In this document: positions 1 through 64,000 of the stretch, in pieces
How the letters are laid out: each line of letters starts with the position of its first letter
Numbering within the stretch: position 1 is the first letter of the stretch
NCBI GenBank assembly: GCA_029688905.1
Contig: JARULB010000006.1
Location: 62,001-126,000 of the forward strand
Length of the DNA: 64,000 nt
From: Balneolales bacterium ANBcel1
GTDB taxonomy: Bacteria > Bacteroidota > Rhodothermia > Balneolales > Natronogracilivirgulaceae
Reading direction: 5' to 3'
The notes under the pieces: model-generated
The model's database searches: none
Told to the model about the DNA's origin: nothing
The model's input: the letters and a program-made list of their open reading frames with translations, nothing else
Made by a program: the position numbers and the translations under genes

Positions 1-368
1 AGTGCCATAGGCGACACAAAATTGATTTCCAGATTGGTGTGATAGGTCCGGAAGTCATATTTACCGGCCGGCCCCACAGGCTCCAGCATCCCGGCATTGT
101 TGATGAGCATAAGCTCTGCTACGGTTTCCCTGCGGATGTGCCGGGAGATGTTTTCCATCAACGTGCGGAGCTCTACGATGTCTGCCAGATCCTGCTGCCA
201 GATATGAGCTTCAGCCCCCGCTTCTTCCACTTCTTTCGCCAAATCCTTCATCTCACTGCGTGCAACAAGATGGAGCGTGACATCCCGGCCGGCCAGTTCA
301 AGGGCCAGATCCCGGCCGAACCCCCGCGATGCTCCTGTGATGATATACTGTTTTGATTTTCCTGCCAT
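1..368 (-). CDS. Short-chain dehydrogenase/reductase, N-terminal part (runs off left edge)
   Basis: Translating the minus strand from the ATG at 366-368 gives about 122 codons open to the left edge. The protein begins MAGKSKQYIITGASRGFG: the Rossmann glycine motif TGASRGFG lies at residues 11-18 and the SDR structural motif NNAG at 90-93, so this is a classical NAD(P)-dependent SDR. The catalytic YxxxK lies beyond the edge. The spacing and the 'GFG' variant resemble sepiapterin-reductase/benzil-reductase-like SDRs, but the substrate cannot be named. It is followed at 75 bp by a hydrolase gene on the same strand. The family is certain; the function is not. Confidence 0.85.
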   Translation of the reverse strand, partial: MAGKSKQYIITGASRGFGRDLALELAGRDVTLHLVARSEMKDLAKEVEEAGAEAHIWQQDLADIVELRTLMENISRHIRRETVAELMLINNAGMLEPVGPAGKYDFRTYHTNLEINFVSPMA

Positions 369-442
369 TGTCTTGCAGATTTGTGTTTTTGGTTGACTAT
401 GATATTCTGTTATGTCCTGCCCACAGATTTGTCTGTGACTTG

Positions 443-1285
443 TTATGGAAGGGCGTTGTCCAAAAAACGGTCCCAGCCCTCCAGATAGGCCCGGCCGGTC
501 TGGATAAAACCGTCATTATGACCGCCCTGCAGCTCCAGCCACGTTTTCGGCTCGCTTGCGGTCTCATACAATGCCTGACCGTGCGCGAAAGGGACAACTT
601 CGTCCTGTGGACTGTGGGCGATCATCACTGGCATTCCGACTTCGGGCAGTAGCGACTTTACCGGATACCGGATGTGCAAGAGCCGGCGTACCGGGAAAAA
701 AGGATAGAGTTCGCTTGCCAGATCCACGGCCGATGTAAAGGTGGACTCCAGTGCCAGGGCCCCGGCATCTGCCTCGGAGGCGAGCCAGGCGGCCACCCCG
801 CCTCCAAGAGATCGACCGAAAAGCACGATACGGCCGGGGGATTCCTCTCTGACTTCCGTCAGGTACCGCCATGCCGCTTTTGCGTCGCGATAGGTTCCGT
901 CCTGTGTCGGCCGTCCCTCGCTTTTGCCATAACCCCGATAGTCAATGATCAGCACATTCAGGCCCAGTGAGTGGAATTGCCCGACACTTTCGATTCTCCC
1001 GGAGATATTGCCTGCATTGCCATGAAAAAACAGCAGCGTTCCGCGGTCTCTTTCGGCGGGCACATACCATCCATGAATTCGCACGTCGTCTTCGGTATGC
1101 AGAAACACTTCCTCGTACTCCATGCCGGCAATATCAGGGGTGGCGACGATACTCCGGGTCGGGAAGTAGATAAATGCGGATTGCAGCAGGTACATCAGCA
1201 GTACCACGGCCGCATAGCCCCCTGCAACAATCACAATTATCCAAAAAAGGGCAGATCCTGTCACAATGCGTCGTTTATGTGTCAT
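443..1285 (-). CDS. Membrane-anchored alpha/beta hydrolase
   Basis: A 280-residue serine hydrolase of the alpha/beta fold (BEM46/YfhR-like). One N-terminal transmembrane segment (about residues 12-35) anchors it, with the hydrolase domain following. The oxyanion-hole motif HGNAG is at 88-92, the nucleophile elbow GRSLGG puts Ser at 159, and the acid Asp 228 (SPQDEVVP) and His 256 (GGHND) complete the triad. It is likely an esterase or lipase-like enzyme of unknown substrate facing the periplasm. It lies downstream of and co-directional with the small membrane protein gene at 1359-1565. All catalytic residues are present, so it should be active. Confidence 0.88.
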   Translation of the reverse strand: MTHKRRIVTGSALFWIIVIVAGGYAAVVLLMYLLQSAFIYFPTRSIVATPDIAGMEYEEVFLHTEDDVRIHGWYVPAERDRGTLLFFHGNAGNISGRIESVGQFHSLGLNVLIIDYRGYGKSEGRPTQDGTYRDAKAAWRYLTEVREESPGRIVLFGRSLGGGVAAWLASEADAGALALESTFTSAVDLASELYPFFPVRRLLHIRYPVKSLLPEVGMPVMIAHSPQDEVVPFAHGQALYETASEPKTWLELQGGHNDGFIQTGRAYLEGWDRFLDNALP

Positions 1286-1358
1286 GAAGAATGTGTGTCA
1301 TGATGAAACAGGCAATATGGTGCAAAGTTCGGCGGTTTCCTCGGCCGCACCAGGGTCA

Positions 1359-1565
1359 TTAATCCTGCACATCCGGCCTGGGCCTGACACGCCTTGCCGC
1401 CCAGAGATTAACCAGTCCGCCGAGGATGCATACAACCCCGGTAAACTGGCCGGTAATACCTGGCAGGTTCGCCATTCCCCAAAAAGTATACAGGTTCTGC
1501 AGGCCGGTCAGAATCACGACTATTCCGGTGACCAGCAGTGCGTAATACATAATTTTCCGTCCCAT
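1359..1565 (-). CDS. Small two-helix membrane protein
   Basis: A 68-residue protein starting MGRKIMYYALLV. The ATG at 1563-1565 is preferred over upstream in-frame starts because a GGAG sits about five bases before it and the hydrophobic segment begins immediately. Two predicted membrane helices (about residues 5-23 and 36-53) flank a short loop, and the tail is basic (AARRVRPRP). I do not recognise the family. It may be co-transcribed with the hydrolase downstream, but nothing in the sequence assigns a role. Confidence 0.6.
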   Translation of the reverse strand: MGRKIMYYALLVTGIVVILTGLQNLYTFWGMANLPGITGQFTGVVCILGGLVNLWAARRVRPRPDVQD

Positions 1566-1724
1566 CGCTGCTCCGTTTTGGGTTGAGTCCGCCAGACAGG
1601 TATCCGATGGACAATCCGATCCATCCGGTAGTGATGTTAACGCTGCCCGACACCGGATGATACAAAAAAAAGCAATACCTGGATACCGCTGCACTCAAAT
1701 CGGAAGCCGACAGGGCCCGTCGCT

Positions 1725-2294
1725 TCAGGACGAGTGGTATTCCTGCAGGCAATAGTGGATCGCGCCCCCGGAGTGCAGCCGGCTTTGATACAGGCGGAAA
1801 CGGTCGACATGAAACGTTGTCTGATATCGGGATGTCGATCCATTCAGGAACTCATCCAGTACTTCGTTGAGTGGCGGGGCTTCTTTTATGCTTGCAGGCT
1901 CCTTGCGGCTTTTCCGAATGCGCCCCAGCGTTACATGGGGGTGAAAGGTCCGAATTTCCTGCGGCACACCAACCCGGTGCAGTTCTTCATGAATCGAATC
2001 GTAAAGCTCCCCCAGGTAGGGATGGTAGGCGACACCGGCCCACAGAACCGACGGGCGATCCGGACCCGGAAACGATCCCGTACCTTTAATGGTGATGTCG
2101 AAGGGCTGAAAGGTGATCTGCGACAGGGCCTGGATGGTACGCCGGGTACGCGCCTTGTCGGTTTCACCGATATAGCGCAGTGTCAGATGAAGCTGCGGCT
2201 CCGGGGTCAGCCGGATATCCGGATGGCGGGGTTGCAAGGAGGCGAGATCGCCCCGAAGGTAATCCGGCAGGGCGATAGCGGTAAACAGGCGCAT
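1725..2294 (-). CDS. thpR: RNA 2',3'-cyclic phosphodiesterase (2'-5' RNA ligase family)
   Basis: A 189-residue protein of the 2H phosphoesterase superfamily. The two diagnostic HxTx motifs are present: HLTL at residues 36-39 and HVTL at 120-123. The start MRLFTAIALP matches the usual N-terminus of bacterial ThpR/LigT, and the length is typical. The family hydrolyses RNA 2',3'-cyclic phosphates and can join tRNA half molecules in vitro; the physiological role is unsettled. The acylphosphatase gene sits 15 bp upstream on the same strand, so the two are probably co-transcribed. Confidence 0.92.
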   Translation of the reverse strand: MRLFTAIALPDYLRGDLASLQPRHPDIRLTPEPQLHLTLRYIGETDKARTRRTIQALSQITFQPFDITIKGTGSFPGPDRPSVLWAGVAYHPYLGELYDSIHEELHRVGVPQEIRTFHPHVTLGRIRKSRKEPASIKEAPPLNEVLDEFLNGSTSRYQTTFHVDRFRLYQSRLHSGGAIHYCLQEYHSS

Positions 2295-2309
2295 AAATTC
2301 TATTCCGAT

Positions 2310-2591
2310 TCAGTACCGTACTTCAAAGGAGTCGTATACGGTGTCGGGATCAACGGGGTATCGCTCCACATGCTCAACATGAGCCATGGCGGGTCCCTGG
2401 CGGCAGGCGGCTTCCACGGAGCCGACATCACCCGGCTTGCCCTGCAGCATCGCCTCTACAGTTCCATCGCTCCGGTTGCGGATCCAACCGGTCACCGACC
2501 TTTGCTGCGCGTGGTTAATTACAAAATTCCGAAAACCGACTCCCTGCACGCGACCGTGTATATGTAGCAGGTGTGTTACAATATGATTCAT
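2310..2591 (-). CDS. acyP: Acylphosphatase
   Basis: A 93-residue acylphosphatase, which hydrolyses carboxyl-phosphate bonds of acyl phosphates. The signature GRVQGVGFR (residues 13-21) ends in the phosphate-binding Arg21, and the catalytic Asn39 lies in GWIRNRSDG. The ATG at 2591 (MNHIVTHLLH) fits the family length; an in-frame ATG 48 bases upstream would add an unlikely leader. It lies directly upstream of thpR. The family and likely activity are clear. Confidence 0.93.
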   Translation of the reverse strand: MNHIVTHLLHIHGRVQGVGFRNFVINHAQQRSVTGWIRNRSDGTVEAMLQGKPGDVGSVEAACRQGPAMAHVEHVERYPVDPDTVYDSFEVRY

Positions 2592-2714
2592 GACATAAAA
2601 ATATTGTACATTGCAATGTTTTCCTAACAAAACCCGCAACTTTACAGTTCTGGACAGGCCCGGTTTTTACCGGTCAATGTAACCCGAGCCCGAAAGCGTC
2701 GTTATTCGTGTCCG

Positions 2715-3647
2715 ATGATTGTTGATCTCATATTCACTCTGGCCGGGATTTTTCTGCTTTATCTGGGAGCCGAGCTCCTGGTGAACGGCAGTATTGCCAT
2801 CTCGAAGCGCCTCGGTATCTCCCCCATGCTCATCGGTATGGTCGTCATCGGGCTTGGCACAAGCAGTCCCGAACTGGTGGTGAGCCTGCAGGCGGCGCTG
2901 ATCGGCAGCGGCGAGGTAGCGGTCGGCAACATCGTCGGGTCCAATATCAGCAACATCGCCCTGATACTCGGCATTGCAGCGCTAATTGTTCCGATCGGAG
3001 TTGAGCGGTCGGTTATCCGCATCGAAGTACCGGTTCTCATCGCCGCGTCACTGTTTATGGGATACCTGCTGTTCGACGGCATGATCACGCGCCTCAACGG
3101 CCTGCTGCTCCTTGCCTGCCTGGCCGGCTACCTGTTAATGGCCATCCGCAGCCACACCGCCCCCGTTTTTTCCGAAGAAACCGAATCGAGGCTGGAGAAG
3201 TTCCGGACACACTGGCTGCTCGCCGGGAGCCTTGCCGGTATTCTGCTGCTGGTTGCCGGCGCTCATACCATGATTACGGGAGCACTTGGCCTGGCGAGCA
3301 TCTTTCAGATCAGCGATACCGTTATCGGCCTTACCCTCGTCGCTGTCGGAACCAGCCTTCCCGAACTGGCCACCGCCATTTCCGCCTCGCTCCGCAAACA
3401 GGGTGACCTGATCATCGGCGGACTCATCGGATCCAATATCCTGAACGTCCTCTTTGTTTTGGGGATCACCTCCGCCGTAAGTCCGCTTGAAATCGCCGGT
3501 ATCACATGGGGTGATCTGGCCCTGATGTCCCTGCTCGCCATCGTTTTGTGGCCGGTTTGCCGAACCGGCTATGTGGTCAGCCGCACCGAAGGCGGACTGT
3601 TGCTGCTGCTTTATGCCGGATATATGATCTGGGTTCTGGTACGGTGA
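2715..3647 (+). CDS. yrbG: Calcium/sodium antiporter of the CaCA superfamily (YrbG-like)
   Basis: A 310-residue integral membrane protein with about ten hydrophobic helices and the inverted-repeat architecture of cation/Ca2+ exchangers. The two alpha-repeat signatures are GLGTSSPEL (residues 46-54) and VAVGTSLPEL (near residue 212); each supplies an acidic residue to the ion site. Length and layout match the bacterial YrbG family (K+-independent Na+/Ca2+ exchange by homology). It is the first plus-strand gene in the window, divergent from acyP, with no operon partner. Ion specificity is inferred from family only. Confidence 0.92.
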   Translation: MIVDLIFTLAGIFLLYLGAELLVNGSIAISKRLGISPMLIGMVVIGLGTSSPELVVSLQAALIGSGEVAVGNIVGSNISNIALILGIAALIVPIGVERSVIRIEVPVLIAASLFMGYLLFDGMITRLNGLLLLACLAGYLLMAIRSHTAPVFSEETESRLEKFRTHWLLAGSLAGILLLVAGAHTMITGALGLASIFQISDTVIGLTLVAVGTSLPELATAISASLRKQGDLIIGGLIGSNILNVLFVLGITSAVSPLEIAGITWGDLALMSLLAIVLWPVCRTGYVVSRTEGGLLLLLYAGYMIWVLVR

Positions 3648-3659
3648 CCCGGCACCGTC

Positions 3660-5591
3660 TTATTCAAATATAATCCCGGAAAATGGTGGAAGGGTAATCA
3701 CAACCGTGGCCGGAGACGCCCCCTCGTCGGACCCGTTCTGCTTCGACGGCTCCGTAACCGCCGCTTTGGCTTCATCACCCCACGAAACAGACGCCGGCCG
3801 GTCTCCGTCTTCCACCGGATAGATTTCGCTGCCATCAAATAAAATGCGGGGTTTCCGGCCAGCCTTGCCATCCGCGGTGTTCGCTGCAAGGTCCTCCAGC
3901 GGAACCTCCACCGAAGCGCCACTCTCCCCGTTGTGGATCGCGACATACACGCTGCAACCTTCATACTCCCTGCGAAACACCAGCACGTTTTGCCTGTTGT
4001 CGGTAAACAACGTCTCATAGCCGCCGTAGCGAAGCGCGGGATGTCCGTTGCGAAGCCGGGCCAGTTCCCGGTGCCATGCGTGCAGTTTGGGGTCAAATGC
4101 CACAGATTCTTTCCGGCTCCGCATTGAGCCGTCCGGCAGCAGGGTCTCCGGTTCGTACTCATAATCAGGCCAGACCATCGGCTTGCGGCAGCACGGATCA
4201 TTCGCGCCCCACATTCCCGCCTCATCTCCGTAATAGATCATGGGGGCGCCCGGAAAAGTGAACTGCGCCATTACCATCAGCCGCTTGATCCGATCCTCCT
4301 CCGGCGTGGGCTTGCGAGTGTCATATGCCCCGTTTTCGGCCCGTTTCGATTTCTGGAAAAACTCACCCCAGCCCATGCCCGCACCCATCCCGCGGTTAAC
4401 GATACGCGATGCCACACGGTCGGTATCATGCGATCCGAGCAGGTTCTGCATCACATGCGGCACCGGTTCCGGGAAGGAGGTCATCAACGCTTCCAGCCGC
4501 TCGGCAAACCCGGAGGCTGAAATCCGGTTTTTACCGTTTTCGGTCCAGACAAAAAAATCGTTGCAAGCAAATGTGAAATTGTAATTCATGACGGCGTCAA
4601 ACTCGTCTCCCTTCACATACGGGAAGGTTTTTTTGATGGAGTCGATCACCTCCGCCACCAGGTAGGCATCCGGATTGATTGACCGCACATGCTTGCGCCA
4701 CGCCTTCCAGAACGGATGCTTCACGCAGAAAGCCACATCGAGCCGCCATCCATCCACCCCGCTTATTCTCTCTCCGTTTTCGTAGGGATCCATCCACCGG
4801 CGCGTAATATTGAAAATATATTCCCGCGGACCCGCAACGATACCACGGCGATCTTCCCGCAATTCCGGAAGTTCGTTGAAGCCCTCCCAGGTGCGCACCG
4901 AAAAACCGGGCCGGAACGGCGATGACGGGTCATGGCTTCCCGGGTTATCGGCCCACGACTCCACCTGCATCCAGTCGCGAAAGGGGGAGTCCTGCTGCCG
5001 CCTCAGGATATCCTGATAAATCCAGCTGTTGAGCCCCATATGGTTAAACACTCCATCAAGTATGAGATACATATCGCGCCGGTGGACCTCCTCTGTAAGC
5101 TGGAGCAACAGTTCGTCGGCGGATGTCCACTCCCAGGTGGACGGGTCATGAGGCGTTTCCCGCGCCATAATCCGCCGGTCTCCTGCCGGATCGGGACCAA
5201 AGGTGGGATCCACATGGTGATACGTGGCTCCATCGTATTTATGGGCGGATGGGGCCTGAAACACCGGATTCAGATAGAGGCCTCCGACACCCAGATCCTG
5301 CAAATAATCCAGCTGGTCGATGATGCCCTGCAGGTCGCCGCCATACCGCCTGCGCTGCAGATTAAACCAGATATCCCTTCCGTTTTCCCGTTCCCAGGGC
5401 TGAGGCCGGTACCAGTCGGAGGTCCATGGATGAAGCTCCAGAGGCGAGGTATGGTCGTGCGGCCATGCGTTTTTCTGATCCAGCGCGCGGGGGGTGTTGT
5501 TCGGGTCGCCGTTGCGGAATCGCTCCGGCATGATCTGATACCAGACAATGCCTCGGGCCCAGTCGGGTACATGAAAGGGAAACTTGCTCAT
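3660..5591 (-). CDS. GH13 alpha-amylase family enzyme (neopullulanase/cyclomaltodextrinase-like)
   Basis: A 643-residue glycoside hydrolase family 13 enzyme without a signal peptide, so probably cytosolic. Four conserved regions are visible: DGVFNH (179-184), GVDGWRLD with nucleophile Asp285, LVAE with acid/base Glu314, and LLGSHD with His388-Asp389. A C-terminal beta domain follows. It starts directly in the barrel (MSKFPFHVPDWARGIVWYQIMPERF), lacking the N-terminal domain of classical neopullulanases. Substrates are probably maltooligosaccharides or cyclodextrins. It converges with the antiporter gene, 12 bp away, and no other maltose genes are adjacent. Confidence 0.92.
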   Translation of the reverse strand: MSKFPFHVPDWARGIVWYQIMPERFRNGDPNNTPRALDQKNAWPHDHTSPLELHPWTSDWYRPQPWERENGRDIWFNLQRRRYGGDLQGIIDQLDYLQDLGVGGLYLNPVFQAPSAHKYDGATYHHVDPTFGPDPAGDRRIMARETPHDPSTWEWTSADELLLQLTEEVHRRDMYLILDGVFNHMGLNSWIYQDILRRQQDSPFRDWMQVESWADNPGSHDPSSPFRPGFSVRTWEGFNELPELREDRRGIVAGPREYIFNITRRWMDPYENGERISGVDGWRLDVAFCVKHPFWKAWRKHVRSINPDAYLVAEVIDSIKKTFPYVKGDEFDAVMNYNFTFACNDFFVWTENGKNRISASGFAERLEALMTSFPEPVPHVMQNLLGSHDTDRVASRIVNRGMGAGMGWGEFFQKSKRAENGAYDTRKPTPEEDRIKRLMVMAQFTFPGAPMIYYGDEAGMWGANDPCCRKPMVWPDYEYEPETLLPDGSMRSRKESVAFDPKLHAWHRELARLRNGHPALRYGGYETLFTDNRQNVLVFRREYEGCSVYVAIHNGESGASVEVPLEDLAANTADGKAGRKPRILFDGSEIYPVEDGDRPASVSWGDEAKAAVTEPSKQNGSDEGASPATVVITLPPFSGIIFE

Positions 5592-5782
5592 AAGGGATTT
5601 TGAAGATTTCAGCGGGTTAACGGGACGATCGGACAGTTACGATATCTGTTTTGAGGTCCGGATACCGGATCAACCGGCCGCAACACCACGCCTCTTTGCA
5701 TGGCGATGCGGGATGCAATATATTCGGTTTGCAACAAAGATTCACAATATCCCGGAGCCTGCGGTACGTCCCTTTCCATTTC

Positions 5783-6211
5783 ATGATCAACCATCTCGCC
5801 TTTAACTGGTTTTTGCTGTTTTACAGCGTCCTTGCGCTTCTGCTGCTGGTTCAAGGGATGATCTGGCTGCTGCGGCCCGCCCCGTTTTACGACTATCTGC
5901 GCGATGCGGCGTCCAGTGACCGCCGCCCTCCGATGCTGCTAAAATCCGCCCGGTATCTGCTCCTGTTTTCGACGGCCTCCCTAGTGTTTGCTTTTGTTCT
6001 GCGCTCACCGGTTGACATCGTCTTCAGCCTGGGCCTGGTGAGTCTCAGCTTCACGGTATCCAACCTGCTCACCCACTGGCCCCGCTTGCGGCCGGCCATC
6101 CCCCGGTACCCCGACCGCCTGATGCGCTCTCTGCGCTACGCAGGCCTCTTTTGTCTATCCACCGCGATGGTACTGATGCTGCTGATCTACCGCCTGGCCA
6201 TCATGGGATAG
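5783..6211 (+). CDS. Four-helix membrane protein of unknown function
   Basis: A 142-residue hydrophobic protein. The ATG at 5783 (MINHLAFNWFLLFYSV) is chosen because upstream in-frame codons encode polar, non-membrane sequence. Four membrane helices are apparent (about residues 8-30, 55-73, 76-95 and 116-138) joined by short basic loops. I do not recognise a family. It precedes the exonuclease gene by about 110 bp on the same strand, so it may belong to the same transcript, but no functional link is visible. Confidence 0.65.
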   Translation: MINHLAFNWFLLFYSVLALLLLVQGMIWLLRPAPFYDYLRDAASSDRRPPMLLKSARYLLLFSTASLVFAFVLRSPVDIVFSLGLVSLSFTVSNLLTHWPRLRPAIPRYPDRLMRSLRYAGLFCLSTAMVLMLLIYRLAIMG

Positions 6212-6324
6212 ACGGCGCGAGCCCCGCTCAACCACGGCCTTTGCGCGAGGCAGTCAACCACCCATGCAACCCGATCCCCCCGAACCCCCTCAATGATAAC
6301 CGTTTCATTATTTCCGGCAACGCC

Positions 6325-7353
6325 ATGGCAGTAACACTCCAAAAATCGGGATACCACGGGATCTTCCTGCCTGAGGCAGACGTTGTGCTGGATGGAACCC
6401 CGCCGCGGAGCCGTAAAAGCCGTTCCGGAGACGAAAGCGAGTTCCATGTCTTCATCTCCCATGCGCACTCCGACCACGCCCCGCGCAGCCGCCGCATTCC
6501 GGTGTACGCCACACCCGCAACCGCCGACCTGATCCGCGCCCGCGGCCACAAGGGTCCGGTTCGTGAAGTACCGTTCGGCGAAAGCATCTGTTTACCGAAA
6601 GCCAGAGTCACCCTCTACCCCGCCGGACACATTCTGGGGTCTGCCATGATTTTTGTCGAAACGGATTCCGGATCGCTGCTGTACACCGGCGACTGCCGCA
6701 CACCTCCCTCCCCGGTAACCGAAGGGTTCGCGCTTCCCGATCGCGTCGTCGACGAACTGATCGTTGAGGCGACGTTCGGATTGCCCCTGTACAAATGGGC
6801 ACCGTACGACGAGCTGGCCGGAGACATCCGCCGTTTCGTATACGATTCGCTGGAAAACGGAGCCACACCGGTCATGCTCTGCTACAACCTGGGCAAGGCA
6901 CAGGAGGTGATGCACATCCTTGGTGACACGGATCCCCCGGTGCAGGTTCAGATTCACCCCGCCGGCGCAGAGCTCTGCCGCGTATATGAAAAACATGGCG
7001 TGCCGCTCGGTGACTGGGAGCCGCTCGACATCGAAACCCTGCCGGGCAAGACGCTCATCACCCCGTCCAATACCCTGGACTCCCGGCAGTTACGTGATAT
7101 ACCGAACCTGCGAATCGCCTATGTCTCGGGGTGGGCCACACTCGAAACCCGCGGTGCCGGCATGGCCGCCGACACCCTCATCCCGCTATCCGACCACCTG
7201 GACTTCTTCGAACTTCTCGGACTGTGCCGCCGAATTGGTCCGAAGAACATCCACCTGACCCACAGTCCGAACCCCGATGTTGCCGCCTGGTTTCTGCAGC
7301 AGGAAGGGTTCCGTGCCGGCAGGCTGGCGCTGGAGGAGAACCGGCATGAATAG
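6325..7353 (+). CDS. Metallo-beta-lactamase fold exonuclease, DNA ligase-associated type
   Basis: A 342-residue MBL-fold nuclease. Motifs: HAHSDH at 46-51 (metal-binding HxHxDH), PAGHILGSA with His102, Asp123 in YTGDC, and a late His291 in LSDH. The order and the FGLP and NLGKAQ motifs match the 'ligase-associated DNA exonuclease' family, normally encoded beside an ATP-dependent DNA ligase. The start MAVTLQKSGYHG at 6325 gives the family length; an upstream in-frame start at 6151 would overlap the membrane gene. Its stop overlaps the ATG of the ligase-like gene (ATGAATAG), implying translational coupling. All metal ligands are intact, so the enzyme should be active. Confidence 0.87.
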   Translation: MAVTLQKSGYHGIFLPEADVVLDGTPPRSRKSRSGDESEFHVFISHAHSDHAPRSRRIPVYATPATADLIRARGHKGPVREVPFGESICLPKARVTLYPAGHILGSAMIFVETDSGSLLYTGDCRTPPSPVTEGFALPDRVVDELIVEATFGLPLYKWAPYDELAGDIRRFVYDSLENGATPVMLCYNLGKAQEVMHILGDTDPPVQVQIHPAGAELCRVYEKHGVPLGDWEPLDIETLPGKTLITPSNTLDSRQLRDIPNLRIAYVSGWATLETRGAGMAADTLIPLSDHLDFFELLGLCRRIGPKNIHLTHSPNPDVAAWFLQQEGFRAGRLALEENRHE

Positions 7354-8488
7354 CACCGGCGACTCCCCGGCATGGTCCCCTCGATTGCATGTGCGAAATA
7401 ACGCCTTCCTGCGGCTGTGTGAAACTCTGGCCGCCGTCTCCGGTGCACGCAGCCGTCCGCAGAAAGCAGCGCTTTTTGCAGATTACCTGAAATCGCTGGA
7501 CGATACCGGCGACCTGGTGCGGGCCGTCTGCCTGGCTGCAAACTGCAGCGTCCCCGGGGAATCCGGTTCCGGCCGCGTCACATCCTCTGCGGCCGGGCAC
7601 CGTACCGTTGCGCTGGCGGCATCCGACTTCTGCGGCATCGATTACCAGCATGTGTTCCGGCCTTGTCGGGAGGCGACCGGGAGTGCCTCCGAAGCCATCC
7701 AAAAACTGATGGCGAACATGCCGATAGCGATAAAGCGACGCAAACCGGTGCAGCCGTCACTGCGGGATGTCATGCTGAACATCGAAACCCTGGCCTCCTC
7801 CATCGACCAAAAGGAAAAAATCCGGTTGCTGCAGCACCTCTGGCAGCAGATGACACCCGTGGAGATCCGGTATGTGATTCCCATGCTTCAAGCCGGGCGG
7901 ACCGGCTCCGTAACGGATCTGCAAACAGTGCTTGACAGCATCGCCCTGGCATTCGACGCCGACCCGGCGGCTGTCCGGCAGGCGCATCTGATAACGCGAA
8001 ACCCCGGCACTGCGGCACTGATGGCCAAACGCAAGGAACTCGACTCGCTGCTCTCCGGTACAGAAGCGCCGAAAACCATCACACTGACCACCCTGGTGAT
8101 GTATGCGCACAGCTGGACTTCCGGCCGATCCCGCATTCCCGGCGAACTCACCCTGGGGGTCCGGGTGGATGAGGATCCCCGCTACACCGAACAATTTATC
8201 CCAATCGGAAAAGCAGACGTGCCGGACGACGGGAGACTCAAGGATGAAGAAATGTCCAGGCTGAGTCTCCGGATCCGGGAACTTGCCGCCGACCGGTTCG
8301 GCTCCACCGTTTCGCTGAAACCCGGAATTGTCGTTGAAACCGAGTGCGAAACCCTTCAGCCGAACAGGCGCACCAAAGCCGGGTTGGTTCTCCACCTCCC
8401 TCGAATCCGGTCTATTCTATGGGATGCAGCACCCTCCGATACGCATACCCTCGGCCATGTAGAACGCCTGCGCAAATCTGATGAATGA
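7346..8488 (+). CDS. ATP-dependent DNA ligase-like protein lacking the adenylation domain
   Basis: A 380-residue protein starting at the ATG that overlaps the exonuclease stop. Residues about 17-235 resemble the N-terminal DNA-binding domain of ATP-dependent DNA ligases, including FADYLKSL, MTPVEIRYVIPML and AVRQAHLITRNPG. Residues about 245-380 resemble the C-terminal OB-fold domain: TLVMYAHSW, IPIGKADV, VVETECETLQPNRRTKAGLVLHLPRI. Between them, where the roughly 200-residue nucleotidyltransferase domain with motif I KxDG, III, IV and V should be, there are only about ten residues. No KxDG lysine exists, so self-adenylation is not expected. The frame is open throughout. It could be a DNA-binding accessory to the exonuclease, or a decaying ligase. 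The domain assignment is by eye. Confidence 0.75.
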   Translation: MNSTGDSPAWSPRLHVRNNAFLRLCETLAAVSGARSRPQKAALFADYLKSLDDTGDLVRAVCLAANCSVPGESGSGRVTSSAAGHRTVALAASDFCGIDYQHVFRPCREATGSASEAIQKLMANMPIAIKRRKPVQPSLRDVMLNIETLASSIDQKEKIRLLQHLWQQMTPVEIRYVIPMLQAGRTGSVTDLQTVLDSIALAFDADPAAVRQAHLITRNPGTAALMAKRKELDSLLSGTEAPKTITLTTLVMYAHSWTSGRSRIPGELTLGVRVDEDPRYTEQFIPIGKADVPDDGRLKDEEMSRLSLRIRELAADRFGSTVSLKPGIVVETECETLQPNRRTKAGLVLHLPRIRSILWDAAPSDTHTLGHVERLRKSDE

Positions 8489-8499
8489 TTTCGCCGATC

Positions 8500-8517
8500 C
8501 TGCCTGTAATCAGGCAG
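8500..8517 (+). terminator. Weak hairpin after the ligase-like gene
   Basis: CTGCCTG and CAGGCAG form a perfect 7-bp stem around a TAAT loop, 12 bases after the stop codon. No T-run follows, so intrinsic termination is uncertain. Confidence 0.35.
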
Positions 8518-8721
8518 TGATATGTGTCCCCGGTCGCTGCACACACTAACTCCATGCTAAATAATTGAACAGCATCCACTAAGACACATCCAACCAAATG
8601 GTTTATGAGAAAAACTTAATTTCCCAAATGCAGGCCAGATGATTAGCTTGTTTTTGGGATTGAGATAATATTTGGATGCGGCCGGAGATTCCTGCTGCAC
8701 TTGCGGTCATCATTATTTACC

Positions 8722-10083
8722 ATGGGAAAATATGCCGTAATCATTGTTTCCACACTTCTTCTGTCCCTGTCTGCATTCAGTTACGTACTGGTACAATCAT
8801 ACCGTGCGTCGGACATCAGAACCACGGAAACGTACAGTTATCACCAGGCGAATAATATTGCGCAAGCGGTACTGGCCATTGCTGTGCGTGAACTGCAGAG
8901 TGACAGCGAAAGTGACTTTATTCCCGGATCCGACAGCCAGATCTCCTATCCCTCCGGGGGTGGTTTCGAAGACTGGCCGGACATGGACGGCTCCTTCCGC
9001 CTTCTGTTTGAAAACTCCGGCGACAGCGTGATTTCCGTAGAGGCCACCGGCCGGTTTAACGATATCAGATATACTTCCAGGGTTGGTCTGCTGTTCAACG
9101 ACAGAAATCTTTTTGAGTGGCCGCAATTGCACCATGCGGTATTCTCCGATGGTAACATTACCTTGCTTCCGAGTGCGAAAATTAACGGGGATGTTGCCAC
9201 CAACAGCACAAATTCGAATGGCGTCACTTTCGATTGGGGTGCCGTTATTGACGGCAACCTATCAGTCGGTGCCGGATCCGACCCGGACTCCATTCTCATT
9301 ATCGCCCCTCCGGTTAGTCAGCACCTGCATTATGACGATGTTACCGGCCAGCGAAACAGGTTACCCCGGGAGATGACGCATGAAATGCCCCCGTTTCCCT
9401 CAATGCCCAACAGTGTCCTGACCGGCCGCAGTCTGCGCGTCACAACGGAAGCAGAACAGCACACCCGATCCACTTTTGAATGCAGTTTCTTCCATGGTCA
9501 CCGGGTTGAGGAGGTTGCGGTTGGCGAAAACAGAAGCATGACCCTGAATATCGGCAATCAGGATTGTGTGCTGCATACGCGTGATCTCAACATGACCCAG
9601 GGCAACCTGAATGTGGTCGGAGACGGGACCCTCACCATTTATGTGGAGAATCAGTTTCTCCTGGAGGGAAGCAGCACGCTGAACCAGAGCGGAGATTCCG
9701 ACAAGGTCATGATTTACTACGCCGGATCCAGCGAAATCGGGTTCGGTGGTGATATTCAAATGAACTCCAACCTTTTTGTGAAGGATGCCGACATCTCGGT
9801 CGGTGGCTCCAATCAGCTTCGGGGAAACATCATAAGCGGCGGAGATAAAATCACCTTCAGTGGCAGCGCCGGTACTGTATCCAGGGCCATATTTGCACCC
9901 AACGCGGATTTTGTTCTTGAAGGATCGGGCTACGTAAGAGGCGCGGTTGTGGCAAAAACCTTTACCGCATCCGGTGAATCCACCGTTGACTTTGATGACG
10001 AGTTTGAGGCAGATCTGCCCGATATCATTAACGAAGAAGAAGACGACTCACAGCCATTGTTCACTTTCACCCACTGGTATTAA
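8722..10083 (+). CDS. PilX-like surface protein with pilin-type N-terminal helix
   Basis: A 453-residue protein. A single hydrophobic helix (MGKYAVIIVSTLLLSLSAF...) opens it, followed by an extended alpha-helical stretch (YHQANNIAQAVLAIAVREL), as in PilX-like minor pilins. The C-terminal half (about residues 280-440) is glycine/serine-rich beta structure with short repeats (NQLRGNIISGG, SRAIFAPNADFVLEGSG, VRGAVVAKTFTASG) like the beta-solenoid domain found in PilX-type proteins. The ATG at 8722 is preferred over the TTG at 8701. No prepilin peptidase site is obvious. Two more proteins with N-terminal helices follow on the same strand. It probably sits at the cell envelope; its function is unknown. 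Confidence 0.7.
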   Translation: MGKYAVIIVSTLLLSLSAFSYVLVQSYRASDIRTTETYSYHQANNIAQAVLAIAVRELQSDSESDFIPGSDSQISYPSGGGFEDWPDMDGSFRLLFENSGDSVISVEATGRFNDIRYTSRVGLLFNDRNLFEWPQLHHAVFSDGNITLLPSAKINGDVATNSTNSNGVTFDWGAVIDGNLSVGAGSDPDSILIIAPPVSQHLHYDDVTGQRNRLPREMTHEMPPFPSMPNSVLTGRSLRVTTEAEQHTRSTFECSFFHGHRVEEVAVGENRSMTLNIGNQDCVLHTRDLNMTQGNLNVVGDGTLTIYVENQFLLEGSSTLNQSGDSDKVMIYYAGSSEIGFGGDIQMNSNLFVKDADISVGGSNQLRGNIISGGDKITFSGSAGTVSRAIFAPNADFVLEGSGYVRGAVVAKTFTASGESTVDFDDEFEADLPDIINEEEDDSQPLFTFTHWY

Positions 10084-10227
10084 CTACCCGGCTCCTGATA
10101 GCCCGTCCCCCGCCTGGCCGAAAGCCAGTGCGGTGGTAAACACGGTGACAAGGGCGCCGTCAGCTTACACTTCGGCTGATCATGCATTTACCTGTTTCCT
10201 TTACACCTTCCAGTTAATCTAACAGCC

Positions 10228-10671
10228 ATGGCAACCGGCCAGACATTACTCAGTATCGGCGCTTTTGTACTGCTTTCGATCATCGCCGTAAATATCAACC
10301 GGACTCATGTGCAGGCGGTGCACAATATGGTCGAAAACCAGGCCCGCACCGATGCACTTATCGTCGGGCGGGATCTGTGCGACCGGATTCAGCGCCATTC
10401 CTACAATCCGGCGTTCGATTTCAACCAGCTCGAAGCCGAATTCGGCAATCTGGACAATGTAAACGACCCCGGCCGCAGATGGTCCTTTACCTCCCCTTCA
10501 GGCTATACCCTCCATGCCACATTTGATATCTCCAATGAGCGAACCCTGGCACTGGGACAAACAGGCAGACTCGTAACCGTTGCCGTCTTTCTTGAAGAGG
10601 AGGGCGAGATTATTCCAAAAGCAACCTACGTAACGGCTGTCCTTCCGATTCATGAATCTGTAAACCCGTGA
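10228..10671 (+). CDS. Small pilin-like membrane-anchored protein
   Basis: A 147-residue protein whose N-terminus MATGQTLLSIGAFVLLSIIAVNINRTHV is a hydrophobic helix followed by a helical segment (NMVENQARTDALIVGRDLCDRIQ), the layout of pseudopilins. Its globular part (about residues 75-140) is predicted beta-rich. No canonical prepilin peptidase motif (G before F/M-x-x-x-E) is visible, so processing is doubtful. It sits between the PilX-like gene (144 bp upstream) and another helix-anchored gene (15 bp downstream). I do not recognise a named family. Confidence 0.6.
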   Translation: MATGQTLLSIGAFVLLSIIAVNINRTHVQAVHNMVENQARTDALIVGRDLCDRIQRHSYNPAFDFNQLEAEFGNLDNVNDPGRRWSFTSPSGYTLHATFDISNERTLALGQTGRLVTVAVFLEEEGEIIPKATYVTAVLPIHESVNP

Positions 10672-10686
10672 CAGCCCCCTGATACC

Positions 10687-11226
10687 ATGCAAGCGGATCT
10701 GATCATACCCCCCATTCTCGTCGGACTGCTGGTTCTGCTGATACTGAGAATCAATGTATTCATTCTTGAAACATCGGTAGAGAGCCGCCTTCATACGGAA
10801 CTGCAGTCCAGATCGTCGGTCGCCCTTGAACTGATCCAGGAACAGGTCAGAGACCTTGACAGCTTTCTTGCCGAACCCGACACCTTACTGCAATTCAGAA
10901 CAGCCTCCGGAGACCATGTAGCCATCGAGAGAGCAGAAAGAAACCTTCAGATCATCCGGCACCCGTTCAACCCGATCACCAACAGTCATGGCGCACCGGA
11001 CACCACCAGCCACCCAATGAGCCTGTCGGATCTGCGGTTTTTGGCACAACCCGATACGATCGACTTCAACTTTGCCCCGTTTCTCAGAATCAGCCTGGAG
11101 ACCGAAAGCCGTCCGGATCAGCATATTGACCCGGACGCCCATACCCCGCTTAAGCGATCCAGAGTACAAACGGATTTACTGCTCAGACACAGGGCTGCAA
11201 CCAACCCTGATCAGATCCCGCTCTGA
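10687..11226 (+). CDS. Pilin-like membrane-anchored protein, third of the cassette
   Basis: A 179-residue protein with an N-terminal hydrophobic helix (MQADLIIPPILVGLLVLLILRINVFILET), then a helical region rich in Glu and Leu (SVALELIQEQVRDLDSFLAEP), and a polar C-terminal half. It starts 15 bp after the preceding gene, so the two are probably one operon. The architecture resembles minor pilins or pseudopilins, but neither a processing site nor a family match can be claimed. The gene ends 76 bp before the converging Gfo/Idh/MocA gene. Confidence 0.55.
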   Translation: MQADLIIPPILVGLLVLLILRINVFILETSVESRLHTELQSRSSVALELIQEQVRDLDSFLAEPDTLLQFRTASGDHVAIERAERNLQIIRHPFNPITNSHGAPDTTSHPMSLSDLRFLAQPDTIDFNFAPFLRISLETESRPDQHIDPDAHTPLKRSRVQTDLLLRHRAATNPDQIPL

Positions 11227-11302
11227 TAATATCCCGGGCAACAGCTCCCACGCCTCTTGTCACTGCGGCAACACATCACAGCAGAACCCGGCATCACTTC
11301 AT

Positions 11303-12688
11303 TCAGGAGTTGGGGCGTTTGGCTTGGGGCTTGAGAGAGGTAAGATCCGCAATGCGTATTTTTTTGCCCGACTCCGCGCTTTTCCGGGCTGCTATACCGA
11401 CCAGTATCGACATGATGCCATCTCGTGTTCCCGCCGACTGACCCAGCGGATCCGCCTGATCGGGATCCTTGAACAGTTTGTCCATAATCAGCGGATCGGC
11501 TCCCCAGTGCCCGCCCTCGGCTCGCGGAACCCTGATAACCTCCGGATCCTTTCCGATCAACTGCATGTGCCACTCCTGAGCGTCTTCACCACCGGTCCAT
11601 CCTCCTTCCTTGCCTTCAATTCTTCCTTTCGTCCCGTTGAATGCAATCCAGAAGCCCTCATAGTTGCTGGTGCCGGTAAGTGAATAGTTGAGGTAGGTGC
11701 TATTTGCGTATTTAACCACGGCCGAATGTTTGTCGTAAATATCGATCTGTTTGCGGAACACGCAGTTGTCCCGGATGTAGCCGTCGTAGTGTTCGTTGTC
11801 GGTGTAAAGCTTTCTGAGGTGGTCGTTTTCCCGGATATCCCAGAAATAGGGACACTCGTTGGTATGGGCACAATTGCGGCAATTGGCCCCGCGAAAAGGA
11901 TTGCCGGCGCCAAACATGTCCAGGCTTGCATTGGCGTACACTTCAAGAGGATCCGAATCCAGCCACCAGTTCATCAGATCAAAATGGTGTGTGGACTTGT
12001 GGACCCACAGGGTTCCTCCGCGGTCGCGCTCACCGTGCCACCGCTGCATGTAGCGCTTCATGTGGTCGTGGGTAATATGCCAGTGAAACTCGACGGCGGT
12101 GACATCACCAATCGTCTTTTCCATCAACAGCTCCTTGAGCTTTGCACGATGGGGTACCCAGCGGTAATTGAACGTGACGATGATCTGCTTGCCGAATTTC
12201 TTTTCGGCTTCAAGAATCATCTCTGCTTTCTCTTCGTCGATGGTGATGGGCTTCTCACAAATGATGTGGCAACCGTGCTTCAGTCCCGAAATAATGTGGT
12301 TGTGATGCTCCCAGTCCCACGAGGTGACAATCAGCCATTCGGGTTTGGTTTTTTCAAGCATCTCATCCAGATCGGTAAACGCCGGGCCATCGGGCTGGAT
12401 ATAGTCGTAGGCGTAGTTCAGCCGTCCCGGATTCTGATCGCAAATCCCCACCAGCTCTACATACTCACCGTAATCCTCAAGCAGCTCCCTGCCGAACATC
12501 GCCACTCCGCGCACTCCGGTACCCACCAGGGCCATTTTCATTTTTTCACTACCGGACCGGCGGGCGGCAAAAGACATAACTGGTCCGGCGGCCAGCATGG
12601 TCCCGCCTGCGGCAAGCCCCGCCGTTTTGATAAAATTTCTTCGTGAAATGGATTCGACAGATTTGATGGTTTGGTCCGATTTTTTCAT
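11303..12688 (-). CDS. Tat-exported Gfo/Idh/MocA family oxidoreductase
   Basis: A 461-residue NAD(P)-dependent oxidoreductase. The twin-arginine signal SRRNFIKTAGLAAGG (about residues 15-29) sends it to the periplasm. The Rossmann motif ALVGTGVRG is near residue 55 and the sugar-oxidoreductase signature CEKPITID near 145. A cysteine cluster, GANCRNCAHTNEC with a later Cys in RDNC, lies near residues 270-305 and is unusual for the family; it could bind zinc or an Fe-S cluster. The substrate is unknown. It is divergent from the PmoA-like gene. The family is certain. Confidence 0.88.
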   Translation of the reverse strand: MKKSDQTIKSVESISRRNFIKTAGLAAGGTMLAAGPVMSFAARRSGSEKMKMALVGTGVRGVAMFGRELLEDYGEYVELVGICDQNPGRLNYAYDYIQPDGPAFTDLDEMLEKTKPEWLIVTSWDWEHHNHIISGLKHGCHIICEKPITIDEEKAEMILEAEKKFGKQIIVTFNYRWVPHRAKLKELLMEKTIGDVTAVEFHWHITHDHMKRYMQRWHGERDRGGTLWVHKSTHHFDLMNWWLDSDPLEVYANASLDMFGAGNPFRGANCRNCAHTNECPYFWDIRENDHLRKLYTDNEHYDGYIRDNCVFRKQIDIYDKHSAVVKYANSTYLNYSLTGTSNYEGFWIAFNGTKGRIEGKEGGWTGGEDAQEWHMQLIGKDPEVIRVPRAEGGHWGADPLIMDKLFKDPDQADPLGQSAGTRDGIMSILVGIAARKSAESGKKIRIADLTSLKPQAKRPNS

Positions 12689-13108
12689 AACAAAGTCGCG
12701 TTTTATCTGATTATAAATGGAGTGAAACCCTGTGTGCGTGCTGTGCTGCCATGCCTACCCCACCCACTCACCGTTGTGCATGGACGTGCCGGGCCATGGC
12801 CACCTCATCCTTTACCCGAAAATCTATTTTGCATCGCCGGCACCCTGCAGAGCAATGAAGACCGGACGACGCCTGTTCATTGTTAACATTTTCCCTTACA
12901 AAAAACCGGTTTTCTTGTTAGGTTCACCGGTAAAGGGTACTACTAAGATGGTTTAAGTCAGGATTATCCGTGACCCTTTTTCCCGATTATGATAAATCCC
13001 TTTCCAGCTATGAAAACACCTGCCCGTTTCTCGACCATGCTTCCAGGACAATTTGCAGCTTTCAGCGGCATGACAAATACCCGGTTCCCAGGAGTTCCGT
13101 CCACCGGA
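12689..13108. other. Divergent intergenic region
   Basis: This region separates the divergent Gfo/Idh/MocA and PmoA-like genes and must hold promoters for both. It contains a perfect palindrome AAAACCGGTTTT (12902-12913) and a weaker relative of the island operator motif, TTCACCGGTAAA (12923-12934). No convincing ORF lies in it; the reading frame of the PmoA-like gene extends upstream to 12989 but the extra residues look non-coding. Confidence 0.5.
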
Positions 13109-14431
13109 ATGAACCAGCCGGACAGAACGGCAATTGGCCACGGAAATGCCGCAAGACTCTTTCCCCTTCTCCTTCTATGCTTTCTTCTTGCCTGCACCGG
13201 GCAGGAAGCCGAGCCGCCGGCCCCGCCATCCCCTCCGGTATCGGCATCGCCGGATGGAGTGATAGATGAAGAGCGCGCAAGTTATACCATCACCGTTTCG
13301 GCCGGTTCCTTTGACCGTGAAGAAACCATTGTTTCTTTGCAGTTTCCCGGAGCGGTTGTTCCCGGGTACTATCAGCTGACCGACGATGCCGGCCACTCTA
13401 CCGCCCTCCAGGTGGATGACCGGAATTCCGGCTGGTTTATACTGGATGAACTGCCGGCCGGGGAATCGAAAACCTACTTTTTCGATGGATCCCAACCGAT
13501 GGAATCGGTCGACGAGGCCGCCGATGAGACTGTCCTCCCCGTGGTTGATCCCGGAACGGTTACCTTTACCGTGAACGGCAACCCGGTGCTGAACTATTTT
13601 CACGGCGACAACGACCCGCCTGCCGAACTGGATGAACGCTACCGGCGCGGCGGCTACATCCACCCCGTCTACTCACCGGAGGGTGTGGAGCTTACGAGTC
13701 ACCTGGATCCCGACGGACACCCCCACCATGCTGGTATATGGTCGGCCTGGACCAACACACGTTTTAACGGAAATACGCCCGACTTCTGGAACATCCATCA
13801 AAATACCGGAAGGGTCGATATCGATACCATGCATACGCTGTGGTCGGGAGCGGTTCATGGCGGATTCCGGGCACGGCACCATTTCTATGACCTCTCGGGT
13901 GATGAACCCGCCGTTGCACTGAACGAGCAGTGGGAAGTCCGCGTTTACCGCTCACCCGAAGCGACGGATGTGCTTTTCTTCGACCTTGAAGTCACACAGA
14001 CGGCCAATACCGGTCACCCTCTGATCCTCCCTGAGTACCGGTACGGCGGGATCGGATTCCGCGGGCACCCCGACTGGGGCGATCCGGGCAACTGCTCCTT
14101 CCTGACATCCGGAGGCCTCGGTCGTGACGGGCATGCTACCCGCGCCCGATGGGCACATATCGGCGGTTACACCGGCGGACAGCTTGCCGGAATTGCCGTG
14201 CTCGGCCACCCCTCCAACTACCGCTTTCCGCAAACCATGCGCATCCATCCCGTCGACCCGTTCTTCAATTTCGCACCGACACAGCTTGGCGACATGCGCA
14301 TCGATCCGGGCAATCCGTATGTCGCCCGGTACCGGTTTGTGACCTACGACGGGGATCCTGATCCGGGGCTGATCGACAGACTTTGGAACGATTACGCCTA
14401 TCCTCCCGGCGTGACGGTGCATGAGCGGTGA
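13109..14431 (+). CDS. PmoA/DUF6807-like lipoprotein
   Basis: A 440-residue protein. With the ATG at 13109 the N-terminus is a basic stretch followed by LFPLLLLCFLLAC, a lipoprotein signal with the acylated Cys near residue 28. The central region has the features I associate with the PmoA/DUF6807 family: YIHPVYSPEGVELT, DPDGHPHHAGIWSAW, and later PLILPEYRYGGIGFRG and GGYTGGQLAGIAVLGHPSN. The histidine pair in PHHAGIW is strongly conserved in that family. The biochemical role is unproven despite the 'methane oxygenase' name. In polysaccharide loci it commonly accompanies Gfo/Idh/MocA genes, as it does here. The start choice is moderately uncertain. Confidence 0.75.
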   Translation: MNQPDRTAIGHGNAARLFPLLLLCFLLACTGQEAEPPAPPSPPVSASPDGVIDEERASYTITVSAGSFDREETIVSLQFPGAVVPGYYQLTDDAGHSTALQVDDRNSGWFILDELPAGESKTYFFDGSQPMESVDEAADETVLPVVDPGTVTFTVNGNPVLNYFHGDNDPPAELDERYRRGGYIHPVYSPEGVELTSHLDPDGHPHHAGIWSAWTNTRFNGNTPDFWNIHQNTGRVDIDTMHTLWSGAVHGGFRARHHFYDLSGDEPAVALNEQWEVRVYRSPEATDVLFFDLEVTQTANTGHPLILPEYRYGGIGFRGHPDWGDPGNCSFLTSGGLGRDGHATRARWAHIGGYTGGQLAGIAVLGHPSNYRFPQTMRIHPVDPFFNFAPTQLGDMRIDPGNPYVARYRFVTYDGDPDPGLIDRLWNDYAYPPGVTVHER

Positions 14432-14521
14432 GCAGTTTTCCACTCCGAAAATGATTCTCGGGCTATGGGCTTCTTTACCGGACGGTAGAATGGCGTCATT
14501 CCCCGTCAGGTTGCGGCTCAT

Positions 14522-14585
14522 GAAAAAAAAACGGAAGGCTCGCCCTTTGAACCTGGCCGGGGTCCGGCTTTGATCACCGAACCCC
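14522..14585 (-). terminator. Possible terminator of the DUF4914 gene
   Basis: Read on the minus strand, a 9-bp stem (arms 14577-14585 and 14559-14567, one G-U pair) is followed by a smaller hairpin around 14534-14547 and then a run of nine T (14523-14531). The spacing to the first stem is long, so this is tentative. Confidence 0.4.
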
Positions 14586-14623
14586 GAATTTGAGAAGCAC
14601 TCCTTGTCAATAATCGCGATCTG

Positions 14624-16504
14624 TCAGTTGTGCATGAGCTTTTCGTAGTCCTTGACGGAACCGTTGTCCAGGCAGCATTCGATGATCTTTTTCCCAAGAT
14701 CATCCAGTTCGGGCGACTGGAAATTCTTCAACATTCTGTGGAAGAACTCAAGCAGTATTTCAGCGCCTCTGTCGTAGCCCTCTTCCTGGACTTCCCTCTG
14801 CAGCTCAACTTGCAACATCCAGGGCGGAATAGTGCGCCCTTCGAACGTCATGTAGGTCAGTGCATAACCCAACACGTTGCAACGGGCCGGAGTTATCTGC
14901 TCCTCGGTGAATTTCGCACTACCCTTTCTGGCCAGGTAATCACGGGCCACCCATTGCGGCATGAAGCCTGTCGCCCAGGCCCCGATGTTCTGGTTGGGGG
15001 TCAAAATATACTGCACTTTGGGTGTCTGAACGATCTGCTCCAGCAGGAGATTTGCCTGTTTTACCTTTTTCCCGGTAGCGAACGGCCAGTAACTGCCCAC
15101 ACCTTCGCTGCTGATTCCCGAGGTTTGGACAATACTCGGATTGGCATGGCCGCGCGGCGCAACCAGTCGCCACAACCAGGCAAGAGCCGGTGGCAATACA
15201 TGCATCAGTCCGACGATCCCGTAATTGGGCTCTTCCAAAGTACATGGGGGGGTGCGCAACCCAATACTTCTGATGTCAATATTTACCGGTTCAGATATAA
15301 TGCCGGGGACAATCTCCCTTGGCAAAATAACCCTTGGGTTGGGGCATGGCACACCTGGTTCATCTTCCACATGCTCCCAGATCATGGCCCTTCCTCCCGG
15401 CACCGATTCGATATTCAGGAAGAGCAGCGGCTTGGGTGGAACAGCCGTCAGTTTTTCCAATTCGGTATCGGTTCCGTATTCCCTGATATGATCGACCCGG
15501 ACAAACCAGCCTTCTTCAGCGTCTTTCAGCCACAACTTGCCGTCGTCTTTTTGCAATGTGGGATGGCATAGTGCCATATCATCGGCTACCGGCAACAGAT
15601 CGCAGGTTTTCGACAATTCCAGATGCCTTTTATCATTTTTGAAGAGGTTGTCTCCCAGCAGCAAACGTCCGTCCGGCATTCTATGCGGAAGTTGCAGCAT
15701 TTCACTTTTGCCGCCCCCGCTTGCACCCTCATGCATGAAGGTAACCACATTGTCATAAGGAGTTCTGACCTGTACGGCGGAACAGTGGGCTGTGACCCAT
15801 CCTTCCACCTCTCCCTGCCCGATAAGCATTCCGTAGACGCCTTTTTTGGCACTCGGGCCCGGATAGAGATTGTAGCTGAACATCTCATAGTTGTCGGGCT
15901 GCCTGTTGTGAACAACCACCTGCTTGCCGTCAAAATGGGTGTGTCTGAACGGAGGCGCGGTATAGATAAATGCGGCGGGTTTGAAATTTTCGTCAACTTC
16001 ATCCGGATTAATCATGCCCTGCAGAAGCGCCAGGCCAAATCCAAAAAAACCGGCGTTGGCAGGGATCACAGCCACGGCATCGGTACCCATACCCGGTTTT
16101 CCCGCATGGAAAAAGAACATGGCCAGGTCCTGCTTTTTCAACCAGTCAAATGTCTCCTTGCGCAATTGTGAAAAATCGTAATTAAACCGGCTTTTGAAGG
16201 TCGTCTTGTCTGTGGGGAAATCATCGGCAATCACCATCGTCTTGGGATCCCGGCGCCGCATGTAAGCTTCCGTGTAGTTGGCCGCAATCCCGTTCTTCAC
16301 TCTGTGGACAACGGCTTCGTGTTTTCTTTCACCATCGGGCAGGTCATAATACACTTCATGCGACATGCCGTCTTCACCGCCTACAGCGAGATTGACCAGG
16401 TCGTCAACACTTTTTGCAACCGTTACACTGGGTGCTTCCCGGATGAGCTCTTTGAAATCGGCGGGGAGTTCAAAATCAAAATGAGGTTTTGTCGATGCAT
16501 TCAT
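14624..16504 (-). CDS. DUF4914 family protein (PEP carboxykinase-like P-loop)
   Basis: A 626-residue soluble protein that I recognise as DUF4914. A glycine-rich phosphate-binding loop, HEGASGGGKSEM (residues 258-269), resembles the kinase-1a loop of PEP carboxykinases. The motif CHPTLQKDDGKLW follows, and a long C-terminal region contains RGHANPSIVQTSG and TGKKVKQANLLLEQ. No signal peptide, so cytosolic. The reaction is not established; a nucleotide-dependent kinase or decarboxylase is an inference from the P-loop. It is not obviously in an operon, and no Shine-Dalgarno sequence precedes the start. Confidence 0.8.
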   Translation of the reverse strand: MNASTKPHFDFELPADFKELIREAPSVTVAKSVDDLVNLAVGGEDGMSHEVYYDLPDGERKHEAVVHRVKNGIAANYTEAYMRRRDPKTMVIADDFPTDKTTFKSRFNYDFSQLRKETFDWLKKQDLAMFFFHAGKPGMGTDAVAVIPANAGFFGFGLALLQGMINPDEVDENFKPAAFIYTAPPFRHTHFDGKQVVVHNRQPDNYEMFSYNLYPGPSAKKGVYGMLIGQGEVEGWVTAHCSAVQVRTPYDNVVTFMHEGASGGGKSEMLQLPHRMPDGRLLLGDNLFKNDKRHLELSKTCDLLPVADDMALCHPTLQKDDGKLWLKDAEEGWFVRVDHIREYGTDTELEKLTAVPPKPLLFLNIESVPGGRAMIWEHVEDEPGVPCPNPRVILPREIVPGIISEPVNIDIRSIGLRTPPCTLEEPNYGIVGLMHVLPPALAWLWRLVAPRGHANPSIVQTSGISSEGVGSYWPFATGKKVKQANLLLEQIVQTPKVQYILTPNQNIGAWATGFMPQWVARDYLARKGSAKFTEEQITPARCNVLGYALTYMTFEGRTIPPWMLQVELQREVQEEGYDRGAEILLEFFHRMLKNFQSPELDDLGKKIIECCLDNGSVKDYEKLMHN

Positions 16505-16661
16505 AAATTACGTATTGATAAAAGAATATTTAATGGACCTTATATGCAGCTTGCAATCAGCTTTTTCAGGCTGGAAGATAACGCTTTCTTGTAAATAACT
16601 TATTAATTTGATCCAGGCTTTGCAAAATCGGGAACAAAATAAGAACACTATTATTAGCGAC

Positions 16662-16883
16662 TTACTTTATAAGCAACATTCTTCGTGTTTGTATGAAACG
16701 ATCAAAGTCTGATGCTCCCGACGGTACAGCTTCCAGACGATACAGATAGACACCCGACGTCAGGCGACCTCCGTCAAAATGCGCCTGATGCATTCCGGCA
16801 TGCTGCTTTTCGTTCACCAGCATCATCACTTCACGTCCGAGTAATTTGTGGCTGATCTTGCTGATTTGTGATCTTCGGTTCAT
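16662..16883 (-). pseudogene. Orphan T9SS C-terminal sorting domain (gene remnant)
   Basis: This 73-codon frame encodes little more than a T9SS sorting domain: GREVMMLV, HQAHFDGGRLTSGVYLYRLEA and the final RRMLLIK. Its last 58 residues align without gaps to the end of the PL9-like protein at 18190-20454 (GREVRMLVDE, HQVTFDSQGLSSGIYMYRVRA, RTMTLIK). It has no signal peptide and no cargo domain, and begins only 36 bp after the upstream Gfo gene. It is best read as the 3' stump of a deleted secreted protein related to the PL9 enzyme. Confidence 0.8.
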
Positions 16884-16919
16884 TTGTTTCGATGCACGAA
16901 ATTTGTTTCGTCAGATATT

Positions 16920-18011
16920 TTATTTTCGCCGCCCGGCCGATTGGTACAACGCTTCCACAGCCGCCAGTGATTTGAGTGCTTCCTCACCGGATACGGCCAT
17001 TTCAGAACCATTAATCAAGGAGGCATTGATGGTCTCGTACTGCCGGTAATGGTTTTCAAAACTCATTCCGGCCAACGGTGCGGATGCGCCTGAACCGGTG
17101 GAGCTGTCAGCTTTTTTTGCTGAAGTACCGGTTTTTGCGGCGGACTGTGAACCGGGTTCGGGGTTTGTTCCGGATCTCCATCCCGCCGGGTCCACCTCTT
17201 CTCCGTTACTCTTCCAAATCGTCAAACGGTCTCCATCCAAAACCGCCGTTCCTTCTGTGCCATGAATGGCAAGCTTGCGTTTTTGAGGGGGACGGATGGA
17301 TGTTGAGGCCTGAAACACACCCAGCGCTCCGCTGGACAACCGGAAACAGGCAACGGCGTTGTCCTCTCCTTCGATGCCATCATGTGTGAGCGTGCCGGTG
17401 TATGCCGAAATTTCCCGGATATCCCCCGCAATCCATTGGAGCAGATCAACCGTGTGGATCGCCTGATTAATGACAGCGCCGCCTCCGTCCAGTTTTAGTG
17501 TACCGCGCCAAGGCGCATTCCGGTAGTATTCGTCGTCACGGAACCACTTCACCGATGCGGTCACCATAACGGGCTGTCCCAACACTCCGTCGTCAAAAGC
17601 ACGCTTCATCGCCGCCACATCATCAATAAACCGGTTTTGATAGATCACCGTCAGCCGTACCCCGTTCTTCTCACATGCCTCCAGCAATGCCCGGCCGCGC
17701 TCCATGTTGACTTCAATCGGTTTTTCAACGACCACATGTCTGCCCGCACGTGCCGCTGCAATGCCGTAGTCCAGATGGGTTCCGGATGGTGTGCAGATAA
17801 CTACGGCATCCAGCTTGTCATGCGCCAGAAACGTTTCGTAATCGGTGTACGGCTCGGCGTCAAACTCCCGGGCAAATCGCGACGCCTTATCCCCATTACG
17901 GCTGTATACCGCCGTAAGTTGTCCCTCACTCGTTCGCTCGATAGCCCGGGCATGCGTGTCGGAAATCGTCCCGCATCCGACCAGGCCATAACAGATCTTT
18001 TGTTTTTCCAT
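16920..18011 (-). CDS. Gfo/Idh/MocA family oxidoreductase
   Basis: A 363-residue cytosolic NAD(P)-dependent sugar oxidoreductase. The start MEKQKICYGLVGCGTISD at 18011 puts the Rossmann motif GLVGCGTISD at residues 8-17; a longer frame upstream adds unlikely residues. The family signature VVVEKPIEV is near residue 95 and the C-terminal beta-sheet domain contains GGGAVINQAIHTVDLLQW. A Ser/Thr/Ala-rich insertion (about residues 290-325) is unusual. The substrate is unknown, perhaps a uronate- or hexose-derived compound given the locus. It lies at the left margin of the pectin island. Confidence 0.88.
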   Translation of the reverse strand: MEKQKICYGLVGCGTISDTHARAIERTSEGQLTAVYSRNGDKASRFAREFDAEPYTDYETFLAHDKLDAVVICTPSGTHLDYGIAAARAGRHVVVEKPIEVNMERGRALLEACEKNGVRLTVIYQNRFIDDVAAMKRAFDDGVLGQPVMVTASVKWFRDDEYYRNAPWRGTLKLDGGGAVINQAIHTVDLLQWIAGDIREISAYTGTLTHDGIEGEDNAVACFRLSSGALGVFQASTSIRPPQKRKLAIHGTEGTAVLDGDRLTIWKSNGEEVDPAGWRSGTNPEPGSQSAAKTGTSAKKADSSTGSGASAPLAGMSFENHYRQYETINASLINGSEMAVSGEEALKSLAAVEALYQSAGRRK

Positions 18012-18189
18012 TGAAGGTCCAGGCTTTTTCCGGTTTATTAAGTCGTCATCTAATGAAATGAACATGACCGGGCCGGCGCCAGGGCACACAAGTTCATGAA
18101 TATTTCCATGAATGCTCCATCTGTCCGCTTGAATTCAAAAAAAAATAAACAGATGAAAACACCACATGATACCAAATCTTAGCCTCATG

Positions 18190-20454
18190 TTATTTGATCA
18201 ACGTCATCGTCCGGGTCTCCATAAAGACATCTCCGGCCGCCCCGGCCGCCGGAATGGCACGTACCCGGTACATGTAGATCCCGGAGGACAATCCTTGCGA
18301 ATCAAAGGTGACCTGATGGTATCCGCGGTTTTTCACTTCGTCCACCAGCATACGCACCTCCCGTCCTGTGATATCATACACCCGAATCTGAACTCTGGAT
18401 GCTTCCGGAATGCCAAAACGGATTTGTGTGGACGGATTGAAGGGGTTGGGGTAGTTTCCCTGCAATACGAAATGATCCGGAATGCTCCCCCCCGGTTCTT
18501 CCGCCGTGGTAGGCGTGTAGCCTGAGGTGTAGAAAAACGGCTGCTCTGACCAGTTTCCGTCGGTGTGTTCTGTCCTGGCCCTCACGCGCCACCGATAGTT
18601 GTGATAGTCCTTCAGCCTTCCGGGGTAAACCAATGTCGTCCCGGCAATCGTGGTGTCCATCATGATATTCTCGGGCCTTGAAAAATTGCTTTCGGTCAGC
18701 TGAAACTGATATTCCGCAGTGATGGCGGCAGGCTCCCAGACAAATTCCGTCTCCTCGGGTGATACGGTAGCACCGTCACGCGGACTCACGACGGCAACTT
18801 CCAGATAGGGCAGCTCCGATTCCGTGTAAAAGAGCGGCTCATCCGACCATGGACTTACCCCCTCCTCATTTCGGGCACGTACCCGCCATCGGTAATAGTG
18901 GTCGCCCGTCAGCGTCGATGGCACCCGGATAGCGGACTGTCCGGCCAGCTCTTCGATCTCCACGTACGACGGATCGTAAAAATTGAACGGCGTCAGTTGC
19001 ACTTCGTATTCCAAAGCCCCGGCCACTTCGGTCCAGGAAAAATCGGCGGCCGTGGTTATCACAACACTGCCGGTCACCGGTTCCTGAATCTCGGGAGCAT
19101 CCAGCACATAGTCAGGCGCATGCATCTCCCCGTCTTCACGTTCGAACGCACCCATATCCGGTGCGGTCCCGTAATAAACCTCCCCGAGATCGACTCCGCC
19201 ATTCACCGTAAAGGTGCCGGACTTCGGACGAAGCAACCCGACGTCGGGAAGCGAACCATCGGGCTGCCTCGGACCTTTTGCAAGCTCCGTATCCACACTT
19301 TCAAAATCCTGGGAAGAGAGACTCTGCCCCTCCTGCCAGCTGTTGCCACGGGCAACGGCCCCTGAGGGAATTCTTGCGATGGTATTGGAAACGGCGCTCA
19401 GATTATTCAGAAAGACGGATCGGTTGTCAATCCTCTGGCCGTAATCAAGACTGAAGTTATTGCCGTTGTTGTAGGAAGTGTTGTGGACCAGGGTCAGTAC
19501 CCCGGTGTTATTGTTGCTGTCGAACCCGTTGGATGAGTGGTCCAGTGCCATGGAGCGCTTGACGATATGGTTTCCGGCAACACCGTCGCCACCGAGCTTG
19601 AATCCGTTACCGCCCCCGTCGAAATCGGGCGGGTTTCCAAATACCGAAGGATCCCCATTGTTAATGGCCCAGCTGTTCTCCAGGATGATCTCGTTCGGAG
19701 CCGTCCAGAAATCGTAGCCGTCGTCGGAGTTTTCCCAGGCACGGCATCCATAGATGTGATTTCCGGGTCCGATGTTCTCAAATTTGATGGTGATGCCGTC
19801 GGCGTTATTCCCCACGCGCGGCGTCCGTTCCGTATCGTAATTGAAATTGTGGAAGCTGTCGCTGTTCTTGAGCAGGTTGAACGATGCCGTACCGGCCATG
19901 TGGATACCTGAATCGTGGTTGCCATAGGCGGTCAATTGCTCGAGGATATTATGGCTGCCGTCATTCCGGATACCATTGTGTGACGCGTACCTGACGGTAA
20001 TCCCGATGATATGCCAGTAATCCGCGGTGATGTACAGCCCGTGATACCCCCGCTCTTTCGGTTGATTGATAAAATCCAGCACGGGCACTTCGCCCGGATA
20101 GGCCGTCAGGACAATACGTTGCGACTCCGATCCGTCGGGGTTGTTGATGCGAATCATGTCATTGTGCTCATAAATACCGCCACGCATTACGATGACATCG
20201 CCCGGCCCCACTGTCGAAAGCGCGGCGTTCAGATCCGCCAGGGGCTCCTCCTCGGTCCCGGGATGCCCGTTGTCGCCATCGGGTGCCACATAAATGCGGT
20301 TACCGGCGGGAATCTCGCCATTGAAAACATTCAGTCCGGGGTCTTCGCGTTCAAAAAAGGAATCGGGCGGACGGTTTTCTGTGGATGCGTACAGCGATGC
20401 GGCATGAACTGCCAGCCAGAGGACAATTGATGATGTAAGAATAAGGTACTTCAT
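18190..20454 (-). CDS. PL9-like right-handed beta-helix polysaccharide lyase with T9SS tail
   Basis: A 754-residue secreted protein. A signal peptide (residues 1-24) is followed by a right-handed beta-helix (about 50-430) with motifs typical of pectate lyase family 9: YVAPDGDNGHPGT, GDVIVMRGGIYE, ADGITIKFEN, CRAWENSDDGYDFW, GNGFKLGG and SNGFDSNNNTG. The Asp-rich NSDDGYD stretch is where that family carries its catalytic and calcium-binding residues. Two fibronectin III-like modules (about 455-640) follow, each ending YRWRVRAR. The C-terminal T9SS domain has [14 protein letters not shown] and ends RTMTLIK. It probably cleaves polygalacturonate at the cell surface. It is transcribed on the minus strand after the GH43 gene. 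Confidence 0.87.
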   Translation of the reverse strand: MKYLILTSSIVLWLAVHAASLYASTENRPPDSFFEREDPGLNVFNGEIPAGNRIYVAPDGDNGHPGTEEEPLADLNAALSTVGPGDVIVMRGGIYEHNDMIRINNPDGSESQRIVLTAYPGEVPVLDFINQPKERGYHGLYITADYWHIIGITVRYASHNGIRNDGSHNILEQLTAYGNHDSGIHMAGTASFNLLKNSDSFHNFNYDTERTPRVGNNADGITIKFENIGPGNHIYGCRAWENSDDGYDFWTAPNEIILENSWAINNGDPSVFGNPPDFDGGGNGFKLGGDGVAGNHIVKRSMALDHSSNGFDSNNNTGVLTLVHNTSYNNGNNFSLDYGQRIDNRSVFLNNLSAVSNTIARIPSGAVARGNSWQEGQSLSSQDFESVDTELAKGPRQPDGSLPDVGLLRPKSGTFTVNGGVDLGEVYYGTAPDMGAFEREDGEMHAPDYVLDAPEIQEPVTGSVVITTAADFSWTEVAGALEYEVQLTPFNFYDPSYVEIEELAGQSAIRVPSTLTGDHYYRWRVRARNEEGVSPWSDEPLFYTESELPYLEVAVVSPRDGATVSPEETEFVWEPAAITAEYQFQLTESNFSRPENIMMDTTIAGTTLVYPGRLKDYHNYRWRVRARTEHTDGNWSEQPFFYTSGYTPTTAEEPGGSIPDHFVLQGNYPNPFNPSTQIRFGIPEASRVQIRVYDITGREVRMLVDEVKNRGYHQVTFDSQGLSSGIYMYRVRAIPAAGAAGDVFMETRTMTLIK

Positions 20455-20530
20455 GTCAATATTTGGATTCGATGTTCAGGCGGAGCCGGTTTGGAGGATG
20501 ATATTTATTGTGGAGCCACCAGGGCCACTG

Positions 20531-20544
20531 CCCGGTTAACCGGG
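20531..20544. repeat. Perfect 14-bp palindrome at a gene-truncation point
   Basis: CCCGGTTAACCGGG is a perfect palindrome. It overlaps the stop codon of the truncated lipoprotein frame at 20536-20781 and lies 77 bp upstream of the PL9 start. It could be an operator or a scar at the deletion junction; its centre (TTAA) differs from that of the recurrent island operator. Confidence 0.5.
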
Positions 20545-20781
20545 GGAATGCACGTTGCCGTACCGGTCGCGGCCACACTCCAGGATATTGTATGCAAACG
20601 TCTGAACAGCTTGCAAGTAAGGTGACTGGTCAGTGTGCGTGTCAGGAGTGGATAGAGCCGATCCTCCGGATGGAGTCTCGGACACCTCCCTACAGGGCAT
20701 CACGCAAAACAGCGTCATAATAAACAAATTTGCAACGGTTTTGCTGTAAAAATACATTTGGTCGTTCATCACTGCGCACAT
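20536..20781 (-). pseudogene. Truncated 5' end of a secreted lipoprotein gene
   Basis: An 81-codon frame beginning with a lipoprotein-like signal (NLFIMTLFCVMPC) followed by YLQAVQTFAYNILECGRDRYG and HSPG, then a stop. The segment 'FA.N.LE.GRDRYG..HSP' is how a family of much larger secreted proteins of polysaccharide loci begins after the signal; those continue with a long helical barrel-like domain that is missing here. The frame ends inside the palindrome CCCGGTTAACCGGG. I read it as the remnant of a deleted gene. Alternatively it is a short lipoprotein in its own right. Confidence 0.6.
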
Positions 20782-20828
20782 TGGATGTAATCAAGGAGAT
20801 TTGCCGGAATGATCCGTATCAACATGAC

Positions 20829-22544
20829 TCATTCTGCCGGGGTTACCCGAAACCACTCATAGTCGGCAAAGCCAAGATGCCGGCTGCTGTATTCAAAAAT
20901 ATCATCGGGATCATATTCGGCCGGTTGTGCTCCAAAAAGCCCGATTTTGGCACCTATCCAGCCGCCTTGCCGGGACTGGAACGTACCTCCGATATGTGAG
21001 AAACTTTGGCCATCCGTACTGTAGCTGAATCGCACGAGGCCGCCATCCCGCACCTCCGCCCGAAACCAGAAGGTATCGCCATCAACATACTCACCGGAAA
21101 TCTCCTCTCCGATGCCACCATTATCGGCATCTTTGGTGACGGTTTGTGAGATGTAAAGGCCATCCCTTCTCTTTTCCAGAGAGAGATAGGAGTAGTCGCG
21201 ACCCATGACAATCAGGCCGGCTTTCTCTCCGTACATGTGTGGTGTAAAGGTGAACTTCGTGGTCGCCGTAAACGCAGGTGCCGGAAACTTTTGCAGGAGC
21301 AGATTGGGAACATCCCAGAAATTGGTAAAATCATCGGGCAAGGGAGTGCCGTATATGCGCAGAAAACCGGCACGTGATGTCAGAGCCCAGGTCAGTGACG
21401 GATTTGCGTGCCACTGCCACTGCAGGCCCAATTTGTGCGAGTCGAATTCGTCGGACTCCGGCGGTGTTACAATGGGCCACTCGGTGTCGCCCACATCGGG
21501 TTTGCGATATGTGGAAACCGGTTCACCAATTCCGTCTCCATTCTTGTCAACTCCCATCAACGGCCATCCATCCACCCACTGAACCGGGTTGAGATGCACA
21601 ATGCGACCGTATTCGTATTTATCCTGAAAATGGACAAACCAGGATTCGCCCGACTCGAGCTCGACCAGGCCGCCCTGGTGCGGACCGTTGATATCGGTGG
21701 AGCCCTGATGCAGAACCACTTTTTCTTCATAGGGCCCAAACACATTATCCGAGCGCATCGCCAGTTGCCAGCCATACGTTACACCGCCGGCAGGTGCCAG
21801 AATGTAGTAGGTGTCTCCTCTTTTGTGGAATTTCGGACCTTCGACCACACGGTGTCCATCGTGGCCGTCGAAGGCAAGCACCGCTTCGCCGATCACCCCG
21901 GAGGCGTCCGGTTCCATTTCCTGAACTACCAGCACGGTATTTACACCGGAACGGCTGCGTGCAAACGCGTAGACCAGATAGGCGCGACCGTCATCATCCC
22001 ACAGTGGGGACGGATCGATCAGGCCGTTTCCTCCCTTGACCAGTTTCGGCTCAGTCCATTCACCTTCGGGATCATCCGTCTTGACCATAAAGATTCCAAA
22101 GTCGGGATCCCCCCAGAAAATGTAGTAGTGCCCCTTGTGATAGCGGATGCTCGGCGCCCAGACACCCTGCTCGTGCCGGGGTTTGCTGAAATGCTCATCG
22201 GGATACAGGCGTGGAAGCGCGTGATTGATCAGTTTCCAGTTGACCAGGTCACGGGAATGGAGGATCGGCAAACCGGGGGATGCGTTGAAACTGGATGCGG
22301 TCATGTAGAAATCGTTGCCGACACGAACCACATCGGGATCCGAATAATCGGCATGCAAGATGGGATTGGTATAGGTGCCGTCGCCGTTATCAGCTACCCA
22401 GACCTGAGACACGTACGGTTCGGTTTGCTGTGCTTCGGCAGGAGCTTCCAACCCTGTCAGGAACAAGAGTCCAAGGCCCGTAAAAAGTGCCTTGAAACCC
22501 GTAGAATGATTTAGAAAAGTGCGATGGGATACAGATACCGACAT
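20829..22544 (-). CDS. Glycoside hydrolase family 43 with C-terminal beta-sandwich
   Basis: A 571-residue secreted enzyme. The start MSVSVSHRTFL at 22544 gives a signal peptide ending near APAEAQQ. The five-bladed propeller of GH43 is recognisable: YTNPILHADYSDPDV holds the general base Asp, LIDPSPLWDDDGRAYL the second Asp, and RVVEGPKFHKRGD the acid Glu. The sequence resembles GH43 subfamily 12. The C-terminal 200 residues are a beta-sandwich of the kind often attached to GH43 enzymes. Expected activity is on beta-xylosides or alpha-L-arabinofuranosides, such as pectin side chains. No T9SS tail, so it is probably periplasmic. A strong terminator separates it from the giant gene upstream. Confidence 0.9.
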   Translation of the reverse strand: MSVSVSHRTFLNHSTGFKALFTGLGLLFLTGLEAPAEAQQTEPYVSQVWVADNGDGTYTNPILHADYSDPDVVRVGNDFYMTASSFNASPGLPILHSRDLVNWKLINHALPRLYPDEHFSKPRHEQGVWAPSIRYHKGHYYIFWGDPDFGIFMVKTDDPEGEWTEPKLVKGGNGLIDPSPLWDDDGRAYLVYAFARSRSGVNTVLVVQEMEPDASGVIGEAVLAFDGHDGHRVVEGPKFHKRGDTYYILAPAGGVTYGWQLAMRSDNVFGPYEEKVVLHQGSTDINGPHQGGLVELESGESWFVHFQDKYEYGRIVHLNPVQWVDGWPLMGVDKNGDGIGEPVSTYRKPDVGDTEWPIVTPPESDEFDSHKLGLQWQWHANPSLTWALTSRAGFLRIYGTPLPDDFTNFWDVPNLLLQKFPAPAFTATTKFTFTPHMYGEKAGLIVMGRDYSYLSLEKRRDGLYISQTVTKDADNGGIGEEISGEYVDGDTFWFRAEVRDGGLVRFSYSTDGQSFSHIGGTFQSRQGGWIGAKIGLFGAQPAEYDPDDIFEYSSRHLGFADYEWFRVTPAE

Positions 22545-22591
22545 GGTTACATGCGCTTTGGGTGGGTGATGACCTTTGCGTGGGCCGGTCA

Positions 22592-22650
22592 CTAAAAAAT
22601 AACGGCTGCACGCATTGTCTGAGGGTGGCCAGACAACGCGCACAGCCGTT
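22592..22650 (-). terminator. Rho-independent terminator of the giant repeat protein
   Basis: On the minus strand, arms at 22631-22650 and 22601-22620 form a long, slightly bulged hairpin (AACGGCTG pairs with CAGCCGTT, and TTGTCTG with CAGACAA), followed at once by TTATTTTTTAG. It lies 34 bp after the giant gene's stop and before GH43. Confidence 0.88.
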
Positions 22651-22683
22651 CATTGCTACGTTATGTCACTGCTTTGCTTTTGG

Positions 22684-25600
22684 TTACTTAACAAGCATCA
22701 TCTTCTTCACTTCACTGAAACTGCCTGCCTGAATTCTGTACAGGTAGATTCCGCTTGAGAGTGAAGAGGCATCGAAAGTCACCGTATGGCGACCGGCTTC
22801 GTAGTTGCCCTGTACCAGTGTAGCCACTCGCTGTCCCTGAATGGTGAAGACATCGATGGAAACATTTGCCGGCTCAGGAAGGCTGAACTGGATATTGGTA
22901 GCAGGGTTGAACGGATTCGGATAGTTTTGAGACAGCGCAAACTCATCCGGGATTTCGGCGATCTCATCAGCATCGGTCGGTTCCACAATATGAACCTCGA
23001 CATGATCCACATGAATGATCGCACCGTCGTTCTTCTCCATATTCAGAGCCACGGCATAGCGCAATCCGTGCTCTTCATCATCAGCGTTGGCGGTATGGCG
23101 ATAGGTATACTGCGTCCACTCGTCATACAAGTCAACTTCAACACCTGGATGGCCTGGATAACGGGCCCAGTCGCCGCTTTGAGGCAGACCGAGGTAGAGG
23201 TTTGCTCCGCGCTCGTTGTTATCGGCCTTAATCCATATCGACACTTCGAGCTCATCGCCTTCCAGCACATGGAACGGCTCGTTTACCAGTTCGACTTCCC
23301 AGTCGTTGGTCGTTCCGTTCCAGACACCGAAGTCAACCTTCAATGCATGGTCACCATGGTAGACTTCATCCGTAACGATTTCAAAGGTTGCGTCACCCGG
23401 ATTTAGGGTCCAGGCCACGACATCACCCGGTCCGACTTCGCCGGGCTCGGCTCGCTCGAAACTTCCGTTGTAGTTGATCAAATCGCCTACTGCATGTGGC
23501 GTTTCGGGTATCGGAGGCATGACGGTCAGCACGCCTGACACGTTCTCTTCACCGTCCCAGAATCCATCCTGGAATCCTCCGTAAACGGTTTCGCCACCGG
23601 CAAGCTGGAAAGAGCTCACGTAGTAGTAGGTACCCGGCTCCAGGTCGGAACCGATATCCAGCATGTACTCATGGCCTTCATGCTCGAAATCCGCATTGAA
23701 TTCGGCATCCAGCCAGGTCCATCCGTCTTCTGTCGGGGCAACATTTTCGGTATTCAGACCAATTTTGGCTACCATGTCATCCGACTCTTCGGGATCATCG
23801 GTGAATCCGGGGGCGTGTACCTGGGCATAGACCATGAACTCTTCGCCTTCTCTGATTTCACCGTCAGCGGGCCACTGGAGATTGGCGAATGTAATTTCAG
23901 CGCCAACAGGGTAACGGAGGTAACCGTCGATAGTGACGATTTCCGCGCCATCCATCAGGTTCAGGTCGAATTCGTTGTTAAACTCGCCCCGTACCAGACG
24001 CAGTGTTTCAAGGATAGTGATATCCCGTGACTGATCGACGCCGGCTTCGTTGTCGATAACCAGGGTTTGCACTGCAAGCGGCAGTGTGAAGCTGGACTGC
24101 TGCCGCTCGGTTCCGTTGAAGACATAGGTTGCGTTGCGGGGTATTTCGGTTCTGGCATCGGTCTGGATGTTGGCATCAAACCCTTCCGGATGGGAGGTCG
24201 CCAGGGTTCCACCTTCATGGAGGATAAACAGATCATTGCCATCAATTTCACTGTATCCCATATCCAGGTATGCCCCTTCGAGAACCTCAATCGGGAGGTT
24301 GTCGATATCAACTTCATCGGCAACGGTCAGATACTGAACCGTATCCTGTCCGGCAAAGACGAAGTTGGATCCGCTTCTGGGGTTGGAGTTTTGGGTTCCA
24401 CCGCCCAGCATGGTCAGGCTGCCCTCATACAGATACCAGCGGGTGGTACCGTCGCCGCTCTGGGATCCGCGGGTAACCGAGAAGTTTGTTGCATTTTCCC
24501 CTACATAGATGCTGCCGTAATGGTGCACTTCGTAGGTGGTCTGAGCATTGCCGGATCCATGACTCGTAAAGGTACCGGCATCCACGAATACATCGCCGAG
24601 AATAGTGAAGATGGCCTCGCCCTGGAACGGTGCCCCTGTGAGAGACCACCGGTTGTTGGCGGTGTTCTTTACATGGATATCACCGGAAATCGTCACATCA
24701 TTCAGCTCCAGATTACCGCGGTTTGCCATATTCGGGGTATCAAGAACGATGTTGTGATAATTCTGATTGGTGTTGGATGCGTTTTGTTCGATCATGCCGG
24801 TAAACATGATGGTTGAGCCATCCAGCCACTCGGCATTCGGAACGGTGCCGCCGTTTCGGGCGTGGTCATAGACACCATGGTTGCCGACGATCATCTGGCC
24901 GGAACCATCTGTCCGTATCTCACCGTAGTTGATAATTTTGCGCTCGGTGTAGAACTCGTTCCCGTCGGCGACTTCAACGATGGCAGAATCCGGAACTATG
25001 AGATTTACCATACCGGTGAATGAGGTCTCTCTGCTGATATGTACGCTTTGAGCAACCTGTCCGGTGGTATCGGCAACAAACGTGATATTACCGAGGTCAT
25101 CGTTATGGGAATCCTGCAAAGTACCGCCGTCAACCCAGAGATCGCCATTCAGATGGACGGATACGTGTCCGCCACTGCCACGGCTCGGAGCGAAATTGGC
25201 GCCTTCATGGACGATCAGATCACCTCCGATATTGAGGAAATAGGTCTGGGCTCCGCCGGATCCGGTCATCGTTGCCTGTCCGCCTTCGACGATCAGACTT
25301 CCTTCGATATTGACCGTCACATCGGAATCGGCGCGACCGGCCCAGGTCATGTGGAAGCGACCGCTACCGGTGTTGACAACACGGACATCACCGCGGATGG
25401 TGTTTTGTTCCGCTCCCCAACCCACATCAATGTTCTGAGCCTGGTTCGGGTTGTCCCAAACGAAGTTGTAGAAACTGCGGTTGGCGCCGGAGGGATCATC
25501 AGCTACCAGTCCGGTGAACTTAATGGTGGATCCGTCGTTCCAGTTAGCCGGGGGTACCGGAGGTCCTTCCTGACGGGCATAGACATAGTAGCCGCCGTCA

Positions 25601-27399
25601 TTGATGTCGAGGGTACCATCCAGTTCGACAATTCCGTCTTCGGCTTTAATAAAGGCGCCGTTGACTTCAACATGACTGCCTTCGGCGATAAGGAACTCGT
25701 CCTCAAACATGAAATCGGTGTCAGCGGTAACAACTACATGCGCATCTTCTGCTACCGTATAGTTGATGGCACCGGTATAAGAGACATCGGCACCAACGGC
25801 AATCGTTTGAGTCGAGGAACCGCCGAATACGAATCCGCCTTCATCGTCATTATTGGAGTTTTGCAGTGTCGCACCATCATCCACGATGAAATCGCCATGG
25901 AGTGTCCAGGTTCCAAAACCGCCACCGCCACGGCTGGGCGAGAGGTTGGCACCGTCATGGACGTGAACATCACCCATAACGACAACATTGTAAACGGCTG
26001 CGCCACCTGATCCGGTTGTTGCCAGCTGGCCGCCTTCCACAATAACATCACCTTCGATTGTCGTGGTGGTTCCGTCGCCATCGCCTGCATCATGGAAATG
26101 AACACGTGCCGAACCGCTGTCAATGATTCTCATGGTTCCGCCAATAGTGGCATCACCCCATCCGATATTGATATTTTGGGCCTGACCCGTGCTGTTCCAG
26201 GTGAAGTTGTAATATTCCTGGGCGCGGTTACCGGGGCCGTGTCCGACATAGCCGGTGACAAGCATCGTCGATCCTTCATTCCAGTTGGCGACCGGGATCG
26301 ATCCACCGTCGCGGGCGTGCTCGTAGGTACCGCCGTCGTTGATGTCCAGAACTCCTTCAAGTGCAATTACGGCGTCTTCTGCGCCTATCAGCGATCCGTC
26401 TACATCAACATGACCGCCTTCGGCGATAAGGAGCTCGTCCTCAAACCGGAACTCGGTATCGGCCGCGATCAAAACATGCGCGGTTTCAGCTACAGTAAAG
26501 TTGATGGTTCCCGTGTAGGAGACATCGGCACCGACTGCTGCCGTCTGTAGTTCATCACCGGCAAATACAAACCGGGCCATATCGTCGTTGTGGGAGTCCT
26601 GCAGGGTAGCACCATTTTCCACGATGAAATCGCCGTACAGATCCCATGTGGCGAATCCGCCGCCACCGCGGCTCGGGGCCAGATTGGCTCCGCTGTGCAC
26701 ATGAACATCGCCCATCACCTCTACATGATAGGTGGCTGCACCGCCGGAACCGGTGGTGGTAACCTGACCTCCTTCAACGATCACATCACCCATAATGGTA
26801 ATGGTGTTTTCGTCACCGCTGCCGGCATCGGTAAAGTGGAAACGAGCCGACCCGGTACTGAGAACGTGGATCGAGCCGCTGATAGTAACTTCTTCCCATC
26901 CGAAATTCAGGTTCTGCACCTGCTCGGGGTTGTTGTACACAATATTGTAAAATTCCTGTGAACGGTTGCCGGGGCCGTTGCCTACATAACCGGAGAGGAT
27001 AAACGTCGATCCTTCATTCCAATTGGCGACAGGGATGGATCCGCCGTCGCGGGCGTGCTCATAGGTACCTCCGTCGAAATCGAGCGTGATACCATCGGCT
27101 ATGCCAAGGCTGCCACCTTCACCGACCTCTTCGCCTTCAACCGTAATGGAGCCGGTTACGGCCAGATCGGCATCCAGCACAATATCGTGTCCGTCCAGAA
27201 TAGTGATGGTGGCTTCGCCTCCGGGCACCTCAGTAGCGGCACTCCAGTCGGTGCCGTCAAAGGTTTCCCAGACCGCCACATCGCTCCAGTCCCCCGATCC
27301 TGCGGAGCGGAAATCACCCGCATCCTGAGCCAGCGCGTTTCCCGCCGAGAAAAACAGAAACAGGGTTAATGTTAAGATTTTTGTCACAGTGATTTTCAT
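22684..27399 (-). CDS. Giant surface repeat protein with CBM-like module and T9SS tail
   Basis: A 1,571-residue secreted protein. A signal peptide (1-24) and a short module lead into four beta-rich repeats at about residues 110-355, 356-601, 602-840 and 841-1065. Each begins with a G-x-Y-x-x-A-R-x-x-G motif ([11 protein letters not shown]) and contains GDVIVEGGQ and ANLAPSRG-type turns, suggesting a beta-solenoid. Residues about 1300-1480 resemble a CBM4/9-like beta-sandwich ([19 protein letters not shown]). The tail [14 protein letters not shown] to MMLVK is a T9SS sorting domain. The start has GGAG seven bases upstream. It is probably an adhesin or glycan-binding scaffold; no catalytic motif was recognised. 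Confidence 0.82.
24205..27072 (-). repeat. Four tandem repeats inside the giant gene
   Basis: Units at 26335-27072, 25597-26334, 24880-25596 and 24205-24879. The first two are exactly 738 bp (246 codons) and still alike at DNA level, for example in the block encoding the [19 protein letters not shown] region. The third and fourth are shorter and more diverged, implying successive duplications with the newest at the N-terminal side. Confidence 0.85.
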
Positions 27400-27427
27400 A
27401 TGGAACTCCGTTTGTCTTTTTGATGAT

Positions 27428-27439
27428 TTAACCGGTAAC
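27428..27439. promoter_or_regulatory. Candidate LacI-type operator, site 1
   Basis: TTAACCGGTAAC, 28 bp upstream of the giant gene's start codon. It is one of eight intergenic copies of KTAAyCGGTTAC; related half-sites (TTGGTTAA, GGTTATCAGTAAC) follow within 40 bp. Confidence 0.55.
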
Positions 27440-27671
27440 TATATTGGTTAAAAGTATGGTAATTACGGTTATCAGTAACGGAAAGACCGTAACTGTTGCT
27501 CCTTTGTGCTTCGGTTGTACCTGCATTCACATACATTCACGGCCGGGTTACCGCTCCGTTTTTTGCAATATGAAACGGATATGGCAATGCCGTTGAATGG
27601 ATAATCATATAAATGGGACGAGCAAGTTCTCAGGTTACGTGACACCCACTCGACATTTCACGTTCGTCTCT

Positions 27672-28652
27672 TCAATGCTGCGATTTTCTGATGGCAAGAT
27701 TGTGGAAATCGCCGGCGTCGATGGTGATAAAACCTTTACCTTCGGGAAGATCGCGAATCTGTCCGGCCCTGCTTCGCTCCCATCCCCAGGCAATAAGTGA
27801 GGAGTCGGCGCGAATGGCCAGGCTGTGGGTGTATCCGACCGAAATTTCACGGTAACCGCCGTCTGTGGGGGTATCGCTTACTTCGTTGCGGCTGTCCCAG
27901 CCCCAGGCAACCATGGTGCCGTCTTCCCGCAGGGCCAGGCTGTGCCGGCCGCCGGCGGATATGGCTACAAATCCTCCTTCTTCCGGAGTATCGTTTACCG
28001 AGCCCAGCATGTCGTTGCCCCAGGCCACCACCGTTCCGTCTTCGCGCAGCGCCAGGTTGTGATTCTCGCCTGCCGAAATAGCGATGAAATCGTTGCCACG
28101 GGGGGTGTCGGTAACCTGACGGTTCAGGTTCCAGCCCCAGGCGACAATATAACCCTCCCGATGCAGGGCCAGGCTGTGGGTCCCGGCGGCTGATATCTGT
28201 ATGTGCCCTTCACGCCGGGGAATTCTGCCCGCCACAATGGATCGGTCGTCTGTGATATGGGGATCCCATCCCCACTGTATCACGGTTCCGTCTTCGCGCA
28301 GCGCTACGTTGTGGTTATGTCCGGCCGCAATGGCGATGAAGTCGTCCTCTCCGGGCGTATCCCGAACTTGCTGGTCGGTATCGCGACCCCAGGCAGCCAG
28401 GGAGCCGTCGCTGCGCAGGGCCAGACTGTGGCGAAAACCGGCGGCAACGGCTACGAAGTCATCGCCCCCGGGCAGGTCACTTACCTGGCCGTTGGTATCA
28501 TCGCCCCATGCAACAAGATATCCGGTGTCCAGGCCGGCAAGCGGATCCCCCGTCCGGACACCGGACGCGAAAAATGCCAGGTAAATCAGTATAATTAGAA
28601 TGGCCAGTGCGACTGCGACAGGGAGCAACCGGCGTAGATTGAGTTTCATCAT
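27672..28652 (-). CDS. RCC1-repeat (beta-propeller) protein with N-terminal membrane anchor
   Basis: A 326-residue protein. A single hydrophobic segment (about residues 9-29) anchors or exports it. The rest is six to seven RCC1-type repeats of about 43 residues, each carrying a variant of HSLALREDGTVVAWGWD with an intervening AISAG. These form a beta-propeller of the RCC1/BLIP-II type. Binding is likely but no ligand can be named; no enzymatic motif is present. It sits between the giant repeat protein and the PL1 lyase on the same strand, so it probably acts outside the cytoplasm. No T9SS tail. Confidence 0.87.
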   Translation of the reverse strand: MMKLNLRRLLPVAVALAILIILIYLAFFASGVRTGDPLAGLDTGYLVAWGDDTNGQVSDLPGGDDFVAVAAGFRHSLALRSDGSLAAWGRDTDQQVRDTPGEDDFIAIAAGHNHNVALREDGTVIQWGWDPHITDDRSIVAGRIPRREGHIQISAAGTHSLALHREGYIVAWGWNLNRQVTDTPRGNDFIAISAGENHNLALREDGTVVAWGNDMLGSVNDTPEEGGFVAISAGGRHSLALREDGTMVAWGWDSRNEVSDTPTDGGYREISVGYTHSLAIRADSSLIAWGWERSRAGQIRDLPEGKGFITIDAGDFHNLAIRKSQH

Positions 28653-28872
28653 AATTTCAGGAAATACTGATGGGACGGATCGCCGTTATTACCGGATCCG
28701 GCCCGATGGGCTATAAAGAGACCGGCAAGCGCCGATTTGATCCAGTATAACAAGCCCGCCTGCCAATGGAAACGCAGACAGGAAGGTTTGTTACAATGCG
28801 GTCCGGATGCGGGGGTTGTATAACGTATGGGGCACAGGACCATAAGTGATATTATCATATGTGAAAATGACA

Positions 28873-31668
28873 CTATTTGACCAGCATCATTTTACGCGTC
28901 TGGGTTACCTGGCCTGCATGCATGCGGTACAGATAGACACCGCTTGAAAGCCGCCCGTCCCCGAAGCGCACCGTATGGGTGCCGGCCGGCCGATGAGCAT
29001 CGACCAGAACAGCTACCCGCTGACCAATGGCGTTGTAAACCTCAATCCGCACATGCTGATCTTTGTGGAGATCATAAACGATACTGGTCTCGGGATTAAA
29101 CGGATTGGGATAATTGCTCCTGAGACGGGTTTCCCGGGGGATATCGGCCATAGACGGCTCCGATGCGGTCGCAATCTGTTCCCGGTCCGGGTCGGCCGGG
29201 ACGTACTCAGGATCGTCTGTAAACAGGATGCGATCCAGCCTGGGTCCGGCTTCAGCGGCTGCCAGGTACAAATGATCATCACCGGAACCGGTGAACGGTG
29301 CTGCTTCGGTTCCCGCCTGATCTTCATACAACGCCCAGACCCAGTGGCCGTAATCCATTTCGGAGTCGCTGTAATCAAACTGCCAGGCCGCCAGTTCATC
29401 CACCCCGAAGCCGAGGAAAAGGGCATTGGAATCGGGATCCGGCATATTGATCAGCAGCCAGATCCGAACCTCCCCTTCCAGGTCGCTGTGGAAAGAGAGC
29501 ACTCCTTCATCCGATGCCGAGACCGGGTCATGGATCCCGGAGAGAGCCTCGATATAGGTATACCCTTCCTCTTCCATTTCAACAAGCTGGTAATAGTCTT
29601 CAAAACCGACCTGATCGGCTGCCGATTCTGCCAGCACTTCCAGGTAGGTCGGCTCCTGTGGAACCGTTCTGTCGGGATTTGCCGGCACATAATCCGGGTC
29701 TTTCGTGAACAGAACACGATCCAGCGCGGCGCCGACATCACGGCTTGCAACTTTCAGCTCATTGTTTCCGGATGCGGTTAGTGATCCGTTTTCCGGCTCG
29801 TATTTGGCCCACACCCAGTTCCCGTAATCCTCTGCGTGTTCCGCAAAGTCAAATGACCAGGCCTTCAACTCATCATCACCAAACCCGACAAAAAACGAAT
29901 TGGCGTCTGCCGAAGGCATGTTCACCAGCAGCCAGATATGAATATCCCCCTCCAGGCCGGTGTTAAACGTAACCTGGCCTTGAGCGGGAGCAGCATCCGG
30001 GTCATCGGCGCCTGCGATGGCTTCCAAATATAAAAAGTCAAACTCATCGTTGTACTCCAGTTGGAAGTAGGCATCAAATTCATCCTTTCTGTCTGCCGAC
30101 TCGGCCTGCACCAGGTGGGAGACGGCAATCAGCTGCTGTGTTTTCCGAATCGCTTCGATATTATTGATGTACTCCTCCAGGTTGGTATATCCGTTACCTT
30201 TGCTGTCGATTTGTGCTATTTCGGGATTTTTGGAGTCCAGTCCGTGTTCCCGCTCCCACCAGTCCGGGATTCCGTTACGGTTGGTATCGATCCACTCGGG
30301 CATGGTTACCACTTTCAGATCGGGCAGGCCGCCCACCTCATCCTGATGGTCGATGATTCCTGTTTGCCACCATCCGGGCAATACGTAGGGTTCGCTTTCA
30401 CCCAGGATCTCCGAGCGGTGGTGGTTGATCACTTCCTTGACTACCAGCGAGTCGTGCAGGTCGCGGATATGTGCACCGGCGTTTTCAACCACCCAGCCCA
30501 GTGCCTCGAAGGCGGTCAGTGTGGTTACCGAACCGGGATCGAACTCCTGCTCCTGTTCGTGATGATCCCTGTTTACGAAAAAGCGCGCGGTCAAAATAGT
30601 GCGCCACTGGTCGTCGGGAATCTCGTCGATCAACACATTCCCGTCGATATATCCCTGGCTGCCGCTGCTGTTTTCCTCAAGGCTCCAGTCGGTCAGCAGA
30701 TAGTTGTTGACAATGTTGTACCGGGTGATGCTTTCATCGTCGTTATTCCTGCCCCGCCCCTGATAAATCACATTGTTTCGGAAGTCCATAAGCACACCGT
30801 CCGGATCCGTGTGCGGATCCAGATAGTTCCCCGGCCGTGGCACCCGGGAGTCGTGGTTGGCCCACAAATTGCGCAGAAAGCTGTACCGCGCCCCGTGACG
30901 TCCCCTGACCAGTGCTCCGTAAGCCCGCTCTTCTTCCGGGTGGAGCGATAAATGCAGCGGTTTTGCCAGCATACCGTTCTGAAAGGTCACGTTATCGGCG
31001 AACGTGACTCCGAGATTGCCGTCCACGCCCCAGGTCACGGTAACATGGTCCATGATCACATGATTGCTTCCGCGGGTGCGGAGCATCCATTCATCACCGC
31101 GATATTCGTCTCCTTCCCCGTGCCGGAACCGCATGTGCCTGAGAATCACGTCGTGGGTTCGGATATCGACCTGCCGGTTGGCGATGGTAATTCCGTCGCC
31201 GGGGGCGGTTTGTCCGGCAATGGTTATATACGGATGAAAAATTCTGACCGGGGTTTCCAGCTCAATGGTTCCGGAGACATCGAAAATGATGGTTCTCGGG
31301 CCTTCCGCAGTCACGGCTTCCCGAAACGAACCGGGACCGCTGTCGTTCAGATTGGTAACCCGCAACAGCTTCCCGCCCCGTCCACCGAACGAGTAGGCGC
31401 CGTAGCCTTCTGCTCCGGGAAATGCCGGCACTCTCGGCCCGTGTGTCGCGTACTCCTGCGGCGGCAAGGGCGTGTTGCTATACTGGCGCCACCGGTCGGT
31501 TGTCTCAATCATGTTTTCCCGGACACCTTCATCCCCCCACAGGGCAGGCGGGATATCCGGATTGCCGGATGCCGCTGCGGGATTCAGCACCATCCAGCAA
31601 GTCATCAAAACGGTTAATAAGGAAAAGGAGAATAACCGGGCATTTCTTTGGTATTGACTGGAATTCAT
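28873..31668 (-). CDS. PL1 family pectate lyase with duplicated accessory modules and T9SS tail
   Basis: A 931-residue secreted enzyme. The ATG at 31668 is preceded by GAGG seven bases upstream and starts the signal peptide (MNSSQYQRNARLFSF). A PL1-type beta-helix spans about residues 80-460: FPGAEGYGAYSFGGRGG, TIIFDVSGTIEL, ITIAGQTAPGDGITI, DHVTVTWGVD and RVPRPGNYLDPHTDP. A linker with DTNRNGIPDWW and GYTNLEEY follows, then two related modules of about 140 residues each ending LDR(V/I)LFT(K/D)DP(D/E)YVP, probably carbohydrate-binding. The T9SS tail carries [12 protein letters not shown] and ends MMLVK. It likely cleaves pectate at the cell surface. Confidence 0.9.
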   Translation of the reverse strand: MNSSQYQRNARLFSFSLLTVLMTCWMVLNPAAASGNPDIPPALWGDEGVRENMIETTDRWRQYSNTPLPPQEYATHGPRVPAFPGAEGYGAYSFGGRGGKLLRVTNLNDSGPGSFREAVTAEGPRTIIFDVSGTIELETPVRIFHPYITIAGQTAPGDGITIANRQVDIRTHDVILRHMRFRHGEGDEYRGDEWMLRTRGSNHVIMDHVTVTWGVDGNLGVTFADNVTFQNGMLAKPLHLSLHPEEERAYGALVRGRHGARYSFLRNLWANHDSRVPRPGNYLDPHTDPDGVLMDFRNNVIYQGRGRNNDDESITRYNIVNNYLLTDWSLEENSSGSQGYIDGNVLIDEIPDDQWRTILTARFFVNRDHHEQEQEFDPGSVTTLTAFEALGWVVENAGAHIRDLHDSLVVKEVINHHRSEILGESEPYVLPGWWQTGIIDHQDEVGGLPDLKVVTMPEWIDTNRNGIPDWWEREHGLDSKNPEIAQIDSKGNGYTNLEEYINNIEAIRKTQQLIAVSHLVQAESADRKDEFDAYFQLEYNDEFDFLYLEAIAGADDPDAAPAQGQVTFNTGLEGDIHIWLLVNMPSADANSFFVGFGDDELKAWSFDFAEHAEDYGNWVWAKYEPENGSLTASGNNELKVASRDVGAALDRVLFTKDPDYVPANPDRTVPQEPTYLEVLAESAADQVGFEDYYQLVEMEEEGYTYIEALSGIHDPVSASDEGVLSFHSDLEGEVRIWLLINMPDPDSNALFLGFGVDELAAWQFDYSDSEMDYGHWVWALYEDQAGTEAAPFTGSGDDHLYLAAAEAGPRLDRILFTDDPEYVPADPDREQIATASEPSMADIPRETRLRSNYPNPFNPETSIVYDLHKDQHVRIEVYNAIGQRVAVLVDAHRPAGTHTVRFGDGRLSSGVYLYRMHAGQVTQTRKMMLVK

Positions 31669-31753
31669 ATGAGACCTCGACGGGATTCTATTTTCAACAC
31701 GACAACATTCATCCGGGTCGCTGGGTTGCTGCAGGTAACCGGACATGTAAATC

Positions 31754-31798
31754 AGAAAAAAAACGTCTGTGCGGCTGCAATGAGCTGCACAGACGTTT
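31754..31798 (-). terminator. Rho-independent terminator of the LRR gene
   Basis: On the minus strand, AAACGTCTGTGC (31787-31798) pairs perfectly with GCACAGACGTTT (31761-31772) and runs straight into a T-tract. It lies 32 bp past the LRR gene stop and upstream of the PL1 gene. Confidence 0.92.
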
Positions 31799-31830
31799 AA
31801 TTGGGTACTGCTGTAATCATTAATCAGAAC

Positions 31831-34161
31831 TTACTTGACCAGCATCATGGTCTGTGTTTGGGTACGCTGACCCGCCTGAAGCCGGTAAATATAGGTTCCG
31901 CTTGCCAGGTTGGTCGCATCGAACGTGACCAGGTGCGATCCTGCCTCACGGTGTTCGTTCACAATCGTGGCGACCCGCTGTCCGATCACGTTATAGACAA
32001 CCAGCGATACGTGAGCCGCTTCGGGCACTTCATACCGGATATTGGTTGCAGGGTTGAACGGGTTCGGATAGTTGTTGTGCAGATGGAAGCGGTAGGCCTG
32101 TTCCGTCGGATTCGCACTGGTAGGCGGGCTCTCAGGGCAGCCGTCCGGGAAACGCACACTGTGGTACGATACCGGATAGGTTGTTGCCGCAGTAGCCTGC
32201 ATGCCATCCAGCCAGTTTTGGTAGGAAGCGTCATCAGGGCCACACAGACCGGTGCCGTCGTATTTCATCACCCGCATGAAGCTGGCATTGGTAAACGCCA
32301 TGGGTATTTCGCCGGTCAGCCCTTCGTTGCCTGAAAGCACCAGTGCCTCAAGCAGGTGCAACCCTTCGGCGATATGTCCAGCCTCGGCAAGGACTTCCGG
32401 TATTTCACCGGTGAGCTGGTTATACGCCAGATTCAGGGAATCAAGCTGCTGGATATTCCCCCATGATGCGGGGATGGACCCGGTAAAATTATTCTCGTCA
32501 AGGGCGATGGTTGAGAGCGTAAGCGCCAGGTCACCCTGACCAAAATACTCAGGAAGCTCGCCGCTGATACCCAGTCCTGCCAGGCCGATATTCTGAAGAT
32601 TCCGGAAGTTGGTGATCCACTGCGGAATTTCATCTACCTGCAAGCCGGTCCGCGAAAGATTGAGCACGGTCAGGCTCTTGTTGCCCAACCAGGTGGGGAG
32701 CTCGCCGGTCAGGTCGGGATTGTCCCTGAGGTTCAGCACCGACAGGTTCAGGTTATTGAGATTATTCGGGATGCTGCCTGTCAGGCCCACACCGGCAAGC
32801 TGAAGGTTTTCAATATTTCCCATCATGGCGCCGATGAAATTGGGGATCGGCCCGATGGTCATATTGGGACAGTCGATGATTCTGAAATCCTCGAGTCCAT
32901 CGGCCAGCTGAAACTGATCGGGGATGGTGCCTTCAATATTCAGGCTCTGGAGCCAGATGCGTGTGATATTGTCCGGCATGGCGAGATTCGCGGGGATATT
33001 GCCTGTCAGGTCCAGGTTGAACAGTTCAATATCCTCAAGAGTAGGAGCGGTACCCATCCATTCAAATGCGCTAAAGTCACCTGACCACTGTCCGCCGTGA
33101 ATACGGATTCTGCGCAGACTCGGCATATCGGAGAGGTCGGGGATATCGAAAAAGGTTTCGCCCGCGCCGATTTCGTCTTCAATTCCTCCAACGACAAACT
33201 GTTCGAGGTTCTCCATCATAGGCATCCATGAGGGGAAGGAACCGGTTCGGTTGGTGTTCTGGATCATGAAACGAACGAGGGTTTCGCTCCAGGCATCACC
33301 GATCCAGTCGGGGACGGGACCTGGATCCAGATTATTATTACCGATACGATAGTACTCCATCTCATCGATATGCGACCAGTCGGGAATGGGGCCGGTCAGC
33401 TGAAGATCATGGAGATAGACCTGGTTCAGCGACTGCATACTTTCGTCCACCTGGGGAATCTGACCCTTGATCAGGTTGGCATCCAGGAAAATTCTCCGCA
33501 GCACGGGCCATTCGCCATTGGCTCCAAGGACTGCCGGCATCTCGCCGGTCAGGTAGTTTTGCCGGACGCGGAACTCTTCCATTGTGGGCATCACGGCAAA
33601 ATCCTCCCAGGGGACGGCGCCGGTCAGGATATTGGTTCGGATGAGCAGTTCTTCAAGGCGCGCCATTCGCGCGATCTCCGGAGGAATGGGTCCGCTGTGC
33701 AGATTCACATCCGATTTCCAGAACCATACGTACTCCAGGTCCTCCATTTCGGGCGGAAACGGACCGGGCACACGCATGTTGTTTCGGGGCATATCAACGG
33801 ATGTGACCCGCCATTCGCCGTCGGCTACTTCTTCGATTTCATCGATGCCAATCCAGAACGCGACCTGATCCACAAGCCATCCGGAGTTGTCGCGCCACTG
33901 GTCACCGTTTGTGGAGTTGTAATAGGCCACCAGCGCCAGAGAGTCCTTTTCATGGACTGATGCACCGGTTTGCTGAAACTCGGCAATATTCAGTTGTTTT
34001 CCACTCAGACTGATAATTCTTGCCTGCCCATCCGCCCTGTCGGCCATGGAGAGGGAGAACAGAAATATCAGAGGCAGGCAAGCGGCCATCCATCGAAAGC
34101 AGAATGCTCCCCGGAATGTATGCTGCCCTGAACGTTTCCGTTTGTTTGTATTTGTGTTCAT
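31831..34161 (-). CDS. Leucine-rich repeat surface protein (plant-type LRR) with T9SS tail
   Basis: A 776-residue secreted protein. The ATG at 34161 is preceded by AAGGAG and begins a basic signal peptide (MNTNTNKRKRSG...). After an N-terminal cap with the plant-type LRR signature (LALVAYYNSTNGDQWRDNSGW), about 18 repeats follow with the consensus L-x-x-L-x-L-x-x-N-x-L-T-G-x-I-P, for example LNLAYNQLTGEIPEVL. The C-terminal T9SS domain has [15 protein letters not shown] and ends MMLVK. The family mediates binding; the ligand is unknown. It lies downstream of the first TonB receptor on the same strand. Confidence 0.9.
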   Translation of the reverse strand: MNTNTNKRKRSGQHTFRGAFCFRWMAACLPLIFLFSLSMADRADGQARIISLSGKQLNIAEFQQTGASVHEKDSLALVAYYNSTNGDQWRDNSGWLVDQVAFWIGIDEIEEVADGEWRVTSVDMPRNNMRVPGPFPPEMEDLEYVWFWKSDVNLHSGPIPPEIARMARLEELLIRTNILTGAVPWEDFAVMPTMEEFRVRQNYLTGEMPAVLGANGEWPVLRRIFLDANLIKGQIPQVDESMQSLNQVYLHDLQLTGPIPDWSHIDEMEYYRIGNNNLDPGPVPDWIGDAWSETLVRFMIQNTNRTGSFPSWMPMMENLEQFVVGGIEDEIGAGETFFDIPDLSDMPSLRRIRIHGGQWSGDFSAFEWMGTAPTLEDIELFNLDLTGNIPANLAMPDNITRIWLQSLNIEGTIPDQFQLADGLEDFRIIDCPNMTIGPIPNFIGAMMGNIENLQLAGVGLTGSIPNNLNNLNLSVLNLRDNPDLTGELPTWLGNKSLTVLNLSRTGLQVDEIPQWITNFRNLQNIGLAGLGISGELPEYFGQGDLALTLSTIALDENNFTGSIPASWGNIQQLDSLNLAYNQLTGEIPEVLAEAGHIAEGLHLLEALVLSGNEGLTGEIPMAFTNASFMRVMKYDGTGLCGPDDASYQNWLDGMQATAATTYPVSYHSVRFPDGCPESPPTSANPTEQAYRFHLHNNYPNPFNPATNIRYEVPEAAHVSLVVYNVIGQRVATIVNEHREAGSHLVTFDATNLASGTYIYRLQAGQRTQTQTMMLVK

Positions 34162-34342
34162 AACGGCTCCTTTTGTTTTAGTGATTCCGGCCCAACTGCA
34201 AGCAGCTTTCATCAGGCCGGGCAGGTTAATTGTTTTTTTATAAAAGTTTCTGCCAGTGTCACATTGAAAATTGCGGAGTCACTTTTTGGATAATGCCCAT
34301 TTGGTAATCGCCGCATTGGCTGTATCCTGTTTCAGCATAAGA

Positions 34343-37300
34343 TCATAATCGGTATCTCAGTCCGGCGGTAATGCGCCGGCCCCGCAGTGAAGAGGTGGAC
34401 GGATAGTAATCGCGATCGTAGTAGTAATTGATGCTTCTGTTATTCAGAATATTGGAAGCATCCGCCCAGATCTGGAAGTTTCCGGTGACCCAGTATCGCA
34501 TGGTGACCGAAAGGTCATTGGCCGCATCGTTATACTGGTCGAAATAGACACGGTAGTCGCGACGGATCTCCGGAACAAAACGGCCGTCGCCATACGAGGA
34601 GATGGACGGTGCCGCCCACTGATAGGATATCTGGGTAAAGAAATCATTGTAGCTGAAGTCGAGGCCGAGGTTCACTACATGGGGCCTTTGATTGGTGAGA
34701 GGTGTGATCTCCTTGTAATCCGGATCCACACTTCTGCCGAAAAAGGAGAGCAGGTCGGCAAGGCCATGGGTGTGGTTTTGCCGTACGTCCCCTTCGGCGT
34801 CGCGGTCTACATCAGCGATCGACTGGGTGTAGGAGTAGTTGGCGTAGAGCCCGAGATTCCTCATAACTCCCGGGAGGAAATCCAGCCGTTGCTGCCAGGC
34901 GATCTCCACACCGTACACGGTGGCCTCTTCTCCGTTCCGGAAGCCGACACGCTGCCAGCCTGCGAATTCCGCTTCGTCAAAGTCATCGTCCTCGTCATCT
35001 CCGATCCGCTCGGTAAAGGAGTAGACAAAATCCGAAAGCTGCTTGTAGAACAATCCAAAGGTAATTTGTCCGACGTTCATGAAATAGTGCTCGAACATGA
35101 AGTCGTAATTGTTGGATAGCATCGGCTTTAGATTCGGGTTGCCCTGTTCGATGCGCCGGCTGCTGTAATCCCGCATGATGTAAGGGCTGAGCTGATCGAA
35201 ATTGGGCCGTCCGATGGATCGTGAGTAAGCCAGCCGGATATTGGTCATGCGACCCAGTCCGAAGACCGTCTGCAGGTTCGGGAAGAGATTGGTGTAGCGG
35301 TTGGTGCTGCTGATATCCGTTGCACCGCGGAAGTTGCCATTGGCATCGATGGTACCTTCACGGCCCTCGTAGTGGGTATAGGTATGTTCCACGCGCACAC
35401 CGCCGAGAATGGTTATCCAGTTGAATTTCACATCGGCCATACCGTAGGCGGCGAAGGTATGCTCCTGGGCGTCATACTCGGATGTTTCGGTGCTCAGCGC
35501 CCAGGTTTCCATATCGGCCCGGAAGCTCGGCGCCTGGTGGATATAGAAATCGCGTGCGGCCGGAAGGTCGATCATCCACGGGATCATGTAAGTGGTGTGA
35601 TCTCTGTCGAAGATATTCCAGCTGGCGTTTTCCATTAATCGAAAATCCTGTATGGTGAGGTTCGACCGGTAGTTGCTCGCCAGTATTTCCCCGGAACCCC
35701 GCATAAACCTCATGGAGGAACTGCTCCCGAATTTCATGGTCCCCATTACATAAGGAACCTCGACATCCAGGCTCACCTTGAAATCGTTGTCTATGACCTT
35801 GTTTTTATGATGATCGAGGCTGCCGCCATCGTCGGCGTGTCTCAGGGCGCTTGGAGAAACCGTACGGTTTTCACTCCATGGAGCGATATCCACTTTCGGC
35901 TCCCAGCGGTCTTCGAGATCGAAGATGAATTCGTGCCGCGAGTGGGTATGGAATCCGAAGCGGTACTGGTCGTCGGTGAACCGGCCATGGCCCCATCCCA
36001 GAGAGTATTCCAGATCGAAACTGTCAAAGCGGTGCCGAGCGCCGGCCTGAACGGTGTATTGATGGATGTCGGCCTCATCCAGGCGGGCGTTGTATCGAAT
36101 GGTTCCCTGGTTTTCGGCATCCGGACCGGTCCAGGAGGGATCTCCCGTGTGATAGGGGCTCTGATAGTTCGCAACTCTGGGCAGGTAGTTCATCCCGTGC
36201 CGGGTGCGTTGTTGATCCTGGTAGTTGAACATTCCCTGGACATGGAACGTAGTCATGTCGGTGGGCTGAAATGTCATCTGCAGTCCGGCTCCGTAGCGGT
36301 CACGAATGTTGAAATCCACCTGGTTGTTCAGGGAGGAGATGCGGTCGCGGATGATGGAATCGTCAAAGTCTTCATCAAAAATATAAGCCGGAAGCAGTGC
36401 CTGATACTCTTCGGAGTAGTTATCGCGGTTTACGGTCTGGAATGACCGGGGCGGAGCCCAGTTGACACTGAACGATTCGGTGGACTGCGGGTCCCGCTGA
36501 TAACTCATATTGAATCCGAATGAAAACTGGTCGTTCGGCGAATCCACATAACTGAACGATCCCCGGTATTCCGATCCGGCATAGGGCAGATACCGGTCCT
36601 GGAACCCGCCACCGGCCCGGATGTTGATTTCCCGCTCTCCTCCGACCGGCCGGCGCGTGCTAATTTCGATAACCCCACTCAGGGCATCGGCATCCATATC
36701 CGGGGTGATCACTTTCACGACATCGAGTTCCTGAACCATGTCGGCCGATATGGTACTGAGATCGACACTCCGGTCACCGCCGGTAGACCCCATCCGCTGG
36801 CCGTCCATGGTAATATTACTTGCTCCCGCTCCCACACCACGGATGTTGGCTCCGCCGTGGCCCATTCCCGCTACCCGGGATAGCGCTCCGGCTACCGTAT
36901 TGTCTCCGAAGGCTTCAATCTGTTCATCCGAAATAACGCTTCGGATGTTGGTCGACTGACGCTGGCGGGTCAGGGCGCGCGACTGTCCCCGCTGCCGGGC
37001 GACAATCTGGACTTCCTCGCCCAGAAAGTGTTCGGGTTCCATCCTCACATTCACACGAACCCGTTCGCCGGGTACAACCGTCACCGGCACTTCCTTACTG
37101 CGGAATCCGATGTAGCGGAATTCCAGTATCTGTTCTCCCTCGGGGACGCGGCGAAGCACATACCGGCCATCGACATCACTGGCCGCCCCGATGTTCATAC
37201 CCTGAATCAGGATATTCGCGCCGATCAGCGTCTCGCCGGTATCCGCATCCCTGATTTCCCCGGAGACGGTTCCTGTCTCCTGTGCCATTGCCGCAGGCAG

Positions 37301-37426
37301 CCAGGGTCCGGCCAGGCCGGCAAGCAACAATACGCCTATTCCTACTGTCACCCGCCCGAGTCGCTTCAGCAAAAGGGCATGAGAGCCTTTGCGGGTAATC
37401 CCATCCTTGAGAGCCATTTTATTCAT
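34343..37426 (-). CDS. TonB-dependent receptor with N-terminal carboxypeptidase-like domain
   Basis: A 1,027-residue outer-membrane transporter. After a signal peptide ending near AAMAQ comes a CarboxypepD_reg-like beta-sandwich (TVSGEIRDADTGETLIGANI, about residues 50-130), the plug domain (GANIRGVGAGASNITMDGQRMG, VKVITPDMDADALSGVIEI) and a barrel ending in an aromatic-type terminus (GLRYRL). ATG 37426 is used; earlier in-frame codons precede the expected signal. It is the first of three tandem receptors, transcribed on the minus strand. The substrate is probably pectin-derived oligosaccharide. No SusD partner is encoded nearby. The start is uncertain by 3-14 residues. Confidence 0.9.
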   Translation of the reverse strand: MNKMALKDGITRKGSHALLLKRLGRVTVGIGVLLLAGLAGPWLPAAMAQETGTVSGEIRDADTGETLIGANILIQGMNIGAASDVDGRYVLRRVPEGEQILEFRYIGFRSKEVPVTVVPGERVRVNVRMEPEHFLGEEVQIVARQRGQSRALTRQRQSTNIRSVISDEQIEAFGDNTVAGALSRVAGMGHGGANIRGVGAGASNITMDGQRMGSTGGDRSVDLSTISADMVQELDVVKVITPDMDADALSGVIEISTRRPVGGEREINIRAGGGFQDRYLPYAGSEYRGSFSYVDSPNDQFSFGFNMSYQRDPQSTESFSVNWAPPRSFQTVNRDNYSEEYQALLPAYIFDEDFDDSIIRDRISSLNNQVDFNIRDRYGAGLQMTFQPTDMTTFHVQGMFNYQDQQRTRHGMNYLPRVANYQSPYHTGDPSWTGPDAENQGTIRYNARLDEADIHQYTVQAGARHRFDSFDLEYSLGWGHGRFTDDQYRFGFHTHSRHEFIFDLEDRWEPKVDIAPWSENRTVSPSALRHADDGGSLDHHKNKVIDNDFKVSLDVEVPYVMGTMKFGSSSSMRFMRGSGEILASNYRSNLTIQDFRLMENASWNIFDRDHTTYMIPWMIDLPAARDFYIHQAPSFRADMETWALSTETSEYDAQEHTFAAYGMADVKFNWITILGGVRVEHTYTHYEGREGTIDANGNFRGATDISSTNRYTNLFPNLQTVFGLGRMTNIRLAYSRSIGRPNFDQLSPYIMRDYSSRRIEQGNPNLKPMLSNNYDFMFEHYFMNVGQITFGLFYKQLSDFVYSFTERIGDDEDDDFDEAEFAGWQRVGFRNGEEATVYGVEIAWQQRLDFLPGVMRNLGLYANYSYTQSIADVDRDAEGDVRQNHTHGLADLLSFFGRSVDPDYKEITPLTNQRPHVVNLGLDFSYNDFFTQISYQWAAPSISSYGDGRFVPEIRRDYRVYFDQYNDAANDLSVTMRYWVTGNFQIWADASNILNNRSINYYYDRDYYPSTSSLRGRRITAGLRYRL

Positions 37427-37599
37427 CTGTTTAAAAATTTTGATCACAAGATCACATTGAATGTCCATGACGTATTATTTCAGTTTTTTGTTTCCGGAGC
37501 CATGCCCGGTCATGGACGTAGCATATGGTGACCTTCGGTTCATCTGTTTATCTGATCAGTTAGTGACATTACACCCTGTTTTTGACGGATCCGGGTTGC

Positions 37600-40281
37600 T
37601 CAAAGCGTATAGCGAACACCCATTCTGACACCGATGCCGTCTCTGTAGTCGATAGCCAGGGGATACAGATCCCGGCTGTGAGCAAATCTCTTCATCTCCG
37701 TATTGAGCAGGTTGAAGCCATCCGCCCAGAACTGGAAATGCTCCGATATCCGGAACCGGAAGGATGCCGACAGGTTGGACCATCCGTCTTCATAGGCATC
37801 CAGATAGACCGGATTCTGCCGGTTTACCGAGGGAGCCATCACCGGGGTACTGCCGTAGCTGTACAGATACTCGTCCGTCCAGTGCCAGGCTACTTCCATA
37901 TCAAAACGCCCCCTGTTGTATCCCAAAGCCACATTTACAGTATGTGCACTTTGGTGGGGAAGACTGATTTCCTCGCCCCTGTCGTCCGGCTGCCAGCTGG
38001 AGTCGGTCCAGGTGTAATTGGCTCTGACATGCAGAAATCGCATGAAGCCCGGCAGAAAGCCGAGATGCTGCTGCGCACTCAGCTCCAGTCCGTAGAGCGA
38101 GGCTTCATCGCTGCTGTTGCGATAGGTCCGCTCCGTCCACTCCATTCCGTTATCATCTTCGGTAACCCGGACGGATTCCACCATCAGTCCGGAGATATTC
38201 TTGTAGAAAAGACCCATCTCGACCGTTCCTGTCTGTGAAACGGCATGGGTAATGTAGAAATCGATGTTATCCGAAAGCATGGGTTCCAGCTCCGGGTTGC
38301 CGCGGTGGATGATGCCTGCAGCCGGGTTATACAGTTCAAACGGAGCCAGCAGATGGAAATCGGGCCTGATAATAGAGCGTGAGTAAGCGGCTCCGATACG
38401 GGTATCGCGGCCCGGGAGGCCGGTCTCGGCCTGGAGGTGGGGAAACAGGTCGGTGTAACTTGCCGTCACCTCGCTTTCCCGCGTCTCGGTGTGCTCGCCG
38501 TCATCGTTGAACAGTACTTCCCTTCCGTCATAGGTGGCTTCCGTATGCTCAACCCGCAGGCCGGTCAGGATATTCAGCGGTCCAACATCCAGCGAGACCA
38601 TGGCAAAACCGGCGTACACCTGTTCCAGGGCATCGTGATTCCGGATGTCGGACAATGCCCGTTCCTGATCGTCATCTTTGGTAAAGGTTGGCCGCTGTGA
38701 CCGCAAAAACGAGCGGGCATCCTCGGTTTTGACCAGCCAGGGTATGGTGTAATCACCGTTCATCACCCCTACATTGCGCTGATCCAGCATGTTGAAGCGC
38801 TCCATCCGCAGTGTCCGCTGATTGACAAAGCTGCTTTCCCGGTAAGTGGCCTCATGATTTTTGAGCATCGCGCTTGCACCTGCAACGGCCTCTCCGAATT
38901 CGAACGGAATCCTGAGGGAGGCATCGCCCGAAAACGTGTGGTCGCTGTAATCGCCGAGCGCCCGTTCAAATTCCTGGCCGATGATGAAATTCCGGTTGAT
39001 GGAGCCGTCGTCCAGGACCAGGATATCCCTGCCTACGATCTGCATGAATGGGCGGGAACGGTCCTGCATGTCAATGTTCATGTCGATCTCATCGAACAGG
39101 AACGGGAACCGGTAATCGGCCACATCGGTAGCCGTGTGAGACCATCCGGCGTTGTACTGGAGCTCGACCGAGTCAAAGCGGTGCTTTCCGCTTCCGCTGA
39201 CGTGATATGTCGACGCATCCATTTCCACACGCGAGGCGTCGTGCAAATAGTAACTCTGCAGGCCGGCAGCACCGGTTTCCTGCACACTGACCCAGTCACC
39301 GCCGGCATGGCGGCTGTCGGTATGCCGTTCCGTCGTGCGGGTAATGGAGTGTGCCGAGGCCCGCAGCCGGTATTCTGTCATTTCATCAGGCTGGTAGTAG
39401 AGCTGGAAACTCCCTCCCATCCGGCTGTTCTCCATGGTTTGCATACCGGTGGCATAGCTCTCCAGGACATCCACCGGACCATTTCCAAAGTCTGCGGAAT
39501 CAAATTCATAGCCCATCAGATCCACGCCGCTGTGGTCGTACTGGTGGTTGACCTGCACAGAAATGCCCAGATTGTCCCGGATCATCTCCCGAAATGTGGC
39601 GGCAAACCGGCTGCTTGGACCGGTGAATCCGAAATAGCGGGTATTGGCTCCGCCACCGGCGATAATGGAGACGTTACGATTTGATACCATCGGTGATGGC
39701 GTCAGCAGATTGATGGTTCCGCCGATTCCAGCGGCGTGCATGTCCGGGGTGCGGATACGGATCACTTCTACGGCGTCAATCATGTCGGTGGACATGGTGG
39801 TCAGGTCGAAGGTCCGGCCGCCCTGCCCCGAAGTCGCACTTTGAACACCATCCACGGTAAGATTAAACAGGTTTCGCCCGGCACCCCTGAAATTAAACTC
39901 GCCCTGCCGTCCGCCCTGCATTCCGGCAACACGAAGCAGTGCTTCAGGCACCGTATAGTCTCCATGTCTGCTCAATTCGTACACTGCAAGCGCTTTTTTC
40001 CTCTCCGTAAAAACCTGCGTATCGTGTGAACCGGGCTGTGAATCCGGTCCGGCCGCTTCAGACCCGGTCACGGTTTCCGTTGTGCCGGCAATCGGTATGG
40101 CCCCATCATCAGCAAAAAAGTCTGAACCGGCGGATGCCGTCGTCATCGCAAAAAGAAGAGCAAGCATGACCGGAACCGCCTTTGCGCTTCTGTGAACCGA
40201 AGCCGCTTTCAGTGAACCGCGGAACGCCTGTCGGCCTGCCGCCTGCTCGCCTTGCTCTGCTGAGTTAACGTTATATTTCAT
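37600..40281 (-). CDS. TonB-dependent receptor without N-terminal extension
   Basis: An 893-residue outer-membrane receptor. Signal peptide MLALLFAMTTASA (to about residue 50), a short linker, then the plug: YTVPEALLRVAGMQGG, FNFRGAGRNLFNLTVDG and RIRTPDMHAAGIGGTINL. The barrel ends RMGVRYTL. Unlike the preceding receptor it has no carboxypeptidase-like domain and no signalling (STN) domain. Alignment by eye shows it is closer to the third receptor (shared RDLYP and RDG motifs near the C-terminus). A candidate operator lies 134 bp upstream of the start. Its substrate is inferred from the locus. Confidence 0.9.
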   Translation of the reverse strand: MKYNVNSAEQGEQAAGRQAFRGSLKAASVHRSAKAVPVMLALLFAMTTASAGSDFFADDGAIPIAGTTETVTGSEAAGPDSQPGSHDTQVFTERKKALAVYELSRHGDYTVPEALLRVAGMQGGRQGEFNFRGAGRNLFNLTVDGVQSATSGQGGRTFDLTTMSTDMIDAVEVIRIRTPDMHAAGIGGTINLLTPSPMVSNRNVSIIAGGGANTRYFGFTGPSSRFAATFREMIRDNLGISVQVNHQYDHSGVDLMGYEFDSADFGNGPVDVLESYATGMQTMENSRMGGSFQLYYQPDEMTEYRLRASAHSITRTTERHTDSRHAGGDWVSVQETGAAGLQSYYLHDASRVEMDASTYHVSGSGKHRFDSVELQYNAGWSHTATDVADYRFPFLFDEIDMNIDMQDRSRPFMQIVGRDILVLDDGSINRNFIIGQEFERALGDYSDHTFSGDASLRIPFEFGEAVAGASAMLKNHEATYRESSFVNQRTLRMERFNMLDQRNVGVMNGDYTIPWLVKTEDARSFLRSQRPTFTKDDDQERALSDIRNHDALEQVYAGFAMVSLDVGPLNILTGLRVEHTEATYDGREVLFNDDGEHTETRESEVTASYTDLFPHLQAETGLPGRDTRIGAAYSRSIIRPDFHLLAPFELYNPAAGIIHRGNPELEPMLSDNIDFYITHAVSQTGTVEMGLFYKNISGLMVESVRVTEDDNGMEWTERTYRNSSDEASLYGLELSAQQHLGFLPGFMRFLHVRANYTWTDSSWQPDDRGEEISLPHQSAHTVNVALGYNRGRFDMEVAWHWTDEYLYSYGSTPVMAPSVNRQNPVYLDAYEDGWSNLSASFRFRISEHFQFWADGFNLLNTEMKRFAHSRDLYPLAIDYRDGIGVRMGVRYTL

Positions 40282-40415
40282 CTATTTGACAATTTTTAGA
40301 TTCTTGCGTCTGACGGGGTATTCTTGTCTGAATCTCCTTTATGGCATCCGGACTCACTTGCAAGAACATCCTCATCAGCGGATTCTACTTTGAAATAAGA
40401 GCTTACATGAAAAAA

Positions 40416-40427
40416 GTTATCGGTAAC
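40416..40427. promoter_or_regulatory. Candidate LacI-type operator, site 2
   Basis: GTTATCGGTAAC, 134 bp upstream of the second TonB receptor, inside a longer near-palindrome AGTTATCGGTAACT. It matches the recurrent motif at its CGGT core. Confidence 0.5.
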
Positions 40428-40560
40428 TAAAACTCACCAAAAGAGGCCGTCCGCGTATTGTTCTTCCGGGGCTATACCAGTGAGACGAGGCATACGGGAG
40501 GCTTCGTGACAGATAATTATGCTGGATTAATCGGCGTGCCGGCATGACTGGTTATCTATC

Positions 40561-43152
40561 CTAAAACGTATAATTAAGGCCGAGCCGGATGGTCTGTCCG
40601 TCCCGAAGCGTCATCAATTCGGGATAGAGGTCACGTGAGTCCCTGTAGGTCCGGATCTCCTGATTGAGCAGGTTGGATGCATCCGCCCATAGACTAAAGT
40701 AATCCGAAATACGGAACCGGACAAAAGCGGACAGGTCCGACCACCCGTCGCGATATTGGTCAAGGTACATCGCTTCGCTGCCGAGCGACGGTGCGAGACG
40801 AGGCTCATCGGCATATTCCCGCAGCACTTTGGCGGCGTGGTAGAAAGAGAGCTGTGCATCCACCCGGGCCTGAGAGTAACTGAGAGCCACATTCAGGACA
40901 TGCGGACTCTGAAACGGCAGGGAGAGCTCTTCCTCCCGGTTCGCGGGCTGGTACTCGGACTCGGTCCATGTGTAGGTGGCATACAGTCCGAGATTCTCAA
41001 GCGGACCCGGTAAAAATCGCAGATCATGGCGCCATGACAGTTCCACACCATACACGGTTGCCGACTTGTCGCTGTTTACAAAGGTTCTTTCGGTACCGCT
41101 GATCACCGTTTCCTCACCGGCAAAGAGCTCGCTGTCAAAATACGGGATATCCCCCTGGCTGATTTCAATTTGCCGCCGGCTTGCCGTAATAAAATCGGAT
41201 ATCTCCTTGTAGAAGGCCCCTGCAGAAACGGCACCGAGCACCGGATGTACATGCTCGATGTGCAGGTCAAAGTTATCCGACACGACTGACTCCAGAGCGG
41301 AGTTGCCGCGGAATATGGTCGTATCCCTGGCGGTTGTCAGTTGGAAGGGAGCCAGATGGTGGTAGTCGGGTCGCTGATGGGTCCTGGAGTAGGCCAGTTG
41401 CACACGCAGTCCTTCGATCGGCTCCAACCCAATACGGGCGTTCGGAAAAAAGCTGGTGTAACTGCCGGAGCTGGTGGTATCTTCGGTGGAGCTGTACAGG
41501 CCAAATCGGTTGTAGAAAACGGCCCGGCCGTCGTAGGAACCCTCGGTGTGTTCAATCCGGAGCCCGCCCATCAGGGTCAGCATACCGAGCTCAAAAGTTG
41601 CCATTCCATACCCGCCATAGATCTGTTCATTGGCCCGGTAGTTCCAGATATCGGATTCACGGTAGAAGAGCTCCCGGTCGTACGACATGTTCGGAAGGGT
41701 GGAATGGAAAAAGCTGCGAGCGCCATCCGAATCGAGAATCCAGGGCAGCTGGTAGTCATCATCAAACACATGGGACGACAGCGGGTTGTTATCGTCGAAG
41801 CTGGAGTGGTTCAATCCCGCGATCCGGTAACTGTATTTCCGGTAGGCGCCCTCCTCATTGGCATCCTTGACACGCAACAACGCGGAAGAACCCACTTTTA
41901 CGGAACCCATGTTATGGGGAATTTTCAGGTCCAGTTTTCCCGTAAAATGGTTATCCAGATGATGGTTGACGATATAATCCATGTTCTGCAGGGTGAGATT
42001 ACGTCTCAGCGGCGCGTTATCGACCGGTTCCATGGAGGGACGGCTCCGGTCGGCCATATCTATGTCAAAGGCCAGCCGCTCAACATGAAACGGAAAGCGG
42101 TAGTCATCTTTTTCGATGATGGAGCGGGACCAGCCCAGTGTATACGATACATTCATCAGATCCAGGTAGTGTTCTCCGCCCGTCTGAACCATGTAGCGCT
42201 GAATGTCCGTGTCATTGAGCTGGAGGTCGGTTGCCAGGCGTCCCTGCGCTGCAGTTGTGACGGCATCCGACCAGTTTCCGTTGGCTGAGCGTGAATATCG
42301 GTGCCATGACTCCCGGCGACTATCGTTTGCGAATGCGCCGCGAAGATGAAACATTGCCTGCTCGCCGTGCAGATAGGTAAGCTGGAGGGAGCCTCCCAGC
42401 CGTTCATGTTCGTCGAAATAGAGTCCGGGAGCGACACTCTCAAGCACGTCTGTAAATCCGTCTCCGAAATCGGCAGCATCATACTGTGTAGCAAGCGACT
42501 CAAGAGCACGGTTGTCGTTCTGGTGATGGAGGTTGAGGCTCAGGAACAGATTTTCCACCGGGTTGTCGGAATAGAAGAAGCTGGCGCGGGTCGCTGGTGA
42601 GAGAAAATCGGAATAGCGGGTTTGAAGGCCGCCGCCGGCATGGGCCGAGATGACCCGCTCTTCCGAAGGCGTCCGAAACGTTCGCAAATTCACGACTCCA
42701 CCCAGGGCTTCGGCATCCATGTCGGGTGTGACCACGCGGATGATCTCCAGGTCACGGATAAAGTCGGCGGAGAAGCCGCCGGGATGTGTGAGGCGGTTGC
42801 CCATTCCGGAAGAGGCCAGTCTCTGACCGTCGACGGTCAGGTTGAACCGATTCAGCCCCACACCACGGATACTGAAAGAACCGTCTTGCATGCCATGAAC
42901 GCCGGGCAGCCGCTTTGCCGCATCCTGAAGAGAGAAATCACCAAAAAGCTCAAGGTCTTCTACCGCTATTACGGATGAAAACGGCTTCGCTGAAGCGTCC
43001 CGGGAATTGGCCTCCGCTGCCTGCCATGCGAAAAGCGGCAGGAGAACCAGTGCAGCCATCCGGAAGGCAAGCCCGGTTTTCTGCGGTCTGCAGTTATTAT
43101 GGCGTTTGCGGTGACAGCGGGCCGCAGTGGCTGATGAAACGTAATCATTCAT
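40561..43152 (-). CDS. TonB-dependent receptor, third tandem copy
   Basis: An 863-residue outer-membrane receptor. Signal peptide (LVLLPLFAWQAAEA), plug with DAAKRLPGVHGMQDGSFSIRG, LTVDGQRLASSGMG and RVVTPDMDAEALGGVVNL, and a beta-barrel ending LGLNYTF, a typical C-terminal aromatic signal. No carboxypeptidase-like or STN domain. It is a paralogue of the receptor at 37600-40281. It is the first transcribed of the three on the minus strand, with a candidate operator about 93 bp upstream. Expected role: import of pectic oligomers. Confidence 0.9.
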   Translation of the reverse strand: MNDYVSSATAARCHRKRHNNCRPQKTGLAFRMAALVLLPLFAWQAAEANSRDASAKPFSSVIAVEDLELFGDFSLQDAAKRLPGVHGMQDGSFSIRGVGLNRFNLTVDGQRLASSGMGNRLTHPGGFSADFIRDLEIIRVVTPDMDAEALGGVVNLRTFRTPSEERVISAHAGGGLQTRYSDFLSPATRASFFYSDNPVENLFLSLNLHHQNDNRALESLATQYDAADFGDGFTDVLESVAPGLYFDEHERLGGSLQLTYLHGEQAMFHLRGAFANDSRRESWHRYSRSANGNWSDAVTTAAQGRLATDLQLNDTDIQRYMVQTGGEHYLDLMNVSYTLGWSRSIIEKDDYRFPFHVERLAFDIDMADRSRPSMEPVDNAPLRRNLTLQNMDYIVNHHLDNHFTGKLDLKIPHNMGSVKVGSSALLRVKDANEEGAYRKYSYRIAGLNHSSFDDNNPLSSHVFDDDYQLPWILDSDGARSFFHSTLPNMSYDRELFYRESDIWNYRANEQIYGGYGMATFELGMLTLMGGLRIEHTEGSYDGRAVFYNRFGLYSSTEDTTSSGSYTSFFPNARIGLEPIEGLRVQLAYSRTHQRPDYHHLAPFQLTTARDTTIFRGNSALESVVSDNFDLHIEHVHPVLGAVSAGAFYKEISDFITASRRQIEISQGDIPYFDSELFAGEETVISGTERTFVNSDKSATVYGVELSWRHDLRFLPGPLENLGLYATYTWTESEYQPANREEELSLPFQSPHVLNVALSYSQARVDAQLSFYHAAKVLREYADEPRLAPSLGSEAMYLDQYRDGWSDLSAFVRFRISDYFSLWADASNLLNQEIRTYRDSRDLYPELMTLRDGQTIRLGLNYTF

Positions 43153-43244
43153 GAGATCATGTATTTAATCTTGCTGAGAGACAGTAAACAGGTGTGCTGT
43201 ATATCTTGTGGCAACGGATGTTCGCAGAGATTGAAATAGGTAAA

Positions 43245-43256
43245 GTAATCGGTTAC
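43245..43256. promoter_or_regulatory. Candidate LacI-type operator, site 3
   Basis: GTAATCGGTTAC, a near-perfect dyad with a central CpG, 93 bp upstream of the third TonB receptor. Confidence 0.6.
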
Positions 43257-43368
43257 GTTGATTAAGACGTTCTCCGGAACAGCGGCCGGAAAGCGGTTCC
43301 CGATCTAATAGATGAGACGACGTTTTTCTTGCCATCCGTGACAGACGGCCTGTCCCGTTTTTCCGATT

Positions 43369-44919
43369 TTATCCACCTGTGAGCCCTGCCGGTACCGTTC
43401 CAAAATCAATACCCAGAATCAGGCTGAACAGGAAGTAGGTCAGTAGCGTAATCAGAATGGCAAACAGCACATTCAGCAGCATTCCGGCACGGGCCATTTC
43501 CGGGATAGTCATTACGTTGCTGCCGTAAACAATGGCGTTCGGAGGCGTTGCAACCGGAAGCATGAACGCGCAGCTGGCGACCACGGCAACAGGTATGGCG
43601 AGCAGCAGCGGGTTTTCGCCGATGCCGATAGCCACCGATCCCATAATCGGGAGAAATGCCGCGGCGGTAGCCGAATTGCTGGCCATCTCGGTAAACATAA
43701 TAATCACCATGGCTACGATCAGGATGATCAGAATCACCGGCCATCCTGCCAGGATACCGAAAAAGCCACCGATCCACTCGGCCAGGCCCGTGCGCTGGAT
43801 GGCTGCGGCCAGGGTGAGTCCGCCGCCGAACAGAATCAGCACACCCCAGGGGAGTTTTTCGGCTGCCTTCCAGGTGAGCATGAACACGCCCCGTTTCGGA
43901 TCAACGGGAATCAAAAACAGCAGCAGTGCTCCGAAAATCGCGATTCCCGCGTCACTGATTCCCGGGATTCGGGTTTCGATGAGCGGCCGGGTCATCCACA
44001 GGATGGCCACCAGAGCAAAAACAAACGCGATAATCAGTTCGGGCCGTGTCATGCGTCCCAGTTCGGATACCTCTCTGCGGATGAATGCCTGTCCGCCGGG
44101 CAGCGTCTGGAAACGCACGGGGAACGCCACATTCACCAGCGCGTAGAATATGAGCGGGAACCCCAGTACGGCGATCGGAACCCCCATAAGCATCCATTGG
44201 GCGAAGGATATTTCGATACCGTAGGATTCCTGCACAAAGCCGATGAGCAGCGCGTTGGTGGGAGTCCCGATGACCGTCGCGAGGCCGCCTACACTTGCGG
44301 AATAGGCGATCGCAAGCATCAGTGCCACGGCAAAATGGTGATACTGCCGGTGCTCGTCGGGTGTGTGCTCCCCCTCTTTTGTCAGTTGAATGACCGACAG
44401 CGCGATGGGCAGCATCATCATGGTGGCGGCGGTATTGCTCACCCACATACTGAGGAACATGGCCGAAACCATAAATCCCGCCAGAATATTCCTGGGACGG
44501 GATCCCATCACCTGGATGATGTTGAGCGCGATACGGCGGTGCAGGCCCCATTGCTGCATGGCGATGGCAATAATAAATCCGCCCATGAAGAGGAAGATCA
44601 TGGGATTGGCATAGGGATTGGCGGCCTGGCCGACATCGGCAATTCCAAGCAGCGGAAACAGTACCACTGGCAGCAGGGCTGTGGCGGAAATCGGTATCAC
44701 CTCGGTGATCCACCATGTGGCCATGAGCAGCGCGACAGCCGCCGTCCTCCACCCTTCCACGCTCAACCCCTCCGGCGACGGCATCAACAGCATCAACAGA
44801 AATATCAGAAGCCCGGCGAACAGGCCGGCCCATTTTGCCGGGCTCACCGGCGCTCCGCCATTGGGCGGCGCTGTCGTTTGGTTCGAGTTGTCGGCGCTGT
44901 TTTCAGTGAGGGCAGGCAT
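43369..44919 (-). CDS. DASS/SLC13 family sodium-coupled anion symporter
   Basis: A 516-residue inner-membrane transporter with about 11-12 helices. The family's paired Ser-Asn-Thr motifs are present: WVSNTAATMMMLPIAL and EMASNSATAAAFLPIMG, which form the substrate- and Na+-binding site. The N-terminal 28 residues are a polar tail. The family transports C4 dicarboxylates, citrate or sulfate with sodium; in this pectin locus it may carry a uronate or an organic acid, but that is inference. It is followed by the SDR/GH88 pair, which lies upstream on the same strand. Confidence 0.9.
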   Translation of the reverse strand: MPALTENSADNSNQTTAPPNGGAPVSPAKWAGLFAGLLIFLLMLLMPSPEGLSVEGWRTAAVALLMATWWITEVIPISATALLPVVLFPLLGIADVGQAANPYANPMIFLFMGGFIIAIAMQQWGLHRRIALNIIQVMGSRPRNILAGFMVSAMFLSMWVSNTAATMMMLPIALSVIQLTKEGEHTPDEHRQYHHFAVALMLAIAYSASVGGLATVIGTPTNALLIGFVQESYGIEISFAQWMLMGVPIAVLGFPLIFYALVNVAFPVRFQTLPGGQAFIRREVSELGRMTRPELIIAFVFALVAILWMTRPLIETRIPGISDAGIAIFGALLLFLIPVDPKRGVFMLTWKAAEKLPWGVLILFGGGLTLAAAIQRTGLAEWIGGFFGILAGWPVILIILIVAMVIIMFTEMASNSATAAAFLPIMGSVAIGIGENPLLLAIPVAVVASCAFMLPVATPPNAIVYGSNVMTIPEMARAGMLLNVLFAILITLLTYFLFSLILGIDFGTVPAGLTGG

Positions 44920-44981
44920 ACATCAAAATGTTATAACACGTATATGGAACCGCTTTTCTGCGTTGGATTGAAATCAATCGA

Positions 44982-45752
44982 TCAGAGCCGCTGTACGGTC
45001 AGTCCGCCATCCACCATGAGCACCTCACCCGTGGAATAGGGAAAATCGCCGCGTGAAAGGGAGAGCACCGCTTTGGCGACATCCTCCGGCATTCCCCACC
45101 GGGGCTGGACGGTCAGTCCATCGGCGATCAGCCGGTCGTACTTATCGGTGACCCCGGAGGTCATATCGGTCCGGATAACACCCGGACGCACCTCATACAC
45201 CGGGATTCCATATTCCGCCAGGCGCACCGCCCATATTTTGCTGTGCATGGCAAATCCGGCCTTGGAGATGCAGTATTCTCCGCGCATCGTCGAGACCACC
45301 GTCGCTGAGATGGAGCCTACATTGATGATTTTCGCCTCATACCCCTCCTGTTGTTTTTTTTGTCCGACCATCCAGCCGGCGATCACCTGCGTCAGGAAAT
45401 AGGGACCCTGCAGGTTGATCCGCATGACGCGCTCGAAGCTCTCTTCTGTGGCCTCGAGCGGATCGAGCCGCTCTTTCGGTGCCACGCCGGCGTTGTTGAC
45501 CAGCACGTTCAGCCGGCCGAAACTCTCCCTCAGCCGTGCGAGGATAGCGTCACGGCCTTCACGGGAGCCCACATCGCCCTGGCAATAGAGAACCCGGGCG
45601 CCGGTCTGCCGCAACTCTTCCAGCGCGTCGGAGGCCTGTTCTTCATCACGGACCCCGTTCACGGCCAGGTCAAATCCGTTTTCTCCCAGTTTTCGGGCGA
45701 TGGCTTTTCCGATGCCCCGGGACCCGCCCGTAATCAGTGCTACCGGTTTCAT
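44982..45752 (-). CDS. SDR family oxidoreductase, possibly for uronate catabolism
   Basis: A 256-residue classical SDR. ATG 45752 (MKPVALITGGSRGIG) is chosen because an AGAGGA lies just upstream; the alternative ATG 15 bases earlier overlaps the GH88 stop. Cofactor motif TGGSRGIG (8-15), NNAG near 91, Ser in NVGSIS and catalytic YCISK near 160. Database-style labels would call it 3-ketoacyl-ACP reductase, but its position after a GH88-like gene makes a KduD-type 2-keto-3-deoxyuronate dehydrogenase or a fructuronate reductase more plausible. That is inference. It is translationally coupled to the upstream gene. Confidence 0.83.
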   Translation of the reverse strand: MKPVALITGGSRGIGKAIARKLGENGFDLAVNGVRDEEQASDALEELRQTGARVLYCQGDVGSREGRDAILARLRESFGRLNVLVNNAGVAPKERLDPLEATEESFERVMRINLQGPYFLTQVIAGWMVGQKKQQEGYEAKIINVGSISATVVSTMRGEYCISKAGFAMHSKIWAVRLAEYGIPVYEVRPGVIRTDMTSGVTDKYDRLIADGLTVQPRWGMPEDVAKAVLSLSRGDFPYSTGEVLMVDGGLTVQRL

Positions 45753-45766
45753 GAGATCCTCTGTCA

Positions 45767-47146
45767 TCAGGGTTTTCCAAAAAAGGTGTAATAGGGTTGC
45801 TGATTGGCCAGACGCCAGAGATAGAGCATCAGCTCGCGCGCGTGGTAATCCCCCCACATACTCGACTCATCGCAGGGGACTTTCCGGCCTTTCGGGATGT
45901 TGTCCCAGCCATTGGGCCGGTGGTATATCGAGTGAAGCAGCAGGCCATGGTGATCCGGGGATGTGCTTAGATAGGGCTCCTCCAGCAGCGTTTGGGCCAC
46001 AAGGAGTCCGGCTTGCATGTAGCGTTCGCCGCTCGCTTCCTCTCCTCGGTTTTTCAGGTAGCTGCCCAGGCGCAGCAGTCCCTGGGCGCCGATGGCAGCG
46101 GCGGAACTGTCGACCGGCTCATGGTCATTGTACGGGTCGGCTTTCATGGCCCGGTAATCGCCGAGCAGATGCAGCTGCGGAGCACCGGTATCCCAGTACG
46201 GGATGCCGTCGGTCGAGGTATGCTCCATATAGAAATCACAGGTGGCTTTTGCAGCTTTGAGCATCATCGCCTCAATATCCTTCCGTCCGCCGAACGGCTC
46301 GAGCTCCTCATCGGCAACCGTTTGCAGAAACTCAAGGAGCTCGGGATAGCCGGCCATGGCCCAGCTAAGCCCGCGGGTCCATGTGGAGAACGGTGAGTAG
46401 CCCTGCTGTGAATTGGGGCAGCGGAAGTTACCGTCGTTGGTGTTGAAGACCGCTTCGTGCGCGGTTCGTCCCCAGATATCGTAGGAGTCGCGCCCCTCGC
46501 CGTAGTAGATATTGAACTCGGCGGTGGATTGCGCATGCTGGATGAGGCGTTCCAGCAGGGAGATCGGCTCGTCGTGTTCACCGAACAGGGTATGTCCCAG
46601 CTTGTGGCTCATGGCCAGGGCCCGGAGGGTCCGTACGGTATCCACGAACAGGGAATGCGGACCGTTGAAGGAGCAGATGAAGCCGCCACCGCCGGCACGG
46701 CGGGTCCAGCGCGATGCCTGTACGGCACCGGTGTTCTTCAGCGCGAGTTCATAAAACGCCTTCTCCCACTCGTTTTCCTCGATACGGCCCTCCTGCTGCA
46801 GCCTCCACAGCGCGCCATAGGTACTGACATTATTGAAGCCATGGTCGTGCACACCGGTATGGGTTATATGGGGCGCCATCAGATCGAGGGTGGATGCGCG
46901 GCCCGACGCCAGGAACTCCTTCTCCCCGGTCGCATCAAATTGCAGGATTTCGGATCCGAACTGAAACCCCTGGGTCCACTCGGTCCATCCGCGGGTGGTG
47001 TACTTGCCGTTGATGGTGAAGACCGGAGAACCGCCAGCAGGATCGTATTCATTCCGGATCGCCCGGATCTTTCGGGCGGATTGCTCCCAAAAGCGCTCGA
47101 GCGCCGGTTTCAGGGATTCGGGTTGCAGATTGGTGTCAATTATCAT
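45767..47146 (-). CDS. GH88-related unsaturated uronyl hydrolase
   Basis: A 459-residue enzyme with the (alpha/alpha)6 barrel of family GH88. Recognisable segments are THTGVHDHGFNNVSTYG, FNTNDGNFRCPNSQQGYSPFSTWTRGLSWAM, DTGAPQL, DSSAAAIGAQGLL and WGDYHARELMLYLWRLA, characteristic of unsaturated glucuronyl hydrolase-like proteins. The family removes the 4,5-unsaturated uronic acid that lyases leave on oligosaccharide ends, producing 5-keto-4-deoxyuronate. No signal peptide is visible, so it acts in the cytosol. It is coupled to the SDR gene that follows. Its product would feed the KDG pathway at the right end of the window. Confidence 0.88.
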   Translation of the reverse strand: MIIDTNLQPESLKPALERFWEQSARKIRAIRNEYDPAGGSPVFTINGKYTTRGWTEWTQGFQFGSEILQFDATGEKEFLASGRASTLDLMAPHITHTGVHDHGFNNVSTYGALWRLQQEGRIEENEWEKAFYELALKNTGAVQASRWTRRAGGGGFICSFNGPHSLFVDTVRTLRALAMSHKLGHTLFGEHDEPISLLERLIQHAQSTAEFNIYYGEGRDSYDIWGRTAHEAVFNTNDGNFRCPNSQQGYSPFSTWTRGLSWAMAGYPELLEFLQTVADEELEPFGGRKDIEAMMLKAAKATCDFYMEHTSTDGIPYWDTGAPQLHLLGDYRAMKADPYNDHEPVDSSAAAIGAQGLLRLGSYLKNRGEEASGERYMQAGLLVAQTLLEEPYLSTSPDHHGLLLHSIYHRPNGWDNIPKGRKVPCDESSMWGDYHARELMLYLWRLANQQPYYTFFGKP

Positions 47147-47332
47147 AAAAAAGACAGGTTATGATCAGAATTTTTCCCGTTCGTGCGGTAATGACGAACG
47201 TGGTTCAAGTATATAAATGTGATGCAGTCCGCCGGTCTGCATGACGGAAGCCGGTGACTGTACGCAGTCGCGTCCCGGCATGTCCTGGCGGGTGTCTCCG
47301 GCATCCGGCGACATTGAAACCGGGCCGGGTTT

Positions 47333-48493
47333 CTACTTCAAATCGTCGATGCTGACCCACCTTCGTTCGTTCCAGGCCTGCAAGCCGGCTTCCGCCAGCT
47401 GGACTCCTTTCGCGGCTTCGCGTAAATCCCAGCGGAACGGGGTTCCGTGATGCAGGCTTTTCAGGAACAGTTCCCATTGGATTTTGAACGCGTTGTCGTA
47501 CGTTTGTGTCGTTGGCATCTTCATCCAGTGGTCGTGGAACGTATGGGGATTCTCGATATCCGGATTCCAGACGGGACGCGGGGTGGCCGAATGAGACTGA
47601 ATCCAGGCTTCACGCAATCCCGCTACCGCCGAGCCATCGGTACCATCAACCTGGAAGGTGACCAGGTCGTCTTTGCGTACCCGGGTGGTCCAGGATGAGT
47701 TGAATTGGGCGACGACTCCGTTTTCCAGTTCAAAAATCGCGTACGCGGCATCGTCGGCGGTGGCTTTGTACGGTTTGCCGTTTTCATCGAATCGTTCCGG
47801 GATATGAGTGGCGCCCAGACAGGCCACCGATTTCACATCACCGAACAGATTGTCGAGTACATAGCGCCAGTGGCAGAACATGTCCAGGATAATACCGCCG
47901 CCATCCTCCTTTCGATAATTCCAGGACGGACGCTGGGCCGGAACGGTATCGCCCTCGAATACCCAATAGCCGAAGTCGGCTTTCACGGAGAGAATTCGTC
48001 CGAAGAATCCCTGATCCCTGAGCAGGGCGAGCTTAAGCAGGCCGGGCAGCCACAGCTTGTCCTGCACCACCCCGTGGCGCACGCCCGCATTTTCAGCAAG
48101 CCGGTGCAGGTCCATCGCGTCTTCGGTATTCAGGGCCGTAGGTTTTTCGCAATAGATATGCTTTCCGGCAGCGATCGCCTTTTTCACATTCGCATACCGC
48201 TGCTCGGTGGTAAGCGCGTCAAAATAGACGGGGTACTCGGGGTTGTTCAGATAGCTGTCGAGATCGGTTGACCATTCCCGGATGCCTGTCTGTTCGGCCA
48301 GGGCCTCCAGTTTGGCGGCATTTCGTCCCAGCAGCACGGGCCGGGGCAACAGCACCTCGTTATTGCCGAGCGTCACGCCGCCCTGTTCCATGATGGGGAG
48401 AATCGAACGCAGCAGATGCTGGTTTTTTCCCATCCGCCCGGTCACACCATTCATAATGATACCGACCGTATGGGTTTTGATGGATGTACTCAT
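47333..48493 (-). CDS. Gfo/Idh/MocA family oxidoreductase
   Basis: A 386-residue cytosolic NAD(P)-dependent oxidoreductase. The N-terminal Rossmann region begins VGIIMNGVTGRMG, an atypical glycine motif. The family signature YCEKPTALN is near residue 118 and the catalytic-domain segment GGGIILDMFCHWRYVLDNLFG near 210 supplies the usual His. It lacks a Tat signal. It sits upstream of the GH88/SDR genes on the same strand, separated by 186 bp. It could act on a pectin-derived sugar acid; the substrate cannot be read from sequence. Confidence 0.86.
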   Translation of the reverse strand: MSTSIKTHTVGIIMNGVTGRMGKNQHLLRSILPIMEQGGVTLGNNEVLLPRPVLLGRNAAKLEALAEQTGIREWSTDLDSYLNNPEYPVYFDALTTEQRYANVKKAIAAGKHIYCEKPTALNTEDAMDLHRLAENAGVRHGVVQDKLWLPGLLKLALLRDQGFFGRILSVKADFGYWVFEGDTVPAQRPSWNYRKEDGGGIILDMFCHWRYVLDNLFGDVKSVACLGATHIPERFDENGKPYKATADDAAYAIFELENGVVAQFNSSWTTRVRKDDLVTFQVDGTDGSAVAGLREAWIQSHSATPRPVWNPDIENPHTFHDHWMKMPTTQTYDNAFKIQWELFLKSLHHGTPFRWDLREAAKGVQLAEAGLQAWNERRWVSIDDLK

Positions 48494-48588
48494 GTATGTA
48501 ACCGAAATGGTTTATGATGATAATGATTGATTACGCCATGGATGCCGGGCCTGACAGCGGGTTCACTGACACGACATCGGGAATTTCA

Positions 48589-49041
48589 TTACGACTTATC
48601 GGGTGCGTCGGTACATTGCGGCCGGGCACCGTCCGGCAGATCCGGGACATCCACCCCGGCTTTGGGGAGAGTCCCTTCGAGTTCCTGCCGCCAGTGGGCG
48701 ACATCACCCGCCGGTCCGTAGCAATAGATCATCTTCATGGGCCGCGCACCGGTATTGGTAAGCTGGTGGTATTCTCCCGGGGGGATGTAAACTGCCTGTC
48801 CAGCCTTTACGGCCGTCCTCTCCTGCCCGAGACACATCTCCCCTTCACCTTCAAGCACAAAATAGATTTCCTCCTGTTCCTGATTATGCCAGGGGACCTG
48901 TCCGCCGTCCGGCTCCAGAACGACCATACCCATGGCAAACTGTTCGGCCTGAATCGGCGATGCGCCTCCAACCACATTGCGGGTGTGGCGCCGGGCGGGG
49001 AACCTCCTCCCCTCCATTGTATTAATATCAGCGATGATCAT
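48589..49041 (-). CDS. Cupin-domain protein
   Basis: A 150-residue single-domain cupin. The two cupin motifs are visible: PWHNQEQEEIYFVLEGEGEM (motif 1, His and Glu ligands) and VYIPPGEYHQLTN (motif 2, His). One metal ion is expected. The ATG at 49041 starts MIIADINTMEGRRF. Such small cupins in uronate loci can be isomerases (KdgF-like) or sugar-binding accessory proteins, and a role in ring-opening of unsaturated uronates is possible. That is inference from location and fold, not from diagnostic residues. Confidence 0.8.
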   Translation of the reverse strand: MIIADINTMEGRRFPARRHTRNVVGGASPIQAEQFAMGMVVLEPDGGQVPWHNQEQEEIYFVLEGEGEMCLGQERTAVKAGQAVYIPPGEYHQLTNTGARPMKMIYCYGPAGDVAHWRQELEGTLPKAGVDVPDLPDGARPQCTDAPDKS

Positions 49042-49142
49042 ATCGGGCTACCTATGTTGATTACATATCTGTGGCTACGCGGGGACATTCCGTGCTGCCT
49101 GGCGGACACGCCCCGAAACCGGGCCGGGCCGCACGCCTTTGG

Positions 49143-49409
49143 TCAGCCCCTGCTTTTTTGCAAAGCCGGGATCAGCAGTCGGCTGATCAGCAGATAGACG
49201 CCGCGGATAATCAAACGAAGGACGGCCAACAGCACATAATACACCACAGACAGTAGCAGAACGATATGCAGCTGCGAAATAAGCTCCGACCATTGCCCGT
49301 CGTAGGTGCGAATGGCATAGACATTGGTTAAAAATGCCACTGCCAGCATGATCACCCAGATGAGCACCTCCCTCCAAATGGACGACACCTTGATTCTGAT
49401 TTCTTTCAT
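49143..49409 (-). CDS. Small two-helix membrane protein
   Basis: An 88-residue hydrophobic protein starting MKEIRIKVSSIWREVL. Two membrane helices (about residues 12-31 and 44-65), then an amphipathic segment and a basic end (LLIPALQKSRG). I do not recognise a family. The cupin gene lies 101 bp downstream and the Tat-Gfo gene 72 bp upstream, all on the minus strand. Coding status is supported by the hydrophobic organisation and a clear start. Confidence 0.6.
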   Translation of the reverse strand: MKEIRIKVSSIWREVLIWVIMLAVAFLTNVYAIRTYDGQWSELISQLHIVLLLSVVYYVLLAVLRLIIRGVYLLISRLLIPALQKSRG

Positions 49410-49481
49410 AATTGTCGATAGTTAATAATTCGTTGTATTGCAATAAACACGATGCTGCGAGTAACCGTCGGGTACCCGTGA

Positions 49482-50753
49482 TCAGACGAGGTATTTATCC
49501 GGCACGGTGATAACGCGATCGCTGTAGGTGGCGTCCTCGGCGGCCAGTGCCCATATGGATGCGCGGTATCCCTCAATCGTAAGCTGCTCCGGGGCTTCCC
49601 CTTTTCGGATAAAATCGACGAAGGCCTCCAGGAAAAGCTGTGTTTCATTCATTTCCCAGTCTTCCGAGATAAACTCGCCACCGTAGGCTACCGGTTCCGC
49701 CGGAACCCATGTAGCGCCACCGATCGGAATCGTGTCGAAAAGGCTGGATTCAATGCTGTGGATCATCTTGCGGATGGCAGGCGGTGCGGGCGGCTCTTCC
49801 CAGAACTCCTTGTTGATTTCGAGATCGGCCATCCCCTTGTTGCCCAAGGCCTGGATCTGTACGCCATTGTGCTTGTTGCTCTGCAGGCAGCTGTAATCAA
49901 AATTGGTTCCGTCCGGATACTGGAACACCAGCGAGAAGTTGTCCCAAACCTCGCGGTGATCCTTCCAGAAATTGATGCTGCCGCGGCCGGTGACACTTAC
50001 CGGCTGTTCGTCGAGCACCCAGTTGGCAATCTGAAGGTGGTGAGAGCAAAGTTCGGTAATCATGCCACCCGAGGATTCCCTGTAGAGCCTCCAGTTGAGC
50101 TGGCGGTCCATGTCCGACAACGGCTCGGCATCGTACATGATCCAGCTCCGGTTGCGGTGCCAATGGCCCTTCATCATGGTAATCGGACCGTAGTAGCCGT
50201 TGCGGACCCGGTCGATCGCCTCCAGGTATACCGGACTGAACAGCCGCTGATGGCCGATCAGCAGTATTTTATTGAGCCGCACATGTTCGTCGTACATCAA
50301 CTTGACATCGTCCATGGTCCGAGCCATCGATTTCTCGCAAAACACGTGGATGCCTTTTTCAAAGGCCGCAATGGTTGGGCCTACATGCTTGTGCAGCGGT
50401 GTGGAGATAACGACACCGTCCATCTCCACCCGATCCAGCATTTCGCGATAGTCGTAAAACGCAGGCACATCACTACCTGCGATGCGAATGGCATCCTGAT
50501 AATGGGGTTCGTAGATATCGCACACGGCTGCCACTTCCACATTCAGCCGGTCCTTGAAATCGATCACATTTTCCATCAGTGTACTGCCCCGGTTGCCGGT
50601 TCCGATGAATCCCAGACGAATGCGGTCGGACGCTCCCCTACCGGATGGTGCGGGGTTGTTAAAGGCCGAAATCCAGGGCATCGCCGAGGCAAAAGCGGCG
50701 GAACCCGCCAGCGTGGAAGTCAGCTCCAGAAATTTTCTTCGGTTGATTTGCAT
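49482..50753 (-). CDS. Tat-exported Gfo/Idh/MocA family oxidoreductase
   Basis: A 423-residue oxidoreductase beginning MQINRRKFLELTSTLAGSAAFASA, a twin-arginine signal. The Rossmann motif GFIGTGNRGS is near residue 53; the family EKP signature is EKSMARTMDD here, keeping the Lys but replacing Pro with Ser. The substrate domain contains WRLYRESSGGMITELCSHHLQIANW with the usual His. Periplasmic location makes NAD(P) regeneration a puzzle unless the cofactor stays bound, as in glucose-fructose oxidoreductase. The substrate is unknown. Confidence 0.88.
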   Translation of the reverse strand: MQINRRKFLELTSTLAGSAAFASAMPWISAFNNPAPSGRGASDRIRLGFIGTGNRGSTLMENVIDFKDRLNVEVAAVCDIYEPHYQDAIRIAGSDVPAFYDYREMLDRVEMDGVVISTPLHKHVGPTIAAFEKGIHVFCEKSMARTMDDVKLMYDEHVRLNKILLIGHQRLFSPVYLEAIDRVRNGYYGPITMMKGHWHRNRSWIMYDAEPLSDMDRQLNWRLYRESSGGMITELCSHHLQIANWVLDEQPVSVTGRGSINFWKDHREVWDNFSLVFQYPDGTNFDYSCLQSNKHNGVQIQALGNKGMADLEINKEFWEEPPAPPAIRKMIHSIESSLFDTIPIGGATWVPAEPVAYGGEFISEDWEMNETQLFLEAFVDFIRKGEAPEQLTIEGYRASIWALAAEDATYSDRVITVPDKYLV

Positions 50754-50822
50754 GGTGTTCCGTAATTAATAGTAAGATCCACTGGATCGGTTTAAATAAG
50801 TTGTCTTAATGGTATCGCTGAT

Positions 50823-51731
50823 TCAAAACATCGCCTTCTCCGGCACTTCCGGAGCATAATCTGTTTTCACAACATCACAACCGTACTCCTCTTTCACGCT
50901 TTTGATCACTTCCTCAGAGGATACAAGAAATGCCGTCGACAGCACTTCGGCTACGACCGGTGATGCCGAACAGACGCTGACCGTCATGCACCGCTCCACG
51001 GGATACCCGCTGAACGGATTGATCACATGACGATGGTTGCAAAGTTTGCCGTAATCGTCCACAAAAAAGTTGCTGGATGTGGAGACCGAGGCATCGGTGA
51101 CATCGAAGGTATGCAGCGCCTGGCCGGGGCTGGAATAATTGTTCAAACCTACACGCCAACAGTCACCGGCCGGATGACGGCCCATGGCCAGTACCGAACT
51201 CTCGCCAAAGCTGATAAACGCGTCCTTCACCGAGAAGTCCTGCAGCAGCTTGCGGCACCGCTCAAGGGCATAGCCTTTTCCGAAACCGCCGAGATCAATC
51301 TCGAGGGAGTCGTTCTCAAACGCTACGGTCCGTTCGTTTTCATCCAACTGGATTCGGCTCATTCCTGTGGCATCCATCGTTTCATAAAGGCCCAAATCGG
51401 CTTGATCGTCAGAAGTTCGCTGTTTCCAGTACTCCAGTACAGGACGCATGGAAATGTCAAAAGCGCCACGAGTTTTCTTAAAAAAAATCCTGCATTTAGT
51501 GAGGATGTCAAAAATCTCTTCACTCACCTGCACGGGTTCCTTTCCGGCATTTTTGTTGATGATTGCGATTTCACTGTAGGGGATGAAGCGGCTGAGGCTG
51601 CTTTCGACCCGGTTAACCTCCTGCCTGACAACACCGAAAACCCGCTCACCGGCGTCCTCATCCATCCCGGGGAATACCATATGGCAACGGGTTCCCATCG
51701 CGTAAAAACTGTTATGATAGACGGCGTTCAT
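50823..51731 (-). CDS. apbE: FAD:protein FMN transferase (ApbE family)
   Basis: A 302-residue flavinyltransferase. The ApbE signature is clear: SSLSRFIPYSEIAIINKNAG near residue 40, IDLGGFGKGYALER with the conserved Gly-rich and Lys residues near 145-160, and the Mg2+-binding region near HVINPFSGYPVE. The family covalently attaches FMN to Thr of Nqr/Rnf subunits or other flavoproteins. Unlike most ApbE proteins, no lipoprotein signal is visible (start MNAVYHNSFYAMGTRC), so it may act in the cytosol. It lies alone with its own upstream region and a candidate operator 73 bp before the start. No target flavoprotein is encoded nearby. Confidence 0.9.
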   Translation of the reverse strand: MNAVYHNSFYAMGTRCHMVFPGMDEDAGERVFGVVRQEVNRVESSLSRFIPYSEIAIINKNAGKEPVQVSEEIFDILTKCRIFFKKTRGAFDISMRPVLEYWKQRTSDDQADLGLYETMDATGMSRIQLDENERTVAFENDSLEIDLGGFGKGYALERCRKLLQDFSVKDAFISFGESSVLAMGRHPAGDCWRVGLNNYSSPGQALHTFDVTDASVSTSSNFFVDDYGKLCNHRHVINPFSGYPVERCMTVSVCSASPVVAEVLSTAFLVSSEEVIKSVKEEYGCDVVKTDYAPEVPEKAMF

Positions 51732-51803
51732 GTCTGTTGGAGGTACGGTCTTCGACCGATAGCTGCATTAGTTATTGTTTAAAAAAGCGGCTTCCTAAAT
51801 AGA

Positions 51804-51815
51804 TTAACCGGTTAC
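51804..51815. promoter_or_regulatory. Candidate LacI-type operator, site 4
   Basis: TTAACCGGTTAC, 73 bp upstream of apbE and just past the lacI terminator. The flanking bases ACCGGTTACTTCnAAAG are shared with site 6 at 57741. Confidence 0.6.
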
Positions 51816-51826
51816 TTCAAAGCAAT

Positions 51827-51850
51827 AAAAAAAAGGCTTTCAAAAAAGCC
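51827..51850 (-). terminator. Rho-independent terminator of lacI
   Basis: On the minus strand GGCTTT-TTTG-AAAGCC is followed directly by eight T. It ends the lacI transcript before apbE. Confidence 0.88.
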
Positions 51851-51985
51851 GGGAACACTGGAGCCCTGTGTTGTCGATTCGAAGGAGACCTTGATTCCAT
51901 CCGGTTGCACAGTACAGGTTCGTTGCTTTCACGTTACCTATAAAAACGGAAAAATTCAACGATAATTGTCGCTACCGGGAGGTGA

Positions 51986-53035
51986 TCAGCCGGTTTCGAT
52001 GCCCTGTCGTGTCTTCCATTCAAGTGGAAAATCATTTCCGCTCACCAGGAATTCGGTCTCCATAATATCCAGCCGGTTTTCCGCCTGTACTTCGCCGGCA
52101 ATTTCGCGTATCAGCATATCGGCCGCCCTTTCACCCATCGTTTCCGCCGGCTGGTGGATGTAGTATTGCGGAAACGGCACGATGTTCCGTATTCCGCTGT
52201 CGCCGAATGCAAGCATTTTCAACCGGTCAATAATGGTCGGATCCAGCTCGCGCATTGCAATATAGGCTCCGAGGGCTACAGGAAAGGTCACCGAAAACAA
52301 TCCGTCGATGTCCCCCCCTCGCTCATACAACTCCTTGAATCCCTTGTAACCGGCTTCTTCTCCAAAGCCCCCCTGGGTAATGAATTCGGGGTTTACTGTC
52401 AGTCCATGATCTACCAGCGCTTTCTCATAACCCATCCTCCGGTTTCGGCCGATGGAGATGTGATCGTACCCCGACAGGTGCGCAATTTTTCTGCAGCCGT
52501 ATTCGATCAACTTGCTGACCCCCAGCCTGGCAGCATTCATATCATCGATAATGACGCTGTTGAATCCCAGGTCCGGAATGTGGCGGTCAAAAAACACAAG
52601 CGGGATCTGCATGTCACGAAGCCATTCATACACTTCTAGGTTCCTGGTATCCATGGAGACCGATACCAGCAGCCCGTCCACCTGCATGGACATCAACGCT
52701 TCGATATGCTTTCTTTCCAGCTCTTCATTTTCATCCGATACCGTCAGAACGATCTCGTACTCGTGGGATGCCGCCGATTTCTGAATTCCGGCAACCACAT
52801 GAGCGAAAAAGTTGTGCGCGATTTTGGGAACCACCACGCCGAGTGTGCGGCTTCTGGAAGAAGTCAGCGACCGGGCAATCAGATTGGGCCTGTATCCGAT
52901 CTGCTCGGCGACCTTTTTGACTTTCTTCTTGGTTGCCTCGGAAATATCCGGATGATTTCTGAGGGCTTTGGACACACTTACCTTGGTCAGGCCAAGAATC
53001 TTGGCAATATCGTTGAGCGTCGCTTTCTTTTTCAT
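51986..53035 (-). CDS. LacI family transcriptional regulator
   Basis: A 349-residue repressor-type regulator. The ATG at 53035 puts the helix-turn-helix at residues 5-24 (TLNDIAKILGLTKVSVSKAL) followed by the hinge helix region (NLIARSLTSS). The periplasmic-binding-protein-like sensor domain spans about 60-340 (RTLGVVVPKIAHNFF, FDRHIPDLGFNSVIIDD, GCRKIAHLSGYDHISIG). Its effector is probably a sugar or uronate intermediate. It is transcribed divergently from the GH28 gene. The recurrent dyad KTAAyCGGTTAC, with the central CpG typical of LacI operators, lies in this divergent region and at seven other places in the island, so it is the natural candidate to bind it. Confidence 0.92.
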   Translation of the reverse strand: MKKKATLNDIAKILGLTKVSVSKALRNHPDISEATKKKVKKVAEQIGYRPNLIARSLTSSRSRTLGVVVPKIAHNFFAHVVAGIQKSAASHEYEIVLTVSDENEELERKHIEALMSMQVDGLLVSVSMDTRNLEVYEWLRDMQIPLVFFDRHIPDLGFNSVIIDDMNAARLGVSKLIEYGCRKIAHLSGYDHISIGRNRRMGYEKALVDHGLTVNPEFITQGGFGEEAGYKGFKELYERGGDIDGLFSVTFPVALGAYIAMRELDPTIIDRLKMLAFGDSGIRNIVPFPQYYIHQPAETMGERAADMLIREIAGEVQAENRLDIMETEFLVSGNDFPLEWKTRQGIETG

Positions 53036-53408
53036 GAATCGAAACGTATGGTGGCGGGATGTGCCGTACCGGTAACCTTTTCGCGGCTGCACATGATCGA
53101 GAAACAGTTCTATGGCAAAGATACCATCTGCCATATCCGCAATGAAAAGCGTTCCAAAAACAGGCACTGTACACAGAGTAAACGGTTAATTAACAAAAAA
53201 TACGCTACAGTTCCAATGCATTTTTTTGGGATGTCACGATTAAACAGTACGTTAAACTCACCGGCTCCTGTAACGAAAATCCCCCTTGCAGCCGTCATAG
53301 AAGCTACAATCATCTCACGGACCGGCGCGCGGTCATCCTTCCTGTAGTGATACATTCTGCCCGCCCGTCATCCACCCAATCCGTTCACCCAAAAACAGCT
53401 TCAAGCAA
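53036..53408. other. Divergent regulatory region between lacI and GH28
   Basis: 373 bp without a convincing ORF. It holds operator site 5 at 53178-53189 and an A/T-rich stretch around 53190-53240 that could hold promoters for both directions. A minus-strand frame at 53110-53355 is not coding in character. Confidence 0.6.
53178..53189. promoter_or_regulatory. Candidate LacI-type operator, site 5
   Basis: GTAAACGGTTAA, 143 bp upstream of lacI and 220 bp upstream of GH28. With its right flank it reads GTAAACGGTTAATTAAC, nearly the same as site 7. It may serve autoregulation. Confidence 0.55.
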
Positions 53409-55028
53409 ATGAGTCATATTCCAGAAATTCGTACATCCGCGACACAACGTCCCATTGGGGGAATCTCTCTTTTTCTGATGGTGTTGTTGCTTCTCACCAA
53501 CTGCACGGCAATGGAGGCTACGGCTCAGTCAGAGCAGGTTCCCCATGAAATCGCGCCGATAACCGCTCCCTTCCCGATGCCGCAGCTGGAACGCCCGGCC
53601 ATCCCCGACCGGGTTTTCGACATCCGGGATTTCGGCGCACAACAGCGGCATGAAAGCGAAGACGAGCTCATCACCGACGCTATCCATGATGCGATTGAAA
53701 CGGCGCATCGTTCGGGCGGAGGCACGGTATTGATTCCGGAAGGATCGTGGCTGACCGGCCCCATCCACCTGATGAGCAACATCAACCTGCATGTAGAGGA
53801 GGGCGCGACCGTCTATTTCAGTGAAAACAGGGAAGATTACCTGCCGGTAGTCCGCCAGCGCCATGAAGGGGTGGAAGCGTACAACTACTCTCCGCTCATC
53901 TATGCCTACAAAGTGAAGAACGTGGCCGTAACAGGCAAAGGAGTATTTGACGGTCAGGGACAGCAGTGGTGGGATTGGTACCGTGAATATGGTCCCCCGC
54001 CCCGGGCCATCGCCACCAAAGTGCCGCTCAGCCGGCGCGATTTCGGCAAGGGCTCCGGCATGGAGGGCATGAGGCCCAATTTCCTGGTATTCTGGGAGTC
54101 GGAGAACATCCTGGTGGAAGGGGTCACGTTCAACGACGGACCGATGTGGAACGTCCAGCTGATTTACAGCAAAAACGCCATCGTGCGGGACGTGACCGTC
54201 AACAGCCTTAATGCCCCCAATGGCGACGGACTGGTGATCGACTCATCCAGCGAGGTGCTTATTGAGTACAATCACTTTGAGACCGGTGACGATGCCGTGG
54301 TGATCAAATCGGGACTCAATGAGGAGGGCCTTGAAATCAACATCCCTACGGAAAACGTTGTTGTCCGGAACTTTACCGCCCGTGATGTCAGGACCGGCAG
54401 CGGCGGTGTGGTATTCGGCAGCGAGACCTCCGGCGGCATCCGGAACATCTATGTGCATGATGCCGTGTTCGAAGGCAGTGACCGCGGTATCCGGTTCAAA
54501 ACCGAGCGCGGCCGCGGAAATGTGACCGAAAATATCTATGTGCGTGATGTTCGCATGAAAAACATCACCTACGAAGCGATCAACTTCAATACGTTCTATA
54601 CCGGCCCGGATGTTATCGGACCCGCCCCCGCTATTCGCAACATCGACATTCGAAACGTGGAAATCGACGGGGTCCCCAACGCCATTGTACTCATCGGTCT
54701 GCCCGAACTCTGGCTCGAAAACATCACCCTGGAAAACATATCTGTGGTTAACGCAGAGCGCGGGGCACAGCTTACACGCGTAAAAAACCTGGCGATTAAA
54801 AATGTGGATATCCGGTCCAGTGACCGTGCGATGACCGCCGAGGATGTCTACGAATTCTCCATCGAAAACCTGCGCCTTACGGATGATACCGGCCAGGCTC
54901 CGCTTCTGTTCCGGGGCCGCCATACAGGCGCCGTGTTCTACGGAAATTTCCCGACCGACCAGGTCCGATTCGAGGATGGCCTGACCGATGATATCCTCAA
55001 GGAACATATGGACCCGCAAGCCTGGTAG
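53409..55028 (+). CDS. GH28 family polygalacturonase
   Basis: A 539-residue secreted beta-helix glycosidase. N-terminal hydrophobic signal ISLFLMVLLLLTNC could be a lipoprotein signal. The pectinase-like start FDIRDFGAQ (about 73-81) and the GH28 catalytic motifs follow: NGDG near 272 and TGDDAVVIKSG near 293 carrying the catalytic aspartates, GSETSGGIRN, and RFKTERGRG replacing the usual RIK(T). It probably hydrolyses homogalacturonan, exo-acting by resemblance. Four bases separate its stop from the next start, so it is co-transcribed with the HEAT-PL1 gene. Confidence 0.92.
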   Translation: MSHIPEIRTSATQRPIGGISLFLMVLLLLTNCTAMEATAQSEQVPHEIAPITAPFPMPQLERPAIPDRVFDIRDFGAQQRHESEDELITDAIHDAIETAHRSGGGTVLIPEGSWLTGPIHLMSNINLHVEEGATVYFSENREDYLPVVRQRHEGVEAYNYSPLIYAYKVKNVAVTGKGVFDGQGQQWWDWYREYGPPPRAIATKVPLSRRDFGKGSGMEGMRPNFLVFWESENILVEGVTFNDGPMWNVQLIYSKNAIVRDVTVNSLNAPNGDGLVIDSSSEVLIEYNHFETGDDAVVIKSGLNEEGLEINIPTENVVVRNFTARDVRTGSGGVVFGSETSGGIRNIYVHDAVFEGSDRGIRFKTERGRGNVTENIYVRDVRMKNITYEAINFNTFYTGPDVIGPAPAIRNIDIRNVEIDGVPNAIVLIGLPELWLENITLENISVVNAERGAQLTRVKNLAIKNVDIRSSDRAMTAEDVYEFSIENLRLTDDTGQAPLLFRGRHTGAVFYGNFPTDQVRFEDGLTDDILKEHMDPQAW

Positions 55029-55031
55029 TAT

Positions 55032-57299
55032 ATGTATGCCAATTATTTACCTTTCTGGATCGTGGCCGTCCTGCTTGTCGGGACGTGCCATGCCTCCGGA
55101 ACCTCGCTTTCAGACACACCATCCGGCCTGGAGCATCGCCTGGCCGGTTCTTCGCCGCCACACCCGGAACTGAGCGAATCCGTTCTTTCCCGGTTGCTGG
55201 ATGTGCTCCATGTCCCTGATCAGCCGATGCATGAACGCGAAGCAGCCGCCCGAATTCTGGATCATACCAGTGTGAATCAGGCCCGTTCTCTTCCGCCGGA
55301 TTCTCTGATCGATTTCCTGGACCGGCTCCATCTTGTTCCCGCGGATCTGCGATGGTACACCGGACGACTCCTGGTGTATGCCTCAGCCGCACACACTCCC
55401 GTCTACGAACACCTGATGACCCTCTCCGCCGGTCATCCAGAGCCCGATGTGCGATACTTTGCGGCAAGGATCCTAACCGCAGCCGGCCCTCATCCGGAAG
55501 ATCACGATATCTCATTCCGGCACTTTATGGACCTCCATGCGGCGGATGCAGACGCTTCCGTGCGTGAGGCAGCTCTGAGATACATCGAAACGTGCGCATA
55601 CACGGACAAACGGGCAGTGGACCTGTTTGTACGCCTGCTTCGCAATACCGACCCATCCCGACGGTTTCTTGCGGCAAGAGCTTTGGAAAAGTCCGGGGAA
55701 TACGCAGGTGACGCACTTCCCCATTTGCTCGACCTGTTGAGCGCTGAAGACGGATACCCCGCGATACGGGCGCAGGCATGGCGGGCATTACGCAGTGTTG
55801 GCGGCGACGATCCCCGGATTGCCGGTCCGCAGGCCCCACGCTCTTCTGGTTCGGGTGATATGGTTCCCGGACTGGAACAGCGGCTGGATGCCGGGTTCAG
55901 AAGTAGCGCCGAGTCTGACCGGTTCACTTTTCCGGATTCGTTTTCCAAAGGGGAGGCGCTGTTCTCGACAAGAGGCTGGAGAGGCGGTGAGATGCAAATC
56001 CCGGCTTTTCCCGGAGCACAGGGATTTGGCAAATGGACTCCGGGCGGCCGCGGTGGCGAGGTCTACCATGTTACCAGTCTGGGCGACGACGGACCGGGCA
56101 CCCTGCGTGACGCGGTCTCCGAAAGCCATCGGATCATCGTATTTGATGTCTCGGGTATCATTGAGCTCGAGGAGCAACTCGATATCGAGCAACCGTTTAT
56201 CACTATCGCCGGACAGACCGCCCCCGGCCGTGGCATCACCGTGTCCGGGAGCCGGACACAAATCAGTGCCAATGACATCATTCTGAGGCATCTGCGATTT
56301 CGTCCGGGGGATGAATCCGGGCAACGTGACAAAGCCATCAATGTAACTACTGCCGACAACATCATCATTGATCATCTTTCCACCAGCTGGGCCAAGGAAG
56401 AGACCATGTCGGTGGTACACAGCGGTCGTGTCACCATCCAGAACAGCCTGATTACCCATGGCCTGGTGGATGCCGGTCATTACAAAGGCGACCGGGGGTA
56501 CGGCTCGCTTATCCGTGGAGCAGGTCCGGGCAACCGTGATTACGCCCAGGGATCGAATTACAGCTTCATCAATAATCTGTGGGCCCATCAGAGATCGCGC
56601 GCACCGCGACCCGGCAACTATCTGGATCATCAGACCGATCCGGTCGGACCCGTTTTCGATTTCCGCAACAATGTCTTCTACAACTGGGGCGGCAACCGAT
56701 CCGGAGATAATTTTGATGACCACAGTATCAGTCGCTACAACTTTATCGGCAATTACTACAAACCCGGTCCGGACAGCGACGGCCACTACGCGTTTTACGA
56801 GGAGTCCCCGTATGCAATGGCTTACTGGCGGGATAACGCGATGGCGGGTGCCGTGCCCGATGACCAGTCGCAGCTTATTCTCGGCCTGGAGGAAATTCCG
56901 GGCGATTATCTGCAACCTCAGCCGTTCCATGCCGGGGATTACGGGATCACCCTGAGTGCCCGGGAAAGCTACTACCGTGTTTTGGAAAGGTCAGGCGCCC
57001 ATCCTCGTGACCACTACGACCGGAACGTGATTGAGGAGGTTCGAACCGGCGGAGGCACCCTGATCGACAGCCATACCGAGACCGTTGGTTTCCCGCATCA
57101 TGGCCGTGCCCTTCCACCCGTGGATACCGGAGGAAACAGCATGCCCGACTGGTGGTTGATTCGTCATGGTATCCATCCGGAAACAACACTGAATCCTGAT
57201 GGCGACTTCAACCGGAGCGGATACACCAATATTGAAGAGTACCTCAACGGAACAAGCCTGGATCTGTTCTATCAGGCCGGGAGTCCCGCAAAGAAGTGA
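55032..57299 (+). CDS. PL1 family pectate lyase fused to an N-terminal HEAT-like region
   Basis: A 755-residue exported protein. After a signal peptide (MYANYLPFWIVAVLLVGTCHASG), residues about 35-265 form helical HEAT-like repeats (VRYFAARILTAAG, VREAALRYIETCA, RRFLAARALEKSG, IRAQAWRALRSVG). A PL1-type beta-helix spans about 322-655: FPGAQGFGKWTPGGRGG, IVFDVSGIIELE, ITIAGQTAPGRGIT, NIIIDHLSTSWAKEE, RAPRPGNYLDHQTDP. A tail with MPDWWLIRHGI and GYTNIEEYLNGT follows, with no T9SS domain. It lies in an operon four bases after GH28. It should cleave pectate or oligogalacturonide; the repeats may bind substrate or a partner. Confidence 0.88.
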   Translation: MYANYLPFWIVAVLLVGTCHASGTSLSDTPSGLEHRLAGSSPPHPELSESVLSRLLDVLHVPDQPMHEREAAARILDHTSVNQARSLPPDSLIDFLDRLHLVPADLRWYTGRLLVYASAAHTPVYEHLMTLSAGHPEPDVRYFAARILTAAGPHPEDHDISFRHFMDLHAADADASVREAALRYIETCAYTDKRAVDLFVRLLRNTDPSRRFLAARALEKSGEYAGDALPHLLDLLSAEDGYPAIRAQAWRALRSVGGDDPRIAGPQAPRSSGSGDMVPGLEQRLDAGFRSSAESDRFTFPDSFSKGEALFSTRGWRGGEMQIPAFPGAQGFGKWTPGGRGGEVYHVTSLGDDGPGTLRDAVSESHRIIVFDVSGIIELEEQLDIEQPFITIAGQTAPGRGITVSGSRTQISANDIILRHLRFRPGDESGQRDKAINVTTADNIIIDHLSTSWAKEETMSVVHSGRVTIQNSLITHGLVDAGHYKGDRGYGSLIRGAGPGNRDYAQGSNYSFINNLWAHQRSRAPRPGNYLDHQTDPVGPVFDFRNNVFYNWGGNRSGDNFDDHSISRYNFIGNYYKPGPDSDGHYAFYEESPYAMAYWRDNAMAGAVPDDQSQLILGLEEIPGDYLQPQPFHAGDYGITLSARESYYRVLERSGAHPRDHYDRNVIEEVRTGGGTLIDSHTETVGFPHHGRALPPVDTGGNSMPDWWLIRHGIHPETTLNPDGDFNRSGYTNIEEYLNGTSLDLFYQAGSPAKK

Positions 57300-57386
57300 T
57301 TACCGGTTCCCCTTTGTTCGGTGCATACTATTAGATTCCCCATGTGAACAGCCGACGGTGGAATATCTGTCGCTCCATCCTGCCGG

Positions 57387-57599
57387 TCACTCTTTGCGAT
57401 TGTCTGCCTTTTGTGTTAACCGGTCGGGGTTTGTTGAACCATACAGATGCCGGAAAAGCCGATTTTTGGCCTTTCCCGGTTCTGTGACCGGGACATGACC
57501 CTTTAGCCGACGCATGAATTCCGAGTTCTGCTTTAGAGCTTCGGCAAACGTCTCCAGGTGTTCATCACTATCAGACAAAAAAGTATCTCCTGCTGTCAT
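57387..57599 (-). CDS. Doubtful small ORF (70 aa)
   Basis: A 70-codon frame starting MTAGDTFLSDSDEHLETFAEALKQ. The composition is hydrophilic and helical at the start, with no membrane segment and no family I recognise. Only a weak CCAGG precedes the ATG. Operator site 6 lies about 142 bp upstream, which would fit a regulated small gene, but the frame may equally be chance. Listed for completeness. Confidence 0.25.
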   Translation of the reverse strand: MTAGDTFLSDSDEHLETFAEALKQNSEFMRRLKGHVPVTEPGKAKNRLFRHLYGSTNPDRLTQKADNRKE

Positions 57600-57740
57600 G
57601 CCTGGTTTAATGCATAAATGTTTTCTTTATGCACTGACGCAGGCAGAGCCCCATACTCGTGACATGCAAAGTGAAGATTTATGCAAATTTTCCCGATAAC
57701 CGGAGTTTTTTGTTCAACTCGGGGAAAAATGCACACCGGC

Positions 57741-57752
57741 TTTACCGGTTAC
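57741..57752. promoter_or_regulatory. Candidate LacI-type operator, site 6
   Basis: TTTACCGGTTAC, followed by TTCTAAAG as at site 4. It lies 18 bp beyond the sigma factor stop, in the converging gap, so its target is unclear. Confidence 0.45.
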
Positions 57753-57769
57753 TTCTAAAGTCAAAAAAT

Positions 57770-58354
57770 TCAGTCAGCTCTCATGGCTTCCATATGGCAG
57801 ACAAAGTGCTTCAAACGGGCGCGAAGTGTCTTCAATGCACGCCTGATTTGCGTATCTACGGTATTGACAGATATGCCAAGTGTTGCGCTTATCTCCTTGT
57901 AGGAAAGTCCGTGCAACAAACGCAGCACCAGGATTTCCCGCCGGCGTTCCGGAAGTGCAGAAATAGCTTGTTGTATGGAGTTGGAGGCGTCCTGCCCGTG
58001 CAACTGTTCCATTGGAGACGGAATGCGATCCGGGATATTTGCTTCGGAATCCTCTTTGAGCGGAGTCTCAAAGCGCTTTTTTCGATAGTCGTTGATAACC
58101 TGGTGGTAGACCGATCGGTACAGATAAGCTCGCACAGCAACCCTGGGCTCCCAGCGATACCGGTTTTCCCATATTCTGACGAACACTTCCTGCACAACGT
58201 CTTCCATCACCTCCTCCTGCTTCACATAACTGTAGGCATATTCGCACAGAGGTGTGTAGTAGGTCTCAAATAAATCGGAGAAAGCCGCCTTGTTATCATT
58301 CCTGATCTGTTCGGCCCAATTCATGTCACGGTCGTTAATCCACTTACATTCCAT
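57770..58354 (-). CDS. ECF RNA polymerase sigma factor
   Basis: A 194-residue sigma-70 family ECF factor. Region 2 (about residues 24-90) carries LFETYYTPLCEYAYSYV and VVQEVFVRIWENR; region 4 (about 130-180) carries LPERRREILVLRLLHGLSYKEISATLGISVNTVDTQIRRAL. It resembles the large Bacteroidota family of ECF sigmas linked to polysaccharide loci. No FecR-type anti-sigma gene is adjacent, and none of the three TonB receptors has the STN signalling domain, so it is probably not controlled by a receptor. Two candidate operators lie upstream of its start. Confidence 0.92.
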   Translation of the reverse strand: MECKWINDRDMNWAEQIRNDNKAAFSDLFETYYTPLCEYAYSYVKQEEVMEDVVQEVFVRIWENRYRWEPRVAVRAYLYRSVYHQVINDYRKKRFETPLKEDSEANIPDRIPSPMEQLHGQDASNSIQQAISALPERRREILVLRLLHGLSYKEISATLGISVNTVDTQIRRALKTLRARLKHFVCHMEAMRAD

Positions 58355-58471
58355 AGCATCAAGGTGTTAAAAAAGCGCTTTCAGCTGTTTGACTTTTTTT
58401 ACTGTTCTCTATTTATGCCTTCGATCCTGCATCCCCTTCCATGACCGAATGTCGATTATTGTACGGCCAAA

Positions 58472-58483
58472 GTAAACGGTTAA
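58472..58483. promoter_or_regulatory. Candidate LacI-type operator, site 7
   Basis: GTAAACGGTTAA, 118 bp upstream of the sigma factor start. Right flank GTAAC as in site 5 (GTAAACGGTTAANTAAC). Confidence 0.55.
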
Positions 58484-58566
58484 GTAACCTGTAAAAAAAA
58501 CACCGGTATCACAACCCGGAGTGATTACATATCAACGCCAATATCCGCGCTTTCATTGATCGTAAC

Positions 58567-58578
58567 TTAATCGGTTAC
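58567..58578. promoter_or_regulatory. Candidate LacI-type operator, site 8
   Basis: TTAATCGGTTAC, 213 bp upstream of the sigma factor start and 95 bp from site 7 (start to start), an arrangement compatible with looping by a LacI-type tetramer or cooperative binding. Confidence 0.5.
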
Positions 58579-58699
58579 TCTCTAAGTAAGAGAAATTTGA
58601 AACGGTTGTCAACAACAATTTCAAAAAAAAATCGCCCGCCGGTAAACTCTTGAAGTTATCGCAGTAAACCGATGTCTTGGAACAGATTACGCACCCTGC

Positions 58700-60121
58700 T
58701 CAGTCAGGCATTACCTTGTAACTGAAATAGTCGAGGGCGTTTTCGTAACAGAGCCGGCCGACCATATCACCGATCATGGTGAAATCCATCGGTACGATGC
58801 CCTGCTCCATATCGGAGCCCAGCATGTTGCAAAGCACGCGCCTGTAATATTCATGCCGCGGAAATGAGAGAAAACTGCGGGAGTCTGTGACCATGCCTGT
58901 AAAGCGGCTCAGCAGGCTCATGCTGGAGAGTGTTTTCAAATGTTCTTCCATGCCTTCTTTCTGGTCGTGGAACCACCAGGCAGGTCCATGCTGTACTTTG
59001 CCGGCGATTCCGTCTCCCATAAAGTTGCCGATCATGGTGGACAGTACGGCGTTATCAGACGGATTCAGATTGTAGAGAATGGTTCGGGGCAAATTTCCGC
59101 TCACTGCCAGCCGGTCAAGAAAACGCGAGAGCGGACGTGCAATTTCAAAATCACCGATAGAGTCGAAGCCCTTGTCGGCTCCCAGTTGACGATATCCCCG
59201 CGTATTGTTGTTTCTCAGCGCACCGATATGCATCTGAAACGCCCACCCTTTTTCATAGTCCATGAGCGCAAATTCATGCATCATCGCCGACTTGAACTTG
59301 CGAATACGGTCATCGGAAAGCCCCTCTCCTTTCAGGGCCGCCTGAAAGATCTCTTCGATCTCTTTTTCGGTGTAATCTTCGGCATAAGGTTCCTCGATCC
59401 CGTGGTCAGATGCGCGACAGCCCAGGGTATCGAAATAGTCATGACGCAGCCGCAGCGCTTTCAGAAATGACTCAAAGTCATTGATATCCACTCCGGAAAC
59501 TTCCCGCAGCCGACCGACATAGTTGAGAAAACCTTCCGGCTCTTCAATCTTCATGGCATTATCCGGACGAAATGTGGGGAACATCACCGGCTCGCTGCCG
59601 CTCCGGTTTTCCATATATGCACGGTGGTGCTCCAGCGAATCCACCGCGTCATCCGTGGTGCAAACCACCTCCACATTTTTGTTTTTCAGCAGATTTCTTG
59701 TTGAGAACTCCGGACTCGCAAGCATCTCTTCGGTCTGTCTCCACACCGATTCGGCGTTCTCCTCGTTCAGCAGATCCTCAATACCAAAGTACCGTTTCAG
59801 CTCAAGATGCGTCCAGTGAAACAACGGATTCTTCAGGGTTTCGGGTACAGTCCGGGCCCACGCGAAAAACTTTTCACGATCGGTGGCGTCTCCGGTAATC
59901 ACGTTTTCGTCGACTCCGGCGGTACGCATGGCCCGCCATTTATAATGGTCGCCCTTCAGCCAGACTTCCGAAAGGTTTTCGAATTGCTTGTCCTGGTTGA
60001 TTTCGTCCGGTGGAAGGTGATTGTGAAAATCAACGATCGGCCTGGAAGCGGCATACTCATGGTAGAGTCGTTTCGCGGCTTCGGTCTGCAGTAAAAAATC
60101 ATCATGGATGAACGGTTTCAT
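58700..60121 (-). CDS. uxaC: Glucuronate isomerase (uronate isomerase)
   Basis: A 473-residue uronate isomerase. The ATG at 60121 (MKPFIHDDFLLQTEAAKRLYH) matches the family N-terminus better than the GTG three codons earlier. VDFHNHLPP carries the conserved His-x-His of the metal-dependent amidohydrolase-like fold, and later blocks (HWTHLELKRYFGI, MVTDSRSFLSFPRHEYYRR) are strongly family-like. It converts D-glucuronate to D-fructuronate and D-galacturonate to D-tagaturonate. It is the last gene of the minus-strand KDG cluster with kdgK, eda and uxuA. Confidence 0.95.
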   Translation of the reverse strand: MKPFIHDDFLLQTEAAKRLYHEYAASRPIVDFHNHLPPDEINQDKQFENLSEVWLKGDHYKWRAMRTAGVDENVITGDATDREKFFAWARTVPETLKNPLFHWTHLELKRYFGIEDLLNEENAESVWRQTEEMLASPEFSTRNLLKNKNVEVVCTTDDAVDSLEHHRAYMENRSGSEPVMFPTFRPDNAMKIEEPEGFLNYVGRLREVSGVDINDFESFLKALRLRHDYFDTLGCRASDHGIEEPYAEDYTEKEIEEIFQAALKGEGLSDDRIRKFKSAMMHEFALMDYEKGWAFQMHIGALRNNNTRGYRQLGADKGFDSIGDFEIARPLSRFLDRLAVSGNLPRTILYNLNPSDNAVLSTMIGNFMGDGIAGKVQHGPAWWFHDQKEGMEEHLKTLSSMSLLSRFTGMVTDSRSFLSFPRHEYYRRVLCNMLGSDMEQGIVPMDFTMIGDMVGRLCYENALDYFSYKVMPD

Positions 60122-60222
60122 AGGAACCACACTTTTTTATTCGAATTGGATATTGGAGGCAGGACAGCCGTATTTCGCCTGCCGGGGCGGGTAATCCGGC
60201 CGAATCCTCACACAGATGCCGA

Positions 60223-61254
60223 TTAGCGGTCAACCCGGCCCGATCCGCCCCCTTTCATCAGTTTCTCGACCTCTTCCCGCGACACCAGATTAAAGTCACC
60301 GATTATCGAGTGTTTCAGGCATGACGCGGCCACTGCAAACTCCAGCGCGTCACGGGAGTCGTCATAGGTCATCAATCCGCAAATCAGACCTGATGCAAAC
60401 GAATCACCGCCCCCGACCCGGTCAACGATCTGGATATCGTATCGGGTGGAACGGACCGGTTCGCTGCAATCGCCATCGTCGTGCAGCATGGCGCTCCAGC
60501 CATTCCGGCTGGCGGAATAGCTTTCTCGCAGTGTTATGGCCACCGTCTCAAATCCGTATTTTTGACGGATGGATCGGGCCAGCTCACTATAGCCCTCCTC
60601 ATCCAGTTCTGCCGACTCCACATTGGTTTTGCCCGCCTGGAACCCGAGGCTTTTCTGAATATCCTCTTCGTTGGCGATACTGACATCCACATACTCCATG
60701 AGGGGATTCATCACCGCCTGAGCCTCCTTCTCGGTCCACAGCTTCTTGCGGAAATTAAGATCGCAACTCACCGTGGTTCCCGCTTTCTTCGCAGCCTTAC
60801 AGGCAACTTCCAGACACTCCCGTGCATTCTTCCCCAGTGCGGGTGTGATGCCGGTCCAGTGAAACCAGTCGGCGCCGTCAAACAGCGCATCCCAGTCAAC
60901 CATCTTCGGGCGCATCTGCGTCACTGCGGATTCGGCCCGGTCATAAACCACTTTTGATGCCCGCTGGCTTGCGCCGGTCTCCAGAAAATAGATGCCGACA
61001 CGGTCTCCCCCCCGGGCGATATGATCGGTATGGACGCCATGTTTCCGTACGGCGTTGACCGCCGCCTGCCCGATTTCATGCTCGGGTAGCCGCGTTACAA
61101 AATGGCTTTCAAATCCGTATCCCGCCAGGGCTACGGCGACATTCGCCTCACCTCCGCCATACGTAGCGTCATAGCGGTCGGTTTGAACAAACCGCGAAAA
61201 ACCGGGCGTTGCCAGGCGGAGCATAATCTCTCCAAAGGTCACTGTTTTTTTCAT
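60223..61254 (-). CDS. kdgK: 2-keto-3-deoxygluconate kinase (PfkB family)
   Basis: A 343-residue PfkB-type sugar kinase. It starts MKKTVTFGEIMLRLATPGF, a KDG kinase-like beginning, and has the ATP-binding/catalytic motif VGGGDSFASGLICG near residue 285 with the catalytic Asp. It phosphorylates 2-keto-3-deoxygluconate (KDG), the common product of the galacturonate and glucuronate routes, to KDPG. It lies between uxaC and eda, 40 bp from eda. Specificity is inferred from the neighbours and the N-terminal resemblance. Confidence 0.9.
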   Translation of the reverse strand: MKKTVTFGEIMLRLATPGFSRFVQTDRYDATYGGGEANVAVALAGYGFESHFVTRLPEHEIGQAAVNAVRKHGVHTDHIARGGDRVGIYFLETGASQRASKVVYDRAESAVTQMRPKMVDWDALFDGADWFHWTGITPALGKNARECLEVACKAAKKAGTTVSCDLNFRKKLWTEKEAQAVMNPLMEYVDVSIANEEDIQKSLGFQAGKTNVESAELDEEGYSELARSIRQKYGFETVAITLRESYSASRNGWSAMLHDDGDCSEPVRSTRYDIQIVDRVGGGDSFASGLICGLMTYDDSRDALEFAVAASCLKHSIIGDFNLVSREEVEKLMKGGGSGRVDR

Positions 61255-61294
61255 CGTTCGGCTATCCTCGTTATACGTTCTGTAAATAGTTCTG

Positions 61295-61945
61295 CTATTG
61301 GCTTTCCTGCCAGTCAGCTACCGCCTTTGAAAGCGCGGCGGCGTTATCACGGATCACATCAATGTTACCGGCACGCACCGCCTTGATATCCACCAGGGCG
61401 CTTCCCACCCCAAGGGCGAAGGAACCGGCATCCAGCCAGGCCCCGACATTATCCACCGAAACGCCACCGGTGGGAAGCAGTTTGAGGTGCGGCATAGGGG
61501 CTTTGACTCCTTTAATGTAGGAAGGCCCGAGCGTATCCGCGGGAAACACCTTGACCACATCGCTGCCCAGCTCCCAGGCCGTCTGAATCTCTGTCGGCGA
61601 GTAGGCGCCTACCGATACTGCTGTTCCGGCACGATTTGCGGTATCGATGATCTCCTTTTTCATTACCGGGCTCACCACGAACGAAGCTCCGGCATCCACC
61701 ACCTGCTGCGCCATGTCGGCATTGAGCACCGAGCCGATTCCAAATACCATCTCATCCCCCACCCGTTTGATCAGGGACGGGACATGTTTCAGCAGTCCCG
61801 GGATGGTCATGGTCGCTTCAATGAGCCGGACACCCCCCTCCAGCAAGGCGTCAACCACCGGATCGAGCTCTTTGGGATCGTCCAGGCGCACCACAGCCAC
61901 CAGTTTGTGCGTGCCAATCGCATCCAACACCTCTTTTTTTTCCAT
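61295..61945 (-). CDS. eda: 2-dehydro-3-deoxyphosphogluconate aldolase
   Basis: A 216-residue class I aldolase of the KDPG/KHG type. The Schiff-base Lys132 lies in VVKVFPAD, the catalytic Glu43 in LIEATM, and phosphate-binding residues in LLPTGGVS. Other markers are VVRLDDP and VVSPVMKKE. It splits KDPG into pyruvate and glyceraldehyde-3-phosphate. It is co-directional with kdgK and uxuA, forming the last step of uronate catabolism. Confidence 0.94.
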   Translation of the reverse strand: MEKKEVLDAIGTHKLVAVVRLDDPKELDPVVDALLEGGVRLIEATMTIPGLLKHVPSLIKRVGDEMVFGIGSVLNADMAQQVVDAGASFVVSPVMKKEIIDTANRAGTAVSVGAYSPTEIQTAWELGSDVVKVFPADTLGPSYIKGVKAPMPHLKLLPTGGVSVDNVGAWLDAGSFALGVGSALVDIKAVRAGNIDVIRDNAAALSKAVADWQESQ

Positions 61946-62173
61946 ATGTGTGAAATCCGTTTAGATCGTGTATATAAAGTGATTCTGCATTTCGGGTGCC
62001 GCACAGTCTCCGGGTTCCCGCTGCACGTTCGGACAAGCCGCCAAATCAACCGGCGACACTTGCGTCATCCGTCCGTATTCCGCGGGTGAGCACCGAGAAC
62101 CGCACTCCGGGTCCGACGGCATGCAACACCGTGGAACAAAATCCGGCTACCCGGACTTATTCTGAAAAATAAA

Positions 62174-63388
62174 TTACACCTGGTTCCGGCTTCGCTCGAC
62201 TTCAAGCGCTGTCCGGATTCCCATCTCCACGCCGCGCAGTACTGCAAGGCCGCGCAGGCGTCCGATGTAGGAGTATCCCGGCGCGGAATTCATATGCAGG
62301 CTTCGGAGGATATTCTGACCGTGATCGGGACGGAACGGGATCCTCAGGTCGGTTCTGCCTTCTTTATGCCGGCGCTCCTGCTCCATAATGATATTATAAA
62401 TAACCTTTTCCATCGCCACATCGCCCTTCAGGTGAAGCGCTTCATGGAACGATCGCCCTTTCTCTCTGCGGACATTCCTCAGGTGCAGGAAATTGAACCG
62501 GTGGCCAAGCCGCTTCACCATACCCGGAAGGTCGTTGTCCGGCCGCACACCGTAGGATCCGGTGCAGAAAGTGAGGCCGTTACAGGGAGAGTCGTATGCT
62601 TCCACAATCGCCCTGGCATCGGCTTCGGTACTGACCACTCTGGGGAGCCCAAACAGGGGAAACGGGGGATCGTCCGGATGAATGGCCATCCGCACGCCGG
62701 CCTCTTCGGCTACGGGAGCGATCTCCCGGATAAACGCGTGAAGATTGGCCCGCAGATCGTCTTCGGAGATACCGTCATAGGAATCCAGTATCTCCTGAAA
62801 CTCTTCCGGCGTATATCCCTCTTCCGATCCCGGCAGCCCGGCCAGAATGTTTCTGGTGAGCTTTTTTGCTCCCTCATCATCCAGGCTGTTGTAATATGAC
62901 TCCGCTTCCGTCAGCAGTTTCCTGTCGTATTCCCGCTCAGCGCCCTTGCGCTTCAGCACAAACAGGTCGAATGCGGCCAGGGCCGTTTCATCAAACCGGA
63001 GGCAGGTGTAACCCATGGACATTTCGTGATCCAGGTCGGTCCGGGTCCAGTCCAGTACCGGCATAAAATTGTAGCACAGCACCGGAATTCCGGCTTTGCC
63101 CATGTTGCGAACCGACTCCTTGTAATGCTCGATATAGGTGCGGTAGTCTCCGGTTCGGCGCTTGATATCCTCATGTACCGGAATACTCTCTACGACCGAC
63201 CATTTCAAACCGGCATCATCGATCATCGCCTTGCGTTTTTCCAGCTCTTCCAGCGTCCAGACCACGCCGGTCGGCCGATGATGCAACGCCGTCACAATAC
63301 CGCTGACGTCCGCTTGCCGTATGGCCTCCAGGGTGATGGTGTCATCCGGCCCAAACCAGCGCCATGTTTTTTCAAACTTCACATTCAT
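62174..63388 (-). CDS. uxuA: Mannonate dehydratase
   Basis: A 404-residue enzyme of the UxuA family starting MNVKFEKTWRWFGPDDTITL. Markers are TALHHRPTGVVWTLEEL, MAIHPDDPPFPLFGLPRVVS, LTFCTGSYGVRPDND and HLRNVRREKGRSFHEALHL, which include the conserved His/Cys/Asp metal ligands. It dehydrates D-mannonate to KDG. The 229-bp space to eda could hold a separate promoter. A fructuronate reductase (UxuB) is not seen in the window. Confidence 0.95.
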   Translation of the reverse strand: MNVKFEKTWRWFGPDDTITLEAIRQADVSGIVTALHHRPTGVVWTLEELEKRKAMIDDAGLKWSVVESIPVHEDIKRRTGDYRTYIEHYKESVRNMGKAGIPVLCYNFMPVLDWTRTDLDHEMSMGYTCLRFDETALAAFDLFVLKRKGAEREYDRKLLTEAESYYNSLDDEGAKKLTRNILAGLPGSEEGYTPEEFQEILDSYDGISEDDLRANLHAFIREIAPVAEEAGVRMAIHPDDPPFPLFGLPRVVSTEADARAIVEAYDSPCNGLTFCTGSYGVRPDNDLPGMVKRLGHRFNFLHLRNVRREKGRSFHEALHLKGDVAMEKVIYNIIMEQERRHKEGRTDLRIPFRPDHGQNILRSLHMNSAPGYSYIGRLRGLAVLRGVEMGIRTALEVERSRNQV

Positions 63389-63457
63389 CGGTGGTATCCT
63401 GTCGTTCTCTGTTCACAAAAATCGCCTCAAATATCGGAAATTATGATACGCCATGCA

Positions 63458-64000
63458 TCATGAATATTCCTGGGGAGAGTACTTGGGGCACTTCTTATCG
63501 GCAAAGAGCGGTTGGAGGCGGGAGTGCCGCTGGATGCCATCCACCAGGGGGATGCTCACCCAGTCGTCGCCGATCAATGGACGCGCATAGCGAATGAAGT
63601 CGTCGGTCACATCATGCCGGTTGTCGGCGATCCACTGCTGCGGGAATTCACGCTCCGAGTTGGCGACCTGATCGAGCGGCACCTTGTCGTACCACACATG
63701 GTAGAGGTCACCCGGCATGCGCAGGATGGTGGACATGAAGCCCGATCCATCCTCTTTTGCGATCATCACCGCCTTCTGTCCCACACGGTACGCCTCTTCG
63801 AGATCGGTTACGGAGGCATAGATCATGTTGTGGCGCTGGTCGGTGCCCGGAACATTGTTACGCGCCGCGCCACGTGCCGGCAGCCCTTTCTCGTTGAGAT
63901 GGTTGACCAGCTTCTGGCCCACCGTGATTTTGCTTGCCGAGAACTGGGTGTGCCCGAAGGAGTCTTTGGTTTCACCGATATCCCCCATCGGGAAGCCCTC
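63458..64000 (-). CDS. 6-phosphofructokinase, PPi-type, C-terminal part (runs off right edge)
   Basis: About 180 C-terminal codons of a phosphofructokinase. The segment MIYASVTDLEEAYRVGQKAV, VPLDQVANSEREFPQQWI and DDFIRYARPLIG resembles the C-terminal portion of the long-chain, PPi-dependent PFK clade. The frame stays open to the right edge (before the first internal Met it reads EGFP). The catalytic N-terminal half is outside, so ATP versus PPi use cannot be decided. It is co-directional with uxuA, 69 bp upstream of it. Confidence 0.75.
   Translation of the reverse strand, partial: EGFPMGDIGETKDSFGHTQFSASKITVGQKLVNHLNEKGLPARGAARNNVPGTDQRHNMIYASVTDLEEAYRVGQKAVMIAKEDGSGFMSTILRMPGDLYHVWYDKVPLDQVANSEREFPQQWIADNRHDVTDDFIRYARPLIGDDWVSIPLVDGIQRHSRLQPLFADKKCPKYSPQEYS

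Follow-up and report, generated by a model that had tools for sequence, protein, structure and literature searches.

A DNA ligase remnant without an adenylation domain, encoded directly after a beta-CASP exonuclease in Balneolales

Introduction

For the operon that couples a LigB-type ATP-dependent DNA ligase to a beta-CASP exonuclease, neither the role nor the lesion that it targets is known (PMC10140301). A stretch of 64,000 nucleotides from Balneolales bacterium ANBcel1 (the window; contig JARULB010000006.1, positions 62,001 to 126,000) raises a question about this pair. Directly after the exonuclease gene lies a frame in which the ligase DNA-binding domain (DBD) runs into the ligase OB domain, the catalytic domain between them being absent. 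What is this protein, how often has it arisen, and what could a ligase that does not ligate do beside a nuclease?

Results

The locus consists of the following features, in window coordinates.

5651..6211, plus strand: small membrane protein upstream of the exonuclease (sequence comparison by eye)
6325..7353, plus strand: ligase-associated beta-CASP metallo-beta-lactamase exonuclease of the TIGR04122 family, 342 aa (TIGR04122 E 5.8e-54)
7346..8488, plus strand: adenylation-domain-less ligase remnant, 380 aa (ORF, profile, phmmer, and AlphaFold and Foldseek evidence)
7403..8059, plus strand: ligase DBD, residues 20-238, all helical (PF04675 1.8e-12; model helices 20-238)
8060..8077, plus strand: short linker, residues 239-244, at the site of the relatives' adenylation domain of about 200 residues (alignment to full ligases; model)
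8078..8482, plus strand: ligase OB domain and C-terminal helix, residues 245-379 (second stretch of the TIGR04120/PRK09247 match; model strands 245-357)
8417..8419, plus strand: codon 358, leucine replacing the motif VI arginine (alignment)

The remnant is a single frame of 380 codons whose ATG, at 7346, lies within the last codons of the exonuclease frame; the exonuclease stop is at 7351-7353, which gives a gene overlap of 8 bp. An earlier, sequence-only reading of the locus had noted that the ATG overlaps this stop. A protein similar to the small membrane protein precedes the exonuclease and a full ligase in G012, as judged by eye (G000 is the genome of the window; other handles of this form are related genomes). 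Just downstream, at 8701-11226, three successive genes encode proteins with hydrophobic N-terminal stretches and, by eye, a pilin or pilus-assembly (PilX-like) look.

Both halves of the remnant are of ligase descent. DNA_ligase_A_N (PF04675) matched residues 21-183 (E 1.8e-12, 48 bits against a cut-off of 24.6), and the LigB-type profiles TIGR04120 and PRK09247 matched in two stretches that skip the adenylation middle, the C-terminal stretch pairing residues 247-378 with profile positions 403-537. The TIGR04120 score of 61 bits lies below the curated cut-off of 400. The Pfam OB model gave no above-threshold match in the remnant; among profiles, the OB half is identified by TIGR04120/PRK09247 and the DBD by PF04675. 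In phmmer searches both halves aligned with archaeal ligases of known structure, 2cfm and 3gde. An AlphaFold2 model built with 38 related sequences (mean pLDDT 88.2, pTM 0.78) places helices at 20-238 and OB strands at 245-357 with a short linker between them, and all 50 matches listed for it by Foldseek against the PDB are DNA ligases. Nearly all of these matches span more columns than query residues, with the catalytic domain of about 200 residues as a gap. Alignment to full-length relatives puts the gap at the domain borders, from the end of the DBD to the first OB strand (LTTLVMYAHSW in the remnant, LDTVIMYAHAG in relatives). Outside it, of the columns that are invariant in relatives, 40 out of 59 in the DBD and 41 out of 64 in the OB domain are unchanged. 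The earlier proposal that one frame joins a ligase DBD to an OB domain is thus upheld by profile, pairwise and structural comparison.

The missing part is the one that defines the enzyme. An adenylation domain with the KxDG lysine is present in all 38 full Balneolales ligases that were aligned. PF01068, the profile of this domain, matched neither the remnant nor anything else in the whole genome of the window (3.32 Mb, 23 contigs, 98.4% complete), while the control and related genomes were positive. The motif VI arginine of the OB domain serves adenylation chemistry in ligases, and here it too has gone: the remnant reads ILWDAA (Leu 358) where family members read IRWDLS. The remnant therefore has the DBD (PF04675) and the OB domain of the LigB/TIGR04120 class and has neither its adenylation domain with the KxDG lysine nor its motif VI arginine; since these defining parts were looked for and are absent, it is derived from an ATP-dependent DNA ligase and is no longer one. 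Without adenylation domain, KxDG and motif VI arginine, it is predicted to be unable to seal DNA by the ligase mechanism.

To what extent is this build shared? The ligase family is matched in 109 of 129 Balneolales genomes, nearly all full ligases giving two separated matches, and a full LigB-type ligase is present in about 100 of the 129. A single continuous match, indicating the adenylation-less build, was obtained in four genomes (G000, G006, G035 and G032) that belong to four genera and two families. No further case was found among the matches listed for 245 genomes of the class or for 395 genomes sampled over the phylum, using a profile built from Balneolales sequences and, for the phylum, an E threshold of 1e-12. 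A plasmid search returned annotated ligases only, at about 30% identity. The residue at the motif VI arginine position is L in G000, A in G006, H in G035 and L in G032; the arginine is thus lost in all four and kept in 34 of the 35 full ligases having that region.

The exception among those 35 is G002 (family f1; L052:6263-8467), where a full-length ligase that retains the adenylation domain and KxDG lies next to an intact exonuclease. Its motif IV reads GSKGLILK (E to K) and its motif VI IHWDRD (R to H), and it is probably a point-mutated pseudo-ligase. Domain loss in four genomes and point changes in this one indicate, at the level of sequence, that catalysis has been given up by different routes within the Balneolales. 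In G001, of the same genus as the window genome, the ligase sequence is limited to a piece of the OB domain at the end of a contig (L032/L046), with motif VI IRGDLS, in which Arg is kept and Trp is changed to Gly. Full ligases of genus g9 (L051, L004 and L005, in G011, G014 and G012) have long low-complexity inserts in or beside the adenylation domain around motif I. In the same class, a full ligase of 985 aa in G176 (L086:2398-5352, minus strand) is enlarged by several hundred residues ahead of the DBD and inside it, and no exonuclease match was found in these.

The position of the remnant is as constant as its build. It lies directly after the exonuclease in all four genomes, with a stop/start overlap in the window, G035 and G032. 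In G006 exonuclease, DBD and OB domain form one uninterrupted frame of 481 codons that begins with the exonuclease C-terminus (TIGR04122 positions 234-321, RMMBL). In full-ligase genomes of family f5 (L087, L088 and L089) the exonuclease and ligase genes are 2-4 kb apart, and in the adenylation-less f5 genomes, G035 and G032, they overlap.

The overlap allows the number of losses to be approached through the exonuclease. In the exonuclease tree the window copy falls in family f1 (support 100/99) and the G035 copy in family f5 (100/99), beside exonucleases of full-ligase genomes, and a tree joining the two was rejected (p-AU 3e-58). As these copies belong to different families, the adenylation domain would have been lost at least twice independently, provided that the overlapping genes were inherited together. 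A grouping of the G032 exonuclease with that of G000 was not rejected (p 0.11), and G006 retains too little of the exonuclease to be placed; both may represent additional losses. In the DBD-OB tree a single origin of the four remnants is compatible with the data (p-AU 0.44), and the very long branches of the remnants leave this tree uninformative on the number of losses. A single ancestral adenylation-less protein is accordingly rejected for G000 and G035 by the linked exonuclease tree, the DBD-OB tree alone being insufficient. The remnant sequences are in line with the exonuclease tree: the best identity of the window remnant is to a full ligase of f1 (51% over shared columns), and that of the G035 remnant to a full ligase of f5 (38%). 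Of the suggestion that the frame reflects a recent in-frame deletion, the deletion itself is real; with four genomes and at least two apparent origins, it was not a one-off event.

We also asked how the exonuclease has fared. The window copy scores 183 bits against TIGR04122, under the curated cut-off of 325, which none of the 129 Balneolales genomes exceeds. It keeps 84 of 86 invariant columns, and its branch length of 0.54 is ordinary, compared with 2.61 for the remnant. The three complete copies of the remnant-linked exonuclease have lost none of the 16 conserved H/D/E columns (the metal ligands, HxHxDH among them), in agreement with the earlier observation that the metal ligands in the window are intact. 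Of the 129 genomes, 103 have both the exonuclease and the ligase-like gene, and 18 have neither. The ligase-like gene occurs alone in six, including the G006 fusion, where a contig end truncates the exonuclease; the exonuclease occurs alone in two, as a contig-end fragment in G093 and as a 27%-identical paralogue in G043, which was on that ground rejected as a ligase-free exonuclease genome. Over the 129 genomes, this pattern indicates that the exonuclease seems to be kept only with a ligase-like partner, whole or reduced.

Is the remnant itself maintained, or is it disappearing? End branches measure 2.6 for the window remnant and 6-10 for the other remnants, against a median of 0.21 for full ligases. 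Compared with the nearest full ligase, the window remnant has diverged by 0.39, 0.31 and 0.61 at first, second and third codon positions. When neutral change was simulated in a simple way to the same amino-acid identity, stops averaged 7.6 with at least one in every run, whereas none is observed, although some of the divergence may predate the loss. The open frame, the codon-position divergence and the simulation suggest that selection acts on the remnant, if more weakly than on a ligase.

The main rival to a functional reading is slow decay, in which a few lineages ceased to need the ligase, the catalytic domain was lost, and the rest persists as an open relic with little or no function. The very long branches of all four remnants fit relaxed constraint and are in keeping with it, and the point inactivation of the full-length ligase in G002 points the same way. 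So does the absence of the helicase TIGR04121 from all four remnant genomes, but the helicase is also absent from many full-ligase genomes and from about half of all Balneolales genomes, so its co-loss is weak evidence. Against decay stand four frames that remain open after large divergence, with no stops and the codon-position signature of selection, conserved core residues, and the retained overlap or fusion with the exonuclease. On balance we consider slow decay unlikely. Relatives with an intact KxDG domain do exist, and the loss is lineage-specific, as the sequence-only reading had anticipated for decay; yet the loss was repeated and the remainder retained.

Discussion

The same build in four genomes, with at least two probable origins and a frame kept open over large divergence, speaks for a non-catalytic protein that has been retained as a partner of the exonuclease, and the placement of the remnant straight after the exonuclease in every case, with fusion in G006, points to that partner in particular. 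We think it probable that the remnant is a non-catalytic accessory subunit of the overlapping beta-CASP exonuclease, which it would serve by docking and perhaps by holding DNA. In such a scheme, a LigB-type ATP-dependent ligase would lose its adenylation domain in frame at the domain borders and become a pseudo-ligase; the remnant would dock on the exonuclease through its DBD and help it to hold or choose DNA ends or gaps; and NAD-dependent LigA, which is present in all four genomes and is the only other DNA ligase found, would seal after the nuclease step.

The DBD is the likely dock, by analogy, because the DBD of human ligase IV binds the nuclease Artemis, a protein of the metallo-beta-lactamase/beta-CASP kind like the window exonuclease. 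DNA holding by DBD and OB domain is plausible but weaker, since the RxG motif of the DBD loop is kept in only two of the four remnants (G000, where it is shifted, and G032; not in G035 or G006) and in G032 the final helices of the DBD are gone, although the first nine and the OB domain fold well in the model. Loss of this minor-groove loop was itself rejected as evidence against DNA binding, because RxG is present, if shifted, in G000 and present in G032. Of the proposal that the remnant is a clamp for the nuclease, the non-catalytic partner thus finds favour, and clamping itself is no more than plausible.

Other roles fare less well than this partnership. Retention of both ligase DNA-binding modules and the presence of LigA would suit a DNA-binding regulator that acts apart from the exonuclease, for instance by competing with LigA or other repair proteins or by recruiting them; a gene that always adjoins the exonuclease, and is fused to it in G006, speaks for the exonuclease instead, and this role is improbable. 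A split ligase, its adenylation domain supplied in trans by another gene, is very improbable and was rejected: PF01068 had no match anywhere in any of the four remnant genomes (controls positive), and the motif VI arginine that partners the adenylation domain is lost. An anti-phage defence function was set aside after PADLOC gave no match. Deletion of the domain by an assembly or sequencing artefact has a negligible chance, as four separately assembled, diverged genomes share the build together with the concerted motif VI loss.

We regard it as evenly poised whether clean excision of the catalytic domain has repeatedly made ligases into dedicated non-catalytic subunits of beta-CASP nucleases, with a bacterial nuclease holoenzyme, fused in one lineage, as the outcome. 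If true, it would be a natural dissection of what a ligase does for its nuclease beyond sealing.

Among known systems the closest is the LigB-type or TIGR04120 "cisplatin damage response" ATP-dependent DNA ligase, with homologous DBD and OB domains (up to 51% identity) and the same pairing with a beta-CASP exonuclease; the remnant differs in lacking the whole adenylation domain and the motif VI arginine, and would be unable to ligate. The exonuclease is an ordinary Balneolales member of TIGR04122 with intact ligands, except that its ligase partner appears catalytically dead and that the helicase TIGR04121, a component of the LigB/Lhr helicase/phosphoesterase/exonuclease repair operon, was not found in the window genome (no match at 1e-100; best match 84.6 bits against a cut-off of 850). 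In the literature, of which our coverage is incomplete, we found no report of a DNA ligase without the whole catalytic domain yet with both flanking domains.

Opitutus terrae and Antarctic Dry Valley metagenomes encode fusions in which the exonuclease precedes the DBD of a full LigB ligase (PMC10140301), the same order as in G006. Those fusions carry the full ligase, whereas G006 joins exonuclease, DBD and OB domain without the adenylation domain. To our knowledge, this exonuclease was not previously known in fusion with a ligase that lacks the catalytic domain.

The human LigIV DBD binds Artemis (PMC3664939, PMC9956705), and yeast Dnl4 continues to promote end joining when it is catalytically dead (PMC3694833); this protein and vertebrate Lig4 are precedents for a non-catalytic ligase role (PMC3694833, PMC10858965). 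These systems involve full-length ligases in eukaryotic end joining; by analogy, they offer parallels for a ligase DBD that binds a metallo-beta-lactamase nuclease and for a ligase that works without catalysis. The remnant can be regarded as a variant of the LigB-exonuclease pair that has kept all but ligation, a useful natural experiment on that pair. Where ligation has been discarded and the two DNA-binding halves stay beside the nuclease, what the ligase contributes structurally can be told apart from what it contributes by catalysis, and nuclease docking, for which the LigIV-Artemis contact is a parallel, becomes a directly testable hypothesis.

Follow-up and report, generated by a model that had tools for sequence, protein, structure and literature searches.

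The window, a 64,000-nucleotide stretch of the genome of Balneolales bacterium ANBcel1, encodes a 755-residue protein in which a solenoid of HEAT repeats precedes a pectate lyase of family PL1 (positions 55032-57299, + strand), as indicated by its translation, by Pfam, NCBIfam and PDB matches and by AlphaFold2. HEAT folds are known mainly for protein-protein contacts, and the explanation that we tentatively favor is that the solenoid is an enzyme-specific protein-docking or positioning module on an exported PL1, which cooperates with a GH28 enzyme encoded upstream. The lyase would be exported, probably to the periplasm, and would act with the GH28 enzyme on galacturonan fragments. The HEAT solenoid, which would not itself bind pectin, would hold the lyase beside a particular (putative) envelope partner or, as a rigid arm, pack against the lyase to which it is fused.

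Domain layout and predicted structure

The protein begins with a probable signal peptide at residues ~1-21 (55032-55094, + strand), recognized as a hydrophobic stretch in the translation; no lysine or arginine was read ahead of this stretch. The HEAT-repeat solenoid occupies residues ~46-262 (55167-55817, + strand), comprises 6-7 repeats and was identified by Pfam, AlphaFold2, Foldseek and VIA. Both HEAT_2 (E 1.8e-10, 41.4 bits against a gathering cut-off of 27.7) and HEAT (E 2.6e-7, 30.7 bits against 23.5) exceeded their gathering scores, so the region is not a chance helix, and several tandem two-helix repeats above the Pfam cut-off were found when Pfam and AlphaFold2 were considered together. 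The initial annotation had described about 230 residues of HEAT-like repeats; the repeats are real by Pfam, but their length is ~217 residues. The three motifs quoted there (AARILTAAG, EAALRYIE, and AARALEKSG) were all found, at about residues 144-222. A linker of ~57 residues (residues ~263-319; 55818-55988, + strand) follows, and then the PL1 beta-helix with its D-rich C-terminal tail at residues 323-740 (55998-57251, + strand), which was delimited by PDB and NCBIfam matches, AlphaFold2, Foldseek and motif alignment.

AlphaFold2 run on the single sequence gave a confident fold in the HEAT part only (pLDDT block means of 72-91 over residues 51-250). With a 48-row alignment, the whole chain reached a mean pLDDT of 86.3 and a pTM of 0.86, with helices at residues 49-256, a low-confidence linker (pLDDT mostly <50) and a beta-helix from about residue 321. 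Thus, the structure prediction that had been proposed as a check modeled both the helical-repeat fold and the PL1 beta-helix, and sequence, AlphaFold2 and Foldseek agree on the full beta-helix annotated after the repeats. Foldseek matched the lyase part to 9buj (4.9e-24) and Bacillus subtilis Pel (1.2e-8), and the HEAT part resembled helical solenoids (alphaReps, importin-alpha, and PP2A-A). With the single-sequence model, VIA matched CLASP TOG, alphaRep and armadillo chains with Z-scores of 11.6-14.2 among the 50 matches listed, values that are common for helical repeats. Recognition of the HEAT fold by both sequence and structure, and its resemblance to alphaRep binders, importin-alpha and PP2A-A, are consistent with a docking or positioning role. 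The pTM is higher than expected from the lyase alone (~430 of 755 residues), which hints that the HEAT arm in the model is held firmly against the lyase. Such placement would suit a positioning module, and it would also suit an alternative that we regard as doubtful though conceivable, namely that the HEAT part only stabilizes or spaces the lyase, as a folding aid, a cap or a means of size-based retention, and has no partner.

A T9SS sorting domain (Por_Secre_tail) was not matched on the window protein at E<=1 in Pfam, in agreement with the annotation that no T9SS tail is present; the same library did detect the tail on L002 and L003, two PL1 paralogues encoded in the window genome, which served as a positive control. 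Because a signal-like stretch is present and the T9SS tail is absent, the protein is probably periplasmic; that the location is deduced from a missing tail weighs against the docking reading. The tail of the window lyase is D-rich; TSP3_bac was matched in 20 of the 77 relatives scanned with Pfam.

The lyase part is assigned to PL1 by sequence kinship and by its right-handed beta-helix. Its best solved relative was 9buj (E 6.3e-49; profile E 1.3e-101). The NCBIfam model PelZ was matched with an E-value of 1.2e-37, but the score of 129.8 bits lies far under the equivalog cut-off of 840, so the lyase is PelZ-like only and not PelZ. Counting against the assignment, Pectate_lyase_4 gave no Pfam match on the window protein at E<=1, and with a limit of E<=0.001 it was also missing from 64 of the 77 relatives. 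In a 31-row alignment, D447, H448 and R523 were invariant and P525 was nearly so. D447-H448 and R523 align with the IDH and RMPR of 3zsc, which places both the D-H and the R-x-P-R motif in the window lyase. We take R523, the Arg of R-x-P-R, to be the catalytic base, in agreement with the title of 2bsp (an R279K mutant), and presumably the lyase uses Ca2+. The net charge of the lyase part is -19. In one HEAT-PL1 relative (P0004; L033:5737-7788), the R-x-P-R motif has Lys instead of its conserved Arg, and Cys after the Pro; to judge from these residues, that lyase is perhaps inactive.

Gene neighborhood

Directly upstream of the HEAT-PL1 gene lies a gene for a GH28 polygalacturonase-like protein (53409-55028, + strand; Pfam GH28 8.6e-29). 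The GH28 stop codon (55026-55028) and the HEAT-PL1 start (55032) share a reading frame and are separated by three bases; the annotation had the neighbor right and the distance, given as four bases, wrong. A read-through fusion of the two frames, which have one TAG between them, was considered and rejected because a signal-like hydrophobic stretch, recognized by eye, follows the HEAT-PL1 start. A LacI-family regulator (51986-53167, - strand) is divergent from the pair. The window also encodes a T9SS-tailed PL1 and PL9-like protein, a GH43, three TonB-dependent receptors, the uronate genes UxaC and UxuA, and a PfkB kinase, and is a pectin-use region. A promoter scan of positions 53100-57800 found no promoter, a result that carries little information.

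Three further proteins of the region were noted. An RCC1-repeat protein (27672-28652) has homologues near GH28 in two related neighborhoods (L335 and L336), and a T9SS-tailed LRR protein (31831-34212) has one in L335. A 1571-residue protein (22684-27399) carries a T9SS tail and had no further Pfam match at 1e-5.

Distribution of HEAT repeats on pectin enzymes

Among the 146 relatives searched, 19 (own genome included) contained matches to the protein, and the HEAT part was reached only in the genome of the window itself. A single match spanning HEAT and PL1 was found in one of 244 genomes of the class, again the window genome, with at most three candidates scored per genome; at this depth, as with the two candidates scored in the phylum search, second copies could be missed. 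The genus mate (G001), whose genome is 76% complete, had no match to HEAT-PL1, and the searches turned up no close orthologue of the window gene. A GTDB-wide search seeded with exact peptides was evaluated for the best 80 of 220 relatives; HEAT was found in three (L031, L032, and L033), all Bacillota, and the other 77 loci had none at E<=0.001 in Pfam with one ORF per locus. Long N-terminal parts in five relatives (L018, L082, L062, L063, and L073) were considered as HEAT regions and gave no HEAT match. When 398 genomes sampled from the Bacillota phylum were searched and two candidates were scored in each, no HEAT-PL1 appeared beyond the genomes already found. HEAT is therefore uncommon on polysaccharide lyases, as the initial annotation had it, in the genomes searched outside one Bacillota class, but within that class it recurs: the domain-architecture search that returned one class genome in 244 and three of the best 80 of 220 loci GTDB-wide also led to 13 genes there.

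These 13 HEAT-PL1 genes occurred in six of the 72 genomes of the class that were searched (three each in G244 and G273, two each in G271, G274 and G275, and one in G246), and one more was found in G245, a member of the Bacillota from another class. The HEAT part is supported by Pfam in seven of the loci (L031, L032, L033, L180, L185, L199, and L184) and is weak, under the Pfam cut-off, in L198. HEAT ahead of PL1 was recognized by phmmer alone in L181, L182, L183 and L196; in L195 and L197 the best Pfam HEAT stretch lies after PL1 and the N-terminal HEAT rests on phmmer. In two PL1 proteins (L193 and L194, from G290 and G297), an N-terminal part of ~470 residues was rejected as HEAT, as it had no Pfam match and appeared beta-rich by eye; it stands where relatives have HEAT.

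The HEAT repeats were not confined to PL1. They preceded the lyase in 14 of the 16 PL11 proteins scanned (13 in G271, G273, G274 and G275 and one in G245; absent from L225 and L248), a count that leaves out three loci with stops or fragments (L247, L249, and L250). Four of the eight CE8 proteins scanned also carried HEAT (L191, L195, L197, and L261, but not L255, L267, L272, or L273), as did a GH16 protein (L190) and a beta-helix protein (L189). HEAT, PL1, HEAT and CE8 (pectinesterase) follow one another within ~1600 residues in L195-L197, and one contig of G273 encodes HEAT-PL1 (L185) and HEAT-CE8 (L261) in two separate frames. Recurrence on PL1, PL11, CE8, GH16 and beta-helix proteins argues for a docking or positioning role; a plain spacer need not recur specifically as HEAT on PL1, PL11, CE8 and GH16. 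Moreover, four of the Bacillota genomes with HEAT-PL1 also encode PL1s without HEAT (L215-L218), so such a lyase is not always in need of a stabilizing HEAT part. The related genomes of the window's class appear to manage without the module, which counts against the docking role.

The distribution bears on a further explanation, a functionless accidental fusion retained by chance in one lineage. The single HEAT-PL1 genome in the class and the lack of a match in the incomplete genus mate would suit it, but no fewer than three PL1 clades contain HEAT, other pectinases carry it too, and the window gene has an open frame and a good predicted fold; we find this explanation barely credible.

Several HEAT-bearing pectinases occur per genome, and in G273 three HEAT-PL11 genes are arranged in tandem. 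These features would fit a shared assembly tag by which HEAT, in the manner of a dockerin, attaches many pectinases to one scaffold, as would a HEAT-only protein encoded directly behind one HEAT-PL1 gene (L184). However, the HEAT sequences cluster by catalytic partner with no common type, an unsystematic look revealed no scaffold protein, and of the four proteins of the window genome that matched HEAT_2, only HEAT-PL1 was recognizable as a carbohydrate enzyme (the other three were judged by eye). A shared tag is thus very improbable. The tandem genes, for rhamnogalacturonan lyases, lie on one strand of contig C77 (L302:3815-12029) with gaps of about 10 and 60 bases, as measured from mechanical ORF starts. 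The HEAT-only protein (L184:2596-3795) has 400 residues, and its HEAT part is akin to that of a set B lyase. Two of the HEAT_2-matching proteins of the window genome (L221:929-3304 and L223:229-2583) are exported-looking, have helical repeats towards the C-terminus and are peptidase-like by eye.

Omp85 was detected in the window genome and in each of the seven Bacillota genomes that carry HEAT-PL1. It was matched in seven of 14 control genomes and not in B. subtilis; we take the seven positive controls all to have an outer membrane or envelope. Since Omp85 occurs in both, the HEAT-PL1 Bacillota and the window lineage probably have an outer membrane, as far as gene content can tell, and this is consistent with docking to an envelope partner.

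A GH28 related to that of the window was present in two of the eight Bacillota HEAT-PL1 neighborhoods (L294-L301), so that GH28 adjoins or lies near HEAT-PL1 in both lineages. In G273, GH28 is directly upstream of HEAT-PL1, and the surrounding stretch also holds a DUF5696 gene and two transport permeases, one of which scores under the cut-off; in G244, a frame of 221 residues lies between the upstream GH28 and HEAT-PL1. The order of GH28 before HEAT-PL1 in the window and in these two neighborhoods, with permeases upstream in the one scanned, favors a docking or positioning role and fits the idea that some Bacillota HEAT-PL1s would work on fragments near an importer. On the other side, GH28 was not seen in six of the eight neighborhoods, and G245, which has a DUF5696 gene, and G246 had no GH28 match at all.

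Charge, conservation and evolution of the HEAT part

Sequence change is much faster in the HEAT part than in the catalytic part. Identities in set A were 26-48% for HEAT and 61-76% for the lyase; the corresponding values were 41-67% and 74-91% in set B and 33-62% and 76-88% in set C. The number of repeats also varies, from ~210 residues of HEAT in P0004 to ~510 in P0002, and the PL1 parts of these two proteins are 76% identical. Across 14 HEAT-PL11 proteins, the 248 full columns of the HEAT part included 14 that were invariant, compared with 208 of 539 catalytic columns, and these 14 columns, of which one is polar and none aromatic, are nearly all structural. The rapid change (33-67% against 74-91% in sets B and C), the varying repeat number and the structural nature of the invariant positions all favor an arm that only stabilizes or spaces the lyase; the last also fits a plain spacer, and a repeat number that differs so much between lyases 76% identical is odd for a fixed dock. 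In the three HEAT-PL1 sets (three to five rows each), 29-40% of the invariant HEAT columns were polar, and in these proteins the HEAT part may have a binding or partner surface, if the small alignments are a guide.

The net charge of the HEAT part was -9 in the window protein, and in 14 relatives it ranged from -10 to -34, so all 15 are acidic; local basic patches may be present. This bears on the proposal that HEAT is a substrate-presenting platform whose groove binds pectin and feeds the lyase. Alpha-solenoid grooves can bind polymers, and HEAT recurs on families that act on pectin. However, pectate is a polyanion, so net acidic HEAT parts disfavor substrate presentation. The invariant positions of the HEAT-PL11 proteins, nearly all structural, indicate no conserved sugar site there, and HEAT also occurs on a GH16 protein. 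We therefore consider a substrate platform unlikely. The HEAT parts (15 segments) grouped by catalytic partner and not by genome, which favors an enzyme-specific docking or positioning module. Taken together, acidic charge, fast evolution and partner-wise clustering speak against both a pectin groove and a single common dock. Where the initial annotation had offered a docking or substrate-presenting platform, docking to a putative partner is thus the half that survives, and substrate presentation is disfavored.

Origin of the HEAT-PL1 joining

A tree of 42 rows placed the window lyase in a group of 14 (support 99/96) that also holds the nearest HEAT-PL1s from Bacillota, HEAT-less PL1s from Bacillota and the T9SS-tailed PL1s from the same family as the window lyase; within this group, the lyase joined its own family with moderate support (88/93). 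Two further HEAT-PL1 groups were placed elsewhere in the tree. Forcing the window lyase to join the HEAT group cost 10.64 log units (p-AU 0.0525). In a 129-row tree, the HEAT label required three changes against a shuffled mean of 6.1, a comparison confined to 22 labeled rows with 107 left out; as drawn, this tree has HEAT in three Bacillota PL1 groups and in the window protein, with unlabeled rows between them. Support near the window row was moderate and the window branch was long. Because the HEAT groups are interspersed with unlabeled rows, several joinings are likely, and a single origin of HEAT-PL1 is not favored with HEAT in at least three separate PL1 clades. HEAT was probably joined to PL1 more than once, independent joinings being likelier than one on this phylogenetic evidence.

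The window HEAT part is no closer to those of the Bacillota HEAT-PL1s than to other HEAT proteins, and this generic kinship weighs against the docking role. Its long linker has no counterpart of equal length in the three Bacillota relatives aligned, in which the linkers are much shorter.

Orthologues of the window GH28 were 79% identical in G003 and 66-67% identical in four genomes of the order, and in none of these five neighborhoods (L333-L337) did HEAT-PL1 lie beside GH28. In G053, a PL1 without HEAT lies near the GH28 orthologue on the opposite strand. The GC3 of the HEAT-PL1 gene (0.615) is within the range of the window genes measured (0.585-0.726). Horizontal import of the GH28/HEAT-PL1 pair from Bacillota was considered and is not supported because the window GH28 looks native, its orthologues have no adjoining HEAT-PL1 and GC3 is ordinary. 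With the p-AU at 0.0525, an old transfer of HEAT-PL1 alone may have occurred.

Comparison with known systems

HEAT solenoids have mostly been studied as intracellular protein scaffolds. Among the papers listed from an open-access collection, none dealt with HEAT-bearing pectin enzymes; subscription journals are mostly absent from that collection, which makes this weak evidence of novelty. In PMC3071791, PMC3091767, PMC5915685 and PMC10947273, where both terms occur, HEAT refers to proteins other than pectin enzymes.

The site of action and the target of a carbohydrate enzyme are determined by its accessory modules. Within one bacterial group, HEAT was found on four or five carbohydrate-enzyme families, mostly pectin families, and it was met a single time in an unrelated lineage that has T9SS; the HEAT arm on pectinases is probably a useful accessory part. 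The question that follows can be tested directly: does the arm bind a partner protein, the substrate, or nothing but the enzyme that carries it? A broader proposal, which we judge unlikely, is that diderms of distant phyla repeatedly equipped pectinases with exported HEAT solenoids, each fixing the enzyme to its own envelope partner, such as an outer-membrane or ABC import complex. If true, the HEAT solenoid would join carbohydrate-binding modules, dockerins and T9SS tails as a further class of accessory part.

The window lyase has the beta-helix fold in common with PfPL1 of Pseudoalteromonas fuliginea (9buj) and B. subtilis Pel (1bn8 and 2bsp), and 9buj is also a sequence match, in which the DH and R-x-P-R motifs line up. 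However, PL1s of the 9buj type match the window protein over the lyase only, and among the 26 solved sequences listed, the HEAT part was matched by solenoid proteins and not by lyases. AlphaRep, armadillo, importin-alpha and PP2A-A share the helical repeat fold but are not carbohydrate enzymes, and the fold alone shows no function. The T9SS-tailed paralogues of the same genome have a related lyase (the 88/93 grouping) but carry the tail and no HEAT, and the window protein lacks the C-terminal sorting domain of T9SS cargo. It also differs from a dockerin-like shared module, of which one common type per genome would be expected, since HEAT types follow the catalytic partner in the 15 segments compared. 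The acidity of HEAT and, in the PL11 set, the single polar and absent aromatic conserved sites speak against a carbohydrate-binding module, as far as sequence goes.

The Bacillota HEAT-PL1s (L031, L032, L033 and 11 more genes) resemble the window protein in that an N-terminal HEAT part is followed by a PL1 of the same group; the lyases of the nearest three are 47-49% identical to that of the window. They differ in that HEAT is mostly longer and of different sequence and the linker is shorter (in the three aligned), and a sister relation was not supported (AU p 0.0525). The Bacillota HEAT-PL11, HEAT-CE8, PL1-HEAT-CE8 and HEAT-GH16 proteins, mostly of pectin families, likewise place HEAT before a catalytic part, but they belong to other catalytic families and have their own HEAT types.
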